Assembly: GCA_001604135.1 (NCBI GenBank)
Contig: LVAT01000008.1
Span: 62,001-126,000 of the forward strand
Source of the DNA: Clostridiales bacterium Firm_14
GTDB taxonomy: Bacteria > Bacillota > Clostridia > Saccharofermentanales > Saccharofermentanaceae
Length of the DNA: 64,000 nucleotides
Reading direction: 5' to 3'
Of the stretch, positions 1 through 64,000 are shown in pieces. Both the position numbers and the translations under genes were made by a program. The stretch's first letter is position 1. Every line of letters begins with the position of its first letter. The notes under the pieces were generated by a model, which worked only from the letters and a program-made list of their open reading frames with translations, was not told the DNA's origin and did not search any database.

Positions 1-765
1 AGGAAAAGCGGATAGATCCAACGAAGTCAGATTATAGTTTTTATAGCACCTGAATGTCTCGATGTTCCCGCAGCCGCTGTAATTGAGATCAGCCAGAACA
101 TTTTCTGAGCAATCGAAGTCCTTTAGCTTGGGGCAGTTGCTGACATTTAGTGTGCTGAGGACCTTATTAGCGGTGCAATTAAGTTTGGTAAGCTCCGGGA
201 AATCGCGAAAATCCAATTCCGTCAAATAATCATTGGTCTCAAAACTGATACGCTCAAGTCCCTTATAACTGTTGAGATCTATGCCTTTCAGCTTCGAGTT
301 GCAAAGTGTGAATTTCTTAAGCGGAGCGCCTTCCGGCAGTACCAGTTCCTGAAGATCATTGATGTCGATATAGATATTCTCGAGCTTAGTGTTACCGCTG
401 AGATCTATACGGTTCGCTCCCTGGGTGGCATCGATGGTAAGAGTCCTGAGATTAGTAAAATGTTTGAAATCATACTGCAGGATCTCACCATTTCTGATAC
501 AAAGAGTCTCAATGTTTGTAAATACTTCTAATCCCGTCAGATCATGCGGCCAATAAAGATCAATAGAAGTCGCGCTCTCGATCTCTGACTGGCTTAATTT
601 ATTATCGCCATCAAGATCTACACTTTTGGCGGCACTTAATAAGGAATAACCAGGGAATGTCTTTTCATCGATTTTTACATATTTCTCTTTTTCCTTGCAG
701 CCTGCCAATGCAAACGATGTAAGCAAAGCAGCTGACAACATTATTACTGTTCCAATCCTCTTCAT
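1..765 (-). CDS. Leucine-rich-repeat lipoprotein (3' end outside window)
   Basis: Reading leftward from the ATG at 765 gives about 255 residues with no stop, so the gene runs off the left edge. It begins with a lipoprotein signal peptide (MKR, hydrophobic core, lipobox L-A-G-C with Cys23). Residues 50-61 read DLDGDNKLSQSE, an EF-hand/dockerin-like calcium loop with D50, D52, D54 and E61. After that come roughly 20-residue leucine-rich units with the pattern LTxLxxxxNxxLxxLDxxxxP, as in clostridial surface LRR proteins. It is probably anchored outside the membrane and used for adhesion or binding; the ligand cannot be told. A GAGGTGAGG-type ribosome binding site lies just upstream of the start. 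The NrtR-like gene ends 4 bases upstream, so the two genes probably share a transcript. Confidence 0.85.
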   Translation of the reverse strand, partial: MKRIGTVIMLSAALLTSFALAGCKEKEKYVKIDEKTFPGYSLLSAAKSVDLDGDNKLSQSEIESATSIDLYWPHDLTGLEVFTNIETLCIRNGEILQYDFKHFTNLRTLTIDATQGANRIDLSGNTKLENIYIDINDLQELVLPEGAPLKKFTLCNSKLKGIDLNSYKGLERISFETNDYLTELDFRDFPELTKLNCTANKVLSTLNVSNCPKLKDFDCSENVLADLNYSGCGNIETFRCYKNYNLTSLDLSAFP

Positions 766-769
766 ATCC

Positions 770-1531
770 TCACCTCTCAATATACTTATAAAGCCTTGCA
801 GGTTTTCCCTTTGATGTAATCGTCTTATTGAGCTCGACGACTTTGCCGGTCGCGACATATTCACGAAGGAACGTTTTGCGGAAGTTCGGAAGGTCCAGAG
901 TGCGGTTCTTGATCGTCTCGTGGATCCTCTTTAATTCCGAGATGGTGAACTCGTTCCTGTCTTTTAAGAGGTTAAAGGCATCATCTTCGTAATCTATCCT
1001 ATTCCTCAAACGGGTGATGGCCATCTTAATGATCTCGGCGTGATCGAACGCGAGATCGCTCTCGAAAATCACCTTATTCTCATTTGTGAAGATGATGCCG
1101 TTAACGTCATATTTAATAGAGAAAAGTTTTGCTTCCTTGGCGTCATCACCGGCCCTGATGTTGAGTTTATGCTTCGGAACAAGTGCAGTGTAGGCAACTG
1201 AAAGTACTGTCGTTCTCGGATCTCTTCCAAGGTCTCCGAAAGTATAGAGCTGCTTGAGATAGACATTGTCGATGTTAGTTTCAGTCTTAAGTTCTCTTGC
1301 TGCAGCCTCGTCGATAGACTCTTTGCCCGCCTCAAGGAATCCGCCCGGGATTGCCCAGTGGTCCTTGTAAGGGAACCCTCCGCGCTTGATCAGAAGGATG
1401 TTAAGTTCGTCGGAGTCGTCTAATGTGAAGATAACGATATCCGCAGTAACAGACGGGCGTTTGAACTTGGTAACGTCGTATTGCTCAAGAAATTCCTTCT
1501 CTTCTTTGGATATGCGGTTGCTCTTTTTCAT
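770..1531 (-). CDS. NrtR-like Nudix-fold transcriptional regulator
   Basis: This 253-residue protein has a Nudix fold at about residues 25-150 followed by a winged-helix-like C-terminus, the layout of NrtR regulators of NAD metabolism, which sense ADP-ribose-type ligands. The Nudix box (about residues 63-87) is degenerate: one extra residue lies before the first Glu, and REL-K-TE-T-N replaces RExxEExG, so hydrolysis is doubtful and a sensor role more likely. The ATG at 1531 is chosen because GGAGGAG lies 4 bases before it; the in-frame ATG at 1561 has no such site and would overlap an operator palindrome. Two matching palindromes sit in its promoter, which suggests self-repression. No NAD-biosynthesis gene lies nearby, so the other targets are unknown. 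A catalytic Nudix hydrolase is the alternative. Confidence 0.75.
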   Translation of the reverse strand: MKKSNRISKEEKEFLEQYDVTKFKRPSVTADIVIFTLDDSDELNILLIKRGGFPYKDHWAIPGGFLEAGKESIDEAAARELKTETNIDNVYLKQLYTFGDLGRDPRTTVLSVAYTALVPKHKLNIRAGDDAKEAKLFSIKYDVNGIIFTNENKVIFESDLAFDHAEIIKMAITRLRNRIDYEDDAFNLLKDRNEFTISELKRIHETIKNRTLDLPNFRKTFLREYVATGKVVELNKTITSKGKPARLYKYIER

Positions 1532-1544
1532 GTTCTCCTCCGTG

Positions 1545-1561
1545 ATGGTAACTCGTACCAT
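1545..1561. promoter_or_regulatory. Operator palindrome A, ATGGTA-N5-TACCAT
   Basis: This is a perfect inverted repeat with 6-base arms and a 5-base centre. It covers the predicted transcription start of the NrtR-like gene. A near-identical copy lies 24 bp away centre to centre. Confidence 0.65.
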
Positions 1562-1565
1562 TTAT

Positions 1566-1594
1566 ATTATGGTACACAATACCGTAATCATCAA
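1566..1594 (-). promoter_or_regulatory. Promoter of the NrtR-like gene
   Basis: On the minus strand TTGATG (1589-1594) and CATAAT (1566-1571) are separated by exactly 17 bases, a good housekeeping sigma promoter. The predicted start point is near 1558-1559, about 28 bases before the ATG at 1531. Both operator palindromes overlap this promoter. Confidence 0.7.
1569..1585. promoter_or_regulatory. Operator palindrome B, ATGGTA-N5-TACCGT
   Basis: This copy has the same arm sequence and 5-base centre as palindrome A, with one mismatch in an arm. It lies between the -35 and -10 hexamers of the NrtR-like promoter and touches the -10. Bound repressor here would exclude RNA polymerase. Confidence 0.6.
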
Positions 1595-1699
1595 GAGGGA
1601 GATTGTTAACAAACTGCAACATCTATCTACATTAATCGGTAAATATAGTATCCTGATGCAAATGGAACGGGTTAAGATCAAGAAAAGAGGTAAGGGGCC

Positions 1700-2524
1700 A
1701 TGAGTAAGAAGATAGCGTGTATTGCGGTGGTTTTGGCTTTGTTGGTATCTGTTTTCGGATGCTCGAAAAAAACGATGGAGCTGGATCCGCAACTGGAAGC
1801 CAACCTCAAAGGCATAGTAAAAATGGGCGTCTGCAACGAAGTCTATACAAAATACGGACTTGAGCCCGGCGTATCTGTCGACAAGATCGACGCCCGCGAT
1901 GCTTCGGTTAAAGATTATTACAAGCTTTTGTTTACAGCCACAGGTTCTTATACGGTCGTCGCCGATAAGGGTGAGTTATACACCGGCACTTTTACGATCG
2001 ACGGTCACTGGGAAGCTCACGGCGGCGGGACAGGCGAATGCAAGCTCACCGCTCCAAAGAACGGTTTAAAGACGCTGCCGGAAAACCCTGTTGTCAAGGA
2101 GACTGAAGCGGCAGCGGACACGACCGCCACGACTGAACCGACCGAATCCACAATATATCAGCCGCTTACAGAATACATTAACGCCAACACCTCTTCTATG
2201 GGAAGGATCGTAGAAAAGGTATACGAGAGCGATGTCAATCAGGACGGAAGCCCTGATCTTTGCGTTACCGTTATTTACGGAAGCGGAATTATATCGAGTG
2301 CCATCGTGGTTTATGATGTGCAGAACGATAAGGGATACATCTTAGATGAGCGCATGTCCTACGACTATACGATCTTAGGCGCTTCAGAAAATGTTGTAGC
2401 CGTCTGCAGAACTCCCTATGGCAAAGACGCGAAAACATACGGTACTTTAGCAATTGAAGGTGATGCCCTCATCTTTGTTGAGAAAGAAGAAACAGGCGCG
2501 ACTGTTTCTGCGAAAGACGGTTAA
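1700..2524 (+). CDS. Unrecognised lipoprotein
   Basis: This 274-residue protein begins with a lipoprotein signal peptide (lipobox V-F-G-C, Cys21), so it should be anchored on the outer face of the membrane. Residues about 25-125 form one globular segment. A Thr/Glu/Ala-rich linker (about 135-150, with a TTATTEPTEST-like run) separates it from a second segment of about 120 residues that contains a DVNQDGSPDLCV stretch resembling calcium-binding FG-GAP or dockerin-like loops. AGAGGTAAGGGG lies just before the ATG. It stands alone between the divergent NrtR-like gene and a convergent minus-strand pair. I do not recognise the family. Confidence 0.75.
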   Translation: MSKKIACIAVVLALLVSVFGCSKKTMELDPQLEANLKGIVKMGVCNEVYTKYGLEPGVSVDKIDARDASVKDYYKLLFTATGSYTVVADKGELYTGTFTIDGHWEAHGGGTGECKLTAPKNGLKTLPENPVVKETEAAADTTATTEPTESTIYQPLTEYINANTSSMGRIVEKVYESDVNQDGSPDLCVTVIYGSGIISSAIVVYDVQNDKGYILDERMSYDYTILGASENVVAVCRTPYGKDAKTYGTLAIEGDALIFVEKEETGATVSAKDG

Positions 2525-2553
2525 GACTTCCGTTTGAATGAGACAGCTATAGA

Positions 2554-3624
2554 TTATTCCAGCGGTATCTCCACGACCAGATTGCCTGTGCAGTCGTATG
2601 AATCGTAGCAGCAGAGCTTGTGGCTTTCGCGGTCGATCTTGTATGACGTGATGGTCCATAAGGGCTCGAAACGCTTATCTTCAAGCTTTAAATCCTTGTA
2701 CCAGATATCGTTGGTCATGCCATAGTTGTTATACTGCATATCCCAGTTGCCTTCGAGCTCTCTTTGCGAATCGTCCATGCCGAAATACCTCAACGTGGCG
2801 TGCTCGTTGAGCTGGAAAGTAAGATCGCAGTGATAGTATTTTCCGTCGATCATTACGACGGTCCATTCGTGGGATGTGGTACTGTCTTTTGTAAGTCCGC
2901 CGCAGGTGATAGCGTCTACGCCGACCTGCATGAGCAGATAAGCATAAGCTCCGGCGATCTCCTGGCAGATACCCGTATCGGTCATGAGCGCGCGGTAAGG
3001 GGAGAGGTCCTGTGCGACAGAAGACAGATTATCTTCTTCTGCAGCATCGTAATCGTAAGTGAGCCTCTCGGACTCTGACTTGTAGAGCGCAAGCGTCATC
3101 TCAAAAGGCGTATCGCCTTCCATACATGCGCGCTCGATAAGGCTCTCTATCCTTTCCTCGAATTCATCAACTTTCTTAAGAAACTCGTCTTTGGGAAGAC
3201 CGTAGCTGAGCTTGTATTCGCCGTCCCCGACAGAAGTTATATCTTCATCGAAAAAGTAACAGTAACGATTTGCTATGGGAAGATAGATCCTGGAGATGTC
3301 GCGGAATAACGGGAGCCATTCTTTCTTATCACACTTTACTGTTTCCGCGCCTGTAAGGATCGCATCGCAGTACCTGTAGTAGTTCTCCTCAAAGTCTTTT
3401 CCGTATTTATCGATATAGATCTGTGACAGGCAGTGCGGATTGAAGGTGTGATCGTATGCCTTGCGCTCTGCTCCTGACGAATCGGTCTCTGAAAAAGAAC
3501 TTTCAGTTGCAATATCACTTATGGAAGAAGATCCATCTGTATTAGAAACAGCAGCCTCCCCACAAGACGTGAGGAGGAGCAGGGCAGCAACAAGAGCTGC
3601 TGCAGCATTCAGTTTTTTATTCAT
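2554..3624 (-). CDS. Transglutaminase-like lipoprotein
   Basis: This 356-residue exported lipoprotein has lipobox L-T-S-C (Cys21) and a Ser/Thr-rich linker to about residue 55. The second half carries a transglutaminase-like (papain-fold) core: Cys220 in TGICQEIAGAYAYLL, His252 in SHEWTVV and Asp267 in YYHCDLTF form the expected Cys-His-Asp triad. Proteins of this fold outside the membrane usually act as proteases or on cell-wall peptides; the substrate is unknown. Its ATG overlaps the stop of the upstream deacetylase gene by one base (TAATG), so the two are translationally coupled and probably act together at the cell surface. Confidence 0.8.
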   Translation of the reverse strand: MNKKLNAAAALVAALLLLTSCGEAAVSNTDGSSSISDIATESSFSETDSSGAERKAYDHTFNPHCLSQIYIDKYGKDFEENYYRYCDAILTGAETVKCDKKEWLPLFRDISRIYLPIANRYCYFFDEDITSVGDGEYKLSYGLPKDEFLKKVDEFEERIESLIERACMEGDTPFEMTLALYKSESERLTYDYDAAEEDNLSSVAQDLSPYRALMTDTGICQEIAGAYAYLLMQVGVDAITCGGLTKDSTTSHEWTVVMIDGKYYHCDLTFQLNEHATLRYFGMDDSQRELEGNWDMQYNNYGMTNDIWYKDLKLEDKRFEPLWTITSYKIDRESHKLCCYDSYDCTGNLVVEIPLE

Positions 3625-4901
3625 TATTTATTTCCGGATATCCTTGTGTAAACTACTCCGTTTTCGAGTCCCTTGCCGCCGGTCTTTAAGATAGCCATCT
3701 CCTCAACGGTTACGAGCTGAAAACCTTCCTTAACAAGGGCAGGAACGATCTTCTTCGTGGCTTCTGCTGTTGACTTGTAGAGATCATGCATAAGTACGAT
3801 GTCTCCGTCTTTGACCTTGCCTATTATCTGACTGCAGACTTTGTCGCAGTCTTTGCTCTCCCAGTCACGCGAATCTACGCTCCAGAGAATGATGGGGCAT
3901 CCGCAAGCCTTTTTAAGGGTATCGTTATATCTGCCTTCCGGCGGTCTTAAATAAACGGACGGCTTTCCTGAGATCCTTACGAGCTCATCATCAGTGCCCT
4001 TGAGCTTTTCCTTGATCTTCTCCTCAGAGAGTTTTGTGAGAACGTTGTGGTTATAAGTGTGGTTGCCCTGTTGGAAACCTAATTCCGCCTCGCGCTTTGC
4101 CTGATCTTCGTTCCAGGAGATCCTGTCGCCTACAACGAAGAATGTTGCTTTCTGATTGTATTCCATAAAAACGTCGATGATCGCATCCGTATAAACGGAA
4201 GGCCCGTCATCATATGTTAAGGCGACCATCTTCTTGGAGCCGTCGATCTCGCGGCAGACGTTTCCTTCGGCATCGAAATAGTAAAGGTGATCGTTATCGT
4301 AGGCTCTGCAGTCCTTCAGCATCTTGCCGCCGATAAAGCCTTTCTTTGTTCCGTTCTGATCTTCGACGATGCCGTCTAATGCCACTCCGGTACTCTCGTC
4401 GAAGCAGTAGGTCTCACCGTTGTCCGTGACCATTCCCTTGACCATGAGGCCTGTCTTTTTGTCGAAGAAATAGTCCTTGCCTTCAACGGTTGTAAGGCCT
4501 GAAGCGGCTACGCCGTCTTTGTCGGAGTAGTATTTGCCTTCAGAAGTCTCGATCCAGCCGGTGCGCATCTTGCCCGTCTTGGGATCGAAATACTTATATA
4601 CATTATTAACCTGCTGGCGGCCATACATCATGACTCCGTCACCGTCGAAAAGATAATTGCTGCCTTCGATCTGCTTTTCGCCTGTTGCCATGAGCCTTGT
4701 ATCAGGATCGAAATACCTGACAGCCTTGTTCTCCATGGTCTGCATGCCTGTTACGGGTGCACCGGTAAGATCGTAATAGTAAGTTCCTTCAGCTGTCTTA
4801 ACCAAGCCTCTTTTTACGAAGAAGATCTCGTAGGCTGCAAATCCGCACACCAAAGCTGCGACAAGCCCTGCGGCTAAGCCGATAATGAGTTTTTTGTTCA
4901 T
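3624..4901 (-). CDS. Membrane-anchored polysaccharide deacetylase with cell-wall-binding repeats
   Basis: This 425-residue protein has an N-terminal signal anchor (residues about 5-28). About eight 20-residue aromatic repeats follow (about 32-215, such as YYYDLTGAPVTGMQ and YFFDKKTGLMVKGM), resembling choline- or glucan-binding wall repeats. A NodB deacetylase domain occupies about 222-410. Its motifs are TYDDGP (D231, D232), HTYNH (H281, H285), RPPEG (319-323), DSRDW and LMHD (H372). The metal ligands Asp and two His are present. The usual RPPYG is RPPEG here. It likely removes acetyl groups from peptidoglycan or another N-acetylated wall glycan. It precedes and overlaps the transglutaminase-like lipoprotein by one base. 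Confidence 0.88.
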   Translation of the reverse strand: MNKKLIIGLAAGLVAALVCGFAAYEIFFVKRGLVKTAEGTYYYDLTGAPVTGMQTMENKAVRYFDPDTRLMATGEKQIEGSNYLFDGDGVMMYGRQQVNNVYKYFDPKTGKMRTGWIETSEGKYYSDKDGVAASGLTTVEGKDYFFDKKTGLMVKGMVTDNGETYCFDESTGVALDGIVEDQNGTKKGFIGGKMLKDCRAYDNDHLYYFDAEGNVCREIDGSKKMVALTYDDGPSVYTDAIIDVFMEYNQKATFFVVGDRISWNEDQAKREAELGFQQGNHTYNHNVLTKLSEEKIKEKLKGTDDELVRISGKPSVYLRPPEGRYNDTLKKACGCPIILWSVDSRDWESKDCDKVCSQIIGKVKDGDIVLMHDLYKSTAEATKKIVPALVKEGFQLVTVEEMAILKTGGKGLENGVVYTRISGNK

Positions 4902-5090
4902 AGCTAATGCCTTTCTGTTTTTATCCTATTAATCCCGAGAACAAGACTATCACGGTATCGGAAAAAATTGCGTGATTTTCGTGTCATTTAGAAGATAAAA
5001 GTTTTAAAAGACCGTGAACGTTCAAATTCATTACTTTTTCATTCAATTTGTGGCGGGAAACAGGAGCAAGTAAAGTGAACTCAATTTTTC

Positions 5091-5120
5091 TTGATTCCCA
5101 CGTGATTTCTGATATTTTAT
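5091..5120 (+). promoter_or_regulatory. Possible promoter of the 5170 lipoprotein gene
   Basis: TTGATT at 5091 is followed by an AT-rich TATTTTAT at 5113-5120, giving a spacer of 16 or 18 bases depending on which hexamer is the -10. It lies about 50 bases before the start codon, which has a GGGAGG site. The rest of the 268-base gap shows nothing clear. Confidence 0.4.
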
Positions 5121-5169
5121 AAGTAGCGCTCCGGAATAAGCGCAAAAGGAATAAAGGGAGGATGTAGAA

Positions 5170-6378
5170 ATGAGAAAATTCAGAAGTATTGTATCTTTAG
5201 GTCTGATCCTGGCAATGGCGATGTCGGTTGCATCATGCAACGGCGCAACAGACGTTACTGAGGAAGATATCACATACGAGACCGCACCTGTCGTAACTGA
5301 GACTGAGACAGAAACGGAAGCAACAAAACCCACTGTTGATCCTTGGGGTCAGATCTATGTTGCCGATGAGATCGTCGGTGCCACTGCCATAGCTGATAAG
5401 CTTCTCAGCATGAGCTTTGAAGAGGCTCTATACAGTCACGAAATCGGTGAATTTTATAATGGCTCGGCTGCTTTTTCAGGTGATCATGCCCGTTCTGTAA
5501 TGTTTCCCGAGACCGGCTATAAGATTGAAGGAAACGAATTAAAGTGTGTCTTTATTTGGAAGGATAAGGCTAAAGACACAGTTGCGAAGATTACTTTTGC
5601 TTCCAGAAAACTGGAATATGTTCCGTCAACAGAGACGGAGGCTAAGATTGCTGCAGATGATATGAATTACGATGCCGAGACGGCTTTCACGAAGATAACA
5701 TCAAAGCTCGAGGCTGCATTCGGCAGTGATTATAAGACATCTGACACAACGGATCTTAAAGCGGCTAAGAGTGAATGCAGGGTATGGCAGCATAACGGCA
5801 GGGATATCGCGGTAACTTATGCGTTAGACTGCTATGGCATTACCGGTAACAATGAATTCAAGGTTGATGTATACCCCACCGGCGGTGGCGGATCTTCATT
5901 AGCTCCGGAAGACGAAGCATTCAGACAGATGTTCAGTAAGATCGAAAGCAGCATGGGGCAGGATAATGAAACTGTTAAAGCGCTTTTGGAAGAGCAGTTA
6001 GGCGTGGAGCTGAAAGGCGGGAGTAAAGATAAGTCGATCTGCTACACCTACTACTATGATGTCGACCTTACTATTGAAGGTGTTCCTTTCAACATGATAG
6101 AAATCCATACCAATATAGGCGATGGAAAAGTATATGAAATCTATTTCCGTAAAGATACAAGCAAGCGTTCTGAGATAGACAGTTATGAAGAAACGTTCAA
6201 AACAAAGCTTTCATCTACTTTCAGCGATCGTTTCATACCTACAAATTCCACTTCGTATAAAGGTGTATTTTGCGGAATGGGAAGAGGCACATACTGTATA
6301 ATTAGCGACTTGTATATTGATGATATGAACAACTTCTTCTTTGTTATCATCAACGCTGAATATCTGAGAGAGAAATAA
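5170..6378 (+). CDS. Unrecognised lipoprotein
   Basis: This 402-residue lipoprotein has lipobox V-A-S-C (Cys23) and an acidic Thr/Glu-rich linker (about 27-55, with repeated TET) before the globular part. Two halves of about 165 residues follow, divided by a GGGGSS stretch at about 239-244. Each half appears mixed alpha/beta, but no catalytic motif is visible. GGGAGG lies 8 bases before the ATG, and a strong intrinsic terminator follows the stop, so this is probably a single-gene transcript. Function unknown. Confidence 0.75.
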   Translation: MRKFRSIVSLGLILAMAMSVASCNGATDVTEEDITYETAPVVTETETETEATKPTVDPWGQIYVADEIVGATAIADKLLSMSFEEALYSHEIGEFYNGSAAFSGDHARSVMFPETGYKIEGNELKCVFIWKDKAKDTVAKITFASRKLEYVPSTETEAKIAADDMNYDAETAFTKITSKLEAAFGSDYKTSDTTDLKAAKSECRVWQHNGRDIAVTYALDCYGITGNNEFKVDVYPTGGGGSSLAPEDEAFRQMFSKIESSMGQDNETVKALLEEQLGVELKGGSKDKSICYTYYYDVDLTIEGVPFNMIEIHTNIGDGKVYEIYFRKDTSKRSEIDSYEETFKTKLSSTFSDRFIPTNSTSYKGVFCGMGRGTYCIISDLYIDDMNNFFFVIINAEYLREK

Positions 6379-6418
6379 AACCACGGGCTGATAAGAGTTA
6401 TTAAGATTCATAATAATA

Positions 6419-6448
6419 CACCCGGAGCGATTTGCTCCGGGTGCTTTT
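6419..6448 (+). terminator. Intrinsic terminator after the 5170 lipoprotein
   Basis: CACCCGGAGC (6419-6428) pairs perfectly with GCTCCGGGTG (6434-6443) across a 5-base loop, followed by CTTTTAT. Confidence 0.9.
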
Positions 6449-6549
6449 ATGTCCGGTAAACCTTGTTGGTATCCTTTGAAGCTGACGATCTTATGCTGTA
6501 GAATTCAATAATAAGTGTGTTGCTATACTTTATCTGAAGGGGAATTTGC

Positions 6550-7014
6550 ATGGGGTATATTTTCGATATCAGAAAGAAACTGGGACATGATCCGATCATT
6601 CTTACAGGTTCTGGAGTAGTCGTTGTAAACGATAGAAATGAGATACTTTTGGGAAGACGTACCGACAACGGATACTGGGCTTATCCTGCCGGTTCAATGG
6701 AACTTGCAGAGAGTTTTGAAGAGTGTGCCAGAAGAGAGGTTGAGGAAGAGACCGGTCTTCTGTGCGGAGATCTGGAACTCTTGATGATCAGATCCGGCAA
6801 GGATACTTACTATGAATATCCTAATCAGGACAAGGTGTATTTTGCAGTCGTAATCTACATCTGTTTTGACTACTCAGGCGAGATGAAGGTTCAGGAAGAA
6901 GAGGTTATAGAGCAGGCATTTTTCCCGATCGATGCTCTTCCTGAAAACCTGTCACCGGGCACTGTCATAGTCATAGAGAAGGCTAAAGAATTTCTTGCAA
7001 AGATGAATAAATAG
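6550..7014 (+). CDS. Nudix hydrolase
   Basis: This 154-residue protein has a fully canonical Nudix box at residues 48-70: Gly48, Glu54, R62-E63, E66-E67 and G69. It should therefore hydrolyse a nucleoside-diphosphate-linked substrate in the cytoplasm with a divalent metal. The conserved LGRRTDNGYWAYPAGSMEL segment before the box resembles MutT/ADP-ribose-type enzymes, but the substrate cannot be read from sequence. Its intact box contrasts with the degenerate one in the regulator at 770-1531. AAGGGG lies 7 bases upstream of the ATG. It follows a terminator, so it should have its own promoter. Confidence 0.88.
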   Translation: MGYIFDIRKKLGHDPIILTGSGVVVVNDRNEILLGRRTDNGYWAYPAGSMELAESFEECARREVEEETGLLCGDLELLMIRSGKDTYYEYPNQDKVYFAVVIYICFDYSGEMKVQEEEVIEQAFFPIDALPENLSPGTVIVIEKAKEFLAKMNK

Positions 7015-7090
7015 CATATCGCAAGGCCAAGAAAAAATGGAACAAATCTGAGTAATAATGTGTTTTCGTCAGAATATGGGGATTATGAAT

Positions 7091-8194
7091 ATGAAAAGAC
7101 TGATATCAATTCTGTTAATGCTCGTTATGCTTATCACTCTGGCTGCTTGCGGCAAACCATCCGGAGTGCCGAATTCTTATGGCTTTGAGGATGAGCCGGA
7201 AGAGAATTCATCTGAATATATAGTCGATAATGAAGATCAGGCTCAAAAGATAATAACATGTTCACACAAAAATCTTTTCGGGCTCGAGAAGATTGTTTTA
7301 TTCAACAACAAAGCTGTCGTAATCTTTGATAAGAAGACCAGCGATAAGACCAGGGGATTCTTGGGCAAAGGCAAAAATGCGGTTAAGTATGTAACGTTTA
7401 GTTTTAATAATCTGAGTCCGATGGAAACTGAATTTAATGTTTCCAAAAAAGACGGCAAATATATATTAGAAGCAGATTGCCGGTATGAAGAATCAGATAT
7501 GATCGATCCTGACATATCAGTGAAAATTACGAGGATCTTTATTAAAGGCCAGCATGATTCAATGAATGTTCAGATCTATGCTGACGATCTTGAATTGAAT
7601 CTTTATAAGGAAAACCATGACTCTTTTACACAGTCATACGAGTCTGCAAAAACTGAATGGTCAGGTGTAAAAGCAGAGATATATGAATCTGAAACGGAAG
7701 TTAGCATGGGTGTTTTTTATTCGTACGAGCTGGATCTGACTGATTACTGGAATCAGGATCTTGAATGTGAAGCAGACGGCGTCATATACAAAATTACGGG
7801 TTATGGTTATTACTTAAGTCTTACGATAGAAAACACCGGTGAAGAGGTTAAGACAATAGCCGGAACTCGTTATCTCCAGAGAGTTAAAGACGGTGTCTTG
7901 ATCAATCTTGGCCGGGACCGGCGTGAAACGATTTATCAGCATAGGAAATTCAAAGATCTGCCGGTAGTTAAGATATGGAAAATGCCATCTGATGATTCCG
8001 GAGTTTCATGGCAGCACGGCGTCGATCCGGATATCAGTCTCAAAGAAAATGAGACGATAGAGATCAAGCCCGGGCAGCGCTACTATGTGGAAATCCTGGT
8101 TGAGGATTTTGACGTCTATAAAGATGGAACGTATAGACTTTCTTTTGGGAAAGCCCGGCTTGATTTCAACTTGGAATGGATAGTTATTTCCTGA
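7091..8194 (+). CDS. Unrecognised lipoprotein
   Basis: The ATG at 7091 is preferred because it gives a compact lipoprotein signal (MKRLISILLMLVMLITLAAC, Cys20) and lies 9 bases after GGGG; in-frame ATGs at 7058 and 7085 are also possible. The mature protein is about 348 residues, mostly predicted beta, and ends in an immunoglobulin-like segment (ETIEIKPGQRYYVEILVEDF, then TYRLSFG), a pattern seen in proteins that measure or bind extracellular ligands. No enzyme motif is seen. The next gene encodes another small lipoprotein. Confidence 0.75.
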   Translation: MKRLISILLMLVMLITLAACGKPSGVPNSYGFEDEPEENSSEYIVDNEDQAQKIITCSHKNLFGLEKIVLFNNKAVVIFDKKTSDKTRGFLGKGKNAVKYVTFSFNNLSPMETEFNVSKKDGKYILEADCRYEESDMIDPDISVKITRIFIKGQHDSMNVQIYADDLELNLYKENHDSFTQSYESAKTEWSGVKAEIYESETEVSMGVFYSYELDLTDYWNQDLECEADGVIYKITGYGYYLSLTIENTGEEVKTIAGTRYLQRVKDGVLINLGRDRRETIYQHRKFKDLPVVKIWKMPSDDSGVSWQHGVDPDISLKENETIEIKPGQRYYVEILVEDFDVYKDGTYRLSFGKARLDFNLEWIVIS

Positions 8195-8387
8195 CCTGAC
8201 GGAGCAGATATAAAAAAGCTTCAGCTTAGTGTGTTTTTTCATATTGCACGTTTTTGCATAATAAATCCTTTATCTGTTAATATAGAAACGGTTGGGCTTT
8301 TTGAGATCCCGAAAAGCAGGGGCGTGATCTATATTTCAAAAACCATTTTAAGATCGAAGGTTTTTTCATGGTAAAGGAGGGTGTCAA

Positions 8388-9023
8388 ATGAGAAAAAAGT
8401 CATTCGCGCTGGTAATATTACTGGCAGTTGTTGTTTGCTGTTTGTCAGGTTGTTTTCTGTACAAGGGCTTTTCTTATTCCGGTGTTGTTGAAGAGCTGGA
8501 AAGTTATGGAATGCAAAGACTCTGGAAAACTGAAGATCTGAATGATCTGAAGAACAGGCTCGAATCAGGCAGTACGCCTTCTTCATTCTATGCAACTGAT
8601 GACAAGGATGAAGCGGGGGCAATATTCGACAGCTTTTTGACATCGACAGCCGGTACCCGTAGTGATGTTGTGAAGAAAATAATCATTGCAGTTGATAAAG
8701 AATCGTACGAGGGCGAACAATTCACTTCGGAAGTTTATTATATTGATTTTCAGAATAGCAAAGATGCAGAAAATGCCTTTTATGCAATGCATCAGTACAA
8801 TCAGAAATCTCCTAAATTCGAGAAGGGTAAGAAATTCGGTTATCAGTACTCTCTGGCTTATGGCGGAAACTATGCTTATACCATGAGACGCGGAGTATAT
8901 TTTAGCGGAAGTACCCTTGTTATCATTCACTGCTTCCATAGAACCGGTTATAAGTGGGGCTTTACCGCTAATATCTACGAGCATCTCGGCTATGTCGATC
9001 CGATTACTCTGGCTGACAGCTGA
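8388..9023 (+). CDS. Small unrecognised lipoprotein
   Basis: This 211-residue protein has a lipoprotein signal ending in C-L-S-G-C (Cys22) and an AAGGAGGG ribosome binding site 6 bases before the ATG. The mature part contains a segment with alternating Tyr/Phe residues (YYIDFQNSKDAENAFYAMHQYN) that resembles a ferredoxin-like fold, but no known motif is visible. The gap before it (8195-8387) holds a weak AT-rich hairpin (AAAAACC...GGTTTTTT, about 8339-8366). Confidence 0.7.
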   Translation: MRKKSFALVILLAVVVCCLSGCFLYKGFSYSGVVEELESYGMQRLWKTEDLNDLKNRLESGSTPSSFYATDDKDEAGAIFDSFLTSTAGTRSDVVKKIIIAVDKESYEGEQFTSEVYYIDFQNSKDAENAFYAMHQYNQKSPKFEKGKKFGYQYSLAYGGNYAYTMRRGVYFSGSTLVIIHCFHRTGYKWGFTANIYEHLGYVDPITLADS

Positions 9024-9073
9024 TGTAAATGAAGCGGAAAACTTTGAGATAACATTATTGAAAGGAAAACGCC

Positions 9074-9427
9074 ATGGGATTGTTTGATGCTTTTAATAAG
9101 AAAAAGACGGTAAGTTTTGAGGAGATCGATTCGGTCGGCAAGGCTCAGGAAGAATGCAGGAAGGGAAACCTTGAGAGAATGTATATCATGTCACCGATCT
9201 TCGGCGGCACAGATGATCCTCATAACATCCTGTATGTACCTGTCGGTGTAAACAGGATCAAAGAAGGATACGATGACATCCTCGCAGATCTTGTGGAACA
9301 GGGGAAAGCCAAATCATTTAACTGCAAGCCTGAATATAAGGGCAAGAGCATTGTCCCCGGCAGGATAACCATCACTTCCGGCAAAGACGGTGTAGAGGTC
9401 TTCAAGCAGACTATCGAAGTCTGGTAA
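9074..9427 (+). CDS. Hypothetical cytoplasmic protein
   Basis: This is a 117-residue soluble protein without signal peptide or membrane segments. It starts MGLFDAFNKKK, a short amphipathic start seen in several small peripheral proteins of Bacillota, and ends ITSGKDGVEVFKQTIEVW. AAAGGA lies upstream of the ATG. It is 37 bases before the DUF4261 gene, so the two are likely co-transcribed; that is the only clue to its role. Confidence 0.65.
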   Translation: MGLFDAFNKKKTVSFEEIDSVGKAQEECRKGNLERMYIMSPIFGGTDDPHNILYVPVGVNRIKEGYDDILADLVEQGKAKSFNCKPEYKGKSIVPGRITITSGKDGVEVFKQTIEVW

Positions 9428-9464
9428 CTTGATTTGGAAATGACCAGAAAAGGATGAGTGCTTT

Positions 9465-10352
9465 ATGGAAAATACTGATAACAACGAAGCTCAGGAATTA
9501 GAACAAAAAGGTATGCCGATGGGTTCGGTTTTCGTAATCCATCTGCTTATGGAAGAGCCTTGTGCAATGCCTGACAAAGACTTTGTATTAAGCGTTATGA
9601 ATAAGCATTTAGGCGATGTTGAGAGCTTCACTTATGATGAGAACAGCGCAGCCTTTCTTGCTAAGAGATACAGCGTTCATTATGAGAAGGAAAACGAGGA
9701 CATTCCTCCGATGCTCATGCTTATGGGCGCTAGCGAGATCACCAAGCCTGTAATGAATGAGATAGATCAGTCCCAGACCTGGGACTGTGAGGAAGCTGAT
9801 GAGATCCTTGCTTCCTGCAAATATCAGGCATTCGCAAATGACATGATGGCAGCCGGCCTTCATTATATGGACCGCGCCGAAATGCTCATCGATTATATTG
9901 AGGCTTTAATGGAGATATATCCGCAGTGCAAGGCTGTTGTTTTCGAGACCTCGAAAAAGATGTTCACCAGAGAAGCGATCTTAAACTGCCGTATGCCGAA
10001 GGAATCGAGATTCATCTACTATGCGGTTAATGTCAGATTCTTCAGGATACAGGGCACGGATGACATGATCGTGGACACTGTCGGAATGAGCACGCTGTTC
10101 ATGCCTGATCTGCAGTATCATTTCCACGGAATGGATCCTGACTGGGTAGTAAATCACGCGTATAATTTCCTGTCTTATATGTTCGACCGCGAAAATCCGA
10201 TTAAGGATAATGATCACATAGACGGAATAGAAGACGGAAGGATAAGCAGGGATGTCAGATGGAACGTCAGGTATGAGGGCTCGTTGATCGGACCGGAGCG
10301 TGAAGTCATTGATGTCAACATGAATGAGTATGCATCCGGCACAAGAGGTTGA
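9465..10352 (+). CDS. DUF4261 domain protein
   Basis: This 295-residue soluble protein matches my memory of the DUF4261 family: an N-terminal VFVIHLLMEEPCAMP segment, a central helical half (LHYMDRAEMLIDYIEALMEIYP) and a C-terminal YHFHGMDP...NFLSYMFDRENPI portion. The family has no assigned function and often occurs in clusters with other soluble hypothetical proteins. Its partner is the small gene 37 bases upstream. An AAAAGGATG site precedes the start. Confidence 0.75.
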   Translation: MENTDNNEAQELEQKGMPMGSVFVIHLLMEEPCAMPDKDFVLSVMNKHLGDVESFTYDENSAAFLAKRYSVHYEKENEDIPPMLMLMGASEITKPVMNEIDQSQTWDCEEADEILASCKYQAFANDMMAAGLHYMDRAEMLIDYIEALMEIYPQCKAVVFETSKKMFTREAILNCRMPKESRFIYYAVNVRFFRIQGTDDMIVDTVGMSTLFMPDLQYHFHGMDPDWVVNHAYNFLSYMFDRENPIKDNDHIDGIEDGRISRDVRWNVRYEGSLIGPEREVIDVNMNEYASGTRG

Positions 10353-10395
10353 GCCGGGCGTTGCCTTACATTTGACCTGAATCAGAGCATATAAA

Positions 10396-10404
10396 TGATA
10401 TAAT
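10396..10404 (+). promoter_or_regulatory. Extended -10 promoter element for the first licD-type gene
   Basis: TGA-TATAAT is a perfect extended -10, 47 bases before the TTG start of the LicD gene. TTGACC lies 21 bases upstream of the TATAAT, too far for a standard -35. The same TGATATAAT occurs at 43396-43404 before another gene. Confidence 0.6.
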
Positions 10405-10450
10405 GTCTTCGGCTGCGTAAGATAAAGAGCGGCCGGAGGGAAGTCTTATC

Positions 10451-11248
10451 TTGAGAGAACTAACCACTGAGGAGCTTAAGAAAACCGAGCTCGATATTCT
10501 GAGAGCCATAAGGGACTTTTGTGATGCAAAGGGCCTTAAGTATTTCCTTTGCGGAGGAACTTTGCTCGGAGCCGTAAGGCACAAGGGCTTTATTCCGTGG
10601 GATGACGATATCGATATCGGCATGCTCAGAAGCGATTATGAGACTTTCATTAAGGATTTTCCCGATACCGGAAGATATAGGGTCATCACTTATAAGAACA
10701 ACAAGGAATACAGAAATCCTTATGCCAAGGTCGTGGATACGGCTACGGTCCTTAAGGAGCAGCTTGTAAGGAATACTGAAGGCATGGGCGTATTCGTTGA
10801 TGTTTTCCCTTTTGACGGGCTGGGAGATACGATGGAGGGCGCTTTGGCGATCCTCAATAAGGTCCACCATAACGACCATTTCGGCAACTACTGCCAGTTT
10901 TTCTTCTATTCTCCGAAGAGCCCGAAGAAGATCGCCAAGAATATCAAGATGGTTTACTCCAAACTGACCAGAAAGATGTATTTTGACGCGATCGGACGCC
11001 TGTGCATGAAGAATTCCTTTGAGGATTCCAAGTTTGCAGGTGCCACCATGGGCCAGTACAGAGAGCGTGAGATCCTCCCCAAAGAGGCTTTTGACGGCGT
11101 AACCGGCATCGAATTTGAAGGCGATACGTTCAGCGCTCCCGTAGGCTGGGAAGCTTACCTCAAGAGCCTTTACCGCGATTACATGCAGCTTCCGCCGGAA
11201 GAGAAGAGGGTAACACACCATTCATTTAAGGCATATTGGAAGGAATAG
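10451..11248 (+). CDS. LicD-family phosphotransferase
   Basis: This 265-residue protein carries the LicD signature near the N-terminus: YFLCGGTLLGAVRH (31-44) and IPWDDDIDIGM (48-58), the nucleotidyltransferase-like metal site. LicD proteins attach phosphocholine or related phospho-groups to surface glycans. The start is TTG with GGAGGG 10 bases upstream. A terminator follows, so it is transcribed separately from the polysaccharide operon that begins 80 bases later, which holds a second LicD. No choline kinase or cytidylyltransferase (licA, licC) is present in the window, so the moiety transferred is open. Confidence 0.88.
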   Translation: MRELTTEELKKTELDILRAIRDFCDAKGLKYFLCGGTLLGAVRHKGFIPWDDDIDIGMLRSDYETFIKDFPDTGRYRVITYKNNKEYRNPYAKVVDTATVLKEQLVRNTEGMGVFVDVFPFDGLGDTMEGALAILNKVHHNDHFGNYCQFFFYSPKSPKKIAKNIKMVYSKLTRKMYFDAIGRLCMKNSFEDSKFAGATMGQYREREILPKEAFDGVTGIEFEGDTFSAPVGWEAYLKSLYRDYMQLPPEEKRVTHHSFKAYWKE

Positions 11249-11252
11249 TAGA

Positions 11253-11280
11253 ACGGGCGTTTTTATATGCGCCTGTTTTG
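11253..11280 (+). terminator. Intrinsic terminator after licD-type gene 1
   Basis: ACGGGCG (11253-11259) pairs with CGCCTGT (11270-11276), with one G-U wobble, and is followed by TTTTG. An AT-rich tract with TATAAT at 11284-11289 follows and may drive the polysaccharide operon. Confidence 0.7.
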
Positions 11281-11327
11281 TTATATAATAATATTTTAAA
11301 ATTTAATAATGAAAAGGAAGATATACT

Positions 11328-12374
11328 GTGTCTGAATTTAACGGAGCAACATTGATGATCACGGGTGGAACAGGTTCATTCGGTTCCACAGTCTTAAAGC
11401 ATTTTCTGGATACTGACATCGGTCAGATCCGTATCTTCTCCAGAGACGAGAAGAAGCAGGATGACATGAGGCATGAATTGCAGGCCAAGCATCCCGAATC
11501 AGCAGGAAAGGTAAAGTTCTATATCGGTGACGTAAGAGATCCGAGATCCGTTGCAGATGCAATGCCCGGCGTTGATTACATTTTCCACGCTGCAGCATTG
11601 AAGCAGGTTCCTTCCTGCGAGTTCTTCCCCATGCAGGCAGTTAAGACAAACGTAGAGGGTACGGACAACGTTCTTCACGCTGCGATCGACGCAGGCGTTA
11701 AGAGGATCGTATGCCTCTCCACAGATAAGGCCGCTTACCCGATCAACGCAATGGGTATCTCCAAGGCCATGATGGAGCACGTCATCTTTGCCAATGCCCG
11801 TGTTGCTGCAGAGCGCGGCGGTACGGTCATCTGCTGCACACGTTACGGTAACGTCATGTGCTCCAGAGGATCAGTAATTCCTCTCTTCATCGACCAGATA
11901 AAGGCAGGCAATCCTATTACTATTACAAATCCCGAGATGACACGTTTCCTCATGAATCTTGATGAGGCTGTCGATCTCGTCCGTTTCGCATTCAATAACG
12001 CTAACCCCGGAGATCTCTTCATACAGAAGGCAGATGCTTCCACGATCGGTGATCTCGCAAAGGGCGTTCAGCAGCTCTTCGGAGATACGGGTACGAATGT
12101 CATCGGAACACGTCACGGCGAGAAGCTCTACGAGACTCTCATGACACGTGAAGAAAGACTCAGATCCGAAGACATGGGCAAGTACTTCCGTGTTGCCGCT
12201 GACAACAGAGACCTCAATTACGACAAATTCTTCGTTCAGGGCAAGGTTGAGACCCAGGCTGAAGAGAGCTACACATCTCACAACACTGTAAGGCTCGACG
12301 TAGACGGCGTAGTAAAGAAGATCTTAACGACAGATTATGTTCAGGAGGAGCTGAACGGAATCAGCCACGTTTGA
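11328..12374 (+). CDS. capE: UDP-GlcNAc 4,6-dehydratase/5-epimerase (CapE/FnlA type)
   Basis: This 348-residue extended short-chain dehydrogenase has the NAD-binding ITGGTGSFGS at 11-20 and the STDKAAYPINAMGISKAMME block (131-150). In that block Met142-x3-Lys146 replaces the usual Tyr-x3-Lys, as in CapE, FnlA and WbjB. These enzymes convert UDP-N-acetylglucosamine to a 4-keto-6-deoxy-L-sugar, the first step to UDP-N-acetyl-L-fucosamine. The GTG start has an AAAAGGAAG site. It is the first gene of a cluster that also contains CapF- and CapG-like genes, which makes the assignment firm. Confidence 0.92.
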   Translation: MSEFNGATLMITGGTGSFGSTVLKHFLDTDIGQIRIFSRDEKKQDDMRHELQAKHPESAGKVKFYIGDVRDPRSVADAMPGVDYIFHAAALKQVPSCEFFPMQAVKTNVEGTDNVLHAAIDAGVKRIVCLSTDKAAYPINAMGISKAMMEHVIFANARVAAERGGTVICCTRYGNVMCSRGSVIPLFIDQIKAGNPITITNPEMTRFLMNLDEAVDLVRFAFNNANPGDLFIQKADASTIGDLAKGVQQLFGDTGTNVIGTRHGEKLYETLMTREERLRSEDMGKYFRVAADNRDLNYDKFFVQGKVETQAEESYTSHNTVRLDVDGVVKKILTTDYVQEELNGISHV

Positions 12375-12389
12375 TCGCAGGGGAAGTGT

Positions 12390-12953
12390 ATGAGAGATAA
12401 GCTTCTGTTAGTCGGTGCCGGTGGTTTTGGACGAGTCGTATTGGAACATGCAATTCAGGAATACGATTGCTCCTTCATCGATGACGGACCTGAAATAGGA
12501 ACTCTCGTAAACGGTATTCCGGTTATCGGCAGGACGACAGAACTCGAGAAGTTTATTTCCGAATACAGATTTCTGGTTGTTGCCATCGGCAACAATAAAC
12601 TCCGCGAGAAGATCTATAAGGATGCAGAGAGCATCGGATATGATTTCCCTAACATAATCGATCCTTCCGCATATATAAGTCCCTTTGCAAATATCGGAAA
12701 AGGATGTGTGATCCTTAATAACGCAGTCATTCAGAACAATGCCCGGATCGGCAATGGCACGATCCTTAATTCGGGCGTTGAAGCGCATCACGATTCGGTT
12801 ATAGATGATTACTGCCTTATCTATGCAAATTCCGTAGTAAGAGCATTAACTCATGTGGGCAAGCGCGTAAGGATCGGATCGACTGTAACTATATCAACAG
12901 GTGCTTCGGTATCAGATGATGCGGACATCGAAGACGGAACGACAGTAAAGTAA
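12390..12953 (+). CDS. NeuD-like sugar O-acetyltransferase
   Basis: This 187-residue protein has an N-terminal nucleotide-binding-like half (LLLVGAGGFGR, 5-15) and a C-terminal left-handed beta-helix of hexapeptide repeats (GKGCVILNNAVIQNNARIGNG and onward), the build of the NeuD/PglD acyltransferase family. It probably acetylates a sugar nucleotide or glycan of this locus with acetyl-CoA; the acceptor is not known. It sits 15 bases after capE and before the epimerase gene, inside the FucNAc gene set. Confidence 0.82.
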   Translation: MRDKLLLVGAGGFGRVVLEHAIQEYDCSFIDDGPEIGTLVNGIPVIGRTTELEKFISEYRFLVVAIGNNKLREKIYKDAESIGYDFPNIIDPSAYISPFANIGKGCVILNNAVIQNNARIGNGTILNSGVEAHHDSVIDDYCLIYANSVVRALTHVGKRVRIGSTVTISTGASVSDDADIEDGTTVK

Positions 12954-12992
12954 AGATAGATAAACATCTATATATCAGATTGGAGAAGTTTT

Positions 12993-14162
12993 ATGGGTAA
13001 TGCGAGTTGGAAAAACAACGGAAAGATCAAGCTGATGATAATCGTGGGCACACGTCCCGAGATCATCCGTCTGGCAGCAGTCATCAAGAAGTGCAGAAAG
13101 TATTTCGATACGCTTCTCGTTCATACCGGCCAGAACTACGACTACAATCTCAACGGCGTATTTTTCAAGGATTTGGAGCTTGAAGATCCTGAGCTCTATC
13201 TCGACGCAGTAGGAAATGACTTAGGCGAGACGATGGGCAACATCATCGCTGCAAGCTACAAGGCTATGGCCGAACTTAAGCCTGATGCAGTGCTCGTTCT
13301 GGGAGATACGAATTCCTGTCTTTCCGTAATCGGCGCAAAGAGACTTCACATCCCGATCTTCCACATGGAAGCAGGCAACAGATGCAAGGACGAATGCCTC
13401 CCCGAGGAGACAAACCGCCGTATCGTAGACATCATCTCCGATGTTAACCTCGCATACAGCGAGCATGCACGCCGCTACTTGGCAGACTGCGGACTTCCCA
13501 AGGAAAGAACTTATGTAACAGGTTCTCCGATGGCAGAGGTCCTCCGTATGAATTTAGATAAGATCAAGGCTTCTGACGTACACGCAAAGCTCGGCCTTAC
13601 GAAGGGCAAGTACATTCTCCTCTCAGCTCACAGAGAAGAAAACATCGACACAGAGAAGAATTTCCTGTCCCTGTTCACCGCGATCAACAAGATGGCAGAA
13701 AAGTACGATATGCCTATCCTCTATTCGTGCCACCCCCGTTCAAGAAAGAGACTTGAGGCTTCCGGTTTTGAATTGGACAAGAGAGTGATTCAGCACGAGC
13801 CTTTGGGATTCCACGATTATAACTGCCTGCAGATGAATGCATTTGCTGTAGTATCTGACAGCGGCACGCTCCCTGAAGAGAGCAGCTTCTTCACGTCGAT
13901 CGGCAATCCTTTCCCTGCAGTATGCATCAGAACGTCCACAGAGCGTCCTGAGGCGCTCGACAAGGGCTGCTTCATACTTTCAGGCATCGACACCGTAGGA
14001 CTCCTCCAGGCAGTCGATACGGCCGTAGAAATGGTTGCAAACGGCGACAACGGAATCCCGGTTCCGGATTATATAGATGAGAATGTATCTGACAAAGTCG
14101 TAAAGATCATCCAGTCTTATGTCGGCGTAGTAAATAAGATGGTCTGGAGGAAGGATTCATGA
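12993..14162 (+). CDS. capG: UDP-N-acetyl-hexosamine 2-epimerase (CapG/FnlC type)
   Basis: This 389-residue protein of the WecB/CapG family has GTRPEIIRLAAVI near the N-terminus, HMEAGNRCKDECLPEETNRR in the middle and SDSGTLPEESSFF (about 288-300), all typical of UDP-GlcNAc 2-epimerases; the HMEAGNRC form is found in the CapG/FnlC branch. It would finish UDP-N-acetyl-L-fucosamine by C2 epimerisation. The stop overlaps the start of the capF-like gene by four bases (ATGA). A GGAGAAG site precedes its ATG. Confidence 0.92.
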   Translation: MGNASWKNNGKIKLMIIVGTRPEIIRLAAVIKKCRKYFDTLLVHTGQNYDYNLNGVFFKDLELEDPELYLDAVGNDLGETMGNIIAASYKAMAELKPDAVLVLGDTNSCLSVIGAKRLHIPIFHMEAGNRCKDECLPEETNRRIVDIISDVNLAYSEHARRYLADCGLPKERTYVTGSPMAEVLRMNLDKIKASDVHAKLGLTKGKYILLSAHREENIDTEKNFLSLFTAINKMAEKYDMPILYSCHPRSRKRLEASGFELDKRVIQHEPLGFHDYNCLQMNAFAVVSDSGTLPEESSFFTSIGNPFPAVCIRTSTERPEALDKGCFILSGIDTVGLLQAVDTAVEMVANGDNGIPVPDYIDENVSDKVVKIIQSYVGVVNKMVWRKDS

Positions 14163-15355
14163 AGATCCTTGTAACAGGCGCAAAGGGCATGGTCGGTACT
14201 GCTCTTGTCAACAACCTCAAGAACGTAAGAGACGGCAAGAACAGAACAAGACCTGGCATAACGGTAGAAGAGATCTATGAATATGACATCGATTCCACCC
14301 CTGCTGATCTTGATAATTACTGCAGGGACTGTGATTTTGTATTTAACCTCGCAGGAGTAAACCGTCCTAAGGATCCGGAAGAATTCATGAAGGGCAACTT
14401 CGGTTTTGCAAGCGAGCTTTTGGAGTGCCTTAAAGCACACGATAACAAAGCAACGATAATGCTGAGTTCTTCAATCCAGGCAACACTTTCCGGACGCTTT
14501 GGCGATTCGGAATACGGCCGCAGCAAGAAGGCAGGCGAGGACCTTTTCTTCTTCTATGGTGAAGAGACAGGCGCAAAGGTTGCAGTATACCGTTTCCCTA
14601 ATCTCATGGGACATTCAAGACCCAAGTATAATTCTGCAGTATCAACATTCTGCTGGGCTGTCGCAAATGATGAGGAATTCACGGTTAACGACCGTTCGAC
14701 TGAATTAGAGCTCCTCTATATCGACGATCTTGTTGAAGGCATGTTCGACCTTCTTGAAGGCAAGGAGCAGCACTGCGAATTTGACGGCGTTGAGACTGTT
14801 GCAAAAGACGACGGCAGATTCTGTTTCGTGCCCGTAACTCATAAGGTTACTCTTGGAGAGATAGTAGATCTCCTTGAGCAGTTTAAGGCTCAGCCCAAGA
14901 CACTCATGATGCCCAAGATGCCTGAAGGATCTTTTGCAAAGAAACTCTACAGTCTTTATCTCTCATATCTTCCTGCTGACAAGTTCAAGTATGCGCTGAA
15001 GATGAATGTAGATGACAGAGGTTCATTCACAGAACTCGTACATACCGAAGACTGCGGCCAGGTATCGATCAACATAAGCAAGCCGGGCATTACGAAGGGT
15101 CAGCACTGGCACAATTCCAAGTGGGAACTCTTCATTGTCGTTAAGGGTCATGCCCTTATTCAGGAGCGCAACATCAATACCGGTGAGACTGTTGAGTTCG
15201 ACGTGTCCGGCGATAAGATCGAAGCGGTCCACATGATACCCGGCTGGACGCACAACATAATCAATCTGTCTGATACGGAAGACCTCGTTACGGTCATGAC
15301 CTGCAACGAGATCTTTAATCCTGACAGGCCTGATACATTTTTCGAGAAGGTTTAA
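14159..15355 (+). CDS. capF: Bifunctional SDR reductase-cupin (CapF type)
   Basis: This 398-residue protein has an N-terminal Rossmann reductase (VTGAKGMVGTA at 5-15, YGRSKKAGE as the Tyr-x3-Lys site) and a C-terminal cupin (about 285-395, with GQHWHNSKWELFIVVKG and PGWTHNI). This fusion is diagnostic of CapF/WbjC/FnlB, which reduces the 4-keto intermediate of UDP-L-FucNAc synthesis using NADPH. Cupin histidines (the HWH motif) for metal binding are present. It starts within the end of capG and completes the three-enzyme pathway. Confidence 0.93.
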   Translation: MKILVTGAKGMVGTALVNNLKNVRDGKNRTRPGITVEEIYEYDIDSTPADLDNYCRDCDFVFNLAGVNRPKDPEEFMKGNFGFASELLECLKAHDNKATIMLSSSIQATLSGRFGDSEYGRSKKAGEDLFFFYGEETGAKVAVYRFPNLMGHSRPKYNSAVSTFCWAVANDEEFTVNDRSTELELLYIDDLVEGMFDLLEGKEQHCEFDGVETVAKDDGRFCFVPVTHKVTLGEIVDLLEQFKAQPKTLMMPKMPEGSFAKKLYSLYLSYLPADKFKYALKMNVDDRGSFTELVHTEDCGQVSINISKPGITKGQHWHNSKWELFIVVKGHALIQERNINTGETVEFDVSGDKIEAVHMIPGWTHNIINLSDTEDLVTVMTCNEIFNPDRPDTFFEKV

Positions 15356-15373
15356 AGGAAAGACCCGTTTAAT

Positions 15374-16477
15374 ATGGATGACAGACAGATAAAAGTCCTC
15401 ATGATGGTTCCTAATCTCCGCGTATCAAGCGGCGTTACGAACTTCGTGATGAATTATTACCGCAATGTCGATCACAAGAAGGTGAAGATCGATATCGTTA
15501 CCCTGTCTTATGTCGAATCTCCTTACATCGATGAAGTAAAGGCGAACGGTTCGGAGGTGTTCTTCTTAGGACCTCTTCTTGAGCATCCTATTAAGCACAT
15601 CAGGCTCGCGAAAAAAGTCATCGCCGAACACGACTACGACATCATCCATGACAACATCATCTTAAAGTCGCTGCCGATAATGAAGTATGCGAAGAAAAAG
15701 ATCCCCGTAAGGATCCTTCATTCGCACGCGATAAATCTCGGTGAGACCGGCATTAAGGAAAAGATAAACAGAATGCTGCTGCCGCTCCTTACAAAGAAGG
15801 CAACGCATTATACCGCATGTTCTTCCGTCGCCGGAAAAGCAATGTTCGGCGATAAGGATTTTACTGTCATTCCGAACATAATAGACACTGATGTTTTGAA
15901 ATTTGACAGCGCCAAGCGTGATGCGGTAAGAGCGAAAGAGAACGTTGCGAAGAAATATGTTGTCGGCACGGTCGGAAGAGTTGCAGAAGCCAAGAATCCG
16001 GTCTTTGCTGTAAACGTAATGGAAGAAGTCCTGAAGAGAAGATCTGACATTGAATACTGGTGGATCGGAAGCGGCCCTCTCGAAGGACAGCTCAAAAGCT
16101 GCATTGAGGAAAAGGGCCTTTCTGACAGGATCCGCATGCTCGGAAGCAGGGAAGATCTTAATTATCTCTATCAGGGCATGGATATCTTTTTCCTCCCGAG
16201 CAAAGGCGAAGGATTCGGTCTTGCCTGCATAGAGGCTGAGGCAGCAGGACTTCCCTGCGTCGTTTCCTCCAATTTTCCGCCTGAAGTAAACATTACGGGA
16301 GACGTTACTTTCCTGCCGCTCGAGAAAGACATCGATGCATGGGCGACTGCAATAATAAACGCAATCGATAAGCAAACAGACCGCGATGGCGCGAATAAGA
16401 TATTAAGAGACAGCTGTTATTCCAAGGCAGGCTCAGGCAGCATGCTTACGGATTACTATTACAAGGTGCTGTCTTAA
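15374..16477 (+). CDS. Glycosyltransferase, GT4 family
   Basis: This 367-residue GT-B fold enzyme has the N-terminal VPNLRVSSGVTNFVMNYYRN donor/acceptor segment seen in EpsF- and CapM-like transferases. The C-terminal half has GTVGRVAEAKNP and the nucleotide-sugar site GEGFGLACIEAEAAGLP with the E-x7-E motif. It likely adds one sugar of the repeat unit on the cytoplasmic face. It lies 18 bases after capF. Donor and acceptor cannot be assigned. Confidence 0.88.
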   Translation: MDDRQIKVLMMVPNLRVSSGVTNFVMNYYRNVDHKKVKIDIVTLSYVESPYIDEVKANGSEVFFLGPLLEHPIKHIRLAKKVIAEHDYDIIHDNIILKSLPIMKYAKKKIPVRILHSHAINLGETGIKEKINRMLLPLLTKKATHYTACSSVAGKAMFGDKDFTVIPNIIDTDVLKFDSAKRDAVRAKENVAKKYVVGTVGRVAEAKNPVFAVNVMEEVLKRRSDIEYWWIGSGPLEGQLKSCIEEKGLSDRIRMLGSREDLNYLYQGMDIFFLPSKGEGFGLACIEAEAAGLPCVVSSNFPPEVNITGDVTFLPLEKDIDAWATAIINAIDKQTDRDGANKILRDSCYSKAGSGSMLTDYYYKVLS

Positions 16478-16493
16478 GGGGGAGAAGAAGTAA

Positions 16494-17756
16494 ATGGCCT
16501 ACAATATCCTTTTGATCGCAGGAAGTTATTATCCTAACTTTTCCGCAACGGGAAACTGCATATATCAGATCGCAAAGTGCTTTGTAGACAAGGGCCATAA
16601 CGTTTACATGCTCAGCGAGAGCCCTGACGGCAATGAGAGCTTCGTTGAGTTCGAAGGACAGAAGATATACCGCGCGACCAGCAAGAGACTTAAAGATCTT
16701 CAGATGAGACGCGAATTAAATGAGCACTCTTTATACGGCAAGGGAAGGATCATCTTAAACAAGATCTACTGGGCACTGGTAAAGCTCTTTACAAGAAGCG
16801 GAATGGAAGAAGGCCTTGTGAAAGGCTTTTACAAAAGGCTTGAAGAGCTTCATGCAAGCGGACTTAATATAGACTGCGTAGTTCCGTGCTGCATGCCTGT
16901 TGAAGGCGTAAAGGCCGGGTATCTTTTCTGCAGCAAATATAATATTCCGCTGTTCCCGCTTCTTTACGACAGATACAGCGACAACAGGGATTTCTTCCGC
17001 TTTACATGGACTCACAAGCTCAAGAGAGGATATGCCGAGAAGTATGAGAAGAAGATGTTCGACTGCTCTTCGATGATATATTACATCGATAATTGGAAGC
17101 CTTATTTCGAGAAATACAAGAGAGACAACATCTTAAGGGTAGAGCATCCGCTGGTCGTAAAAAGGCCTGAAGTAGAGCCTCTTGCATTACGAGAACCCAC
17201 GAAGATAAATGCGATCTACCAGGGTGAGATCAATCATCAGATGAGACCGCCGCAGGCAATGCTCACGGCTTTTTCGAAGATAGGGGAGAAGGATCATGAC
17301 GTAAGCCTTCATATCTTCGCAAGAGGCAACGGCGTTGAGGACGTCGAGAAGGCTCAGGCGGCAGATCCTAAGGCAATTAAATTCTATGGCAAAGTCGGCA
17401 AGACCGAAGCAGACAGATATTATGCTTCCGCAAATATCCAGATAATCCTAGCTAACAGAGACAAAGAGATCGTATCGAGCAAGATCTTCGAGAGTGTTGC
17501 ATCAGGCTACCCGATAGTGTATTTCTATTTCTCCGAGGAAGAGCTGTCATACGGACTTCTTAAGAAATATCCGCTGGTTCTTTTCGTGCGCCAGGATAAG
17601 GTGGAGGAAGAGACTGAAAAGATCCGCGAATGGATGTATGCCAACTGTGAAAGCCGAGTCGATTTCGATATCGTCAGCAAAGCATATGACGATGCTACGC
17701 CGGATATGGTCGTAGACACTTCGATAGATATCCTGAACAAGGGCGGGAGGAACTGA
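16494..17756 (+). CDS. Glycosyltransferase-like protein, GT-B fold
   Basis: This 420-residue protein begins with NILLIAGSYYPNFSATGNCIYQIA, the N-terminal Rossmann of GT4-like enzymes. Its C-terminal half contains INAIYQGEINHQMRPPQAML and SSKIFESVASGYPIVYFY, a weak version of the E-x7-E donor site. It is more divergent than its neighbours and could use an unusual donor. GGGGGAGAAG lies 7 bases before the ATG, and the next gene (licD type) starts 4 bases after its stop. Confidence 0.75.
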   Translation: MAYNILLIAGSYYPNFSATGNCIYQIAKCFVDKGHNVYMLSESPDGNESFVEFEGQKIYRATSKRLKDLQMRRELNEHSLYGKGRIILNKIYWALVKLFTRSGMEEGLVKGFYKRLEELHASGLNIDCVVPCCMPVEGVKAGYLFCSKYNIPLFPLLYDRYSDNRDFFRFTWTHKLKRGYAEKYEKKMFDCSSMIYYIDNWKPYFEKYKRDNILRVEHPLVVKRPEVEPLALREPTKINAIYQGEINHQMRPPQAMLTAFSKIGEKDHDVSLHIFARGNGVEDVEKAQAADPKAIKFYGKVGKTEADRYYASANIQIILANRDKEIVSSKIFESVASGYPIVYFYFSEEELSYGLLKKYPLVLFVRQDKVEEETEKIREWMYANCESRVDFDIVSKAYDDATPDMVVDTSIDILNKGGRN

Positions 17757-17760
17757 CAGG

Positions 17761-18555
17761 ATGAGAGAAATAGATATTCCTGAAGCAAAAAAGATGATGC
17801 TCGACATATTAAAGACCGTTGCCAAGTTCTGTGACGAGAATAATCTCCGTTACTTTATCTTCTACGGTACATATCTCGGCGCGTTAAGGCATAAGGGCTA
17901 TATCCCGTGGGACGATGACATCGACATCGCAATGCCGAGGCCCGATTATGAGAAGTTCCTCGAGATATTCAAGGGCGAAAACCTTTCTGTCTGGACATGG
18001 CGTAAGGACAATAATTATCTTCTCCCGTTTGCGAAGGTTTACGATACGAGAACAGAAGTTCATGAGAATGCGGATTTCGGAGAGACGTTCGGCGTTAACA
18101 TCGATATCTTTCCTTTAGACGGACTTCCGGCAAAGCAGAGCCAGATCAAGCGCAGAGTCGAATACATGCGCTTTTGCTGGGGAATGCAGGTTGCGGCTAC
18201 GATCGTTGATTATTCCAAAAGATCGAAGAAGAAGAGAATGCAGTTAGGCCTCATGAAGGCTTTCTATAAAGTATTCCCCGTACAGCACTATCTTACGGGA
18301 AGAACGGAAAAACATGCGAAGAAATACGATTTCGACACATCGGAATATGTTGCATGCCTTGTATGGGGCGACGGAATGAAGGAAGTGTTCCACAGGGAGT
18401 CGCTCTTCCCGCCGAGAATGGTTCAGTTCGAGGATGCCGAGTTCAAGGCGCCTGCGACTGATGAATGCTTAAGGGTATTGTTCGGTGATTACATGCAGCT
18501 CCCACCTGAAGATCAGCGCCGCTGCCACGCGCCGAAGATCAACTGGAAAGAATGA
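17761..18555 (+). CDS. LicD-family phosphotransferase, second copy
   Basis: This 264-residue paralogue of the protein at 10451-11248 has YFIFYGTYLGALRH (31-44), IPWDDDIDIAM (48-58) and the matching DYMQLPPE near the C-terminus. It likely decorates the polysaccharide of this operon with a phospho-substituent. The two LicD copies share the N-terminal and C-terminal blocks but differ in the middle, as expected if they modify different acceptors. It sits between glycosyltransferase genes. Confidence 0.88.
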   Translation: MREIDIPEAKKMMLDILKTVAKFCDENNLRYFIFYGTYLGALRHKGYIPWDDDIDIAMPRPDYEKFLEIFKGENLSVWTWRKDNNYLLPFAKVYDTRTEVHENADFGETFGVNIDIFPLDGLPAKQSQIKRRVEYMRFCWGMQVAATIVDYSKRSKKKRMQLGLMKAFYKVFPVQHYLTGRTEKHAKKYDFDTSEYVACLVWGDGMKEVFHRESLFPPRMVQFEDAEFKAPATDECLRVLFGDYMQLPPEDQRRCHAPKINWKE

Positions 18556-18588
18556 ACCTGAGGATTTGAGTTAAGGAAAAGCGCGAAA

Positions 18589-19779
18589 ATGAGAATCTTA
18601 GAGATCAACACAGTTAATTTCGGAAGCACGGGTCACATCATGCTTCAGATTGCAGATCTTGCAAGATCGGAAGGCCACGAAGCCGTCTGCTGTTTTTACG
18701 CGCGCAGGAATAAGCCTGCTGATGCCAATACCATCTATATCGGCAACAAGATCACTCATAATCTCCATAAGAAGTTCAGCAAATACACAGGCTACAACGG
18801 TTGCCTGTCGGTCATTTCAACATGGAACTTCCTGCGCAAGGTAAAGAAGTTCGGTCCGGATATCATACATCTGCATAATCTCCACGACCGCTTCATAAAT
18901 GTCCCGATGCTCTTTAAGTTCATCAAGAAGAACAACATAAAGGTCATCTGGACGCTTCACGACTGCTGGTCATTCACGGGACAGTGCGTGCATTTTACGA
19001 TCGCAGGATGTGACAAGTGGAAGACGGGGTGCCACGATTGTCCCCAGATACATATCTATCCCGCGTCGAATGTCGACCGCACAAAGAAGATGTGGGAATT
19101 GAAGAAGAAGTGGTTTACCGGCGTAAAGGACATGACTATCGTTACGCCGTCTTACTGGCTCTCTGATCTCGTTAAGGAATCCTATCTTAAGGATTATCCC
19201 GTTAAGGTGATCAATAACGGAATAGATATTAGTGTTTTTAAGCCCACAGCAGGTGATTTCCGCGCGAAGAATCATCTGGACGGTAAATTCATCATATTAG
19301 GCGCTGCGTCAATCTGGGAAGACCGCAAGGGCATAGACGTCTTCATTGAACTGGCAAAGCGGTTAGACGACAGATTCAGGATCGTTCTTGTCGGAACAGA
19401 TGACGAAGTCGACAAGATACTGCCCGATAATATCATCTCGATCCACAGGACTTCCAACCGGAAGGAACTCGCAGAACTCTATACGGCGGCCGATCTATTC
19501 TTTAATCCGTCGAGAGAAGAGAACTATCCGACAGTAAACATGGAAGCTATTGCTTGCGGAACGCCCGTAATGACGTTTAAGACAGGCGGCAGTCCTGAGA
19601 TCCCTGATGATAAGACCGGCGTTGTTGTCGAAGACGATATCGATGCCGTAGAACAAAAGATAATAAGCATATGTGAGACCGGACCGTTTGAGCCGTCTGC
19701 TTTTGAGCAAAGGGCGAAGGCATTCTCGGCGGATGATAAATTTGCCGAGTATTTAAAGTTGTTTGCCGCAAATGAGTAG
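18589..19779 (+). CDS. Glycosyltransferase, GT4 family
   Basis: This 396-residue GT-B enzyme has an N-terminal NFGSTGHIMLQIADLA segment, the HLHNLHDRFINV and TLHDCWSFTGQCVHF blocks typical of a GT4 subgroup (WcaC-like), and the donor motif REENYPTVNMEAIACGTPV with E-x7-E. A Cys-rich patch (CDKWKTGCHDCP) in the middle is characteristic of the same subgroup. It probably adds a further sugar of the repeat unit. Confidence 0.9.
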   Translation: MRILEINTVNFGSTGHIMLQIADLARSEGHEAVCCFYARRNKPADANTIYIGNKITHNLHKKFSKYTGYNGCLSVISTWNFLRKVKKFGPDIIHLHNLHDRFINVPMLFKFIKKNNIKVIWTLHDCWSFTGQCVHFTIAGCDKWKTGCHDCPQIHIYPASNVDRTKKMWELKKKWFTGVKDMTIVTPSYWLSDLVKESYLKDYPVKVINNGIDISVFKPTAGDFRAKNHLDGKFIILGAASIWEDRKGIDVFIELAKRLDDRFRIVLVGTDDEVDKILPDNIISIHRTSNRKELAELYTAADLFFNPSREENYPTVNMEAIACGTPVMTFKTGGSPEIPDDKTGVVVEDDIDAVEQKIISICETGPFEPSAFEQRAKAFSADDKFAEYLKLFAANE

Positions 19780-19827
19780 AGCCGTTATGGTAAAATCTGG
19801 TTTCATAAATTACAGAGGCATAGGGAA

Positions 19828-21141
19828 ATGACAAGTAAAGTAGCAAGGAACGCATCGTGGATCATAGGCTGTAAATTAGTGCAGTCCATTCTCGGATTCG
19901 TTCTTAACATGCTCACGGCAAGATTCTTAGGCAAATCGAGCTTCGGTTCTATTACATACGCGATGGCGGTGGTCTCATTTGTTGTACCGCTGATGAGACT
20001 GGGATTCGGAAACATAATGGTACAGGAGATCGTCCAGCATCCCGAACGTGAAGGAAAAGCGATGGGAACAGGCGTTTTCCTCAATCTCGTATCAGCATTT
20101 GCCTGCATCGCCGGTGTTACCGCGTTCGCATATGTAGCTAACCCCGGAGAGACAGAGACCGTTATCATCTGCGCTCTTTACGGTGTAAAGCTGATCTTCG
20201 AAGCAACGGACCTCATGTCATACTGGTATCAGGCAAAACTGATGGCCAAGTATTCATCGGTAATAAGCCTTATTGTCCATTTCGCGGTCCTGGGATACAA
20301 GATATATATCCTTGCCTCATCCAAGAGCGTTTACTGGTTTGCAGTCACATCCGCTTTGGAGTACTTATTGTGCTCTGTCGGAATGTATATCATCTATCAC
20401 ATAAAGAAGACGCAAAAGCTCTCTGTCTCGCTTAAGCTGGGAAAGGAACTTATCAACAAAGGCAAGCATTACATCCTGTCTTCGATGATGGTAATGATCT
20501 TTGCAGAGACCGATAAGATCATGCTTAAGGGCCTCATTGACAGTTCGGCGACTGCTCTTTATTCGACGGCAACGATCCTTGCAGGTGCTACGGGATTCTT
20601 CTTTGCGGCGATCATCGATTCGTTCAGACCGTGGATATTCGAAGCTCAGAAGAATGATGAAGAACTGTTTAAAAAGCGCCTTAAGATGCTCTATTCGTTC
20701 ATCATCTACCTCTCGCTTCTGCAGAGTATCGTAATGACGGTATTCGCTAAGCCGATCGTTCTCCTTACCTATGGAGAGCAGTATTATGAGTCGATCGGAG
20801 CCCTTCAGATAGTGGTCTGGTATACGACATTCTCTTATCTGGGTTCGGTACGCAATATTTGGATCCTTGCAAACGATAAGCAGAAATATCTCTGGGTAAT
20901 CAATCTTTTCGGAGCAGGCGCGAATGTCGTCTTAAACGTAACCCTTATCCCTCTCATGGGAATCTACGGAGCAGCCATAGCTTCACTGGTAACACAGATC
21001 TTTACCAACGTTATCGTTGGATACATCATCAAGCCTATCCGTCCCAATAATGCGATCATGATGAGCAGCCTTAATCCTAACTGCTGTCTTGAAGCGATCA
21101 GAAAGCTTCTTAAGAAGGAACCCAAGACCGGGAAGAAGTGA
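19828..21141 (+). CDS. Wzx-type polysaccharide flippase
   Basis: This 437-residue polytopic membrane protein has about 12-14 predicted membrane segments and begins RNASWIIGCKLVQSILGFVLNMLTARFLG, the usual start of MOP-superfamily polysaccharide exporters. It should flip lipid-linked repeat units across the membrane. Its presence implies a Wzy-dependent route, yet no Wzy-like polymerase or priming transferase lies in the window. An AGAGGCATAGGG site precedes the ATG. Confidence 0.88.
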   Translation: MTSKVARNASWIIGCKLVQSILGFVLNMLTARFLGKSSFGSITYAMAVVSFVVPLMRLGFGNIMVQEIVQHPEREGKAMGTGVFLNLVSAFACIAGVTAFAYVANPGETETVIICALYGVKLIFEATDLMSYWYQAKLMAKYSSVISLIVHFAVLGYKIYILASSKSVYWFAVTSALEYLLCSVGMYIIYHIKKTQKLSVSLKLGKELINKGKHYILSSMMVMIFAETDKIMLKGLIDSSATALYSTATILAGATGFFFAAIIDSFRPWIFEAQKNDEELFKKRLKMLYSFIIYLSLLQSIVMTVFAKPIVLLTYGEQYYESIGALQIVVWYTTFSYLGSVRNIWILANDKQKYLWVINLFGAGANVVLNVTLIPLMGIYGAAIASLVTQIFTNVIVGYIIKPIRPNNAIMMSSLNPNCCLEAIRKLLKKEPKTGKK

Positions 21142-21177
21142 CCGGATCTGACGGATGTTGAAAGGTGTTTTAGCGCT

Positions 21178-21678
21178 ATGGATGCCGTATTTGAATCAGA
21201 GAACATTATTTATATAAGACCGTCATTTGATCTCGTGCCGGAATATCTTGAGATGGTAAATGACATCGAGAATGTCGCAAGGTTCATCGGTGACAGAAGA
21301 GAACCGTTGAGCGAGAAAGACGAGATAGATTACATCAAGGACAAGATGGATAACAATGCGACCATGTTCTCGATGCTCGAGAAAGAAACGCATGAGTTCA
21401 TAGGAAACATCGAGTTCTTCAACCGCACTTTCGATGCGGCTGAATGGGGTATCGTGATCACTGCTAAGATGCAGAATAAAGGTTACGGAAAAGAAGCGCT
21501 GATGAGGTCTGTCGAATACGGATTTAATGAACTTGGACTTAACAGGATATTCCTAAGCGTATATGCGGATAATCCGCGCGCTGTTCATGTCTACGGGAAG
21601 TGCGGGTTTAAGGAATTCAAGCGTGACGATGTGGACATCTTCATGGAGCTGGTAAAAGATGAGAGAGCTGCTGACTGA
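21178..21678 (+). CDS. GNAT-family N-acetyltransferase (RimJ/RimL type)
   Basis: This 166-residue protein has the acetyl-CoA-binding motif A, MQNKGYGKEALMRSV (about 102-116), and the C-terminal YADNPRAVHVYGKCGFKE block of GNAT enzymes. In a polysaccharide operon such enzymes usually acetylate an amino-sugar nucleotide, but protein substrates are also possible. Its end overlaps the next gene by 20 bases, so the two are tightly coupled. Confidence 0.82.
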   Translation: MDAVFESENIIYIRPSFDLVPEYLEMVNDIENVARFIGDRREPLSEKDEIDYIKDKMDNNATMFSMLEKETHEFIGNIEFFNRTFDAAEWGIVITAKMQNKGYGKEALMRSVEYGFNELGLNRIFLSVYADNPRAVHVYGKCGFKEFKRDDVDIFMELVKDERAAD

Positions 21679-22726
21679 TGACAAGTTAAGCCTTGAAGAG
21701 CTGAAGCGGCATAAAGACATAGCTCTCATAAGTGACGATGTAAGTTCAAGAGAAGAACTTATAGAATCGCTCATGAAGTATCTGAAGCTTAACCGGAAGC
21801 AGAGAAGATATTCTGATTACTACTCCGTAAGGCTCTTCGGATGCAATGTATGCGATATGTTCATATCTCTCAGCTACAGGTTCAAGTTCGAACCTCCTGT
21901 TCCGGTTAACGAGACGTTCTTCATATCGGAACCTGATCTTTACTACAACAAGAAAGCTTTTGATGAGGGCAGCATCAATCTCTGCTTTGTCATCGGATAT
22001 TCCGGTTCGGGCAAATCCGTTCTCACGCGTGAATATGAAGGAGAAGGCATTGAGAAAATATCTCTTGATGACCTTGTCTGCGTTAAGGATCACTATTCGA
22101 TGGAAGACCTTAAGATGATGAGTGAGATGCTCTATTCCTTCTTTGCAGGCACGGGCTCGAAATACTATATCTCCAAGAAAGAGCGTGACCTTTTTGCTGA
22201 CAGGAGCGAAGTCTTCGTCGAGTTCATCAAGTACGCCGGAAAGTTTGCTTCTTCGCATAAGGAGACCAAATATATTCTTGAAGGGATCTGGACATATCTG
22301 TTCTTCGACGATCCTTCCAAGTTCGATAAATATGCTGTCTACATGAAGGGTACGTCCCTGATCAAATCCAAGCTCAGAAGAATGAAGAGGGAGTCTTCCA
22401 ACACGCCGGTCGAGTCCTGGGACCGTCTGATCGAGTTTGGCATCTATGCCGGCGATACGACATTCAAAGACAGCAACGTCGATAAGTGGAGACGTCATTT
22501 CGAGAAGAAAAAAGAGACGGTCATAAAGCAGGAAGACAATTACTTCACGCTGTTGAAGCAGAATATAATGACCCGTATTAACAACATAAACGACTGCTTT
22601 GCCCACGGTGATGCGGAAGGGATCAGGGCTATCAGTAAGAAGGCCGCGGCTGACCGCAAGATGGATCTTACCGAGAAAACTGTCGTCATCGAAGAGTGCA
22701 AAAGGGCACTTGCAGATCTTACCTGA
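21659..22726 (+). CDS. P-loop NTPase/kinase-like protein of unknown role
   Basis: This 355-residue protein has a clear Walker A GYSGSGKS at 113-120, in the midst of FVIGYSGSGKSVLTREYEGEGI, followed by KISLDDLV, which resembles the acidic site of small-molecule kinases and zeta-toxin/uridylate-kinase-like P-loop proteins. The N-terminal 110 residues and the helical C-terminal 80 are unlike anything I recognise. It overlaps the GNAT gene by 20 bases and ends the polysaccharide operon, so it may phosphorylate a sugar or modification precursor. That is inference from position only. Confidence 0.65.
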   Translation: MRELLTDDKLSLEELKRHKDIALISDDVSSREELIESLMKYLKLNRKQRRYSDYYSVRLFGCNVCDMFISLSYRFKFEPPVPVNETFFISEPDLYYNKKAFDEGSINLCFVIGYSGSGKSVLTREYEGEGIEKISLDDLVCVKDHYSMEDLKMMSEMLYSFFAGTGSKYYISKKERDLFADRSEVFVEFIKYAGKFASSHKETKYILEGIWTYLFFDDPSKFDKYAVYMKGTSLIKSKLRRMKRESSNTPVESWDRLIEFGIYAGDTTFKDSNVDKWRRHFEKKKETVIKQEDNYFTLLKQNIMTRINNINDCFAHGDAEGIRAISKKAAADRKMDLTEKTVVIEECKRALADLT

Positions 22727-22800
22727 TCTTCTGTGAATAATTCAGGCTGCGGAATTTTATTACTCCACACACAGTTTTAGTTAATACGTCAGCACTCAAG

Positions 22801-22856
22801 TTAAGGATTTGTTGCTTCCTTAAGAGGCGGCAAAAGAGAGCCGTGGACAGAAATCC
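22801..22856 (+). ncRNA. Possible switch-like structured leader of the HD-GYP gene
   Basis: TTAAGGA (22801-22807) can pair with TCCTTAA (22817-22823). Alternatively GGATTT (22805-22810) can pair with AAATCC (22851-22856), enclosing a CGGC/GCCG hairpin (22828-22843). The two helices share GGA and exclude each other. No known class was matched. Confidence 0.3.
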
Positions 22857-22873
22857 GGTTACTTCTAAAATTA

Positions 22874-22903
22874 TTAACAGTTAATTAACTCTGTAATGAT
22901 AAA
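22874..22903 (+). promoter_or_regulatory. Possible promoter with a 12-bp palindrome before the HD-GYP gene
   Basis: TTAACA (22874-22879) and GATAAA (22898-22903) are 18 bases apart. The spacer contains the perfect palindrome AGTTAATTAACT (22879-22890), a candidate operator. No clear ribosome binding site precedes the ATG at 22933. Confidence 0.35.
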
Positions 22904-22932
22904 AGAAAAATATAGAGTGTTAAAATAATTTT

Positions 22933-25900
22933 ATGAAACAGAAGCGGAACATTTTGTCTGGAATTTCCAGGTCCGTTGCCGCAGCGGTATTGACCGTTGT
23001 TGTTCTTTTCTCGCTTATTCCGTCCGGCCTTAGAGCCGATGACCGTTTTGTTATCGATCCCACAGGCAAACGGGAGGGCCTGGCGGCTTTTCTCTACGAC
23101 AACAAGACCGGACTTCCGACTTCTGAAGCTAATGCTATTGCAACTACTTCCGACGGTTTTATATGGATCGGAAGCTACGGCGGTCTTATAAGATACGACG
23201 GCTCCACTTTCGAGCGATTCAGTTCAAAAACGGGCATCGCAAGTGTCGTAAGCCTCTTTGTTGACAGCAATGAAAATCTCTGGATCGGCACAAATGATAA
23301 CGGTGCCGCCGTGATCGACAGATTCGGAAGCATCAGGATGTACCATAAGCGCGACGGCATGCCTTCGGCTCTTGTGAAATCCTTTGCCGAAGATGAGTTC
23401 GGAAATGTATATGCCGGCACCTCTCAGGGTCCGGTCATCTTCGATAAGAACGGAGAATTCAGAGTAATCACCGATCCCAAGATAAAGGATCCTAATATCA
23501 GATGTCTTGAGACCGGCAGCAACGGAATTACTTATGCATTAACCATCGGAGGAGACATCTTTACTCTGAAGAACGGCCGCGTGCTTGAGTATTTCAGCGG
23601 GAAGGATGACCTCGGGATCGAGAATATACATACGATCCTTACTGATCCTGAAGAAACAGGCAGTCTTTATCTTGGAGACAGTGAGTCCCGTATCTGGCAC
23701 GGCAGCCTGACAGAAGGATTCCCTAAAGCCCACAGGGAAAGTGTAAAAGGGTTAGGCGGTATCAACTGTCTGAAGATGATCGACGGGGACCTTTGGGTAT
23801 GTGCCGATAACGGTGTATATGTCTATGCCAAAGGCAAGTCTGAAGGCAAAGCACTTGAGAATATCCCGATGAATTCCAAGATCGAATATGTTACTGCTGA
23901 CTATCAGGGCAATCTCTGGTTCGCGTCTTCTAAACAGGGCGTCATGAAGGTCGTAACGAACCAGTTTACCGATATTTTCGATCAATACGAACTGGAGGAT
24001 GCCGTTGTAAATTCAACCTGCTATTACGAAGACATGCTCTTCATCGGCATGGATAACGGCTTTACCGTAATAGATAGGAACGGTCCTGTCGAAAGGGTCA
24101 GGATAAAAGATGCAAGGACAGCTTCAGGCAAGCACCTGGGAGACCTGAACCTTATTTCCATGCTTGAACACGTAAGGATCAGATCGATAATCAAGGACAG
24201 TCAGAACAGGATATGGATATCCACATTTAATGATCTGGGTCTTGTCAGATATGACGGCGAGAATGTCGTTACATTTGGCGAAGCAGACGGCCTGCCATCC
24301 ACAAGGATCAGGGCTGTGACAGAATGCAGTGACGGCTCATTCCTTGTCTCATGTACCGGAGGACTTGCCATAATAAGAAATGACAAGGTCGATAAGGTGT
24401 ATGGTGCGGAATCAGGCATAAAGAATACCGAGATCCTGACTGCCGAAGAGGGCAGGAACGGAGACAGGCTGGCAGGTACCGACGGTGACGGTATCTATGT
24501 CATCGGCAGGTCAGGAATGAAGCACATAACAACTGAAGACGGCCTGATGTCAGATGTCGTAATGAGGATCAAGAAGGCCAAAGATCAGGATGTCTACTGG
24601 ATAGTTACCAGCAACTCGATAGCCTACATGACGATTGATTACAAGATCCATACGATCAATAATTTCCCGTTCTCAAACAACTTCGATCTGTATGAGAATT
24701 CCCAGGGTGAAGTCTGGATACTCAGCAGCAACGGAATCTATGTCGTGAAGGCAGAAGATCTGATAAGGAACGAAGAGATCGAGCCGGTTTTCTATGGTAT
24801 TGATAACGGCATCCCAAGCATAGCAAATTCAAATTCATACAGCTGCGTAACAGATGACGGTATGCTTTACATCGCAGGCACAACGGGTGTTACCAAGGTC
24901 AATATCGAGAAGCAGTTCGAGCGTGTCAACAGCATCAGAATGAGCGTTCCTTATGTCGATGCTGACGGTGTAAAGATATATCCGGAAAATGGCGTGATAA
25001 CGGTTCCGAAGGGCACGAAAAAGATCACGGTATATCCTTACATCTGCTCATATACTCTGGGGAATCCCAAGGTCGATTATTACCTCGTGGGTTTTGATTC
25101 AAGCAAGAAGACCACCACAAAGCACGATCTTAAGCCGATAGATTACACGAACCTCAAGGGCGGATATTATACGTTCAGGATGACTATATCCGACTCAATG
25201 GGTAAAGAGAGCAATGAGTACAGGATCGAGATAGTAAAGGAGAGAGGCTTCAGCGAGTATCTCTGGTTCTGGCTGATATTTATCCTGTTGTTCTATTTCC
25301 TGATAGTAACTTTTGTCCATTTCTATGTTAAGAAAAAGACCTCTGCTCTCATTAAGAAACAGGAAGAGAACAGGACCCTCATCAGAGAGATCGTTGAAGC
25401 GTTCGCGAAGATGATCGATATGAAGGACAAGTACACGAACGGCCACTCCAAGAGAGTTGCCGAGTATACGGCTCTTCTTGCACGCGAACTCGGATATGAC
25501 AATGAGACAGTCGAGAAGTACTACAACATCGCACTTCTCCATGATATCGGAAAGATCGGAATACCTTCCGAAGTCCTCAACAAACAGGGCAAGCTGACCG
25601 ATGATGAGTATCACAAGATCCAGTCACATACCACACTCGGATATAACGTGTTAAAGGATATCAGCATCATGCCGGAGCTTTCTGTCGGTGCGGAATCACA
25701 CCATGAGAGACCTGACGGAAAAGGTTATCCTCAGGGCCTTACCAGCGAAGAAATCCCTAGAGTCGCACAGATAATCGGAGTTGCTGATACTTTCGATGCC
25801 ATGTACTCAAGCCGTCCGTACAGGAAGAGAATGAATTTCGAGAAGGTCGTATCTGTTATCGCCAATGCCAGAGGAATGCAGCTGGCAGAAGATGTTGTCG

Positions 25901-26046
25901 ATGCATTCCTAAGAGTCGTTGAACGAGGCGGATTCAGAGCTCCCGATGATGATGGCAGCGGAGCGATGGAAGACATAGATAACATCCATATGAGGCTTGA
26001 TAAGGAAGCTCAAAAAGATAATAAGGATAATGAGGGACAGTCATAA
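22933..26046 (+). CDS. Propeller-sensor HD-GYP protein (c-di-GMP phosphodiesterase)
   Basis: This 1037-residue membrane protein has a signal peptide (to about 36) and a long extracytoplasmic beta-propeller of two-component-regulator repeats (IWIGSYGGLIRYDG, LWIGTNDNGAAVIDR, and so on to about 640). A Y_Y_Y-like domain (about 680-770), one membrane segment (about 776-800) and a cytoplasmic HD-GYP domain follow. Catalytic motifs are intact: NGHSKR, HDIGKIG with H870-D871, and HHERPDGKGYP (923-933). It should hydrolyse c-di-GMP in response to an external signal, perhaps carbohydrate. Propeller/Y_Y_Y sensors are usually fused to histidine kinases, so an HD-GYP output is less usual. The tail after about 1010 is acidic and disordered. 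Confidence 0.88.
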   Translation: MKQKRNILSGISRSVAAAVLTVVVLFSLIPSGLRADDRFVIDPTGKREGLAAFLYDNKTGLPTSEANAIATTSDGFIWIGSYGGLIRYDGSTFERFSSKTGIASVVSLFVDSNENLWIGTNDNGAAVIDRFGSIRMYHKRDGMPSALVKSFAEDEFGNVYAGTSQGPVIFDKNGEFRVITDPKIKDPNIRCLETGSNGITYALTIGGDIFTLKNGRVLEYFSGKDDLGIENIHTILTDPEETGSLYLGDSESRIWHGSLTEGFPKAHRESVKGLGGINCLKMIDGDLWVCADNGVYVYAKGKSEGKALENIPMNSKIEYVTADYQGNLWFASSKQGVMKVVTNQFTDIFDQYELEDAVVNSTCYYEDMLFIGMDNGFTVIDRNGPVERVRIKDARTASGKHLGDLNLISMLEHVRIRSIIKDSQNRIWISTFNDLGLVRYDGENVVTFGEADGLPSTRIRAVTECSDGSFLVSCTGGLAIIRNDKVDKVYGAESGIKNTEILTAEEGRNGDRLAGTDGDGIYVIGRSGMKHITTEDGLMSDVVMRIKKAKDQDVYWIVTSNSIAYMTIDYKIHTINNFPFSNNFDLYENSQGEVWILSSNGIYVVKAEDLIRNEEIEPVFYGIDNGIPSIANSNSYSCVTDDGMLYIAGTTGVTKVNIEKQFERVNSIRMSVPYVDADGVKIYPENGVITVPKGTKKITVYPYICSYTLGNPKVDYYLVGFDSSKKTTTKHDLKPIDYTNLKGGYYTFRMTISDSMGKESNEYRIEIVKERGFSEYLWFWLIFILLFYFLIVTFVHFYVKKKTSALIKKQEENRTLIREIVEAFAKMIDMKDKYTNGHSKRVAEYTALLARELGYDNETVEKYYNIALLHDIGKIGIPSEVLNKQGKLTDDEYHKIQSHTTLGYNVLKDISIMPELSVGAESHHERPDGKGYPQGLTSEEIPRVAQIIGVADTFDAMYSSRPYRKRMNFEKVVSVIANARGMQLAEDVVDAFLRVVERGGFRAPDDDGSGAMEDIDNIHMRLDKEAQKDNKDNEGQS

Positions 26047-26148
26047 GACTGCCTCTTATTGTCTATTCAAAAACGGCATTATTGCTATGCCGAGAAAGTA
26101 TGCCCTTGTATCTTCTTTTGCATTTATACTGAATTAAAGGAGGATACC

Positions 26149-28719
26149 ATGGCTGCATTTGACAGGGTCTTAAGCGGCATCCCCGAGATGGATACCGCGC
26201 TTGATAATATCAGGCTTGGCGATAACGTCGTCTGGCGTGTGTCCGATCTGGCTCAGTTTAAGCTGTTCATGGAGCCATATGTTGAACAGGCCGTAAAAGA
26301 TAAGCGAAATATAATCTATTTCAGATTTGCAAGTCACGAACCGCTCGTAGAAGACCGGCCTGAGGTCAAGACGGTAACGATCCCTTTATCCCACAGATTT
26401 GAGACATTTACGGTAGATATACATAATGTTATCGAGAAGGAAGGCTTTGATGCTTTCTATGTTTTCGACTGCCTGTCCGAACTTCAGACTGCGTGGGCAA
26501 CTGACCTCATGATGGGAAACTTTTTCAAGGTCACATGCCCGTTTCTTTTTATTCTGGATACGGTTGCCTTTTTCCCGATAATAAGAGGCAAGCATTCAGT
26601 CGATGCCATAAATAAGATACTTAATACTACTCAGCTTTTTATCGATGTCTATTCTGACAGCAGGAATATCTATGTGCGTCCGGAGAAGGTCTGGAACAGA
26701 AATTCGGATACGATGTTCCTGCCTCATACGTACGAACTTGACACCGGTAAGTTCCGGCCAATCCTTGATGGTGTAAAGTCCAGCAGATTCTATCAGACGC
26801 TGGGTCAGGCACAGAGATCCTCAGAAGAGCAGTTCTCCGATTCCTGGGACAGATTCTTCAACCGCACGAAGATCCTTCATGAGAGTCAGGCTGACATTAC
26901 CGAAGAGTGCTCAAGAATGTGTAACATCATGATGACCCGTGACGAGAAGATGCGTGAGATGGTAAAGAGAAATTTCACACCGGAGGATTATTTCGCTGTC
27001 CGTGATCATATGATAGGTACCGGCATGATCGGCGGTAAGGCTTGCGGCATGCTGCTGGCGAGATCCGTCATCAGAAATAAGGAGCCTGACATTGCAGACT
27101 GTCTGGAGCCACACGATTCCTTCTATGTCGGTTCTGACCTCTACTATACATATATCGTCGACAACGGTCTCTGGGATCTCAGGATCAGACAGAGAACAGA
27201 AGAAGGTTTCTTTACACTCGCTGAAGAGTTTGCGAAAAAGATAATGGAAGGCGAGTTCTCACCGGTTATGCGTGAGCAGTTTGTACGCATAATAAAATAC
27301 TATGGTCAGGATCCGTACATCATAAGGTCCAGCAGCATCCTTGAGGATGGCTTCGGCAACGCATTTGCGGGAAAATACGAATCTGTTTTCTGTGTTAACA
27401 GGGGGACTCCCGAAGAGCGCCTGGAAGAATTCGAGAACGCGATCAAGACTGTTTATGCGAGCTCCATGAGCCTCTCTGCTCTTGACTACAGAAAGAGAAG
27501 GGGACTTGATAAGCGTGATGAGCAGATGGCGCTTCTTATCCAGCGTGTATCAGGCTCATACTACGGTTCTTACTATATGCCGTGCGCGGCAGGCGTAGGC
27601 TATTCGTACAGTCCTTACAGAGTAATGAAAGATTCCGATCCGTCAGCGGGAATGCTAAGGCTCGTTATGGGCTTAGGAACATCTGCGGTAGACAGGACCG
27701 AAGGATCTTATCCGCGCATTGTAAATCTTGACATGCCGGAGAAGTCTTCTTATTCGTCTTCAGCTGACAAACACAAATTCTCGCAGGGAAAAGCAGAGGT
27801 CATAAACATGACTTCTCATACTCTCGAGAAGCTTACTTACGACAAGCTCGAAGCTGATATTCCGAGATATCTTGAGAACGTTTTGTTAGAGCACGATTAC
27901 GATGCGGAATCGAGACTTCGTGAGATGGGAAGGCCGCGCCAGATAAAGTTCATTTCATGCAAGGGCCTTGTCTCAAATAAGCAGTTGATGGAGCAGATGA
28001 AGAGGATGCTCAGATGCATTCAGGATGAATATGAGTATCCCGTTGATACGGAATTTACGATTAACATATCCGACAACGGTGATTATTCGATCGATCTGCT
28101 GCAGTGCCGTCCGCTTCAGATCCAGAAGACTTCTTCAGGAACTGTCATTCCTGAGGGTCTGACCGAGGATCAGATCCTGCTCGAGAGCAAGGGATCTTCG
28201 ATGGGCATGTCCAAAGCCAACGAGCTGGACATAGTTGTTTATGTCGATCCGGTCAAATACTACAACATGCCTTATAAGGATAAGCCCGCTGTGGCAAGAC
28301 TTATCGGTAAGCTCAACTGGCATTTCAGAGACTTGGAAAAACACATGATGCTCATTGTTCCGGGCCGTGTCGGAACGACTTCTCCTGAGCTTGGCGTACC
28401 GACTTCATTTGCCGATATAAGTGCTTTCGAGATCATATGTGAGACAGAAGAATCCCGTGCAGGCTATAATCCGGAACTCTCATACGGAAGCCATATCTTC
28501 CAGGATCTTGTTGAGGCAGAGATACTATATACTGCAGTATTCAACAACTCCAAGACCATACACTTCCATCCCGGTAAGCTGGAAGATTCTCCAGACCTTA
28601 TCGGAGAGTTTTCCGATGATGAGGGACTCTCTGACATCGTCCATGTTTTCGATGTATCCGGCAGAGGATGTAAGGTCTATAACGACATCGCAAATGAACA
28701 TCTGGTGATCACCTGCTGA
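26149..28719 (+). CDS. PEP-synthase-type ATP-grasp protein with degenerate KaiC-like N-domain
   Basis: The ATG at 26149 has AAAGGAGG directly before it and gives 856 residues; upstream TTG starts lack such a site. Residues about 1-220 resemble a KaiC/RecA-like domain (VLSGIPEMDTALDN, then YVFDCLSELQ), but the expected P-loop is absent (RLGDNVVWRV instead). From about 290 there is a pyruvate-phosphate-dikinase/PEP-synthase N-terminal ATP-binding domain: IGGKACGMLLARS (294-306) and RSSSILEDGFGNAFAGKYESVF from 393. No phosphohistidine swivelling domain or PEP-binding domain is visible, so it is not an ordinary PEP synthase. It follows the HD-GYP gene by about 100 bases and may share its transcript. 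Substrate unknown. Confidence 0.75.
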   Translation: MAAFDRVLSGIPEMDTALDNIRLGDNVVWRVSDLAQFKLFMEPYVEQAVKDKRNIIYFRFASHEPLVEDRPEVKTVTIPLSHRFETFTVDIHNVIEKEGFDAFYVFDCLSELQTAWATDLMMGNFFKVTCPFLFILDTVAFFPIIRGKHSVDAINKILNTTQLFIDVYSDSRNIYVRPEKVWNRNSDTMFLPHTYELDTGKFRPILDGVKSSRFYQTLGQAQRSSEEQFSDSWDRFFNRTKILHESQADITEECSRMCNIMMTRDEKMREMVKRNFTPEDYFAVRDHMIGTGMIGGKACGMLLARSVIRNKEPDIADCLEPHDSFYVGSDLYYTYIVDNGLWDLRIRQRTEEGFFTLAEEFAKKIMEGEFSPVMREQFVRIIKYYGQDPYIIRSSSILEDGFGNAFAGKYESVFCVNRGTPEERLEEFENAIKTVYASSMSLSALDYRKRRGLDKRDEQMALLIQRVSGSYYGSYYMPCAAGVGYSYSPYRVMKDSDPSAGMLRLVMGLGTSAVDRTEGSYPRIVNLDMPEKSSYSSSADKHKFSQGKAEVINMTSHTLEKLTYDKLEADIPRYLENVLLEHDYDAESRLREMGRPRQIKFISCKGLVSNKQLMEQMKRMLRCIQDEYEYPVDTEFTINISDNGDYSIDLLQCRPLQIQKTSSGTVIPEGLTEDQILLESKGSSMGMSKANELDIVVYVDPVKYYNMPYKDKPAVARLIGKLNWHFRDLEKHMMLIVPGRVGTTSPELGVPTSFADISAFEIICETEESRAGYNPELSYGSHIFQDLVEAEILYTAVFNNSKTIHFHPGKLEDSPDLIGEFSDDEGLSDIVHVFDVSGRGCKVYNDIANEHLVITC

Positions 28720-28804
28720 TGTAGACACTGTAAATATCAAATTACCCGTCTCTTCTCTTATGCTAAAATAATCGGTATAGCGCATTGGAAGGGGAAGATC
28801 AGCT

Positions 28805-29116
28805 ATGAGTAAGTGGCCGTATTTTATTATTCAGTTTATTGTTTCAGTCTTTATAACATCGATCACCTGGTATCTGTTCTCAGTAGTCAGCATAACTGAT
28901 GCAAATGGAAACACGAGCTTTATTCCTGTCTATTTGTTGTTGGGAGGAATTGCAGTGCATCTTGTACTGACTGTTCTATATATCCTGTTCGGATGGCGGA
29001 AAGTCGATGAGTGGAGATGGTGGTGCATACTCATCTCGGCAGGAATAAACATCATTACTTTCTTCATCGGGATCGAAGGCTCGGTGGCTATCCAATATCT
29101 TATGTGGTATTACTGA
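28805..29116 (+). CDS. Small membrane protein, paralogue of 43448-43786
   Basis: This 103-residue protein has three to four predicted membrane segments and very short loops. The N-terminus (MSKWPYFIIQFIVSVFITSITWYLF) lines up with that of the protein at 43448 (MSK..YF..Q...SVF....WY), as does the AGVLAYLIF/GGIAVHLVL region. Function unknown. A GGAAGGGGAAG site precedes the ATG, and a terminator follows 22 bases after the stop. Confidence 0.65.
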   Translation: MSKWPYFIIQFIVSVFITSITWYLFSVVSITDANGNTSFIPVYLLLGGIAVHLVLTVLYILFGWRKVDEWRWWCILISAGINIITFFIGIEGSVAIQYLMWYY

Positions 29117-29138
29117 TCCGGATCTTTTTACGAATTTA

Positions 29139-29171
29139 AAAGGCCCCTCAGGCTGTGCCTGAAGGGCCTTT
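29139..29171. terminator. Bidirectional terminator between convergent genes
   Basis: AAAGGCCCCTCAGGC (29139-29153) and GCCTGAAGGGCCTTT (29157-29171) form a 15-base stem with one mismatch and a 3-base loop. A-rich and T-rich flanks let it serve both the 28805 gene and the minus-strand VWA gene. Confidence 0.88.
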
Positions 29172-29195
29172 GTTGATAGGAGTGGAACTCAATAT

Positions 29196-30782
29196 TTATT
29201 TGAGCTTTTTGATAAGACCGCAGAATTCTTCTCTGTACTTGTTATTGATGCTGCCTGACTTAGCAAGTTCATATGCTGATTCGTATGTGGCAGTGCCCTT
29301 ATATTCGCTGTTTCTCATTACGAGTGAAGTCTCGATGATACCGCAGATGAAATTGAAGTCATCCTGATTGCTGATACCCTTATCAGCGAGAGGGTACTGG
29401 ATAAGCTTGCTCTCGTCTTCGTTGGGTGCCTTATATCTTACGGATACTGTGCAGATCTCGCCGTTGCCGGCCTTGTCGGAGAGGACTGTATCCTGATACT
29501 TAAGACCGTCGTCGTTTGTAGCGTTAGGATCTCTCATCTTGAGCTCGTAACATACGGTTACCTGTGCGCCTGCGCCGATCTCGCCACCGTCTTTCTTATC
29601 ATCGTTGAAATCGCTTGCTGCCATCTGTCTGTTCTCATATCCGATCTGTCTGTAAGCAGATACTTCGGAAGGATTGAACTCGACCTGGAACTTAACGTCC
29701 TTAGCTACGGTTACCGTTGTCTGCATGAGTTTCTCGCAGAGGACTCTTTCAGCCTCGTCGATGGTATCGATATAGAAATAATTTCCGTTGCCTGCGTCAG
29801 CGATGGATTCCATGTTTGCATCGCTGTAGTTGCCCTGGCCGTAGCCCAATACCGTAAGGAATACACCTGTTTCCTTCTTCTCCTTGATAAGGTCTACAAG
29901 TCCGCTCTGGCTTGTGATGCCGAGGTTCATATCGCCGTCGGAAGCGATGATGACTCTGTTGTTGCCGTCCTTAATGAAATTCTTTGTAGCGCATTCGTAA
30001 GCTGCCGTGATTCCGCCGGAACCGTTTGTTCCGCCGCCTGCGCTTATCTTATCCAATGCTTTGCAGATCTTCTTGTAATCGTTGGAACCCTCCAGGAGTG
30101 TAGCGGAACTGCCGGAATAAGTTACGATGGATACTCTGTCATTGGGACCGAGCTGGCCTGCCAGGAGCTTGAAGCTTTCCTTTACGAGAGGGAGCTTATC
30201 CTGGCTGTTCATCGAGCCTGAAGAATCAATCAGGAATACGAAATTGTTGCCTTCGTTTGTGATCGTTGTCTCGCTGTTTGCCTGCATCGTCATTATCAGG
30301 AGCTTATTATCCTTGTTCCACGGACATTCGCCGACTGAATACTGTACGCTGAAGACATCATCCTTGCTGTCTACTTTGTAATCGAAATAATTGACCATTT
30401 CTTCGGTCCTTATTGCTGATGCAATATTGCTGAGATTATAGCCGCCGTTGATCATCCTTCTGAGATTACAGTAAGTGCCTGTATCAACATCAGCCGCAAA
30501 AGTTGAGAGGGGGCTCTGAAGAACATCAATAAAACTGTTCTCTTTTATTGTGTTGTATTCTTCTGTGTTGAAATCCTGTCCTGCAACAGTAGTTTCTTCC
30601 GGATACTCTCCTTCCCATTCGGTGGGTTCATTGTAGATATACCCGTCTACTGCTTCAGAGGCGGCGTAATTGTAGTTTGCTACCGTCGTGGACGCAGTAT
30701 TATAATTGCCGCCCGCGGAGCAAGCTGTTGCTGACAATACCATTGTTCCTGTCAGTATTGCTGCTAATACCTTTCTCTTCAT
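29196..30782 (-). CDS. VWA-domain lipoprotein (YfbK-like)
   Basis: The ATG at 30782 follows GGAGGAAATAATC and gives 528 residues. A lipoprotein signal ends at T-A-C (Cys21). A disordered Thr/Tyr/Glu-rich linker leads to a conserved segment (about 85-150) typical of YfbK-type proteins. A von Willebrand A domain (about 165-350) follows with an intact metal site, DSSGSMNS plus GGGTNGSGG. The C-terminal region (about 360-525) matches the YfbK C-terminal domain. It is probably an extracytoplasmic binding or scaffold protein whose partner is unknown. It has its own terminator. Confidence 0.85.
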   Translation of the reverse strand: MKRKVLAAILTGTMVLSATACSAGGNYNTASTTVANYNYAASEAVDGYIYNEPTEWEGEYPEETTVAGQDFNTEEYNTIKENSFIDVLQSPLSTFAADVDTGTYCNLRRMINGGYNLSNIASAIRTEEMVNYFDYKVDSKDDVFSVQYSVGECPWNKDNKLLIMTMQANSETTITNEGNNFVFLIDSSGSMNSQDKLPLVKESFKLLAGQLGPNDRVSIVTYSGSSATLLEGSNDYKKICKALDKISAGGGTNGSGGITAAYECATKNFIKDGNNRVIIASDGDMNLGITSQSGLVDLIKEKKETGVFLTVLGYGQGNYSDANMESIADAGNGNYFYIDTIDEAERVLCEKLMQTTVTVAKDVKFQVEFNPSEVSAYRQIGYENRQMAASDFNDDKKDGGEIGAGAQVTVCYELKMRDPNATNDDGLKYQDTVLSDKAGNGEICTVSVRYKAPNEDESKLIQYPLADKGISNQDDFNFICGIIETSLVMRNSEYKGTATYESAYELAKSGSINNKYREEFCGLIKKLK

Positions 30783-31011
30783 GATTATTTCCTCCTTTTG
30801 CAACGCGATATGGTTTTCGGGTTTCCATTGAATGCGTTGTTACTCTATATACAGACGCCCGGGCGGAAATGTTGCACCGTTCGTCAAACATTATTTTGTC
30901 GGTATAAAAGTCAGAGTTTTTCTGTTGCCTCATACATTTCGAAAATGATAGTCTTAGGTCAGAAAAAGGAAGCAATTTGTTGTTTGTTTTATATGGTGAA
31001 TGGGGAGCTCT

Positions 31012-31237
31012 ATGTTCAAAAAGATATTGCCGCTGATATTAGTATTATCTGTTTGTCTAACAGTCTCGGGGTGTCCCAGAAGAAGCGGGAAACCATACAA
31101 AAATCGAATATGGTGAAGACTTCAAGTTACAGCTTGAAGAAAGTGCTTATAAAGTCAGTAGCAGCGATGAAGTCAGATATCAATATCTCGCCGTTTATAT
31201 CAGAAGCGAATTTAATGACTGGATCCCTCAGGATTAG
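31012..31237 (+). pseudogene. Broken lipoprotein gene
   Basis: An ATG at 31012 with GGGGAG upstream starts a good lipoprotein signal (MFKKILPLILVLSVCLTVSGC, lipobox V-S-G-C). The frame stops at TGA 31114, only 34 codons in. Shifting by one base in the CCC run after the lipobox Cys gives PEEAGNHTKIEYGEDFKLQ, which continues to a stop at 31235. More coding-like sequence may follow up to the next gene at 31316. A one-base insertion in the C run is the simplest cause; a base-calling error cannot be excluded. The remaining part of the gap 30783-31315 (30783-31011) has no gene I can support. Confidence 0.45.
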
Positions 31238-31315
31238 AAAGAACTGCAACAATTTCTGTGCTAATCTGTATAAAAGATATCAGGGACAGTTATTATCAGG
31301 AAAGGCGGCAGGAAA

Positions 31316-32635
31316 ATGGGCAAGAACTTTCCGTTAGGAAGAATACTTATAACAGGAATAGAACTGTTCGTGCTGATAATGCTCAACTTAGTAGGTTTTT
31401 ATGCTCTTAATACCTCTCCTAAAGTAAATGCGGACAGCCAGTATGCAATTATCGAGAGAAGCTATGATGATTTCCCTTCCTTTACGGGTGTTGTCAAAGA
31501 GATCGAAAGCTTTGATTTATTAAGCATAATCAAAGATGCAGAGGATGGCACCTGGAAAGATGAGCCGGAATATTTCGAAACTGATTCTGTCGAGATCGGT
31601 GTCGAGAGGATCGGGTCCGCAAATATCAGGGTTGCCGGGCGGTCAGAAGAACGTTGGTTCTATGCATCTAATTCAACTTATGTTTATGACAGCATCGGCG
31701 ATGGCTGCGGAAATATTAAGATTTCAAAGGGCAAGAAGGTTACGTTTGTTTATGATCCTAATGATACAAATACTTATACTCCTGTAATCGCAATTAAGGA
31801 TGGCAGTTCTGACAGGGTAAGATCTGTCGTTTTGGCATACATTTTTATCTTTTTGATCCCATCTGCTTTAGTCCTGGTGTTCAGCATATTGCTGATGAAT
31901 GCTGTAACCAAAAGAAGAGAAGAGGGCGGCGGGTCCAAGAGATTGATAATTACTTCTATTGTGATGATCTCAGTTGCAGTTCTCTTCGGTGCAGGAGCAT
32001 TCGGAATACACAAGTATAACGAACTTGCAGAACAGGCAGAACAGGCAAGGCTGGCGCCTCGCGTCAAAGAGCATGCGCCGGTTATCTATCTTTACAGTGA
32101 CAGCGACGAATATATCGACGTAAAGCTTGAACTTAACGGAGAGCTTACTTCCACATATCCTTTGTACGGAAATGATGGCTGGACAGTTAAGGCAAGCCGT
32201 GATGGTGTCCTTACAGACAGAAATGGTGATAATTACCGCTTCTTATTCTGGGAAGCTGATCTTGATATGGAATATGACTTAAGCAAAGGCTTCTGCGTCA
32301 GAGGCGCTGATACGGAAGAGTTCTTTGATGAAGTCCTTCCGCAACTCGGACTGAATGAGACGGAAGCTGCTGATTTTAAAGCGTTCTGGCTGCCGCTTAT
32401 GGTTAAGAATCCTTATAACGTGATCACTTTCCAGACAAAGGCCTATACTGATTCGGCAAAGCTCGTCCTGAGCGTTGATCCCGATGTTGAGATCAGAGTA
32501 AATATGCTGTGGTATGCAACAGATGAGTTTGTCGATATAGAGCCTCAGGATCTATCCGGAATGAACCCGTCTTTGGACAAACGCCATGGCACTGTCGTAT
32601 CTGAATGGGGCGGAGGGATGATCCCCAAGCCTTGA
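31316..32635 (+). CDS. Membrane protein with a conserved surface domain
   Basis: This 439-residue protein has an N-terminal membrane segment (about 8-30), an extracellular part of about 130 residues, two more membrane segments (about 170-200 and 208-232) and a C-terminal domain (about 250-435). The C-terminal domain begins APVIYLYSDSDEYIDVKLELNG and includes SKGFCVRG and NPYNVITFQTKAYTDSAKL, a pattern I know from many unnamed clostridial surface proteins. No catalytic site is recognised. AAAGGCGGCAGGAAA precedes the ATG. The broken lipoprotein immediately upstream may have been its partner. Confidence 0.75.
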   Translation: MGKNFPLGRILITGIELFVLIMLNLVGFYALNTSPKVNADSQYAIIERSYDDFPSFTGVVKEIESFDLLSIIKDAEDGTWKDEPEYFETDSVEIGVERIGSANIRVAGRSEERWFYASNSTYVYDSIGDGCGNIKISKGKKVTFVYDPNDTNTYTPVIAIKDGSSDRVRSVVLAYIFIFLIPSALVLVFSILLMNAVTKRREEGGGSKRLIITSIVMISVAVLFGAGAFGIHKYNELAEQAEQARLAPRVKEHAPVIYLYSDSDEYIDVKLELNGELTSTYPLYGNDGWTVKASRDGVLTDRNGDNYRFLFWEADLDMEYDLSKGFCVRGADTEEFFDEVLPQLGLNETEAADFKAFWLPLMVKNPYNVITFQTKAYTDSAKLVLSVDPDVEIRVNMLWYATDEFVDIEPQDLSGMNPSLDKRHGTVVSEWGGGMIPKP

Positions 32636-32769
32636 TTATTAGGACAAAAACTTAAGAACTGCCTGCTTTAATGCTTTTCTAGCCGCTGAAATCTATTAGG
32701 GAAAAGCATTATTCGTGTAAAATAGAATATAATCTTATTGCATGATGAAACAGCCGGAAGGGGAAACAT

Positions 32770-33168
32770 ATGAAGCGTGAACTAGGAATTGCAAGATGTG
32801 GACTGGCTTGCTGTCTGTGCTCCGAGAACGTCGAGTGTAAAGGCTGCAGACTAGACGGCTTTAAGGATCTTTCCTGGTGTAAAGATGCTGATTTCTGCGT
32901 GAACAGAAAGTGCTGTATCGAGAAGAATATTGCTGCATGCTGGACTTGCGGTGAGAGTGACTGCAGGAAGGGTCTTTTCTCTGAGAAGATAAAGGCGCTT
33001 GGCTTTACCGAATATGCAAGAAGATTCGGCGTTGAAGCTCTTCTCGACCGCCTGGAGGAGAATGAGAAGAATGGTATCGTCTATCACCGCGAGGGAATTA
33101 TGGGCGATTACGATGAATTTGATAATGTTGAGGACCTGATCAGGTTTATTGATACAGGCAAGAGATGA
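32770..33168 (+). CDS. Cys-rich DUF3795 protein
   Basis: This 132-residue protein has eleven cysteines in the first 65 residues arranged as CGLACCLCSENVECKGC and CCIEKNIAACWTCGESDC, as in DUF3795 proteins, which probably bind zinc or an iron-sulfur cluster. The C-terminal half (about 75-130) is a small helical module. No biochemical role is established for the family. An AAGGGGAAAC site precedes the ATG. It is followed by three more small genes in the same direction. Confidence 0.75.
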   Translation: MKRELGIARCGLACCLCSENVECKGCRLDGFKDLSWCKDADFCVNRKCCIEKNIAACWTCGESDCRKGLFSEKIKALGFTEYARRFGVEALLDRLEENEKNGIVYHREGIMGDYDEFDNVEDLIRFIDTGKR

Positions 33169-33196
33169 GGATCAGAGATTAAGGGAGGATTAGCTT

Positions 33197-34189
33197 ATGG
33201 AACAGACAAGGAAGTGTCCTTCGTGCGGCGGCACCATGATCTTCCAGCCGGGCTTTAACAACCTGCTTTGTCAGTCGTGCGGCCACAAGGAGATCATTCC
33301 GGAACTGGTATCGAAGATCCCGGTATATGAGCAGGATTTTCTGAGTGCCCAGAATACCGCGAGCCACGACTGGGGAATGGAAGCCAAGGTAGTTACCTGC
33401 AAGCAGTGCGGTGCTGAGACGATCCAGAATAGACTCCAGTTATCCGGTCTTTGCCCGTTCTGCGGTTCCACGACAGTAGAGGCTGCTGATCCTTCCGGGG
33501 ATATAATGGCTCCTAACGGGATCATCCCATTCAAGATCACGGAAAACCGCGCGCTTTATATATTCAAGGACTGGATCAAGGACAGGTTCCTTGCGCCTGA
33601 ACTCCTGGCGCAGAATGCCCAGCTTAATAAGTTCTATGGTATTTATGTGCCGCTGTTTACTTTCGACGTGCTCACGGTAAACCGCTTCACGGGCCACTTT
33701 ACAGAGAACAACAGAACGCTTTTCAAGTGCGGTAAGTTCCAGCATCAGATAGATGATTTCCCTGTAGTGGCAAGTAAGCAATTATGCTCTGACAAGCTTC
33801 TTCTTAATGTCATTAAAGACTACAGGACTAATGAAGCCAAACCATATACGGCAGATGCCCTTGCAGGTTTCCCGTGCGAGCATTATTCGATAGGCCTGAA
33901 CGAAGCATGGAACAGTCTCGGCCAGGAGATGGAATTCTATCTCAAGAATCAGGTAAATAAGCAGGATGAGACAAAATACCTTATGGGTATTGAACTCGGA
34001 ACAGACTATTTCGATCTAAAGTATAAGTATCTGATCGTTCCTGTCTGGATCAATTCGTTCTTCTACGATAACAAACTCTACACCATCGTTATCAACGGAC
34101 AAACAGGCAAGATCGACGGCCAGTGGCCTAAGTCTTTCGGTACATTTGCAAAGAAGGCAGCGCTGCTATTCCTGGGATCTTTCATTTAG
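33197..34189 (+). CDS. Double zinc-ribbon protein
   Basis: This 330-residue protein has two zinc ribbons at the N-terminus: CPSCGG...CQSCG (8-29) and CKQCGAET...CPFCGS (about 68-90). A single globular region of about 230 residues follows that includes IIPFKITENRALYIFKDWIKDRF and PLFTFDVLTVNRFTG, a conserved arrangement often annotated as TFIIB-like or PriA-like zinc ribbon protein in Clostridia. No helicase motif is present, so a PriA role is not supported. A hydrophobic C-terminus (KKAALLFLGSFI) may associate with the membrane. Confidence 0.75.
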   Translation: MEQTRKCPSCGGTMIFQPGFNNLLCQSCGHKEIIPELVSKIPVYEQDFLSAQNTASHDWGMEAKVVTCKQCGAETIQNRLQLSGLCPFCGSTTVEAADPSGDIMAPNGIIPFKITENRALYIFKDWIKDRFLAPELLAQNAQLNKFYGIYVPLFTFDVLTVNRFTGHFTENNRTLFKCGKFQHQIDDFPVVASKQLCSDKLLLNVIKDYRTNEAKPYTADALAGFPCEHYSIGLNEAWNSLGQEMEFYLKNQVNKQDETKYLMGIELGTDYFDLKYKYLIVPVWINSFFYDNKLYTIVINGQTGKIDGQWPKSFGTFAKKAALLFLGSFI

Positions 34190-34200
34190 GATTAAAGAAA

Positions 34201-34512
34201 ATGGCATCAAGTAAAGAATATCTGGATTTTATCCTGGAGCAGTTATCACTGCTCGACGACATAAAAGTCCGCGCCATGATGGGCGAATACATTATCTACT
34301 ACAGAGGTAAAGTCGCAGGCGGCATTTACGATGACCGCTTCCTCGTTAAGCAGACCAAGTCTTCATTAAAGCTCATGCCCGATGCTGAATTGGAACTCCC
34401 ATACGAGGGCGCGAAAGAAATGGTCATGGTTGACGAAGTTGAGAACAAAGAGTTTTTAAAAAAGCTCTTTGACGCAATGTATCCCGAGCTTCCTATGCCT
34501 AAGAAGAAATGA
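34201..34512 (+). CDS. TfoX/Sxy N-terminal-domain protein
   Basis: This 103-residue protein matches the TfoX N-terminal domain along its full length: the MMGEYIIYYRGKVAGGIYDDRFLVK core and a C-terminal LFDAMYPELPMPKKK. TfoX regulates competence in proteobacteria, but stand-alone TfoX-N proteins in Bacillota have no assigned role. The stop overlaps the next start (ATGA), so it is co-translated with the GNAT gene. Confidence 0.85.
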   Translation: MASSKEYLDFILEQLSLLDDIKVRAMMGEYIIYYRGKVAGGIYDDRFLVKQTKSSLKLMPDAELELPYEGAKEMVMVDEVENKEFLKKLFDAMYPELPMPKKK

Positions 34513-34970
34513 GCGGTCACATGGAAATAGATCTGGTTGTTTATGATGCTTCATACAAGCAGCGTGTATTTGATTTTACTGACAGGTGTTTTGAAGAACT
34601 CGGCAAGGAGTTCGAACCTGAAGGCAGGCATTATTTCTATAACGACATCGAAAATGCTTTCGAAGCCTTCTATTGTCTTGTTGACGAAGAAAAAGTCATT
34701 GGAACTGTTGCATTAAAAAAGATCGATGCGTATACTGTTGAACTCAAAGCCTTATATCTTGATAAGGCATACAGGGGACAACATTTGGGAACGCGCCTTA
34801 TCAAGGCTGCAATTGACGAAGCTAATGCACTCGGATTTAAGTTCATGGTCCTTGACTCAATGTCTAAGTACAAAGAGGCGTTAAGACTTTATGAAAAATG
34901 CGGATTCAGGAACACTGAAAGATTTAACGACAATGTCTATGCTGACGTTTTCATGAAGTTGGAATTATAA
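34509..34970 (+). CDS. GNAT-family N-acetyltransferase
   Basis: This 153-residue protein has the acetyl-CoA motif YRGQHLGTRLIKAA (about 94-107) and LRLYEKCGFRNTERF near the end. It belongs to the general N-acetyltransferase family; the substrate is unknown. Its ATG overlaps the stop of the TfoX-like gene by four bases, and the next gene follows 11 bases later. Confidence 0.85.
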   Translation: MSGHMEIDLVVYDASYKQRVFDFTDRCFEELGKEFEPEGRHYFYNDIENAFEAFYCLVDEEKVIGTVALKKIDAYTVELKALYLDKAYRGQHLGTRLIKAAIDEANALGFKFMVLDSMSKYKEALRLYEKCGFRNTERFNDNVYADVFMKLEL

Positions 34971-34981
34971 AGGGGGATAAT

Positions 34982-35734
34982 ATGGCACAACAGAACATTT
35001 ACGACAACGAGGCATTTTTCGACAACTTCAAAGGCCTTAGGGACGATGAGATCAATTTCAATGAAGTGATCGAATCGCCGATCATTACTGCGATGCTTCC
35101 TGATATGAAGGATAAGAAAGTCCTTGATATCGGCTGCGGCATGGGCCAGCACGCGCTCCAGTATTCCAAGGCAGGCGCGGCATCGGTTCTGGGAACTGAC
35201 ATCTCTGAGAAGATGCTCGAATTTGCAAAGGAAAACAACTCGGCAGACAACATCACTTATAAGCGCATAGCGTTTGAAGACATTGCGCAGCTTGATGAGA
35301 AGTTTGACATCATTACAAGCTCTCTGGCATTCGATTATTCGGAGGACTTCGGCAAGCTCCTGAAGGATATATTTGCGCTCATTAACGATGGCGGATATCT
35401 TGTATTCTCCATGTCGCATCCGATCTCAACTGCATACGACGGCACATACGACAGATATACAAGGACCGAAGATAAGGTGAGACTCTACGCGAACCTTCAT
35501 AACTATGGTATTGAAGGCATCCGCCACTTTAAGTGGGTGGTGGAAGATTACGAAGTCTATCACAGAAAGTTTTCCACGCTGATCAACTGCATCGCAGGTG
35601 CAGGATTCATAATTGAGGAGTGCCAGGAATCCACTGTGCCCGATGAGATCCTTGCAGAGCATCCTGATAAATTCGGAGGAGTAGTGCACCAGCCTGACTT
35701 CATATTCTTCAGATGCAGGAAAAGCAACAGGTAA
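34982..35734 (+). CDS. SAM-dependent methyltransferase, class I
   Basis: This 250-residue protein has motif I, VLDIGCGMGQHA (about 43-54), and the acidic GTDISEKMLEFAKE (about 67-80) that binds S-adenosylmethionine. The rest fits the UbiE/COQ5-like methyltransferase superfamily, with a C-terminal insertion (HLPxFGGVVHQPDFIFF). Substrate unknown. An AAAGGGGG site lies before the ATG. It ends the four-gene run that starts with the zinc-ribbon gene. Confidence 0.87.
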   Translation: MAQQNIYDNEAFFDNFKGLRDDEINFNEVIESPIITAMLPDMKDKKVLDIGCGMGQHALQYSKAGAASVLGTDISEKMLEFAKENNSADNITYKRIAFEDIAQLDEKFDIITSSLAFDYSEDFGKLLKDIFALINDGGYLVFSMSHPISTAYDGTYDRYTRTEDKVRLYANLHNYGIEGIRHFKWVVEDYEVYHRKFSTLINCIAGAGFIIEECQESTVPDEILAEHPDKFGGVVHQPDFIFFRCRKSNR

Positions 35735-35756
35735 TAGGACTAATGACTTGTTAAAT

Positions 35757-35765
35757 TGGTATAAT
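35757..35765 (+). promoter_or_regulatory. Extended -10 element
   Basis: TGG-TATAAT is an extended -10, 62 bases before the ATG at 35827. No good -35 is present at the usual distance. Confidence 0.5.
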
Positions 35766-35826
35766 CAAAGAGCCGGATAAAGTCCTTTTTGCAATCGTGC
35801 AAGCTTTGGGGAGAAGGGGGCAACGA

Positions 35827-36444
35827 ATGAAAGTTACGGATATCAATATCGATCAGGTATTATACACAGAGCCTGTCAGGAACCGCCCTTATGATAGTGA
35901 TGAAGAGACGGGAGGCTTTTTCAAGAAATTATTCAAAAAGAAGGATGAGCCTGAAGTTCCGTTCTTTAATACAAGAGTCGAAGAGTTTGGCAGAGACGAA
36001 TTGTATGAAGACATTAAAGAAGGCTATGATGCATATATGGTGAAGGGCGCACCGTTTGAGACAATGGTGCTTCTGACGAACAATTATCTTATCCTTCCGG
36101 GCAAAGAGATATTCCCACTTTGCGATGTGGCAAGATTTGCGATCATAAACGAGAGTTCTGCTGACAGGCCTTACGAGCAATATGCCATTGACCGGTTTAA
36201 CGAACCTTATGATCCTAATTACATAAGCGAATACGAAGGCGAGGAAAGTTTTGAACTCGACAGATTCAATGTGAAGCTTAAGATAACCGATGAGAACAAT
36301 CTCGTTTACGGTTATGTTTTCCCGATGGAAGTAGCTGACAGAAAGGACTTCAGAGAAAAACTGAATGAACGTCTGGCACCTTTCGGTGTAATTGACGGCT
36401 CAAGTGAATTTGCCATTGAAGGCCGCTTCCCTGAAGATATTTAA
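35827..36444 (+). CDS. Hypothetical soluble protein
   Basis: The ATG at 35827 follows GAGAAGGGGG at a good distance; an upstream in-frame GTG at 35797 lacks such a site. The 205 residues form a soluble, acidic protein with a Lys/Asp-rich linker near residue 30 (FFKKLFKKKDEP). The central VLLTNNYLILPGKEIFPLCDVARFAII segment and the following strands resemble a small PH-like domain, but I do not recognise the family. It is probably cytoplasmic. Confidence 0.6.
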   Translation: MKVTDINIDQVLYTEPVRNRPYDSDEETGGFFKKLFKKKDEPEVPFFNTRVEEFGRDELYEDIKEGYDAYMVKGAPFETMVLLTNNYLILPGKEIFPLCDVARFAIINESSADRPYEQYAIDRFNEPYDPNYISEYEGEESFELDRFNVKLKITDENNLVYGYVFPMEVADRKDFREKLNERLAPFGVIDGSSEFAIEGRFPEDI

Positions 36445-36493
36445 TAAGTAGTCAGATGATCATAGGAACAGAACATAGTTCTTGGTGTCAGAT

Positions 36494-36865
36494 ATGGAAT
36501 TAATGGGAAAGTGTCTCTTTGATATTTGCAACGCATCGAAAGAAGCGCATGAGGCCAAGATAGCTGAGTATAGTGAGCAGAAAATTCCGTTTCATAAATT
36601 GACGTTTGTATTGGAATGGAAATGCATTACGGATCAGTTTGGGCTTCGTGCAGGTGATGAAGCTTGTCTGGCTGTCTTGTCGGCTTTAGATTACTATTTC
36701 GGCGAAGTGTTTTATATTGAGTACGGCAGGTTTGAAGTGCTTATTCCGGAACCGGAAGACTATCAGAGACGATTAAAAGAGTTTCAGGACAGCATATCCC
36801 AATGGCATGGCTTTCTCGTTCCTCATGTCAATGTGGCTACAGAATACACTTTTGTTGCTTTTTAG
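36494..36865 (+). CDS. Degenerate GGDEF-like protein
   Basis: The 123 residues from ATG 36494 line up with the core of a GGDEF domain: HKLTFVLEWKCITDQFGLRAGDE matches the fiDlDxFKxiNdxxGHxxGDe segment, and FYIEYGRFEVLIPEPE matches RyGGDEFxxllP. The signature GGDEF is replaced by YGR-FE, and the metal-binding Asp/Asn positions are altered, so it cannot make c-di-GMP. It may bind a nucleotide or a partner protein. No strong ribosome binding site is visible, and a TTG start at 36482 is possible. The next gene starts directly after the stop. Confidence 0.5.
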   Translation: MELMGKCLFDICNASKEAHEAKIAEYSEQKIPFHKLTFVLEWKCITDQFGLRAGDEACLAVLSALDYYFGEVFYIEYGRFEVLIPEPEDYQRRLKEFQDSISQWHGFLVPHVNVATEYTFVAF

Positions 36866-37450
36866 GTGGATGATAGAAAAGTGCAGAATACAAGAATCAT
36901 TTTTGTGCGTCATGCTCAGGCAAAGTATGGCGAGGACGACAGGATAAGGACTCTTACTGAAGCGGGCCTTAAGAGCAGGGAAGTCGTTGTGGAAACGTTG
37001 AAAGATTTTCACATTGACCGTTTCTTAAGCAGCCCGTATAAAAGAAGCATGGATACCATTCAGACTGCGGCAGATTACTTCGGGATGAAGATAGAAACGG
37101 ATGAACGTTTTCGCGAGAGGAAAGCCGGCACATGGGACGATGACTGGCTTGCAAAGAGGTGGGCTGATTTCACATGCGCGGAAGAGGGCGGTGAATGCCT
37201 TGCGTCTGTTCAGCTAAGAAATGTTGAGGCGCTGAAAGAAGTCCTTGCAAAGCATGAAGGAGAAACCGTTGTTATAGGCACACACGGGACGGCCCTTTCG
37301 ATGATCCTGAATTATTATGACAGTTCCTTCGGAATTGATGATTTCTTAAGGATCGTCGGCTGGATGCCTTATATTGTCGAGCTGACTTTTGATGGTGACA
37401 AGCTCATCGGCAAACGAGAGCTGGCGCATGTCGCCACCAAGGTGGATTGA
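36866..37450 (+). CDS. Histidine-phosphatase family protein
   Basis: This 194-residue protein has the phosphohistidine motif VRHAQAKYG (13-21, normally RHG/RHA), DRFLSSPYKRSMDTIQTA for the phosphate pocket, an acidic RERKAGTWDD segment and the second His in GTHGTALS (about 142-149). It is a phosphoglycerate-mutase-like phosphatase of unknown substrate. The start is GTG immediately after the previous stop; a GTG at 36881 is an alternative. It is read directly after the GGDEF-like gene. Confidence 0.83.
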   Translation: MDDRKVQNTRIIFVRHAQAKYGEDDRIRTLTEAGLKSREVVVETLKDFHIDRFLSSPYKRSMDTIQTAADYFGMKIETDERFRERKAGTWDDDWLAKRWADFTCAEEGGECLASVQLRNVEALKEVLAKHEGETVVIGTHGTALSMILNYYDSSFGIDDFLRIVGWMPYIVELTFDGDKLIGKRELAHVATKVD

Positions 37451-37563
37451 CTGATTTCAAGTGCCTGCGGTGACGGTTCCTGATTGTTGATTATCAAATG
37501 TTCTTGTGATAATTTCTGTTTTGGAATATGCGGTAATTACCGCGCGGAAGGGACAGAATAAAT

Positions 37564-38985
37564 ATGAGATTTGAAGACGGCAGGATCGACCAGTTCGTAA
37601 GCACTGATAAGACATTTTCCGAAAGAGATAAGAATAATCTTATCTGGGAATACACTCAAAGATGCCGCGGTATGGCAACTGTGGCTTACAAGTATTTCAA
37701 GAATGAACTTAAAGGCGATGACAGTGAAGAGATCTTCACTGAAGATGAGCAGCGCGCGTTTATGGCTCGCTCGCAGGATCTCGCTCAAAACGGCTACCAG
37801 GATGCTGCAGGCAGCAAGGGCGGAAAGAAGCCGTCCTTTGTTCCTTTAATAATCGTGATCCTGGCTTTTGCCATTATAATCGGAGCCGCGATATCAGGAA
37901 ATATGTTAGCAGCTTTTGGGGCTTTCTTTCTGGTGTTTTCAGCGCTGGGCTTTTATTCGGCGATTACCAAGAACAGCAGAAGCTCAACTTTTTATGGCGG
38001 CACTAATTCCGGTTCCTCAAAGAGCGCCGGATTATCACTCGGAATAATCGGTCTTGCAGGAGCCGTTCCGCTCTTTTTTGAAAAGCTGCTTGGCGTCTCC
38101 GGTGCGTTCTTTCTTATGGTGATATGTGTTTTCGCTGCGGTCGGACTTATGATGCTCGTTGGCTTTATCGCCAGTCTGAATCTTAAAGGCAGGAAATATA
38201 AGGAAGAGATAAGTGCAGAATGTGTCGGTTACTCGAGGGTCTTAGAAGACAAATCGAACAGTGGCGGAAGTAGGCGCGGCATGTATATCCGGACATCTCC
38301 TATATTCGAGTATACATATCAGGGAAGAGAGTACAGAGGCATATATGACCGCATGATCGACGGCGTGAACGCCGATCTTAATATGGGTCCTGTCTCGATA
38401 AGGATCGATCCAAACCATCCGGAGGATATATACCATAGCTCAAGACCTGTTCTGGTAAAGGGCCTGCTGGTTGGACTCGTCTGTTTAGCACTGGCAGGAT
38501 TTTTGACGTTCTTCTTTGTGACACAGCAACGTAATGCGCCAAAGATGCCTGGTGCAAATATCGGTCCAAAAACCATATTCTCGATGCTTTTCGGTTCCGA
38601 GAGCCAACAGCAGAATATAATGGAATCTTTGGGCGAAGGCTTTAAGAAGCCGGCCGGAAAATCTTCTGAGATCACGGATGAGCTCGTCGGGCATATGGCT
38701 GAACAATACGGTGAAAGCGGCGAGTGGTATTACGAGCTTGCCACGGTCGAGAGATACGATGAAGTAGATGAAAAGAACTTCAATATTGTTTTCGAAGATC
38801 ACGCATTCCCGCAAGTAGGTAAAAAAGGGAAACCCGATGGATTGGGTGATAAATGGATCGTCTTCTATACTCTCTACGAGTATGAATCTAATGGCGAGAA
38901 AAAGACCGGCAAAGCGATCTTCTTTGACGCCAATCCAAAAGAGCAGACTTATACCGGAACCCATAAAGCATACGAAGGTAATTAA
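37564..38985 (+). CDS. Multi-span membrane protein with DUF3592-like domain
   Basis: This 473-residue protein has an N-terminal soluble part (about 1-85), membrane segments at about 90-135 and 155-215, then a DUF3592-like domain (about 220-295, with FEYTYQGREYRGIYD and SIRIDPNHPEDIY). A further membrane segment (about 300-325) and a C-terminal soluble part of 150 residues follow. Function unknown. A terminator follows the stop. Confidence 0.7.
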   Translation: MRFEDGRIDQFVSTDKTFSERDKNNLIWEYTQRCRGMATVAYKYFKNELKGDDSEEIFTEDEQRAFMARSQDLAQNGYQDAAGSKGGKKPSFVPLIIVILAFAIIIGAAISGNMLAAFGAFFLVFSALGFYSAITKNSRSSTFYGGTNSGSSKSAGLSLGIIGLAGAVPLFFEKLLGVSGAFFLMVICVFAAVGLMMLVGFIASLNLKGRKYKEEISAECVGYSRVLEDKSNSGGSRRGMYIRTSPIFEYTYQGREYRGIYDRMIDGVNADLNMGPVSIRIDPNHPEDIYHSSRPVLVKGLLVGLVCLALAGFLTFFFVTQQRNAPKMPGANIGPKTIFSMLFGSESQQQNIMESLGEGFKKPAGKSSEITDELVGHMAEQYGESGEWYYELATVERYDEVDEKNFNIVFEDHAFPQVGKKGKPDGLGDKWIVFYTLYEYESNGEKKTGKAIFFDANPKEQTYTGTHKAYEGN

Positions 38986-38992
38986 CTCAATT

Positions 38993-39025
38993 AAAAAGCC
39001 TCCTCAATTCTGAGGAGGCCTTTTT
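38993..39025. terminator. Terminator between convergent genes
   Basis: GCCTCCTCA (38998-39006) pairs with TGAGGAGGC (39011-39019) over a 4-base loop. A-rich sequence lies on the left and CTTTTT on the right, so it can end both the 37564 gene and the minus-strand XRE gene. Confidence 0.88.
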
Positions 39026-39054
39026 CTATTCCTATCCCTATTGTCCCCTTGTCC

Positions 39055-39261
39055 TTACTTCTTATATTCCAAGATGTCACCCGGCTGGCAGTCAAGCGCA
39101 TCACATATCGCTTCCAGTGTGGAGAAACGGATCGCCGAGATCTTGCCGTTCTTCATTTTCGAGAGATTGACGTTCGACACGCCAACCTTCTCTGATAATT
39201 CGTTAAGCGAGATCTTACGGTCTGCCATAACTCTGTCTAATCTAAGTATTATCTGTCCCAT
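39055..39261 (-). CDS. XRE-family transcriptional regulator
   Basis: This 68-residue protein is essentially a single Cro/CI helix-turn-helix (ISLNELSEKVGVSNVNLSKMKNGK, about 17-40), followed by the DALDCQPGDILEYKK tail of YozG-type regulators. It lies 11 bases after a DUF2975-like membrane gene on the same strand. This pairing is common in Bacillota, where the regulator and membrane protein are probably functionally linked. An AGGAGG site lies before the ATG. Confidence 0.88.
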   Translation of the reverse strand: MGQIILRLDRVMADRKISLNELSEKVGVSNVNLSKMKNGKISAIRFSTLEAICDALDCQPGDILEYKK

Positions 39262-39272
39262 ATTAATCCTCC

Positions 39273-39866
39273 TTACAAAGTCTCGTCAGCCTGAACCTGT
39301 AAGGTCATACCGTAATTAAGGATAGCGTTGACGACCCAAGTAACCACAAGGCAGATCGCGCCGTAAGCTGTGCCTGATGTTAAGAAAAGTATAACTGATG
39401 TGATGATCAGAGCAGTGGTAACTCTTTTCTTAACTTTTGCCGTAAAGGGAGTTGCTTCTTTCGCGATAGTCGAAAAAACTGAACCCAGCAAAAGGAAAAT
39501 CACAGCTCCTATTGCAGTAAACAGGCTTAAGGATAAGATCCAAGTGCTCCATACAACGGCGATGGGATGATCGTCCATTGCGGCCTGAACAGCAGGGATG
39601 TCTGAGTGCATGTCAACAGGTACGGAACCCATATTAATAGAAACGGCATTGGCGCTTCCGATCTCATCACCGGACGAGACAACACCTGAAAGTATTGCAC
39701 TGTTAATCTTATCGTCGAATTCTTTTCCCATGTTCCATATCTTGATGCTTCCGGCCAGACAAAGAATAGCCAGGACTGCGCATATTGCAAATAGCACGAT
39801 GGATACAATCTTGCCAATACGGCAGCTCTTCTTGATCTTGGCGATCTTTACATTTTCTTCATTCAT
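39273..39866 (-). CDS. DUF2975-like membrane protein
   Basis: This 197-residue protein has four predicted membrane segments (about 18-42, 105-130, 148-168 and 172-190) and an extracytoplasmic loop of about 60 residues. The sequence from ATPFTAKVKKRV onward and the pairing with a YozG-type XRE gene match the DUF2975 family. Function is not known; the pair probably autoregulates. A consensus promoter lies upstream. Confidence 0.75.
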   Translation of the reverse strand: MNEENVKIAKIKKSCRIGKIVSIVLFAICAVLAILCLAGSIKIWNMGKEFDDKINSAILSGVVSSGDEIGSANAVSINMGSVPVDMHSDIPAVQAAMDDHPIAVVWSTWILSLSLFTAIGAVIFLLLGSVFSTIAKEATPFTAKVKKRVTTALIITSVILFLTSGTAYGAICLVVTWVVNAILNYGMTLQVQADETL

Positions 39867-39915
39867 AATCCTATTCTCCTTGAATTGTTAAGCTTTCACC
39901 TTCGAAGATGGCTTA

Positions 39916-39944
39916 ACTATACTCTGTGATTTTATCTTTGTCAA
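39916..39944 (-). promoter_or_regulatory. Consensus promoter of the DUF2975/XRE operon
   Basis: On the minus strand TTGACA (39939-39944) and TATAGT (39916-39921) are 17 bases apart, about 50 bases before the ATG at 39866. A CTTCGAAG palindrome lies between promoter and start (39900-39907). Confidence 0.75.
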
Positions 39945-40047
39945 CAAGAATTTAACGATAAACATTAAATTTTATTCGGTAAGCGTTGTGCTTATAATGC
40001 GCACGGATGCATCTTATTAAAGCCTTTATATCTGTTAAAATATTCCC

Positions 40048-41103
40048 ATGAAAACCCGATCTGAATCAGCCGGCACGCCCCGCGTTCATTACATAGATAA
40101 TCTTCGATGGATCACCATCTCATTGCTGATCCTCTATCATGCGTGCATGGCATACAACACATGGGGCGAGAAGAACTACATTTTTTTCAAGGACATTAAG
40201 CCGCTTGCATTTGTGGTCGTGCTTATCAGCCCCTGGTTTATGCCTCTGATGTTCCTGCTGGCCGGAATCTCTGCATCTTACTCGCTTGCCAAAAGGGGTT
40301 ATGGCTCATTCATCGGCGAGCGCTTCAAGCGCCTCGGAATCCCTTTGGTGATAGGTCTTATCATAAATACCCCTATCCTTAGTTACATCGCAGACATTAC
40401 ACACAACCATTACAAAGGAAATTTCATCCAGCATTATGTAATCTTCTATTCCCGTTTCACGGATCTGTCAGGCTACGACGGCGGCTTTGCGCTGGGGCAT
40501 CTTTGGTTCCTGCTGGTGCTGCTGGTGATATCACTTTTGTCCTGCATAGTGATCAGGTTCCTCCCGCAGAAAAAGAATGTTCTTATAGCAGCCGGTATCT
40601 TTCTTGCTGTTGCTGCAACAGCTGCTTTTGACGTAAAGAGTTTGGGCAAGCCCTTGATCACATATCTGTGCTGCTATCTCCTCGGTTTTTATGTCTTCAG
40701 CAAACCGGACTTCATCAAAAAACTCACCGGCGTTAAGTGGGAGATAATCGCGATCTTTGTGATCACGTCCGTTGCCAATGCGACGCTTTATGTCTTTAAA
40801 ATCGGCCCGGTATTCCTGAAAAATATCTGCAATTATTCAAGTTTTATAAGCGGCATTCCGGCTCTGATGTGCATCGGGCATGATCATCTCAATAAGACGA
40901 ATGCGCTTTTTTCGAAGTATGCAAAGGCTTCTTTTGATTTCTACATCATTCACTTCCCGGTGGTCGTGCTGAGCCAGTATTTCCTGGGCCTCACGGGAAT
41001 GAATATTATCCTTAACTTTTTCCTGACTCTGGTGATCGCATATCCGGTGACCTACTTCATCTGCGTGCTGGTGTCGAAGGTGAAGAGGTATATTAGCGGG
41101 TAA
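40048..41103 (+). CDS. Membrane acyltransferase 3 family protein
   Basis: This 351-residue protein has about ten membrane segments. The N-terminal VHYIDNLRWITISLLILYHACMAY carries the invariant R..D-type and catalytic His block of OafA/YrhL acyltransferases, and an FMPLMFLLAGISASYSL segment follows. It should transfer an acyl group, usually acetyl, to an extracytoplasmic glycan. No clear ribosome binding site precedes the ATG: TTAAAAT lies 6 bases away, so initiation may be leaderless. Confidence 0.82.
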   Translation: MKTRSESAGTPRVHYIDNLRWITISLLILYHACMAYNTWGEKNYIFFKDIKPLAFVVVLISPWFMPLMFLLAGISASYSLAKRGYGSFIGERFKRLGIPLVIGLIINTPILSYIADITHNHYKGNFIQHYVIFYSRFTDLSGYDGGFALGHLWFLLVLLVISLLSCIVIRFLPQKKNVLIAAGIFLAVAATAAFDVKSLGKPLITYLCCYLLGFYVFSKPDFIKKLTGVKWEIIAIFVITSVANATLYVFKIGPVFLKNICNYSSFISGIPALMCIGHDHLNKTNALFSKYAKASFDFYIIHFPVVVLSQYFLGLTGMNIILNFFLTLVIAYPVTYFICVLVSKVKRYISG

Positions 41104-41208
41104 GTCGGAATACTTTAATACACCACATGTTTTTCTAGAAAAAAGTCCGACATGGCCGGAATTATTTCTGGAATATTTGCGATAAGACGGGCTTTATTTA
41201 CCTGACCT

Positions 41209-41925
41209 TTACTTCCACGGCCTGACCTTGCCGAGCCAGCCGTTTGCTTTCCAGTAATTATAGTCAGTGTATTCAGGATTCTTTTTGCCGAGGCCTGTCT
41301 GAAGCATGCGGACGGCCATGAACTTGGCTTTGACGATAAGATTTGTGCCGGCCTTTTTGCTGTAGTCGATCTTCGCGAACTTCTCAGCAGCCTTAGTGAG
41401 GACAGAACACATCTCAGCTCGTTTCTTCTCCGGGATCTTGTCCCAGTTGATCTCGCACATGAGCTTAAATGTGTATGTCTTGATGTAGCTCACACCCCAC
41501 CAGGAGAGGCTGTCCTTTATATCTTTGGCGGTGGACTTTCCGCCGGCACCGAGGCACTGGGTGATGATGACGGCGCGCTTGCCGAACATCTCTTTGGCAG
41601 GGCGGTGCGGCATCCATCTGTATCCGAAATGATCGAGCAATGCCTTCATTGCGCCGGTCGTGTGAAATACATAAGCAGGGGAGGCGAAGACCAGGAGATC
41701 TGCTTCGAGCAGAGCCTTCTCAATAGGCTGGACCTTCGCAGCGTCCTTGCAGAGATCCTGCTTTGTCAAAAAGCACTGTGTGCATCCGATGCAGAATCCC
41801 GGACCGTCTTTGGGAAGATAGAATTCCGTTATCTCAGCCTTGTCTCTTAAAGGCGCTAAGAAGCATTCTTTAAGGCGGTATGTGACGCCTTTTTTCTCTG
41901 TTGCGTTTATTACTGTTACCTTCAT
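41209..41925 (-). CDS. Flavodoxin-family protein, copy 1
   Basis: This 238-residue protein of the NADPH-dependent FMN reductase/flavodoxin-like fold has VTVINATEKKGVTYRL at the N-terminus and FCIGCTQCFLTKQDLC with four Cys in a ferredoxin-like spacing (about 44-58). FASPAYVFHTTGAMKALLDHFGYRW for flavin binding and a conserved C-terminal GLGKKNPEYTDYNYWKANGWL also appear. It is a probable flavin-dependent reductase. It is co-transcribed with its paralogue and a TetR regulator. Confidence 0.8.
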   Translation of the reverse strand: MKVTVINATEKKGVTYRLKECFLAPLRDKAEITEFYLPKDGPGFCIGCTQCFLTKQDLCKDAAKVQPIEKALLEADLLVFASPAYVFHTTGAMKALLDHFGYRWMPHRPAKEMFGKRAVIITQCLGAGGKSTAKDIKDSLSWWGVSYIKTYTFKLMCEINWDKIPEKKRAEMCSVLTKAAEKFAKIDYSKKAGTNLIVKAKFMAVRMLQTGLGKKNPEYTDYNYWKANGWLGKVRPWK

Positions 41926-41950
41926 TTTGTTCTCCTATATGGGTGGCAGA

Positions 41951-42646
41951 TCATGCGGCTTTCCACGGTCTGGTCTTATCAAGCCAGCCCTGTTCCTGCC
42001 AGTAATTTCTTTCTTCTTCTCCTGCGCCCATGCCTTTTTGCTGCATCATGCGCATCATCGAAAAGATAAAGCGCGTCTTTATGCCTGCATGGACTTTTGA
42101 ATTCCTGAGCTTTTTCGCGAGAGCGGCCATATCTTTATTGATCTTTTCTTTAAGTTCAGGCTTTATATGCTCCCAGTCTGTTGCTTGTATAGCTTTGCCG
42201 TAACTTTTTACGTATGGGACGCCCCAGTAAAGAAGTGTATTTGTGATATCTTTTATGGCTGATCCCGCGCCGGCGCCTGCGGCAGTCGAGATTACAGCGG
42301 CCTTTTTTGAGAACATGGATGAGCGGGGTTTGTGCGACATCCAGTAGGTGAATGTGAGATCAATAAAAGCCTTCATCGGAGCGGATGTGCGCATGCAGTA
42401 AGTCGGCGTCGTGAAGATGAGGATGTCGGACTTTTCGACGGCATCCATTATGCGTTTTTTCTCTTCGAAAAAAGGACAAAGGGATTCATCTTTGATGCAG
42501 CTGCAGCAGCCTGTACAGAAGTGATTCAGATCCCTTGGAAGGAAGAATTCATGAACTTCATTTTCACCGAGATTTCCGACAAGGATCTTCCCGATATTAT
42601 ATGTGCTTCCTTTGTGGTTTTGTCCGTTGATTACAGTAATTATCAT
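41951..42646 (-). CDS. Flavodoxin-family protein, copy 2
   Basis: This 231-residue paralogue of the preceding protein is built the same way: VINGQNHKGSTYNIG, the Cys cluster FCTGCCSCIKDESLC, FTTPTYCMRTSAPMKAFIDLTFTYW, and an ERNYWQEQGWL end. It follows the tetR-type gene with a one-base start/stop overlap (TAATG) and precedes copy 1 by 25 bases. The two copies probably reduce different substrates; both are likely induced when the TetR ligand is present. Confidence 0.8.
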   Translation of the reverse strand: MIITVINGQNHKGSTYNIGKILVGNLGENEVHEFFLPRDLNHFCTGCCSCIKDESLCPFFEEKKRIMDAVEKSDILIFTTPTYCMRTSAPMKAFIDLTFTYWMSHKPRSSMFSKKAAVISTAAGAGAGSAIKDITNTLLYWGVPYVKSYGKAIQATDWEHIKPELKEKINKDMAALAKKLRNSKVHAGIKTRFIFSMMRMMQQKGMGAGEEERNYWQEQGWLDKTRPWKAA

Positions 42647-43263
42647 TAGTTTTCTCTCCCGTAGATCCTGTCAAACTGTTTTATGTGTTCGTCGAGCAAT
42701 TTCAATGCTTCAGGTTCCCTGTCAGGCTCCCTGTCGCAGATCGTGAGCAGATAATAGATCGGGGCGTAGAAGTGGAGCGTCATTATCTGTACGTTGTCAG
42801 TCTTGAGTATGCCGGACGTTACCATGAACCCGAAAAGCATTCCCTGATAAGAGAGCGGATCGTCGACATAGATCCTGGAATAGATCCTGGCAAGATCCTC
42901 ATCATGGAACTGCTCGAGAGTCAGCATCTTCCTGAACTTTTGGTTGTAGTCGTCGTGAAGGAAATAGAGAAAGAATTGGCGGCCGAGTTTTAACAGTTGT
43001 TCTTCGGGCAGTCCTTTATATATTTCCGCATCTGCAACGGCATCCGACCCATTGATTTGCATGGACTTTGCCTGCTCAGCAAAGCTCTCGTTCATCTTAT
43101 CTATGATGGCGTCGAAAATAGCCTTCTTGCTCTTGTAATGCTTATAAAGTGAGGGAGCCTTGATCCCCACGCGTTCAGCTATGTCGCCTACGAAGACATT
43201 GGCATAGCCTTTCTCGGAAAACAGCGTGAGCGCTTCATCAAGTATTCTTTGTTTTGTATCCAT
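42646..43263 (-). CDS. TetR-family repressor
   Basis: This 205-residue protein has the TetR helix-turn-helix near the N-terminus (FSEKGYANVFVGDIAERVGIKAPSLYKHYKSKKAIFDAI, about 16-54) and a helical ligand-binding C-terminus. It overlaps the first flavodoxin-like gene by one base. Its own promoter has two large palindromes (43307-43324 and 43332-43349), which is strong evidence for self-repression and control of the two reductase genes. AGAGG lies before the ATG. Confidence 0.9.
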   Translation of the reverse strand: MDTKQRILDEALTLFSEKGYANVFVGDIAERVGIKAPSLYKHYKSKKAIFDAIIDKMNESFAEQAKSMQINGSDAVADAEIYKGLPEEQLLKLGRQFFLYFLHDDYNQKFRKMLTLEQFHDEDLARIYSRIYVDDPLSYQGMLFGFMVTSGILKTDNVQIMTLHFYAPIYYLLTICDREPDREPEALKLLDEHIKQFDRIYGREN

Positions 43264-43306
43264 ATTGACCTCTCAAAATTCGTCTATCAGACTTTTCGAT
43301 GCTGTT

Positions 43307-43324
43307 GGCTAATTCAAATTAGCC
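43307..43324. promoter_or_regulatory. TetR operator 1, GGCTAATT-CA-AATTAGCC
   Basis: A perfect 8-base inverted repeat with a 2-base centre. It covers the predicted start of transcription of the tetR gene. Confidence 0.75.
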
Positions 43325-43326
43325 AG

Positions 43327-43355
43327 ATTATAGCTAATCCGAATTAGCCTGTCAA
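43327..43355 (-). promoter_or_regulatory. Consensus promoter of the tetR/flavodoxin operon
   Basis: On the minus strand TTGACA (43350-43355) and TATAAT (43327-43332) are separated by exactly 17 bases, a full-consensus housekeeping promoter. Such a strong promoter needs tight repression, supplied by the two operators. Confidence 0.88.
43332..43349. promoter_or_regulatory. TetR operator 2, AGCTAATC-CG-AATTAGCC
   Basis: The same half-site as operator 1 with two arm mismatches, 25 bp away centre to centre. It fills the -35/-10 spacer of the tetR promoter. Confidence 0.75.
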
Positions 43356-43395
43356 CAGGTACCAAAAACAAAGATTCTTGATTATTTAAATAAAA

Positions 43396-43404
43396 TGATA
43401 TAAT
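43396..43404 (+). promoter_or_regulatory. Extended -10 element
   Basis: TGA-TATAAT, 43 bases before the ATG at 43448. TTGATT (43378-43383) is 15 bases upstream, a short spacer. Confidence 0.5.
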
Positions 43405-43447
43405 GCTGTTTGGCAAATAATAAAACTCTTAAAGTTAGGTGGTAAGT

Positions 43448-43786
43448 ATGAGTAAAGGTGTCTATTTCTTTTTCCAGATGTTCTGGTCTGTCTTTGTCGC
43501 TGCTTTTGTATGGTACTTCTATCCGGCAAACGGCGCGTTCGATTTCTCATTTAAGACTGACTTCAAGGAAGCAGGTCTCTACTTTGTTGCAGGCGTGCTT
43601 GCTTATCTGATCTTCACGATCATCCATGTCATCCTGGGCAGGGAGACCCTCAAGAACTGGTCGAAGATAATTGCCGTCATTACGATCATTGTCGGCATCA
43701 TAATGTTCATATTGGGCAAGTTCGTCTGCCAGTTCGGTGTGGATATCCTGAATAATACTCTTCAGCTCGGATTATCTATATTCTGA
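43448..43786 (+). CDS. Small membrane protein, paralogue of 28805-29116
   Basis: The ATG at 43448 follows TTAGGTGG; in-frame GTG codons upstream lack a good site. The 112 residues form three or four membrane segments with the start MSKGVYFFFQMFWSVFVAAFVWYFY, related to the protein at 28805. No known domain or motif. It lies divergently from the tetR operon and upstream of the MoxR operon. Confidence 0.65.
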   Translation: MSKGVYFFFQMFWSVFVAAFVWYFYPANGAFDFSFKTDFKEAGLYFVAGVLAYLIFTIIHVILGRETLKNWSKIIAVITIIVGIIMFILGKFVCQFGVDILNNTLQLGLSIF

Positions 43787-43904
43787 ATAAATAGACAGGT
43801 TAAATATCAGAGTTTATCCCTATCAAATTACTTCCTGATTCTTGTATAATCGAAAATACAAGTCATATAGCTTTGTATAATTTTGATTTGAGAGGATCAC
43901 GTTT

Positions 43905-44870
43905 ATGAATTCATTTTCCGAGAAGCTGATCGGCAACGTAAACAAGGTTATCGTAGGTAAGGATAAGCAGATTGAACTCCTGCTCGTATCCCTCCTCGTA
44001 GGCGGACACGTCTTGCTCGAAGACGTTCCCGGTACGGGAAAAACCAAGACCGCAAGGGCACTGGCGCAATCGCTGAATCTTGATTTCAGACGTGTCCAGT
44101 TTACTATCGACCTTCTGCCGTCAGATCTGACCGGTATCAATTATTTCGACCGTCAGGCAAATGAATTCGTATTCCGCAAAGGTCCTATTTTCACAAATAT
44201 CCTTCTTGCAGATGAGATCAACCGCGCTACCGCAAGGACTCAGTCGAGCCTTCTCGAGTGCATGGAAGAAAAGCAGGTAACGGTAGACGGCGAGACAAGA
44301 AAACTCGATCTTCCTTTCCTTGTAATAGCTACAGAGAACCCCGTCGAATCACAGGGAACTTTCCCGCTTCCGGAAGCACAGCTCGACCGTTTCCTCATGA
44401 TGATCAAGATGGACTATCCTACTCATGACGAGAGCATCGAGATCCTGAAGAGATTTGCAACGGAAGATCCGCTTAACGATCTTGAATCCGTTACGAACAG
44501 GGAAGAGATAAAAGAGATGCAGGATAAAGTTAAGAAGATATTCGTATCTGATCTTCTCTACGACTATGCAACAAGGATCGTTGAAGCGACAAGAGAATCA
44601 GCTGACATCGCAATCGGTGCGAGCCCGCGTGCGCTTCTCGCTTTCGTTGCTGCTGCAAAGGCACTGGCTTTTGTCAGAGGCAGAAAGAACTGCGTTCCTG
44701 ATGATTTCAAGGAACTTGCTGTTCCCGTACTCGCACACAGACTTACGATGCGTTCTCAGAGATCACTTTCTTCTGACGGCAAGCTCATGCTGAAGCGTGA
44801 CAGCGCAGAAGCGATCCTGGTGAAGATATTGAACAGCGTTTCCTGCCCGACAGAGGACTTCACAAAGTAA
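43905..44870 (+). CDS. MoxR-family AAA+ ATPase
   Basis: This 321-residue protein has Walker A VPGTGKT (41-47) and Walker B ILLADEINRA (99-108, with D103-E104), plus IATENPVESQGTFPLPEAQLDRF (sensor 1) typical of MoxR. MoxR ATPases work as chaperones together with DUF58 and VWA or transglutaminase-like partners; here the DUF58 gene follows 13 bases after the stop. A TATAAT lies at 43845-43850. Confidence 0.93.
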   Translation: MNSFSEKLIGNVNKVIVGKDKQIELLLVSLLVGGHVLLEDVPGTGKTKTARALAQSLNLDFRRVQFTIDLLPSDLTGINYFDRQANEFVFRKGPIFTNILLADEINRATARTQSSLLECMEEKQVTVDGETRKLDLPFLVIATENPVESQGTFPLPEAQLDRFLMMIKMDYPTHDESIEILKRFATEDPLNDLESVTNREEIKEMQDKVKKIFVSDLLYDYATRIVEATRESADIAIGASPRALLAFVAAAKALAFVRGRKNCVPDDFKELAVPVLAHRLTMRSQRSLSSDGKLMLKRDSAEAILVKILNSVSCPTEDFTK

Positions 44871-44882
44871 GTCTTTTCGCAC

Positions 44883-46013
44883 ATGGAAATCATCGTACTG
44901 ATCGCAGTTCTCGGCATTGTATTCATAGTAGAGAGTCTCTACTATCGTTATCATGCGCTCGATGATCTTGATCTCTCGGTGTATTTCTCGAAAGATGTCG
45001 CAAACTGCGGTGAAGACGTAGAACTCATTGAGGTCGCGATGAACAGGAAGAGGCTTCCGCTGCCGTTCATCATCCTCAAATTCGAATCTCCCAGGGGACT
45101 TGATTTTTATGACATGACCAATGTCTCCGCATCGGACCACATGTACCGTGAAGACATGCTTTCCATGAAGCCTTTGTCAAAGCATACGCGACGTATCAAA
45201 GTGCAGTGCAGCAAGCGCGGATACTATACTTTCCCAAGAGTCGGAATCACAACTGCAGATCTGTTCCTGACATCGCGTTATAACACTAATTTTGACAACG
45301 AATCTGAACTTGTAGTCCTTCCTGAAATCGTTGATGGCGAATTTGTCGAGATGCTTACGTCCGTTACGTTAAGCGAACTTCAGCGCAGAAGGACTCTCAT
45401 TACCGATCCTTTTACGCTCTCCGGCATCCGTGAATATGTCACGACCGATCCGATGAACAGCGTTAACTGGAAGGCAAGTGCCAAGACAGGCGAACTGATG
45501 GTCAATCAGCGTGCTTCAACCAATGCGCCGAAGGTTCACATCTTTTTAAATCTTGAATACTATAACCAGAAACGTTCAACTTCACTTCTCGAGAAGTCGA
45601 TCAGCCTGGCATACACATATCTCAGCAAGCTTTCCGAATGGGGCGTGCAGACTTCGTTATATTCCAACGGACGCGATGCTGTTACCGGCGAGCCTTTATC
45701 AGCTTCGGCATCCGCGAGTTCAGTTGAGCTGGAGAAGAAAGCCGTTATATTGGGAAGGATCGATCTTAAACAGGCGGCAGTCCCTTTTACCGAGGCTTTT
45801 GAGAACTTCCTGGAATTGACTGACCATGATGACTTTATTGTCGTGATCTCACCTCAGTCCAATGCAGGTTTCTGTCTTCTTATGTCAGACGCGAAAAGCC
45901 GCCGCCCGGCTATTAACTGGATAATGCCGGCTTATAAGATTACACCCGAAGCAGATATCGAACCGAATATCGCGTCTGCTTACATGAGATGGGAGGTGAA
46001 GGGACATGACTGA
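44883..46013 (+). CDS. DUF58 domain protein
   Basis: This 376-residue protein has one N-terminal membrane segment (about 1-18), a beta-rich domain and the DUF58 core, ITDPFTLSGIREYVTTDPMNSVNWKASAKTGELMVNQ (about 178-214). It is the expected partner of the MoxR ATPase upstream. A VWA-like fold probably follows the core. The stop overlaps the next ATG by 8 bases. Confidence 0.88.
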   Translation: MEIIVLIAVLGIVFIVESLYYRYHALDDLDLSVYFSKDVANCGEDVELIEVAMNRKRLPLPFIILKFESPRGLDFYDMTNVSASDHMYREDMLSMKPLSKHTRRIKVQCSKRGYYTFPRVGITTADLFLTSRYNTNFDNESELVVLPEIVDGEFVEMLTSVTLSELQRRRTLITDPFTLSGIREYVTTDPMNSVNWKASAKTGELMVNQRASTNAPKVHIFLNLEYYNQKRSTSLLEKSISLAYTYLSKLSEWGVQTSLYSNGRDAVTGEPLSASASASSVELEKKAVILGRIDLKQAAVPFTEAFENFLELTDHDDFIVVISPQSNAGFCLLMSDAKSRRPAINWIMPAYKITPEADIEPNIASAYMRWEVKGHD

Positions 46014-47343
46014 TGATCCCCGCTTTGTTGCTCCCAAAGCTCACGCAAAACTTAATAGCCCGGTTATTGTTCGTGACAGTCTTTTAGCTGAGTGCCTTTA
46101 TTCTATGATGGTGACTATCACCATAATGTCATGCCTGATGATAATAAAGCTCTATGTCGTCGAAATAGATATCAGCATGTATTCACCGTATATTGTTCTG
46201 TTACTGGCACTCATTCATACCTTTATCCGCAGAAGCGGCATAAAGAAAAGCTATATAAATCTTCCCGTCCAGTTAGCTGTATCCTTTGCTTTCTATTTCA
46301 CGGTCGTAAATATCAAAGTGCTGGGATTCGGTCTCGACAGAAGGACCAGGTTTTACCTGATCGCATTTATTGTTGCATTGACTTTGTTCTCGTTCATTTA
46401 TTATTTTAGGCCGTCGCATTCGGCTGCTGATGCTGAGATTATTTTTCCGCCTGCAGCTGTACACATAGTCGGATGGCTCTTCTACCAATTCACACAGACA
46501 GATGTATACAACAATAATACTTACAGGAGATGGGCAGTTACCCATGAGCTTGAAATAGACAGGATCTTGTTTGTCAGGTTCCTTGTTATAAATGCGGTTA
46601 TAATAGCGCTGCTTTTCCTTGTAATGCGTCAGATCGCGGTCTTCGATAAGAAGTATTACCACTCGATACGCAAGAAATCGCAATCCACCATGGTGCTCAA
46701 GAAGCAGAACATCATGACGATCATATTCCTTATCGGACTTGTCATTGTTACCTTCGGCATTGTTCTGGTATTCCCGTATTCTTCCGTTTTTTCATTATTC
46801 TGGAAGCTCAATGACGCCTTTTGGAAAGTCTTTGGATGGGTGATGGCGCTGCTTTCAAAGATCGATACCGGTGAACTGGATTCTGATGTGACAGAGGAAG
46901 CCGTCAACTACGGAATTACAACTGAGGAGAGTCCTGTGTTCGCCGTCATTCTTACGGTGATCGCATTCATCGGCGTGGCTCTTTTCATTATCCTGATCGT
47001 TATAGCATTGTACAGGCTTCTCAAGAAAGCCATGAAAGAAGCTGATGCGAGAAAAATCGATGATGACGGTTCTGTAATCGATACCATTGAAAGCATCGGA
47101 GCTCTGAAGAAGATGTTAGCCAGAAAGGACTATGATTTTGGAACCGGTCACGAACGTGCCGTCAGAAAACAGTTCTATGACAAGACCCGCAGTGCAATGA
47201 AAAAAGGACTTCCTGTTGGCGATACATCGACTCCCGGACAGATCGAGTCTGTCCTTCGTGCTTATGGCGATGAGGAGATCTCTGCTCTCAGGGAAGAATA
47301 CGAGAATGTGCGTTACGGTCAGCAAAGTGACACAGCCCAATAA
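46006..47343 (+). CDS. Multi-span membrane protein with DUF4129-like tail
   Basis: This 445-residue protein has six or seven membrane segments and a C-terminal soluble portion with the sequence TPGQIESVLRAYGDEEISALREEYENVRYG, a DUF4129-like pattern. In many MoxR/DUF58 operons the third gene is a DUF4129 protein with or without a transglutaminase domain. No transglutaminase triad is visible here. It is probably a membrane partner of the upstream ATPase system. Confidence 0.7.
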   Translation: MTDDPRFVAPKAHAKLNSPVIVRDSLLAECLYSMMVTITIMSCLMIIKLYVVEIDISMYSPYIVLLLALIHTFIRRSGIKKSYINLPVQLAVSFAFYFTVVNIKVLGFGLDRRTRFYLIAFIVALTLFSFIYYFRPSHSAADAEIIFPPAAVHIVGWLFYQFTQTDVYNNNTYRRWAVTHELEIDRILFVRFLVINAVIIALLFLVMRQIAVFDKKYYHSIRKKSQSTMVLKKQNIMTIIFLIGLVIVTFGIVLVFPYSSVFSLFWKLNDAFWKVFGWVMALLSKIDTGELDSDVTEEAVNYGITTEESPVFAVILTVIAFIGVALFIILIVIALYRLLKKAMKEADARKIDDDGSVIDTIESIGALKKMLARKDYDFGTGHERAVRKQFYDKTRSAMKKGLPVGDTSTPGQIESVLRAYGDEEISALREEYENVRYGQQSDTAQ

Positions 47344-47398
47344 AAATGATATCCTTATTCCCGAAAAATCAATCCGGTTTGAGTTTTAGGAGTTTGTT

Positions 47399-48334
47399 AT
47401 GTTATATGCTTTGGCCTTGATCCCTGTTGTCGGACTTCTGATCTTTATCTATTTTAATGACAAGAAGGAGAAAGAGCCGTTTGGTCTTCTCGTAGGTCTG
47501 TTCTTTGCAGGTATGGGAACGATCGTAACTGCGATAATCGCCGAGCTCGTAGGCGGAATTGTACTCAATTTATTCTTCCCGTCGAATACGGTCTTAGGCG
47601 GCATCTTCGATGCGATGCTCATCGTAGCCCCTGCAGAGGAATTGGGAAAATTCCTGGTATTAAGACTCATCACCTGGAAAAACAAGCACTTCAACTACAA
47701 CTACGATGCTATCGTTTATGCTGTCTTCGTATCACTGGGTTTTGCAGCTTTCGAGAACGTCACATATGTATTCGGCAGCGGAATCGGTACAGCCCTCTTG
47801 CGTATGTTTACGGCAGTTCCGGGACATGCGTGCTTTGCCGTATTCATGGGCTTCTTCTACAGCAAAGCAAAGTATGCCAGCCTCACTAACAAAAAGGGCG
47901 CGTGCGCAGGATTTACGGCTCTTGCCATGGCTGTCCCGATCGTTATACACGGAATCTACGACGCGATCTTAATGGGCGGCGGCGCTTCAGGTGTTGACGT
48001 GCTTACAGGCTTGAGCCTTGTCCTCTGGATCGGTTTTGTGATCGCGCTGTTCGTTGTATCCTGCATCCTGATCGTAAAGACTTCGAGGAATGATTTCTGC
48101 ATTGTAAGTCTTCCGTTGCCTGATGCCGGCGGAGTGGTCCAGACAATCTACAGACCGAGCGTTATCGGCGGATGGACATGTTCATGCGGAAGCGTAAACC
48201 GGCTGAATTTCTGTCCTAAATGCGGAAACCAGCGCCCTATGTCCACGACCTGGTACTGCCCTGTGTGTGCGACACCTTCGGCGTTCAATTTCTGCGGCCA
48301 TTGCGGCTGTCCGAGGCCCCAGGCTTCAATATAA
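47399..48334 (+). CDS. PrsW-family membrane protease with zinc ribbons
   Basis: This 311-residue protein has about eight membrane segments with the PrsW motifs APAEELGKF (E80-E81), FAAFENVTY (E119), PGHACFAVFMGFF (H143) and VIHGIYD (H184, D188). PrsW enzymes cleave membrane proteins such as anti-sigma factors. The C-terminus (about 258-308) adds two zinc ribbons (CSCGSVNRLNFCPKCG and CPVCATPSAFNFCGHCG), which are unusual for a PrsW. TTTTAGGAG lies before the ATG. Confidence 0.82.
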   Translation: MLYALALIPVVGLLIFIYFNDKKEKEPFGLLVGLFFAGMGTIVTAIIAELVGGIVLNLFFPSNTVLGGIFDAMLIVAPAEELGKFLVLRLITWKNKHFNYNYDAIVYAVFVSLGFAAFENVTYVFGSGIGTALLRMFTAVPGHACFAVFMGFFYSKAKYASLTNKKGACAGFTALAMAVPIVIHGIYDAILMGGGASGVDVLTGLSLVLWIGFVIALFVVSCILIVKTSRNDFCIVSLPLPDAGGVVQTIYRPSVIGGWTCSCGSVNRLNFCPKCGNQRPMSTTWYCPVCATPSAFNFCGHCGCPRPQASI

Positions 48335-48429
48335 ATCGCTTATTACACTTGACCAATTGTCAATAGAGGTTGATAATTTGCCTATCAAGCAGTTTTTAAA
48401 TTTTTTTGATTTAAAAGAAGGCGCTTATC

Positions 48430-50814
48430 TTGGCAAATACGTTGATCGGATTTTTGGCGGATCATCAGGAAAACATCATGATGGTCTTAAGTGCAATGTG
48501 CGGCATGATTGCCGTCTTTGTTCTACTGATGAGATCACTCCCGCAAAAAAGACGCATAGCGCTTCTGGCCGTAGAGTTCTGCGCGATGTTCATAATGATC
48601 GCGGACTGCCTTGCTTATCAATACAGGGGCAATCCTTCCGAGGTCGGTTACTGGGTCGTCAGGATAAGCAATTTCACGGTCTTTTTCCTGAATATCGGCG
48701 TTTTGTATGCTTTTAACGCATATCTCGTAAACCTTTATGAGGATGCCAACAATGACAAAGGCTTTAAGCGCCTCAGGGTAGTCAATTATCTTGGAGTTGC
48801 CGGAGTAGTGATGCTCATCATATCCCAGTTTACGGGACTGTATTATTCTTTCGATGCCTCCAACACTTATCAGAGGGGACCGGCATTTTTTATCTGCTAC
48901 CTGATCCCTGCTGCAATGCTCCTGATCCAGATAACGGTAATCATTCAGAGCTTTAAGAAGCTCCACCGTGCGATGAGCATTTCATTACTGCTGTTCTCGT
49001 TATTGCCGTTCATTGCTTCTGCATTGCAGCTGACCTTATACGGATTGTCGCTCATCAATACCACGATCGCAGCGATGGCATTGCTGCTCTATCTTTTCGC
49101 GCTCAAGGACATGAACGAGACATATGCGCACGCAAATGACTTAAGGATCGAACTGCTTACGGCAGAGCAGCAGAGCATGAAGCGCCTCTTCGAACAGACG
49201 GCTGAAGCTCTTGCAAGCGCTATCGATGCCAAGGATACATATACACACGGTCACTCCGCGCGGGTGGCAAGTTATTCCAAGATGATCGCCAGGATGTCCG
49301 GCAAGAACGAGAAGGAATGTGAAGAGATCTATTATGCGGCGTTGCTCCACGATATAGGTAAAATAGGTGTCTCGGACGAGATCATTAATAAAGAGGGTAA
49401 GCTTACTCCGGAGGAGTATGAGGCAATCAAGCAGCATACTGTCATCGGAAAGCAGATCTTGTCAAGTATCGTGGAGTTCCCGCATTTAAGCATCGGTGCC
49501 AATAATCATCATGAACGTTTTGACGGTAGAGGTTATCCGGATAAGCTCAAGGGAGAAGATATCCCTGAGATCGCAAGGATAATCGCAGTAGCAGATGCCT
49601 ATGATGCCATGACGTCGAAAAGAAGCTACAGAGATCCGCTCCCGCAGGCAACCGTAAGACAGATCCTCATCGAGGAAATGGGTGCGCAGTTCGATCCGCA
49701 GTTCGCCGCGCAGATGATCCACATCATTGACGAGGACCAGGAATATGAGATGCGCGAGAAAGAGGACGTCAAGGAATTTTCCGGCAACGACGAATTCCAT
49801 TTTGAAGCATCGAATGCATTCCATACTGAAGGCATCCTGATATTCCCGAGCACAAAAATGAACATTCATATCCGCATAGCTCCTTTGGATGGCCATGACG
49901 AAGCTGAGTGCAGACCGGAAATGGTATTATTCGATTCACTTGACGGAAGGGTTCATGAGACCGGAAAACTGCGTGAAGAACTGCTCTACAGCAGATATGC
50001 TTCACTTCATCTTGACGGTACTTACAGTCTGGACGACGCAAGGGATATCAGAACAACAGTCAGTTCATCAGGCGCTGCGGACCACGTCTGCGGTGAATAT
50101 GACATCGAAGCATGCAGAGTAAAAGATCACGTTCTCATTAAGATAAGCAGCAGCAACGGTTCGGTCGAGTACATCATTGCCCTTGCGGACAGCACGAGGT
50201 TCAGTTATATCAGCTTTACCGGCGAGAATTACCGCCTGGAGGTTACATCGATCAAGCGCTGTGAAGAACCCGTGCCTTCTGATTACATTCCGAGGATCGC
50301 AAAGCTTGTCTCCTATATCGATTGCGAGGCCGGCAACGTGCCTAATATTCAGGTGGATAACTACCGCACCGATTCAACGGACGGCGTGCTTCTTAAGGAT
50401 TCAATGGAGATCGATTTCCATACGATGAGCCTTCCTACGGCAAGACTCATATGGCACTGTCCGTTTATCTGTATTTTCGCTTCCTCGGGCGGAAAGGTAA
50501 CCGATGAAGACTACCGTGAGTTTGCTCTGATCAGGCTTGACGGTGAGGTCTGGGATGCGGCTTCCTACGGTGAGAACGATATCCTTATCAGCAAGAATTC
50601 CGAATTCGACGGTTGGGAAAAATGGAAGCTGCAGAATAAACAGGGTATGGACTGCCATATCTCGATAAAGCGAGACGGAAAGACGATAACGACCGTGACA
50701 GAGAACGGCGGTATCTTCCTTAAGTGCACGACAAAGATAAAGACCGACGATGAAGATATCTATGTCGCACTTACCGGTGACCAGATCGCTCTGACAAAGA
50801 TTTTTATTAATTGA
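48430..50814 (+). CDS. Membrane HD-GYP protein with large C-terminal domain
   Basis: This 794-residue protein starts at TTG 48430 with GAAGG upstream. Seven or eight membrane segments cover about 15-230, then an HD-GYP domain follows with HDIGKIG (H307-D308) and HHERFDGRGYP (360-370), all catalytic residues intact, so c-di-GMP hydrolysis is expected. After about 445, roughly 350 further residues are mostly beta, with no motif I recognise. This second HD-GYP in the window has no GGDEF partner nearby other than the degenerate protein at 36494. Confidence 0.87.
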   Translation: MANTLIGFLADHQENIMMVLSAMCGMIAVFVLLMRSLPQKRRIALLAVEFCAMFIMIADCLAYQYRGNPSEVGYWVVRISNFTVFFLNIGVLYAFNAYLVNLYEDANNDKGFKRLRVVNYLGVAGVVMLIISQFTGLYYSFDASNTYQRGPAFFICYLIPAAMLLIQITVIIQSFKKLHRAMSISLLLFSLLPFIASALQLTLYGLSLINTTIAAMALLLYLFALKDMNETYAHANDLRIELLTAEQQSMKRLFEQTAEALASAIDAKDTYTHGHSARVASYSKMIARMSGKNEKECEEIYYAALLHDIGKIGVSDEIINKEGKLTPEEYEAIKQHTVIGKQILSSIVEFPHLSIGANNHHERFDGRGYPDKLKGEDIPEIARIIAVADAYDAMTSKRSYRDPLPQATVRQILIEEMGAQFDPQFAAQMIHIIDEDQEYEMREKEDVKEFSGNDEFHFEASNAFHTEGILIFPSTKMNIHIRIAPLDGHDEAECRPEMVLFDSLDGRVHETGKLREELLYSRYASLHLDGTYSLDDARDIRTTVSSSGAADHVCGEYDIEACRVKDHVLIKISSSNGSVEYIIALADSTRFSYISFTGENYRLEVTSIKRCEEPVPSDYIPRIAKLVSYIDCEAGNVPNIQVDNYRTDSTDGVLLKDSMEIDFHTMSLPTARLIWHCPFICIFASSGGKVTDEDYREFALIRLDGEVWDAASYGENDILISKNSEFDGWEKWKLQNKQGMDCHISIKRDGKTITTVTENGGIFLKCTTKIKTDDEDIYVALTGDQIALTKIFIN

Positions 50815-50823
50815 TTTTTCTTC

Positions 50824-50852
50824 TTGACCTTATCTATCACTGATGTTATTTT
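50824..50852 (+). promoter_or_regulatory. Promoter of the queuosine-precursor leader
   Basis: TTGACC (50824-50829) and TATTTT (50847-50852) are 17 bases apart, 164 bases before the ATG at 51016, giving a long untranslated leader. Confidence 0.6.
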
Positions 50853-50857
50853 ATTGA

Positions 50858-50920
50858 GCGCGCGAAAGACATGCGCCGACAGTTCGTTTGTGCCATCCTG
50901 TCGGAAAACAAAACCAGGAC
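50858..50920 (+). ncRNA. Candidate preQ1-type riboswitch aptamer
   Basis: CCGACAG (50876-50882) pairs with CTGTCGG (50898-50904) over a 15-base loop starting TTC, followed by the A-rich tail AAAACAAAACCAGG. TTTGT in the loop can pair with ACAAA in the tail, an H-type pseudoknot like those of preQ1 aptamers. I could not match a class consensus exactly. The downstream genes are queuosine-related. Confidence 0.4.
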
Positions 50921-50974
50921 AATCATTTATATCAGTTTTAGATTGCATTACTCATATGCATGTTTGATTGAATG

Positions 50975-51000
50975 TGACTCCTGTTTTGGAGTCATTTTTT
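50975..51000 (+). terminator. Leader terminator/attenuator before the queuosine genes
   Basis: TGACTCC (50975-50981) pairs with GGAGTCA (50988-50994) over a 6-base loop followed by TTTTTT. It lies within the leader only 16 bases before the start codon, which suggests transcription attenuation by the leader. Confidence 0.8.
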
Positions 51001-51015
51001 ATTTGGAGAAGAATT

Positions 51016-51696
51016 ATGAGTGAATCTAAAACAGTATCAAGATTATTCATGTGCATCGGCATCGTATTTGTTGCATGCCTTTTGCTCTCGAACCTCATCG
51101 CAGGAAAGATGTGGGCTGTAACATCAGACATTACTCTTCCTGCCGCAGTTATCCTGTTCCCTCTGACTTACATCATCGGCGATGTGTTCACGGAAGTATA
51201 CGGATTTAAAAAGGCTAGGACGATCATCTGGCTCGGATTCGGCTGCAGCTTTTTTGCAGTTCTGATCTACCTTATAACCATCGCTCTTCCTCATCCCGGT
51301 TACTGGGAAAACCAGAGCGCTTATGAGATCGTTATGGGTACGACGCCGAGAGTGGCTGCCGCTTCTTTTGCAGGATACCTTTTCGGAGAATTCTCAAACT
51401 CGATCTTATTGTCCAAACTCAAGGTTGCAACAAAGGGCAAGAACCTCTGGCTCCGCACGATCCTCTCGACTGTTGTCGGAGAGGGCCTCGATTCGGTAAT
51501 CTTCATCACGATCTCTTTCTGGGGAACGATGGAGAATTCCGTAGTCCTCAAGATGATCCTTTTCCAGTACCTTTTCAAGGTCACATATGAAGTTATCTTT
51601 ACGCCGGTAACATATATCGTCGTAAGATGGATCAAGAAGAAGGAAGGCATCGATGTCTACGACGACGGCATCAAATACAACATCGTAAAGGGGTAA
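51016..51696 (+). CDS. yhhQ: Queuosine precursor transporter (YhhQ/COG1738 type)
   Basis: The ATG at 51016 follows TTTGGAGAAG; the ATG at 50968 is not preferred since it would make the terminator part of the coding sequence. The 226-residue membrane protein has six predicted membrane segments and conserved YhhQ features: [12 protein letters not shown] near the N-terminus, [22 protein letters not shown] (about 50-71) and [20 protein letters not shown]. It imports preQ0 or preQ1. It is followed by queF 5 bases later, fitting salvage rather than de novo synthesis. Confidence 0.88.
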
Positions 51697-51701
51697 TAAC
51701 T

Positions 51702-52184
51702 ATGCGTGATAAAGAAGGCCTTACAAAGCTCGGAAGTGCAGGCACTAAATACAGTCAGGATTACGATCCGTCTGTTCTTGAGACGTTCGAGAATAAGCAT
51801 CCTGACAATGACTATTTCGTAAAGTTCAATTGTCCGGAATTTACGAGCCTTTGTCCTATCACAGGACAGCCGGACTTTGCTAATATCACGATCTCTTATG
51901 TTCCTTCCGTTCGAATGGTCGAGAGCAAATCGTTAAAGCTCTATCTGTTCTCGTTCCGCAATCACGGTGACTTCCATGAAGATTGCGTTAACATCATCAT
52001 GAAGGATCTGATCAAGCTCATGGATCCTAAATATATCGAAGTTTGGGGCAAGTTCACTCCCCGCGGAGGCATTTCCATCGATCCGTACTGCAACTACGGC
52101 AAGCCCGGAACGAAATGGGAAAAGGTGGCAGAGGACAGGCTCTTCAACCACGACATGTATCCTGAGAAAGTGGATAACAGATAA
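51702..52184 (+). CDS. queF: 7-cyano-7-deazaguanine reductase (type I QueF)
   Basis: The 160 residues from ATG 51702 fit a unimodular QueF: the thioimide-forming Cys51 in [12 protein letters not shown], Asp58, and the NADPH-binding motif [20 protein letters not shown] (74-93). It reduces preQ0 to preQ1 in queuosine synthesis. queC, queD and queE are not in the window. It is co-transcribed with the transporter, so imported preQ0 is probably reduced here. Confidence 0.92.
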
Positions 52185-52210
52185 CGAATATCCGATAACG
52201 CCCCGCTTAT

Positions 52211-52240
52211 TTGACCTGATTATTGTTCTCGCTTTATAAT
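52211..52240 (+). promoter_or_regulatory. Promoter of the zinc-ribbon gene
   Basis: TTGACC (52211-52216) and TATAAT (52235-52240) are 18 bases apart, 53 bases before the ATG at 52293. Confidence 0.65.
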
Positions 52241-52292
52241 CTATTTGTCACGTATAAACGAGACGAGTTATGGAATAAGAGGAGGAATAGAT

Positions 52293-52775
52293 ATGAGCAA
52301 GTTTTGTCCTCAATGTGGTGTACAGGCAGCTGACAGTGCTAATTTCTGCATGAAGTGCGGATTCGATTTCCGTACGGTTCAGTCAACGAATCCTGCAGCA
52401 TCTTCCGCACCTGCACCCGGCCCCGCAGCTTCAGCTGCACCTGCACCTGCGCCCGTTGTATCTCAGCCCGGTCCGGCTGTTCCCTGGGTTCAGAACACCG
52501 GCGTTGTAAATCCCAATCCCGTACCGGGATATGAACAGTACAACCCGACATTCCACTGCAGATGCGAATACTGCTATTTCGAATTCGATTACCATACATA
52601 TGACTTAGGCCACAGAGCATGGTATCCGCACGGATTCGTTTACTGCCCGCGCTGCCAGAAGCCCTTAAGACACAAGCTTGAATATGAGGTGTTGACCAAC
52701 GTGCAGCCTGTCGCACCTGTTGCCCAGCCTGCAGCACCCCAGCCGCCTGTCGTTCCGCCCGCGCCTCAGGCTTAA
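52293..52775 (+). CDS. Zinc-ribbon protein with Pro/Ala-rich linker
   Basis: The ATG at 52293 follows AGAGGAGGAA. The 160-residue protein has an N-terminal zinc ribbon (CPQCGVQAADSANFCMKCG, 5-23), a Pro/Ala-rich disordered linker (about 32-75), a second Cys-rich domain (CRCEYCYFEFDYHTYDLGHRAWYPHGFVYCPRCQ) and a Pro-rich tail. The domain order recalls zinc-ribbon adaptor proteins of Bacillota. Function unknown. A terminator follows. Confidence 0.75.
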   Translation: MSKFCPQCGVQAADSANFCMKCGFDFRTVQSTNPAASSAPAPGPAASAAPAPAPVVSQPGPAVPWVQNTGVVNPNPVPGYEQYNPTFHCRCEYCYFEFDYHTYDLGHRAWYPHGFVYCPRCQKPLRHKLEYEVLTNVQPVAPVAQPAAPQPPVVPPAPQA

Positions 52776-52787
52776 ATAGACCATTAG

Positions 52788-52819
52788 GAACTGTCTTCTT
52801 TTGAAAGCAGTTCTTTTTT
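52788..52819 (+). terminator. Intrinsic terminator after the zinc-ribbon gene
   Basis: GAACTG (52788-52793) pairs with CAGTTC (52808-52813), extended by an inner CTTC/GAAAG helix, followed by TTTTTTG. Confidence 0.85.
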
Positions 52820-52952
52820 GCGGTGAAAACCCGGGCGTTTTTCCAGGCACCGCCTGGAATTCTGCCGGGCATTTTCGAGACATACACCATAACCAGGCCT
52901 GAACGTGCCTAAATTGGAAATAATTATACTTATGTGATAATTTTGTATAACT

Positions 52953-54041
52953 ATGGCAATAGATAAGAGCAAGACAGACCTTATAAAAGCGAAGTATGAA
53001 GAGCTGACCGGAACATTAAGTGATCCGGCCGTTGCTTCACGTCCGGAAGAATACACTAAGTATTCCAAGGAACTTGCAGCCCTTAACCCGCAGGTCGAAG
53101 CCATCCGCAGCTATGAGGCTTGCGAGAAGGAGATCGAAGGGATCCTGACGCTTTTGGAGAGCGGTGATCTGGGCGGCGACGATGAGATGAGAAGTCTTGC
53201 AAATTCTGAGCTTGCCGATGCCAAGGACAGGCTCGCAGCACTAGAGAAAGAACTCATGATCTATTTAACTCCCGGAGATCCCAGAGACAACAGATCGGTT
53301 ATCCTCGAGATCAGGGCAGGCGCCGGCGGTGAAGAGTCCGCGCTTTTTGCAGGCGACCTATTCAAGATGTATAAGGGATATGCTGCGCTTAAGGGCTTTG
53401 ATGTAAGCATCGTTGATGAGAGCCCTACGGAGCTCGGAGGCTATAAAGAGATCGTTGCCGAGATCGAGGGCACCAGAGTTTATTCCAGACTGAAGTTCGA
53501 GAGCGGCGTTCACAGAGTACAGAGAGTTCCCGTAACCGAGTCAGGCGGAAGGATCCATACATCGACCGCGACAGTCGCGGTTCTTCCTAAGGCTGAGCCT
53601 ACCGATGTCGAGATCAATCCGAATGATCTTAAGATCGACAGATTCAGGGCGTCGGGCGCAGGCGGACAGCATATCAACAAGACTTCATCTGCAATCAGGA
53701 TCACGCACCTTCCGACCGGAATGGTAGTTACCTGCCAGGACGAGAGATCCCAGATTCAGAACAAGGAAAAGGCCATGGAAGTCCTGCAGTCGCGTTTGTG
53801 GGATATTGCACATCAGGCTGATGTGGACAAGCATAACGATGAGAGAAAATCCCAGGTGGGAACAGGAGACAGGTCCGAGAGGATCCGTACATATAATTAC
53901 CATCAGGGCAGGGTTACCGATCACAGGATCGGATTGACACTTTATAAATTGGATGCGATACTTGCCGGCGATCTTGACGAGATAGTTGACGCTCTGACGT
54001 TGGCTCAGGCAGCCGAGAACGCAGGCTCAGGCGAAGATTGA
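52953..54041 (+). CDS. prfA: Peptide chain release factor 1
   Basis: This 362-residue protein releases peptides at UAA and UAG. The PVT anticodon-like motif (193-195, the RF1 form rather than RF2 SPF) and the catalytic GGQ (237-239) in SGAGGQHINKTSSA are present. The start fits the usual RF1 N-terminus (KAKYEELTGTLSDP), but no Shine-Dalgarno is visible upstream of the ATG. Sua5 follows 12 bases after the stop; prmC (the RF methyltransferase gene that often neighbours prfA) is absent here. Confidence 0.96.
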   Translation: MAIDKSKTDLIKAKYEELTGTLSDPAVASRPEEYTKYSKELAALNPQVEAIRSYEACEKEIEGILTLLESGDLGGDDEMRSLANSELADAKDRLAALEKELMIYLTPGDPRDNRSVILEIRAGAGGEESALFAGDLFKMYKGYAALKGFDVSIVDESPTELGGYKEIVAEIEGTRVYSRLKFESGVHRVQRVPVTESGGRIHTSTATVAVLPKAEPTDVEINPNDLKIDRFRASGAGGQHINKTSSAIRITHLPTGMVVTCQDERSQIQNKEKAMEVLQSRLWDIAHQADVDKHNDERKSQVGTGDRSERIRTYNYHQGRVTDHRIGLTLYKLDAILAGDLDEIVDALTLAQAAENAGSGED

Positions 54042-54053
54042 TAAGAGGATCTT

Positions 54054-55862
54054 ATGGAACGCGAAAAGATATATAAGAAAACATTACTTATAGATTCATC
54101 AGACGGCAAGGGCATAAAGGACTGCGCTGAGCACCTTATAAATGGTGAAGTTATCGGCTTTCCCACAGAGACCGTGTACGGCCTCGGCTGTGATGCGAGG
54201 AATGGTGAAGCGGTTAAGAAGGTTTTCGAGGCAAAGGGACGTCCTGCAGACAACCCGCTGATCTGCCACATCGGAGATAAGGAGCAGATAAGGGGCATCG
54301 TTTCCGAGATCACGCCTCTGGCGCAAAAGCTCATTGACGCTTTCATGCCCGGCCCTATTACGGTTGTAATGAAAAAGGCAGACTGCATTTCGGATCAGAC
54401 CACTGCAGGTCTTGATACCGTCGGAGTCAGAATGCCTTCCCATCCCGTTGCAAACAAGTTCCTCAAGGCATGCGGAGTCCCTGTTGCAGCGCCTTCGGCG
54501 AACCTCTCCGGCAGACCTTCACCCACGGGAGCAAGATCTGTTCTCGAAGATATGGACGGGTATATCTATGCGATTATTGACGGCGGGGATTCGGAATATG
54601 GTCTGGAATCAACCGTTGTCGACTGCACCGGAACGACACCGGTCATCTTAAGACCCGGCGCCGTTACGAAGGCAGATATCGATGCGGTACTTAATGGAGG
54701 AGAAGCAGTTATGTCAGGTTCATTAGCTGATAAGGAGACGCCCAAGGCGCCCGGAATGAAGTACCGCCACTACGCGCCTTATGCGCAGGTCGAGATAATG
54801 AAGATGCCCGAGGGAACTAAGATCGAAGGCGACGACGCCATGGGTTCCGACGGCAAGATCAGCCAAATAACATGTACCGTAGAAGATCTGAAGAAGCTTT
54901 CCGACGATGAAGCCAAGGAACTTGTAAATATCGTATCGCCGTTTATCTTAAGGTCGCGAGAGATCTTATCTTCCAACCCGTTTGCAAGGATCGGCCTTTA
55001 CTGCGGCAGTGAGATCAAGGCGATGTATGACAAGATGAACGACAAGCTGTTGTCTGCTCACACTGAATTCTGCGTTTACGGAAAGACAATTGATGTTTCG
55101 GCAGCTTCCCACGGACTTTTCGAGGGCCTGAGATATCTGGACGTTCAGGAAGTGGACGTTATCCTTGCTCAGGGATTTGACGGCGAGGGCTTATCAGTCG
55201 CTTACATGAACAGATTATCCAAGGCAGCAGGCAAGAAGGAAGCGCTCGTTCCCGGAATGCCCGCTCCCGCAAGGCCCGCCAGAACGCCTCTGCCGCTTGA
55301 CGCTTTTAAGGATACATTCACGGCTTCGGTGCTCTTCGTGGATGACAACAACACGTCTCTGTCCGCCTGCATGGATTCTCTCATGAGAAGAATGCTCGAA
55401 AAGAACGAACCTTACATTTCCAACAGGGAAAGCGACACGGGCGTAGAGATCTACTGCGAATCGGCAGGCCTTACCGCCATGGACGGCATGGATCCTGACA
55501 GCCAGATGGATAAGGCTGTTAAGGAGATCTCCGGCGTTGGCATAAACTCAATAGAATCAAGAAGGGCAAATCCCGCCATTTACGACTGCAACGACCTCAT
55601 ACTGACTGTAAGGGATGAACAGGCGTTCTCCATAATCAAGGCGTTCCCGGAGATAAAGGAAAAGGTTTTCTCACTGTCGACGTTCGCTGCAGCTAACGGC
55701 CTTGTCATGAAGGATTCGTCCGGAAAAGTCATGTCCATCTCCGTACCTGACCCCACGGGAGAGAACTATGAGACATATCTTCACACCGCGAAGGCTCTGA
55801 ATGCATGGCTTGAGATACTGTTCCCGTACATCATAAAAGAGCTCGGAGCAGCAAGGATCTGA
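54054..55862 (+). CDS. Sua5 threonylcarbamoyl-AMP synthase fused to degenerate YwlE-like phosphatase domain
   Basis: This 602-residue protein has an N-terminal YrdC domain (about 12-205), with GFPTETVYGLGCDARN and SANLSGRPSPTGA, and a Sua5-type C-terminal domain (about 225-385). Together they make threonylcarbamoyl-adenylate for t6A tRNA modification. Residues about 420-602 align with low-molecular-weight protein phosphatases/YwlE arginine phosphatase (SAG, the DP loop and Tyr tail), but the active-site loop CTGNTCRS is VDDNNTSLS here. Cys is replaced by Asp430 and Arg by Leu436, so catalysis is not possible. In many Bacillota ywlE is a separate gene beside ywlC. RBS: AGAGGATCTT. Confidence 0.9.
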   Translation: MEREKIYKKTLLIDSSDGKGIKDCAEHLINGEVIGFPTETVYGLGCDARNGEAVKKVFEAKGRPADNPLICHIGDKEQIRGIVSEITPLAQKLIDAFMPGPITVVMKKADCISDQTTAGLDTVGVRMPSHPVANKFLKACGVPVAAPSANLSGRPSPTGARSVLEDMDGYIYAIIDGGDSEYGLESTVVDCTGTTPVILRPGAVTKADIDAVLNGGEAVMSGSLADKETPKAPGMKYRHYAPYAQVEIMKMPEGTKIEGDDAMGSDGKISQITCTVEDLKKLSDDEAKELVNIVSPFILRSREILSSNPFARIGLYCGSEIKAMYDKMNDKLLSAHTEFCVYGKTIDVSAASHGLFEGLRYLDVQEVDVILAQGFDGEGLSVAYMNRLSKAAGKKEALVPGMPAPARPARTPLPLDAFKDTFTASVLFVDDNNTSLSACMDSLMRRMLEKNEPYISNRESDTGVEIYCESAGLTAMDGMDPDSQMDKAVKEISGVGINSIESRRANPAIYDCNDLILTVRDEQAFSIIKAFPEIKEKVFSLSTFAAANGLVMKDSSGKVMSISVPDPTGENYETYLHTAKALNAWLEILFPYIIKELGAARI

Positions 55863-55884
55863 TTCGCTTTTTAGGACAGAAAAA

Positions 55885-55928
55885 ATTGAGACTAGTCTCA
55901 ATCTGCTCTGAAACAGTCTCAATCTGCT
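55885..55928. repeat. 18-bp palindrome and 14-bp direct repeat in the Sua5-rpsF gap
   Basis: ATTGAGACTAGTCTCAAT (55885-55902) is a perfect palindrome. AGTCTCAATCTGCT occurs at 55894-55907 and again at 55915-55928, 21 bases apart. This could be a repeated operator half-site; the rest of the gap up to 56028 shows nothing clear. Confidence 0.6.
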
Positions 55929-56028
55929 TCCAAAGGGTAGAATTTTGAATTTCGGGTTGTTATGATTTCCTCAGTAAGAATTTAGGCAGGATGCGAACAA
56001 AGAGATCGGCTTTCGGATTAGTAAATGC

Positions 56029-56058
56029 TTGACTTTGGTTGTAATGCTGTGTTATTCT
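56029..56058 (+). promoter_or_regulatory. Promoter of the rpsF operon
   Basis: TTGACT (56029-56034) is followed by TTATTC or TATTCT at 56052-56058, a spacer of 17-18 bases. Confidence 0.6.
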
Positions 56059-56062
56059 TCTC

Positions 56063-56111
56063 GATGCCGCTTATATATGGGCGGTATCCTTGTACGGCGT
56101 GAGGGCCGTAC
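56063..56111 (+). ncRNA. Structured leader of rpsF (possible S6:S18 autoregulatory element)
   Basis: GATGCCGC (56063-56070) pairs with GCGGTATC (56081-56088), and GTACGGC (56092-56098) pairs with GCCGTAC (56105-56111). The rpsF leader is known in many bacteria to bind the S6:S18 complex. The match to that motif is by position and structure only. Confidence 0.4.
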
Positions 56112-56138
56112 CGTAAAGTCCAGAAGGAGGTGAATAAC

Positions 56139-56426
56139 ATGGCAAACCAATATCGTTTGATCACAATCCTTTCCACTGCTAAGGGTGAAGAGGGTATTGC
56201 TTCTCTTACTGACACAATTAAGGCTAAGATCGAATCAGGTGCTACGATTGACACATTTGATGCAATCGGAACACGTGAGCTCGCTTACGAGATTGATGGT
56301 CAGAAGAACGGCTACTATGTTCAGACAGTATTTACTGCCGATAGCGTTTTCCCTAAGGAAATTGAGCGTGTTCTCAAGATCACTGATGGTGTAATCCGTT
56401 ATCTCATTGTTCGTGTCGGTGAGTAA
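56139..56426 (+). CDS. rpsF: Ribosomal protein bS6
   Basis: The ATG at 56139 follows AGAAGGAGGTG. The 95-residue protein begins NQYRLITILSTAKGEEGI and ends RYLIVRVGE, the normal S6 frame with IGTRELAYEIDGQKNGYYVQ in the centre. It is the first gene of the rpsF-ssb-rpsR operon. Confidence 0.96.
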   Translation: MANQYRLITILSTAKGEEGIASLTDTIKAKIESGATIDTFDAIGTRELAYEIDGQKNGYYVQTVFTADSVFPKEIERVLKITDGVIRYLIVRVGE

Positions 56427-56453
56427 TCACTCTAGACAGGAAGGTAACAGTAA

Positions 56454-56951
56454 ATGAACAAAGTAGAATTAGTCGGAAGACTTACCAAGGACCCGGAAGT
56501 AAAGCTTACATCCAACCAGACACAGTTTTGCAACTTCACGATCGCTGTTGACAGACGTTTTAAGGATGCCAACGGTCAGAGACAGGCAGATTTCATTAAC
56601 TGCGTTGCATGGCGTCAGACAGCAGTCTTTATTCAGAAGTATTTCCGTAAAGGCAGCCGCATCGGTTTGGTAGGAAGCATTCAGACCAGAAGCTACGACG
56701 ATCAGAATGGACAGAAGAAGTTCATCACTGAGGTAGTTGTCGACGAGGCAGAGTTCGTAGAATCTTCAGGTGCTGCATCCGGTGATGCTTATCGTCAGGA
56801 GCCCGTTGCTCCTACACAGTCCTTCAGCGCACCTGCTCCTATGGCAGATTCAGTAGCCGCAAGTGCTCCTACTGCACCCAACATGCAGATCGATGCACCT
56901 ATGGGCGGTTTCGATGAAGGTCAGTCCGGTGAGCTTCCATTTGAGATTTAA
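56454..56951 (+). CDS. ssb: Single-stranded DNA-binding protein
   Basis: This 165-residue protein has an OB fold over about 1-105 (MNKVELVGRLTKDPEVKLT, FINCVAWRQTA, YFRKGSRIGLVGSIQTRSY), then a Pro/Ala/Gln-rich linker. The C-terminal interaction tip ends in GELPFEI rather than the usual acidic DDDLPF, so the Pro-Phe pair is not terminal. AGGAAGG lies before the ATG. It binds single-stranded DNA in replication and repair; ribosomal genes flank it. Confidence 0.95.
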   Translation: MNKVELVGRLTKDPEVKLTSNQTQFCNFTIAVDRRFKDANGQRQADFINCVAWRQTAVFIQKYFRKGSRIGLVGSIQTRSYDDQNGQKKFITEVVVDEAEFVESSGAASGDAYRQEPVAPTQSFSAPAPMADSVAASAPTAPNMQIDAPMGGFDEGQSGELPFEI

Positions 56952-56969
56952 TAAAGGAGAAGACTCAAA

Positions 56970-57242
56970 ATGGCAGAGAACAGAGCACCCAGAGCCGGTG
57001 GTAGAGATTTTGCCGGCGGTATGAGGCAGAGAAGAACACGCAGGAAGGTTTGCAACTTCTGCGCTAATAAGGTTGAATCAATCGACTTTATGGATGATGT
57101 CACACTCAAGAAGTACATTTCCGAGAACGGAAAGATCCTTCCTAAGAGAATGACAGGCACATGCGCAATCCATCAGCGTGAGCTCACAACAGCTATCAAG
57201 CGTGCACGTCAGGTTGCTATCTTGCCCTACACGGTTCAGTAA
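56970..57242 (+). CDS. rpsR: Ribosomal protein bS18
   Basis: This 90-residue protein has a basic N-terminus and the S18 core [19 protein letters not shown]...[19 protein letters not shown]. CxxC in VCNFC and Cys-x2-His in CAIH could bind zinc (the C+ form). AAAGGAGAAG precedes the ATG. Confidence 0.96.
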
Positions 57243-57296
57243 TCCGTTTTTGGGACAATAGCTGTCCTTAGTTAACACAAATCAGGTTAGCTAAGT

Positions 57297-57302
57297 TATA
57301 AT
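57297..57302 (+). promoter_or_regulatory. Possible -10 of the rplI transcript
   Basis: TATAAT stands 107 bases before rplI. TTAACA lies 19 bases upstream, a long spacer. Confidence 0.4.
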
Positions 57303-57316
57303 TTAAAAAATGTATT

Positions 57317-57373
57317 ACAATCGGGCCCTCCCGGAGCATATAATATGTTCTTAGGAGATAGCCCGATTGTTTT
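57317..57373 (+). terminator. Long-stem terminator-like hairpin between rpsR and rplI
   Basis: ACAATCGGGC (57317-57326) pairs perfectly with GCCCGATTGT (57361-57370), followed by TTTG. The 34-base loop contains further CTCC/GGAG pairing. It may end rpsR transcription or act as a leader for rplI. Confidence 0.6.
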
Positions 57374-57409
57374 GTAAATCTAGTATCCGGGTTATCGGCG
57401 GAGGTTTTT

Positions 57410-57856
57410 ATGAAGGTAATACTGCTTTCAGATGTCAAGAATGTCGGCAAGGCAAATGAGGTTGTTAATGTCAGCGACGGTTATGCGAGGAATTTCCTCT
57501 TTAAGAAGGGCCTTGCAAAGGAAGTTAACTCAGCAAATCTTAATGAAGTTAAGCTTCAGACCGGTGCCAAGGCCGAGCATGAGCGCAGGGCATTGATCGC
57601 AGCACAGGAAGCCAAGAAGGTCCTTGACGGCAAAGTCTTCAAGGTAGTAGCCAGAGGCGGTGCTGACGGCAGACTTTACGGCGCCGTTACCGCTCAGGAT
57701 ATTTCCGACAGCCTTAAGAAGGAAGGCTTCGATATCGACAAGAAGAAGGTCGTTATCTCCAATCCTATCAAGAATACAGGTCTGTTTAAGACCAGAGTTA
57801 AGCTTCACCCTCAGGTATCTGCTGATATCAACGTTGAAGTAGTTACAGGTGCTTAA
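57410..57856 (+). CDS. rplI: Ribosomal protein bL9
   Basis: This 148-residue protein begins [31 protein letters not shown], the highly conserved L9 N-terminal domain. A long helix and the C-terminal [20 protein letters not shown] and [13 protein letters not shown] domain follow. GGAGG lies before the ATG. It is followed by dnaB 18 bases later. gdpP (yybT), which often precedes rplI in Bacillota, is absent here. Confidence 0.97.
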
Positions 57857-57874
57857 AGAGGATCAGAGCCTTAT

Positions 57875-59488
57875 ATGTCTGATAACATGGACTATCTGAA
57901 TAATCTCATCGATCAGGGAATCGACTCTAACGCTGAAGTTGACGTCGAGATGGGTCTTCTGGCGCTCTGCATGCGCAAGGACACGGCAATCCTTAAGACC
58001 GTTGAGAATAAGATCGAGGAAAATGACTTTACTGATGTGCGCAACCGCACGATCTACGGAGTCATCATCGACATGTTCCTTGATAATGCCCAGATAGACC
58101 GTATTACAGTTTTTTCAGAACTTGAGAGAAGGGGACTGGCTGACAAGGCCGGCGGTCAGAGATATGTCTACCGCGTAGGTGATAAGACTGCAGTACAGTC
58201 CGCACTTCCCAGTTATATCGATGCGATCAGGGAGAGGAGTGACCGCTCCAAACTCCTGAAGACTGTCGAAGACGTCAGGAAGAAGGCGCTTGACGGCAGC
58301 ATGCGCGCATCCGAGACGGCAGATTATGCCATCAGCAAGATATCAGAGTTAAGAGGTGCCGGAGAGACCAAGGGCTTCGAAGGCATGGCTGATATCCTTA
58401 AGCTCACCATGAGTGAGATCACATCCGAATTAAGGGATGACAATTCCGGCAAGATCAAGCTCGGCTTCCCGAAGCTCGATTCTATGCTCGGCGGCTTAAG
58501 ACCGGGATCGCTTAATATCCTTGCGGCGCGCCCAAGTATGGGTAAGTCTGCTCTTGCCATCAACATGGCACAGAATGTAGCTGCCAATCAGAAGCCTGTT
58601 GCGATATTCTCACTTGAAATGAGTAAGTCCGAGATTGCTACGAGACTTATGTCTTCATTCATGAGCAAGCCGGTAAGTGAGATCATCTACTCACGTAAGA
58701 TGAGCGACAGTGACCGTAAGCAGATCGACAGAGCTCTCGGTTATCTGACCGAATATCCGATCTATATCGATGACAATTCCGACACCAACCCCGTTACCAT
58801 GAAGTCTAAGCTCACGCAGCTTTTCGCTGACCCCAAGAAGGCTCCGAAGCTCGTAGTTATCGACTATCTGCAGCTCATGACGATGCCGGGCGGCGGCGGA
58901 AAATCACGTAACGAAGAAGTTACCGCCATTTCCAGATCTTTGAAGATCCTGGCAAAGGATTTCAATATTCCGATCATCGCTCTTTCACAGCTCTCCAGAG
59001 GCGCTGCACAGAGAGATGACCACACGCCCCAGCTCTCAGACTTGAGAGATTCAGGTGCTATCGAGCAGGATGCCGATACAGTTATGTTCATCGACAGACC
59101 TGACTATTACAAGAAGAAGGAAGAGGAAGGCGGAGCACCCGAGGATGGTTCCGAGAAGGTTGATTTCAAGGACAATTCCGAAGTTAAGCCTGCCTTTATA
59201 TATCTGTCCAAGAACCGTCACGGCAAGACCGGCAGGGATTCCGTGTTCTGGATCCCCAAGAAGACGATGTTCAAGGAATATAACGAGAAAGATCCTGACG
59301 AAGATTCCGGCAGTCCCTACACCAGAACGGTTGACGGCGACGCTGCTTCCCAGAACTATAATTTCGAGAGCGTTACTGAGGACGAGGGTCCGATCCCGGA
59401 ACCCCCTATGCCCGGTAATGAGGACATTCCTCCTGAGAATGATGATTTCTTCGCACAGGCAAATGACAGTTTCCCGGACGGTTTTTAA
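57875..59488 (+). CDS. dnaB: Replicative DNA helicase
   Basis: This 537-residue protein has a DnaB N-terminal domain (about 20-125) and the RecA-like helicase domain with Walker A RPSMGKSA (219-226), SLEMSKSEIATRLMSS (H2) and DLRDSGAIEQDADTVMFIDR. No intein interrupts it. The C-terminal ~60 residues are acidic and Pro-rich, longer than usual, and probably disordered. It starts at ATG with an AGAGGATCAG site. Confidence 0.96.
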   Translation: MSDNMDYLNNLIDQGIDSNAEVDVEMGLLALCMRKDTAILKTVENKIEENDFTDVRNRTIYGVIIDMFLDNAQIDRITVFSELERRGLADKAGGQRYVYRVGDKTAVQSALPSYIDAIRERSDRSKLLKTVEDVRKKALDGSMRASETADYAISKISELRGAGETKGFEGMADILKLTMSEITSELRDDNSGKIKLGFPKLDSMLGGLRPGSLNILAARPSMGKSALAINMAQNVAANQKPVAIFSLEMSKSEIATRLMSSFMSKPVSEIIYSRKMSDSDRKQIDRALGYLTEYPIYIDDNSDTNPVTMKSKLTQLFADPKKAPKLVVIDYLQLMTMPGGGGKSRNEEVTAISRSLKILAKDFNIPIIALSQLSRGAAQRDDHTPQLSDLRDSGAIEQDADTVMFIDRPDYYKKKEEEGGAPEDGSEKVDFKDNSEVKPAFIYLSKNRHGKTGRDSVFWIPKKTMFKEYNEKDPDEDSGSPYTRTVDGDAASQNYNFESVTEDEGPIPEPPMPGNEDIPPENDDFFAQANDSFPDGF

Positions 59489-59491
59489 AGC

Positions 59492-61018
59492 TTGAAAACA
59501 GAAGAGACAGTAGAGATCTTAGACAAGGTCCTTGAATTTTCAAAAAGCAAAGGACTGTTTGACTGTGGCATTATTGTTGTCGGTCTGTCCGGAGGTCCTG
59601 ATTCTGTAGCTTTGTTCCACATTCTGAAGGGCCTTAGAAACTGCTTTGATATCGACTGCGATATCTACGCTCTCCACTGTAATCACCATTTAAGACCCGG
59701 CGTCTGCGACGAGGAAGCAGAGCTCGTAAGACAGCTTTGCGCTGAGAACCATGCTGAACTTAAGGTCCTGGATTTTGACTGCAGGGAATTTGCAAAGCTT
59801 AACCATATTTCAGAGGAAACAGCCGGCAGAATATTAAGATATGAAGCTTTCGAGCAGTATGCAAAAGCACTCGAAAAGGCTACGGGCAAGACAGTCCGCA
59901 TTGCGATCGCCCACCACAAAGACGATGTCGCAGAGACTATGATGATGAATCTCTTCAGAGGTTCAGGCCTGGAAGGTCTTGTTAATCCCAAGCCTCTTAC
60001 AGGCAGGATCATAAGACCTCTCTTGTGCCTTAAGAAGAGCGAGCTTACAGATTATCTCGATACTCTCGGCGTCAGATATGCGATCGATCAGACGAACCTT
60101 ACGACCGAAGGTACGCGCAATACCTGGCGCAATGAGATTTTTCCCATGATAGCCGAATCCTATGGCGATCCTGCTGTCCCTCTTGCGAGGACTTATAAGC
60201 TCTTGTCTGATGACCTTGATTTCATAAGCTGCTTGGCAGCCAAAGCCTATGATGCAGGCAAGAAGCTGATCTCGGGATATCCGGTCCTTACGGTACCGGG
60301 GATCAGGGACATCCACAGGGCCATGAAGTCCAGGGTCATCAGGGCGCTGTGGCTTGAGACATTCGGAGATCTTACGGATTTTGAAGAGAGCAACCTCAAT
60401 GACTGCTTTGAACTTATGGAAGGCGATATCGGAGGCGAGGTGCTTCTTGATATGCCTTTCGGGCGCAAAGCATACAGATTCGGGGACGTTTTCGCGTTTG
60501 GAACAGAAGAAGGCATCAGAGAACTTGCCTGCAAAATAGCTGAAGATATGGGCTTTATTGCAGCTGAAGGGCCGGTTGAACTCGTTATAGAGCTTCCCGG
60601 GGCGGCTGAAACGGAAGTCAAAATCCTCAATTCTGCCTATATATTAAAAACAAGAATAATTGAGAACGCGCGCGAATTGGAGTATAATAATCATTCGTGG
60701 TTCTGCCCTATTGAAGCGTTTGCCGAAGGTAAGATCACACTGGGCAATTCCGGCGTGGCAGGCAGTGCCTTTCGAATGAAGAGAGCCGGTTCTTCCGGCA
60801 GCAAAGAGCTTAACCGCCTTATGACTGACCTGAAGATCCCTGAATCTGCCAGAGCGCAGATCCTCTTTGTAAAGAAGGGCGGCGACATCCTGTGGCTGCC
60901 GGGATTCGGACACGGCATAGGTTTTACGAATGCCGTAAGCTTGGATAAATACATCGCGTCAGGACAGAGCGGTGCCGGAGACGGAGCTTTTGTCAGGATC
61001 GCGTTAGAAAGGCAGTAG
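59492..61018 (+). CDS. tilS: tRNA(Ile)-lysidine synthase
   Basis: This 508-residue protein starts at TTG 59492, three bases after the dnaB stop. It has the PP-loop ATPase motif SGGPDS (33-38), HCNHHLRPGVCDEEAELVR, and HHKDDVAETMMMNLFRGSGLEGL (about 139-161), all typical of TilS, which makes lysidine at tRNA position 34. The C-terminal domain is long. hpt and ftsH follow in the order common to Bacillota. Confidence 0.95.
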   Translation: MKTEETVEILDKVLEFSKSKGLFDCGIIVVGLSGGPDSVALFHILKGLRNCFDIDCDIYALHCNHHLRPGVCDEEAELVRQLCAENHAELKVLDFDCREFAKLNHISEETAGRILRYEAFEQYAKALEKATGKTVRIAIAHHKDDVAETMMMNLFRGSGLEGLVNPKPLTGRIIRPLLCLKKSELTDYLDTLGVRYAIDQTNLTTEGTRNTWRNEIFPMIAESYGDPAVPLARTYKLLSDDLDFISCLAAKAYDAGKKLISGYPVLTVPGIRDIHRAMKSRVIRALWLETFGDLTDFEESNLNDCFELMEGDIGGEVLLDMPFGRKAYRFGDVFAFGTEEGIRELACKIAEDMGFIAAEGPVELVIELPGAAETEVKILNSAYILKTRIIENARELEYNNHSWFCPIEAFAEGKITLGNSGVAGSAFRMKRAGSSGSKELNRLMTDLKIPESARAQILFVKKGGDILWLPGFGHGIGFTNAVSLDKYIASGQSGAGDGAFVRIALERQ

Positions 61019-61024
61019 AGAACT

Positions 61025-61549
61025 ATGGCTATCAATACTGATCAGGTGTTAGTTTCTCATAGTGAGATCGAGCAGATGCTTGACCGTCTGAGCAGCGAAC
61101 TCAACCGTGACTACGGTGATGAACCCCTTGTAGTCGTCGGTATCCTTACCGGAGCTTTTATCTTTACTGCTGACCTTGTAAGAAGACTTAAGATGCCTGT
61201 GATCGTTGATTTTATGCAGGTCTCATCTTATGTCGGAGAGTTCTCCACGGGAGAGCTCAAGATCAAGAAAGATATGTCTTATGACATCAGGGATATGAAT
61301 GTCCTTATCGTCGAAGACATTATCGATACGGGAAGAACTCTTGCGCTCCTTAAGGAGCAGCTTCTTAAGAGACAGCCCAAGTCCCTTAAGATCTGTACGG
61401 CTTTTGACAAGCCCAGCAGAAGAGTAAATGACCTTGTGCCTGATTATAACGGGATCACGGTCCCGGATGAATTCATTGTCGGATATGGTCTTGACCTTGA
61501 CGGCAAATATAGAGATTTCGACGATATTAGGATCGTAAGAAAGGAATAA
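61025..61549 (+). CDS. hpt: Hypoxanthine phosphoribosyltransferase
   Basis: This 174-residue protein has the PRPP-binding loop VLIVEDIIDTGRTL (93-106), the MQVSSYVGEFSTGE flexible loop (64-77) and a C-terminal VGYGLDLDGKYRDFDDI, standard for HPRT. It salvages hypoxanthine and guanine to IMP and GMP. It starts 6 bases after tilS. Confidence 0.96.
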   Translation: MAINTDQVLVSHSEIEQMLDRLSSELNRDYGDEPLVVVGILTGAFIFTADLVRRLKMPVIVDFMQVSSYVGEFSTGELKIKKDMSYDIRDMNVLIVEDIIDTGRTLALLKEQLLKRQPKSLKICTAFDKPSRRVNDLVPDYNGITVPDEFIVGYGLDLDGKYRDFDDIRIVRKE

Positions 61550-61555
61550 GAGAAA

Positions 61556-63604
61556 GTGTCAGATAAGAAAGAGAAAAACACAAGGCCGATAGGCGGAGGA
61601 TTATTCTTCTACGTTATCATGATAGTTGTGCTCATCGCATTTTCGACTATCGTATTCGGCGGCAATTACGGACAGAAGGAACAGAAGACCCTGTCTGACG
61701 TTATGTCCATCATTGAAGATGAAGACAATGAAGTAAGCCTGGTTGAGATCAAGGGAACGACGGTAATCGTTACATATAAGGACGGACAGGGAATAAACCA
61801 GCAGGTATCACAGGACGTTCCTTATGAGTTCGTTGACGATCTCGTATTAAAGCTTGATACAGCCAAGTCTCAGGGCAAGATCGAGAATTATAACTACACA
61901 GAACCTTTTGACTGGTCGCTGATCGTCAACGTTGTTCTCTTCGCAGTATCCCTGATCGTTGTGGTTGTACTCTTCATGAGCATTACAAGACAGAGCAGGG
62001 ACGGCAACAGCGTATTCAGCTTCGGCAACAACCGCGCGAGAATATCCGACCCCAACAAGGATAAGGTTAAGTTCTCCGACGTTGCCGGTTCTGTTGAAGA
62101 GAAGGAAGAACTCCAGGAGATCGTTGATTTCTTGAAGAATCCTAAGAAGTATCAGCAGCTCGGAGCAAAGATCCCTAAGGGTGTTCTCCTTTACGGTGCA
62201 CCGGGTACAGGTAAGACATTGCTTGCAAGAGCCGTAGCAGGTGAGGCAGGCGTTAAGTTCTTCTATATCTCAGGTTCCGACTTCGTCGAAATGCTCGTCG
62301 GTGTCGGTGCTTCACGTGTAAGATCACTCTTCGCCGATGCCAAGAAGGAAGCTCCTTCGGTAGTATTCATCGACGAGATCGATGCTGTCGGCCGTAAGAG
62401 AGGTGCAGGCCTCGGAGGCGGACAGGATGAGCGTGAGCAGACATTGAACCAGATCCTTGTTGAGATGGACGGCTTCGATGTTAACTCCAACGTAATCGTC
62501 ATGGCAGCTACGAACCGTGTAGACGTTCTTGACCCCGCACTTCTCCGTCCGGGCCGTTTTGACAGACGTATCATGGTCAACATGCCTGACGCTGATGAGC
62601 GTGAAGCTATCCTTAAGATCCATGCAAGAAAGAAGCCCCTCGCAAAGGACGTTGATCTCCACGAGGTTGCTCTTTCAACTGTAGGATTTACGGGAGCTGA
62701 CTTGGAGAACCTTCTTAACGAAGCAGCTCTCATGACAGCACGTCATAATAAAAAAGAGATCACAATGCAGGAGATCACTGATGCTACTTTCAGAGTTCAG
62801 ATGGGTCCCCAGAAGAATTCCAAGAAGCTCAGCGACAAGGTTAAGCGCCTTACTGCTTACCACGAAGCAGGTCACGCAGTCGTTCTCCGTGCTACATCAG
62901 AGTTCGAGAAGGTTGACCGTGTAACGATCATTCCTGCAGGCAGAGCAGGCGGTTTTACTGCTTATAAGCCAATCGAAGATACTGACTTCTACACAGAGAA
63001 GATGCTCCTCGATACCATCAAGATGTCTTTGGGCGGCCGTGCCGCAGAAGAAGTATTCCTTGGCGAAGTATCCACAGGTGCTTCATCTGACCTGCAGCAG
63101 TGCAACAACATCGCGAAGAACATGATCAAGCGTTACGGTCTTTCCAAGAAGTTCCGCAACATGGTATTCGGCGATGAGAATGAGGAAGTCTTCTTAGGCT
63201 ACTCAATGGGTCAGGTCCAGAGCTATTCTGACCAGACTGCAGCTGCAATCGACGAAGAGATCAAGTACATCATCGATACATGCTATGCAGAAACAAAGAG
63301 GATCCTTATTGAGAAGAGCAACGTTGTTCAGGGTCTTGCTACAAGACTTATAGATAAGCTCACAGTAGACGGTCCTGACTTCGAGAAGATCTACGTAGCT
63401 AACGGCGATCTCGCAGCTGTCTATCCTCAGGATTATTCAGGCATCGACACAACACCTGCACCTGTTGCTCCTGTTGTCGAAACTGTAACTGAACCTGAAC
63501 CTGCTGATCCTGTCCAGCCTTCTTATGCTGATACAAGCATCAAGGATAAGCCGACAGTCGATCACAGCAGTGAAAACGAGATCGATCCCGGCCCGACCGA
63601 CTGA
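61556..63604 (+). CDS. ftsH: ATP-dependent zinc metalloprotease FtsH
   Basis: This 682-residue protein starts at GTG 61556. It has two membrane segments (about 15-35 and 121-145), the AAA Walker A GAPGTGKT (214-221), Walker [12 protein letters not shown] and the second-region-of-homology RPGRFDRRI. The zinc site HEAGH (436-440) is present, with a third ligand in the SSDLQQ block. The C-terminus has a long Pro/Glu/Asp-rich tail. It degrades membrane and regulatory proteins. A terminator follows. Confidence 0.97.
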
Positions 63605-63627
63605 TCGCTTAATCAAAACACAAAAGC

Positions 63628-63658
63628 AAGAGGTTGTCCATAAGGGCAACCTCTTTTA
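63628..63658 (+). terminator. Intrinsic terminator after ftsH
   Basis: AAGAGGTTG (63628-63636) pairs with CAACCTCTT (63647-63655) followed by TTAAA; a 10-base loop. Confidence 0.85.
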
Positions 63659-63799
63659 AATATTTTTAGCACTTGAAAAAATATAATCGAACAATACTTA
63701 TTAAGTTGTTTTTACTCATGTTATACTAAAGATGTTTAAAAACCGGCTTTGATTGATTTTTCTATAAAAACTTTTTTGCTTAACAGAGGAGACAAATTT

Positions 63800-64000
63800 A
63801 TGACCAGGACCGTATCGAGGATTGCGGCAGTTTTACTGTCGCTAGTAATTGTTTTTGCTTTATTTCCGGGTTTGAAGATTAATGCTGCAGAAATAGTAGA
63901 TCAAGGTGTATGTGGTGACAATGGCAGCAACGTAACTTGGACATTAGATAATCAGGGCACGTTGACTATATCCGGCACAGGAGCTGTGAGAGACTACACA
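63800..64000 (+). CDS. Secreted repeat surface protein (5' part only)
   Basis: The ATG at 63800 has AGAGGAGA upstream. The 67 residues visible begin with a signal peptide cleaved near INAAE (about 31), followed by CGDNGSNVTWTLDNQGTLTISGTGAVRDYT. This is the leading repeat of many clostridial BspA-like/LRR_5 surface proteins with SGTG units. The gene continues past the right edge. It is transcribed after the ftsH terminator. Confidence 0.75.
   Translation, partial: MTRTVSRIAAVLLSLVIVFALFPGLKINAAEIVDQGVCGDNGSNVTWTLDNQGTLTISGTGAVRDYT

Follow-up and report, generated by a model that had tools for sequence, protein, structure and literature searches.

The locus considered here raises the question of why a Sua5 protein, the first enzyme of t6A tRNA modification, should end in a domain that resembles a YwlE-type protein-arginine phosphatase and yet has lost the catalytic cysteine and arginine of that family. 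The gene lies in the window, i.e. the whole 64 000-nucleotide stretch of DNA that was analysed, which belongs to a genome (G000) of 3.1 Mb that is 99 % complete and to a genus of gut bacteria called Saccharofermentans here, after the record titles of near relatives.

A Sua5 protein with an additional domain

The features of the locus are as follows.

52953..54041, + strand: prfA (peptide chain release factor 1), directly upstream; GGQ motif in translation
54043..54049, + strand: AAGAGGA, a probable ribosome-binding site separated from the ATG by 4 nt, as judged from sequence
54054..55862, + strand: Sua5-YwlE-like fusion ORF, ATG start, 602 aa plus stop
54135..54659, + strand: YrdC/Sua5 catalytic domain, residues 28-202 (Pfam Sua5_yciO_yrdC, 2e-58)
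54663..55232, + strand: Sua5_C domain, residues 204-393 (Pfam, 4.3e-25)
55311..55859, + strand: YwlE-like pseudophosphatase domain, residues 420-602 (Pfam plus profile alignment)
55341..55364, + strand: degenerate P-loop DDNNTSLS, residues 430-437 (C[TS]GNTCRS in sister genera)
55749..55754, + strand: general-acid loop Asp566-Pro567, retained (alignment of fused proteins)

Over its N-terminal 400 residues the protein resembles Sua5/YwlC (TIGR00057, PF01300 plus PF03481), scoring 199.7 bits against a cut-off of 123.2 for the NCBIfam model TIGR00057 (L-threonylcarbamoyladenylate synthase) and keeping intact Lys61, Arg63, Ser148 and Asn150, which we take to be the catalytic KxR and SxN residues of Sua5; unlike Sua5/YwlC, it has an additional C-terminal, phosphatase-derived domain. 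The sole other PF01300 match of the window genome is a 764-aa frame, presumably HypF, judging by its length. A release-factor GGQ motif lies upstream on the same strand in 91 of the 93 loci that have at least 500 nt of upstream sequence.

For the C-terminal domain, the Pfam match to LMWPc (PF01451) covers residues 459-584 (4.9e-6; 27.2 bits, above the cut-off of 23.2) and by itself misses the P-loop half. In an alignment of 101 fused proteins, the loop of the window protein reads VDDNNTSLS, with Asp430 (nt 55341-55343) in the Cys column and Leu436 (nt 55359-55361) in the Arg column of the CX5R loop; the SAG block is kept as Ser470-Ala471-Gly472, and across the genus the DP loop has its Asp in 78 of 80 rows and its Pro in all 80. 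A profile of the genus domain, to which 80 rows were offered, was compared with other profiles by HHalign, the alignment reaching the loop: it matched 28 stand-alone low-molecular-weight (LMW) phosphatases of the same bacterial family with 97.5 % probability (E 5e-12) and the sister-genus domains with 100 % probability (E 9e-39), versus 0.3 % for YrdC against phosphatases and 0.5 % for the degenerate domain against YrdC as unrelated control pairs. Judged from these alignments, the domain is homologous to the LMW phosphatases and the placement of its loop is secure. Its known counterpart is YwlE/PtpB, the protein-arginine phosphatase of the LMW-PTP superfamily, to which it is homologous by profile and with which it has the SAG block and DP loop in common; the fused domains of sister genera also share with YwlE/PtpB the arginine-type loop CxGNTCRS, whereas the domain of the window's genus is fused to Sua5, has lost the pair of Cys and Arg, and has an acidic loop. 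The first-pass annotation had read the gene as Sua5 joined in frame to a YwlE-family domain, a reading borne out by the 602-aa ORF, Pfam, TIGR00057 and HHalign, and its statement that Asp430 and Leu436 replace Cys and Arg while SAG and DP remain agrees with the alignment of the 101 fused proteins.

Neither Pfam nor NCBIfam assigned the domain to any other family. AlphaFold predictions of its structure were poor (pLDDT 49 and 36, from shallow alignments of 27 and 23 close-relative rows), and the first of these models (pLDDT 49) gave no Foldseek match at E <= 0.001. By eye, DDNNT might suggest the hhhDxD or VVDDN of a HAD-like or receiver-like loop; this reading was dropped given the overwhelming homology to the sister LMW domains, and it is also disfavoured by the Asn at position 432 of the window protein.

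Spread of the fusion and fate of its loop

A protein search of the family matched 107 of 115 genomes, spanning all five genera, with some matches partial or to other proteins (G038, 70 residues; G086 and G111, phosphatase part only; G079, merely residues 41-164 in a 764-aa frame). Genus relatives have the whole fusion protein at identities as low as ~50 %, and full-length domain matches are 78-97 % identical, in records titled Saccharofermentans, Ruminococcaceae, Oscillospiraceae, Clostridia or Clostridiales whose sources include goat and sheep omasum, horse faeces, water-buffalo rectum and red deer. Most relatives are metagenome-assembled by title; two, AB4001 (L056) and YAD3003 (L060), are without a MAG mark. 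Proteins were read from 81 of the 83 matched genomes of the genus, the window's included (G038, a fragment, and G079, another protein, were left out), and from 20 of 24 sister-genus genomes in four genera (G094, G100, G107 and G111 were left out). Loop counts use 80 genus rows, the loop of G086 lying beyond its contig, and loci L033-L060 were omitted from one alignment as near-duplicates of genus loci.

The same fusion occurs with an intact loop, i.e. Cys, phosphoarginine-type Thr and Arg, in 20 of 20 sister-genus proteins from four genera. Their loop, C[TS]GNTCRS, has Thr at position 431 in seven and Ser in 13, so that the pattern VCTGNTCRS expected by the first-pass annotation is met with in these orthologues. 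Within the genus, none of 80 proteins has both Cys and Arg: the two columns read C/L in 22, C/M in four, D/L in 36, D/M in three, S/L in 12, S/A in one and G/R in two. The spelling of the loop varies by lineage (DDNN, CDDN, SDDD, CDKN, CKNN), Gly432 is gone in all 80 rows, an acidic residue (Asp or Glu) stands at 431 in 75, and at least one acidic residue falls within 430-433 in 76/80 genus rows vs 0/20 in the sisters. The relatives that keep both Cys and Arg thus belong solely to other genera, and what might have been a single damaged gene is a fusion conserved across genera with a loop altered throughout one of them. Three sister-genus loci (L091, L095 and L096, all in genus g5) have fused Sua5 open frames of 719-785 aa, measured stop to stop, in which the YrdC domain is preceded by an N-terminal extension, low in complexity and some 180-250 residues long.

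In a tree of 115 fused proteins, built with the loop columns included and without the partial genes G086, G058 and G068 and the unfused order-level G129, G149 and G174, the genus forms a single clade of 78 tips. Parsimony places a retained Cys and an Arg already replaced by Leu at its base, with six changes per site; the order of losses is not certain, and not strictly Arg first, because two members (G034 and G068, one of which is on the tree) have Arg with Gly in place of Cys.

Beyond the family, 17 of 20 loci from the rest of the order, which were picked because the search model spanned both the Sua5 and phosphatase parts, have one uninterrupted frame and an intact CX5R loop, the other three being broken by stops; the intact-loop fusions among the loci read fall in two other families of the order. 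A search of 245 genomes of the class gave, among the matches listed, stop-free frames over both parts in families f20 (eight genomes), f30 (one) and f73 (one), while in many other class genomes the model crosses in-frame stops between Sua5 and YwlE, as neighbouring genes would, and stand-alone Sua5 open frames of ~360-420 aa occur in many genomes of order and class. On this distribution the fusion is old or recurrent and is not itself the surprise. A recent fusion in the window lineage was ruled out, the fusion being common to the sister genera and also present in other clostridial families. The first-pass annotation had supposed that a neighbouring gene was fused and then lost its activity; the second half stands, in that catalytic residues were lost and, because intact-loop fusions occur in four sister genera and other families of the order, lost after fusion, whereas the fusion was not an event of this lineage.

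Selection on the degenerate domain was gauged by the Nei-Gojobori method, leaving out pairs with dS <=0.05 or >=2. Median dN/dS for 28 window-clade proteins is 0.057 in the degenerate domain, 0.043 in YrdC and 0.073 in Sua5_C, and for 14 more divergent proteins of sister genus g5 it is 0.238 in the intact phosphatase domain and 0.111 in YrdC, all of these being rough values since median dS is near 1.5, close to saturation. Within the domain, 21 positions reach a conservation of 95 % or more in the genus and do not do so, with the same residue, in sister genera; they include Glu465, Tyr467, Asp482, His577 and Tyr592 and are spread along the domain. From these substitution patterns, the domain looks strongly constrained rather than decaying.

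Kinase, receptor and other phosphatases

YwlE opposes the arginine kinase McsB, and the presence and state of McsB in the family were therefore examined. The kinase family PF00217 was found in 108 of 115 family genomes. Scores are 67-127 bits in the genus, and those of the sister genera are 193-214 bits, the one exception being an end piece with 58 bits. Elsewhere in the order, the matches listed have 157-225 bits, except for a cut frame in G170 (138 bits) and a weak pair in G116, the better of which has E 4e-8. No McsB match was found in five genomes (G122-G126; genera g8 and g9) of another family of the order. The genus keeps mcsB, and in the window genome it stands between mcsA and clpC in a cluster that lies outside the window.

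ctsR: G000 contig 12 (L134), 8283-8873, - strand, cluster member
mcsA: G000 contig 12 (L134), 7579-8250, - strand, cluster member
mcsB: G000 contig 12 (L134), 6561-7700, - strand, cluster member, without catalytic glutamates
clpC: G000 contig 12 (L134), 3893-6571, - strand, cluster member

McsB residue numbers (R29, R176) and the mapping of arginine kinase glutamate numbers onto McsB are used here as we assume them, positions being set by motif. McsB was read from 53 of the 79 genus genes and 14 of the 29 sister genes found. Both catalytic glutamates, that of NEEDH and that of GE(H/K)S, are present in 14/14 sister proteins and gone from all 53 genus proteins (with a gap in place of the second in one of them), which sets these proteins apart from known McsB arginine kinases. 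Passages of PMC11075012 describe the equivalent glutamates of arginine kinase as binding, holding and polarising the guanidinium group. R29 is likewise found in 14/14 sister vs 0/53 genus proteins and R176 in 14/14 vs 7/53, other active-site arginines remaining in 2 to 7 of the 53, while all 53 keep the NEEDH His and the NTG-motif Gly. Among the 65 genomes with both genes read, all 53 from the genus are without both chemistries and all 12 from sister genera keep both; this joint loss is one shift seen in related rows, not 53 independent events. Rough dN/dS values for McsB are 0.080 (22 window-clade genes) and 0.070 (eight intact genes of sister genus g5). The McsB of the window genome matches PF00217 with 83 bits (cut-off 22.4), and its best solved relative is McsB 6tv6 (E 3e-22). 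With NF002194 it scores 138.5 bits and a sister McsB 371.5, neither reaching the cut-off of 385; the NCBIfam cut-offs do not tell an intact McsB from a decayed one.

The reader of the mark has fared less uniformly. ClpC binds phosphoarginine via E32 and E106, according to passages of PMC12583610. Both of these pocket glutamates are present in the 14 sister ClpC genes read, and in the 33 read from the genus the E32-equivalent is found in 13 and the E106-equivalent in 26, with both in 13 and neither in seven. The ClpC of the window genome has lost the E32-equivalent and retained that of E106; when that ClpC alone was scanned, Clp_N was absent from its Pfam matches at E 0.001. Loss of the whole phosphoarginine receptor is not supported, as E106 is kept in 26 of 33 genus proteins. 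As read from its pocket residues, the ClpC receiver is decayed in part, which speaks against a complete loss of phosphoarginine recognition, and some phosphoarginine signalling may persist in the genus because its reader has not been uniformly lost.

A search of the window genome for LMWPc gave just two matches, the fused domain and a phosphatase of 153 residues whose loop reads VCHGNICRS, and no other YwlE-type phosphatase. The latter protein is of the phosphotyrosine type, with Ile at the position favouring tyrosine over arginine; the rule, from passages of PMC8001253, is that Thr in the P-loop gives phosphoarginine specificity and Ile favours tyrosine, and all 20 sister domains have Thr there. 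As to the separate active ywlE that the first-pass annotation proposed looking for, none was found in the window genome. A scan of 85 genus genomes, many of them incomplete, with an active sister domain as query (E <= 1e-6) found a separate YwlE-type frame, contig-end fusion pieces excluded, in one (G056), besides fusions, contig-end pieces and weak matches in two frames of 159-176 aa. The G056 phosphatase (L167, contig 61) has an intact loop, CLGNTCRS, and because it is 58 % identical to a sister-genus fused domain, contamination or transfer is the likely origin on sequence grounds. A stand-alone LMW phosphatase frame with an internal TAG lies at 5595-6017 of contig 2 in G033.

Competing explanations and significance

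The explanation that we regard as somewhat better than an even bet is that arginine-phosphorylation chemistry was abandoned and the proteins were kept as binding or regulatory scaffolds, writer and eraser having become paired pseudoenzymes in one genus. The C-terminal domain would go back to a protein-arginine phosphatase of the YwlE type that the family ancestor already had joined to Sua5, as suggested by the intact fusion in four sister genera, and phosphatase and opposing kinase would both have lost catalytic residues in one genus: once the kinase stopped marking arginines, the eraser would be free to lose its chemistry, or the reverse order may have applied. Since dN/dS is low in both, each protein is presumably held by purifying selection for a non-catalytic role, most likely protein-protein binding. 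McsB would continue, together with McsA and ClpC, to remove CtsR or to serve as an adaptor of ClpC, and the Sua5-borne pseudophosphatase may provide the t6A synthase with a module for docking or stabilisation that perhaps remains in contact with McsB or ClpC. A binding or regulatory role of the domain in t6A synthesis had been put forward tentatively in the first-pass annotation. Passages of PMC5506225 cut both ways: in Bacillus subtilis under thiol stress, McsB removes CtsR from DNA without kinase activity, whereas the same review has McsB kinase activity needed for ClpC activation and adaptor function, which argues against a simple pseudokinase adaptor. That an arginine phosphatase should be joined to Sua5 is sensible because, in passages of PMC7546277, B. 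subtilis McsB and YwlE control the stability or level of the t6A enzyme TsaD through Arg282.

The main rival to this scaffold reading is that the domain is a structural prop, needed by Sua5 for folding or dimerisation, with McsB kept for unrelated reasons and no signalling involved. The constraint on the domain does resemble that on Sua5_C (dN/dS 0.057 and 0.073), and a domain joined to a protein long ago may become one that it cannot do without; against this, Sua5 stands alone (~360-420 aa) in many genomes of order and class and so does not generally need the domain, a bare prop would not require genus-only charged and aromatic positions or a patterned acidic loop, and the decay of McsB in the same genus is left unexplained. 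We consider this unlikely, though still to be taken seriously. A rebuilding of the loop for a new ligand or chemistry, in which the acidic loop might accommodate a metal ion or a positively charged peptide, is less probable again: the near-constant acidity at 431 and within 430-433, the total loss of Gly432 and the retained DP loop, which on the model of known LMW phosphatases would sit beside it, are what such a rebuilding might leave, but the family scans name no other family and the lineage-to-lineage variation fits relaxed chemistry too. Very improbable is a system that still works, McsB and the phosphatase domain using substitute residues. The nucleophile Cys persists in 26 of 80 loops (C/L or C/M), the McsB His and Gly in 53/53 and ClpC E106 in 26/33, but the P-loop Arg is lost in 78/80, the two McsB glutamates and R29 are gone in 53/53, other active-site arginines are confined to 2 to 7 of them, and the equivalents of the lost glutamates have the guanidinium-binding role described in PMC11075012. 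Virtually no weight attaches to the idea that one gene was damaged, or that a lone metagenome-assembled genome was wrongly put together: even though most relatives are metagenome-assembled, there are 81 genus sequences from 81 genomes, the window's included, two relatives are without a MAG mark in their titles (AB4001 and YAD3003), and dN/dS is low.

Sua5, YwlE, McsB and pseudoenzymes are all already known kinds. In pseudokinases and pseudophosphatases generally, catalytic residues are lost and the protein is conserved, as here; unlike in those cases, writer and eraser of one modification have here been lost together in one bacterial genus. Within the open-licence literature, no description was found of a Sua5-linked pseudophosphatase with a genus-wide pseudo-McsB, and nothing on a pairing of Sua5/YwlC with YwlE, on McsB E212A or on arginine phosphorylation in Saccharofermentans. 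In that literature, inactive McsB is not described in the passages on McsB of two papers that also deal with pseudokinases, titles and the beginnings of abstracts hold nothing relevant on bacterial LMW pseudophosphatases or threonylcarbamoyl-tyrosine phosphatase fusions, and passages of PMC8370763 do not name McsB catalytic residues.

Extending the scaffold reading, it is conceivable, and we suggest it tentatively, that a genus-wide non-catalytic network of pseudokinase McsB, Sua5-borne pseudophosphatase and partly altered ClpC couples heat-shock proteolysis to t6A synthesis without phosphoarginine. Automatic annotation is likely to label these proteins phosphatase and kinase, which would be misleading here. 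The separability of McsB roles, kinase on the one hand and ClpC/CtsR adaptor on the other, is unsettled in passages of PMC5506225, and the genus would offer a natural experiment on the matter. The fusion also links arginine phosphorylation with the t6A modification of tRNA, the phosphatase domain being covalently part of the first t6A enzyme.
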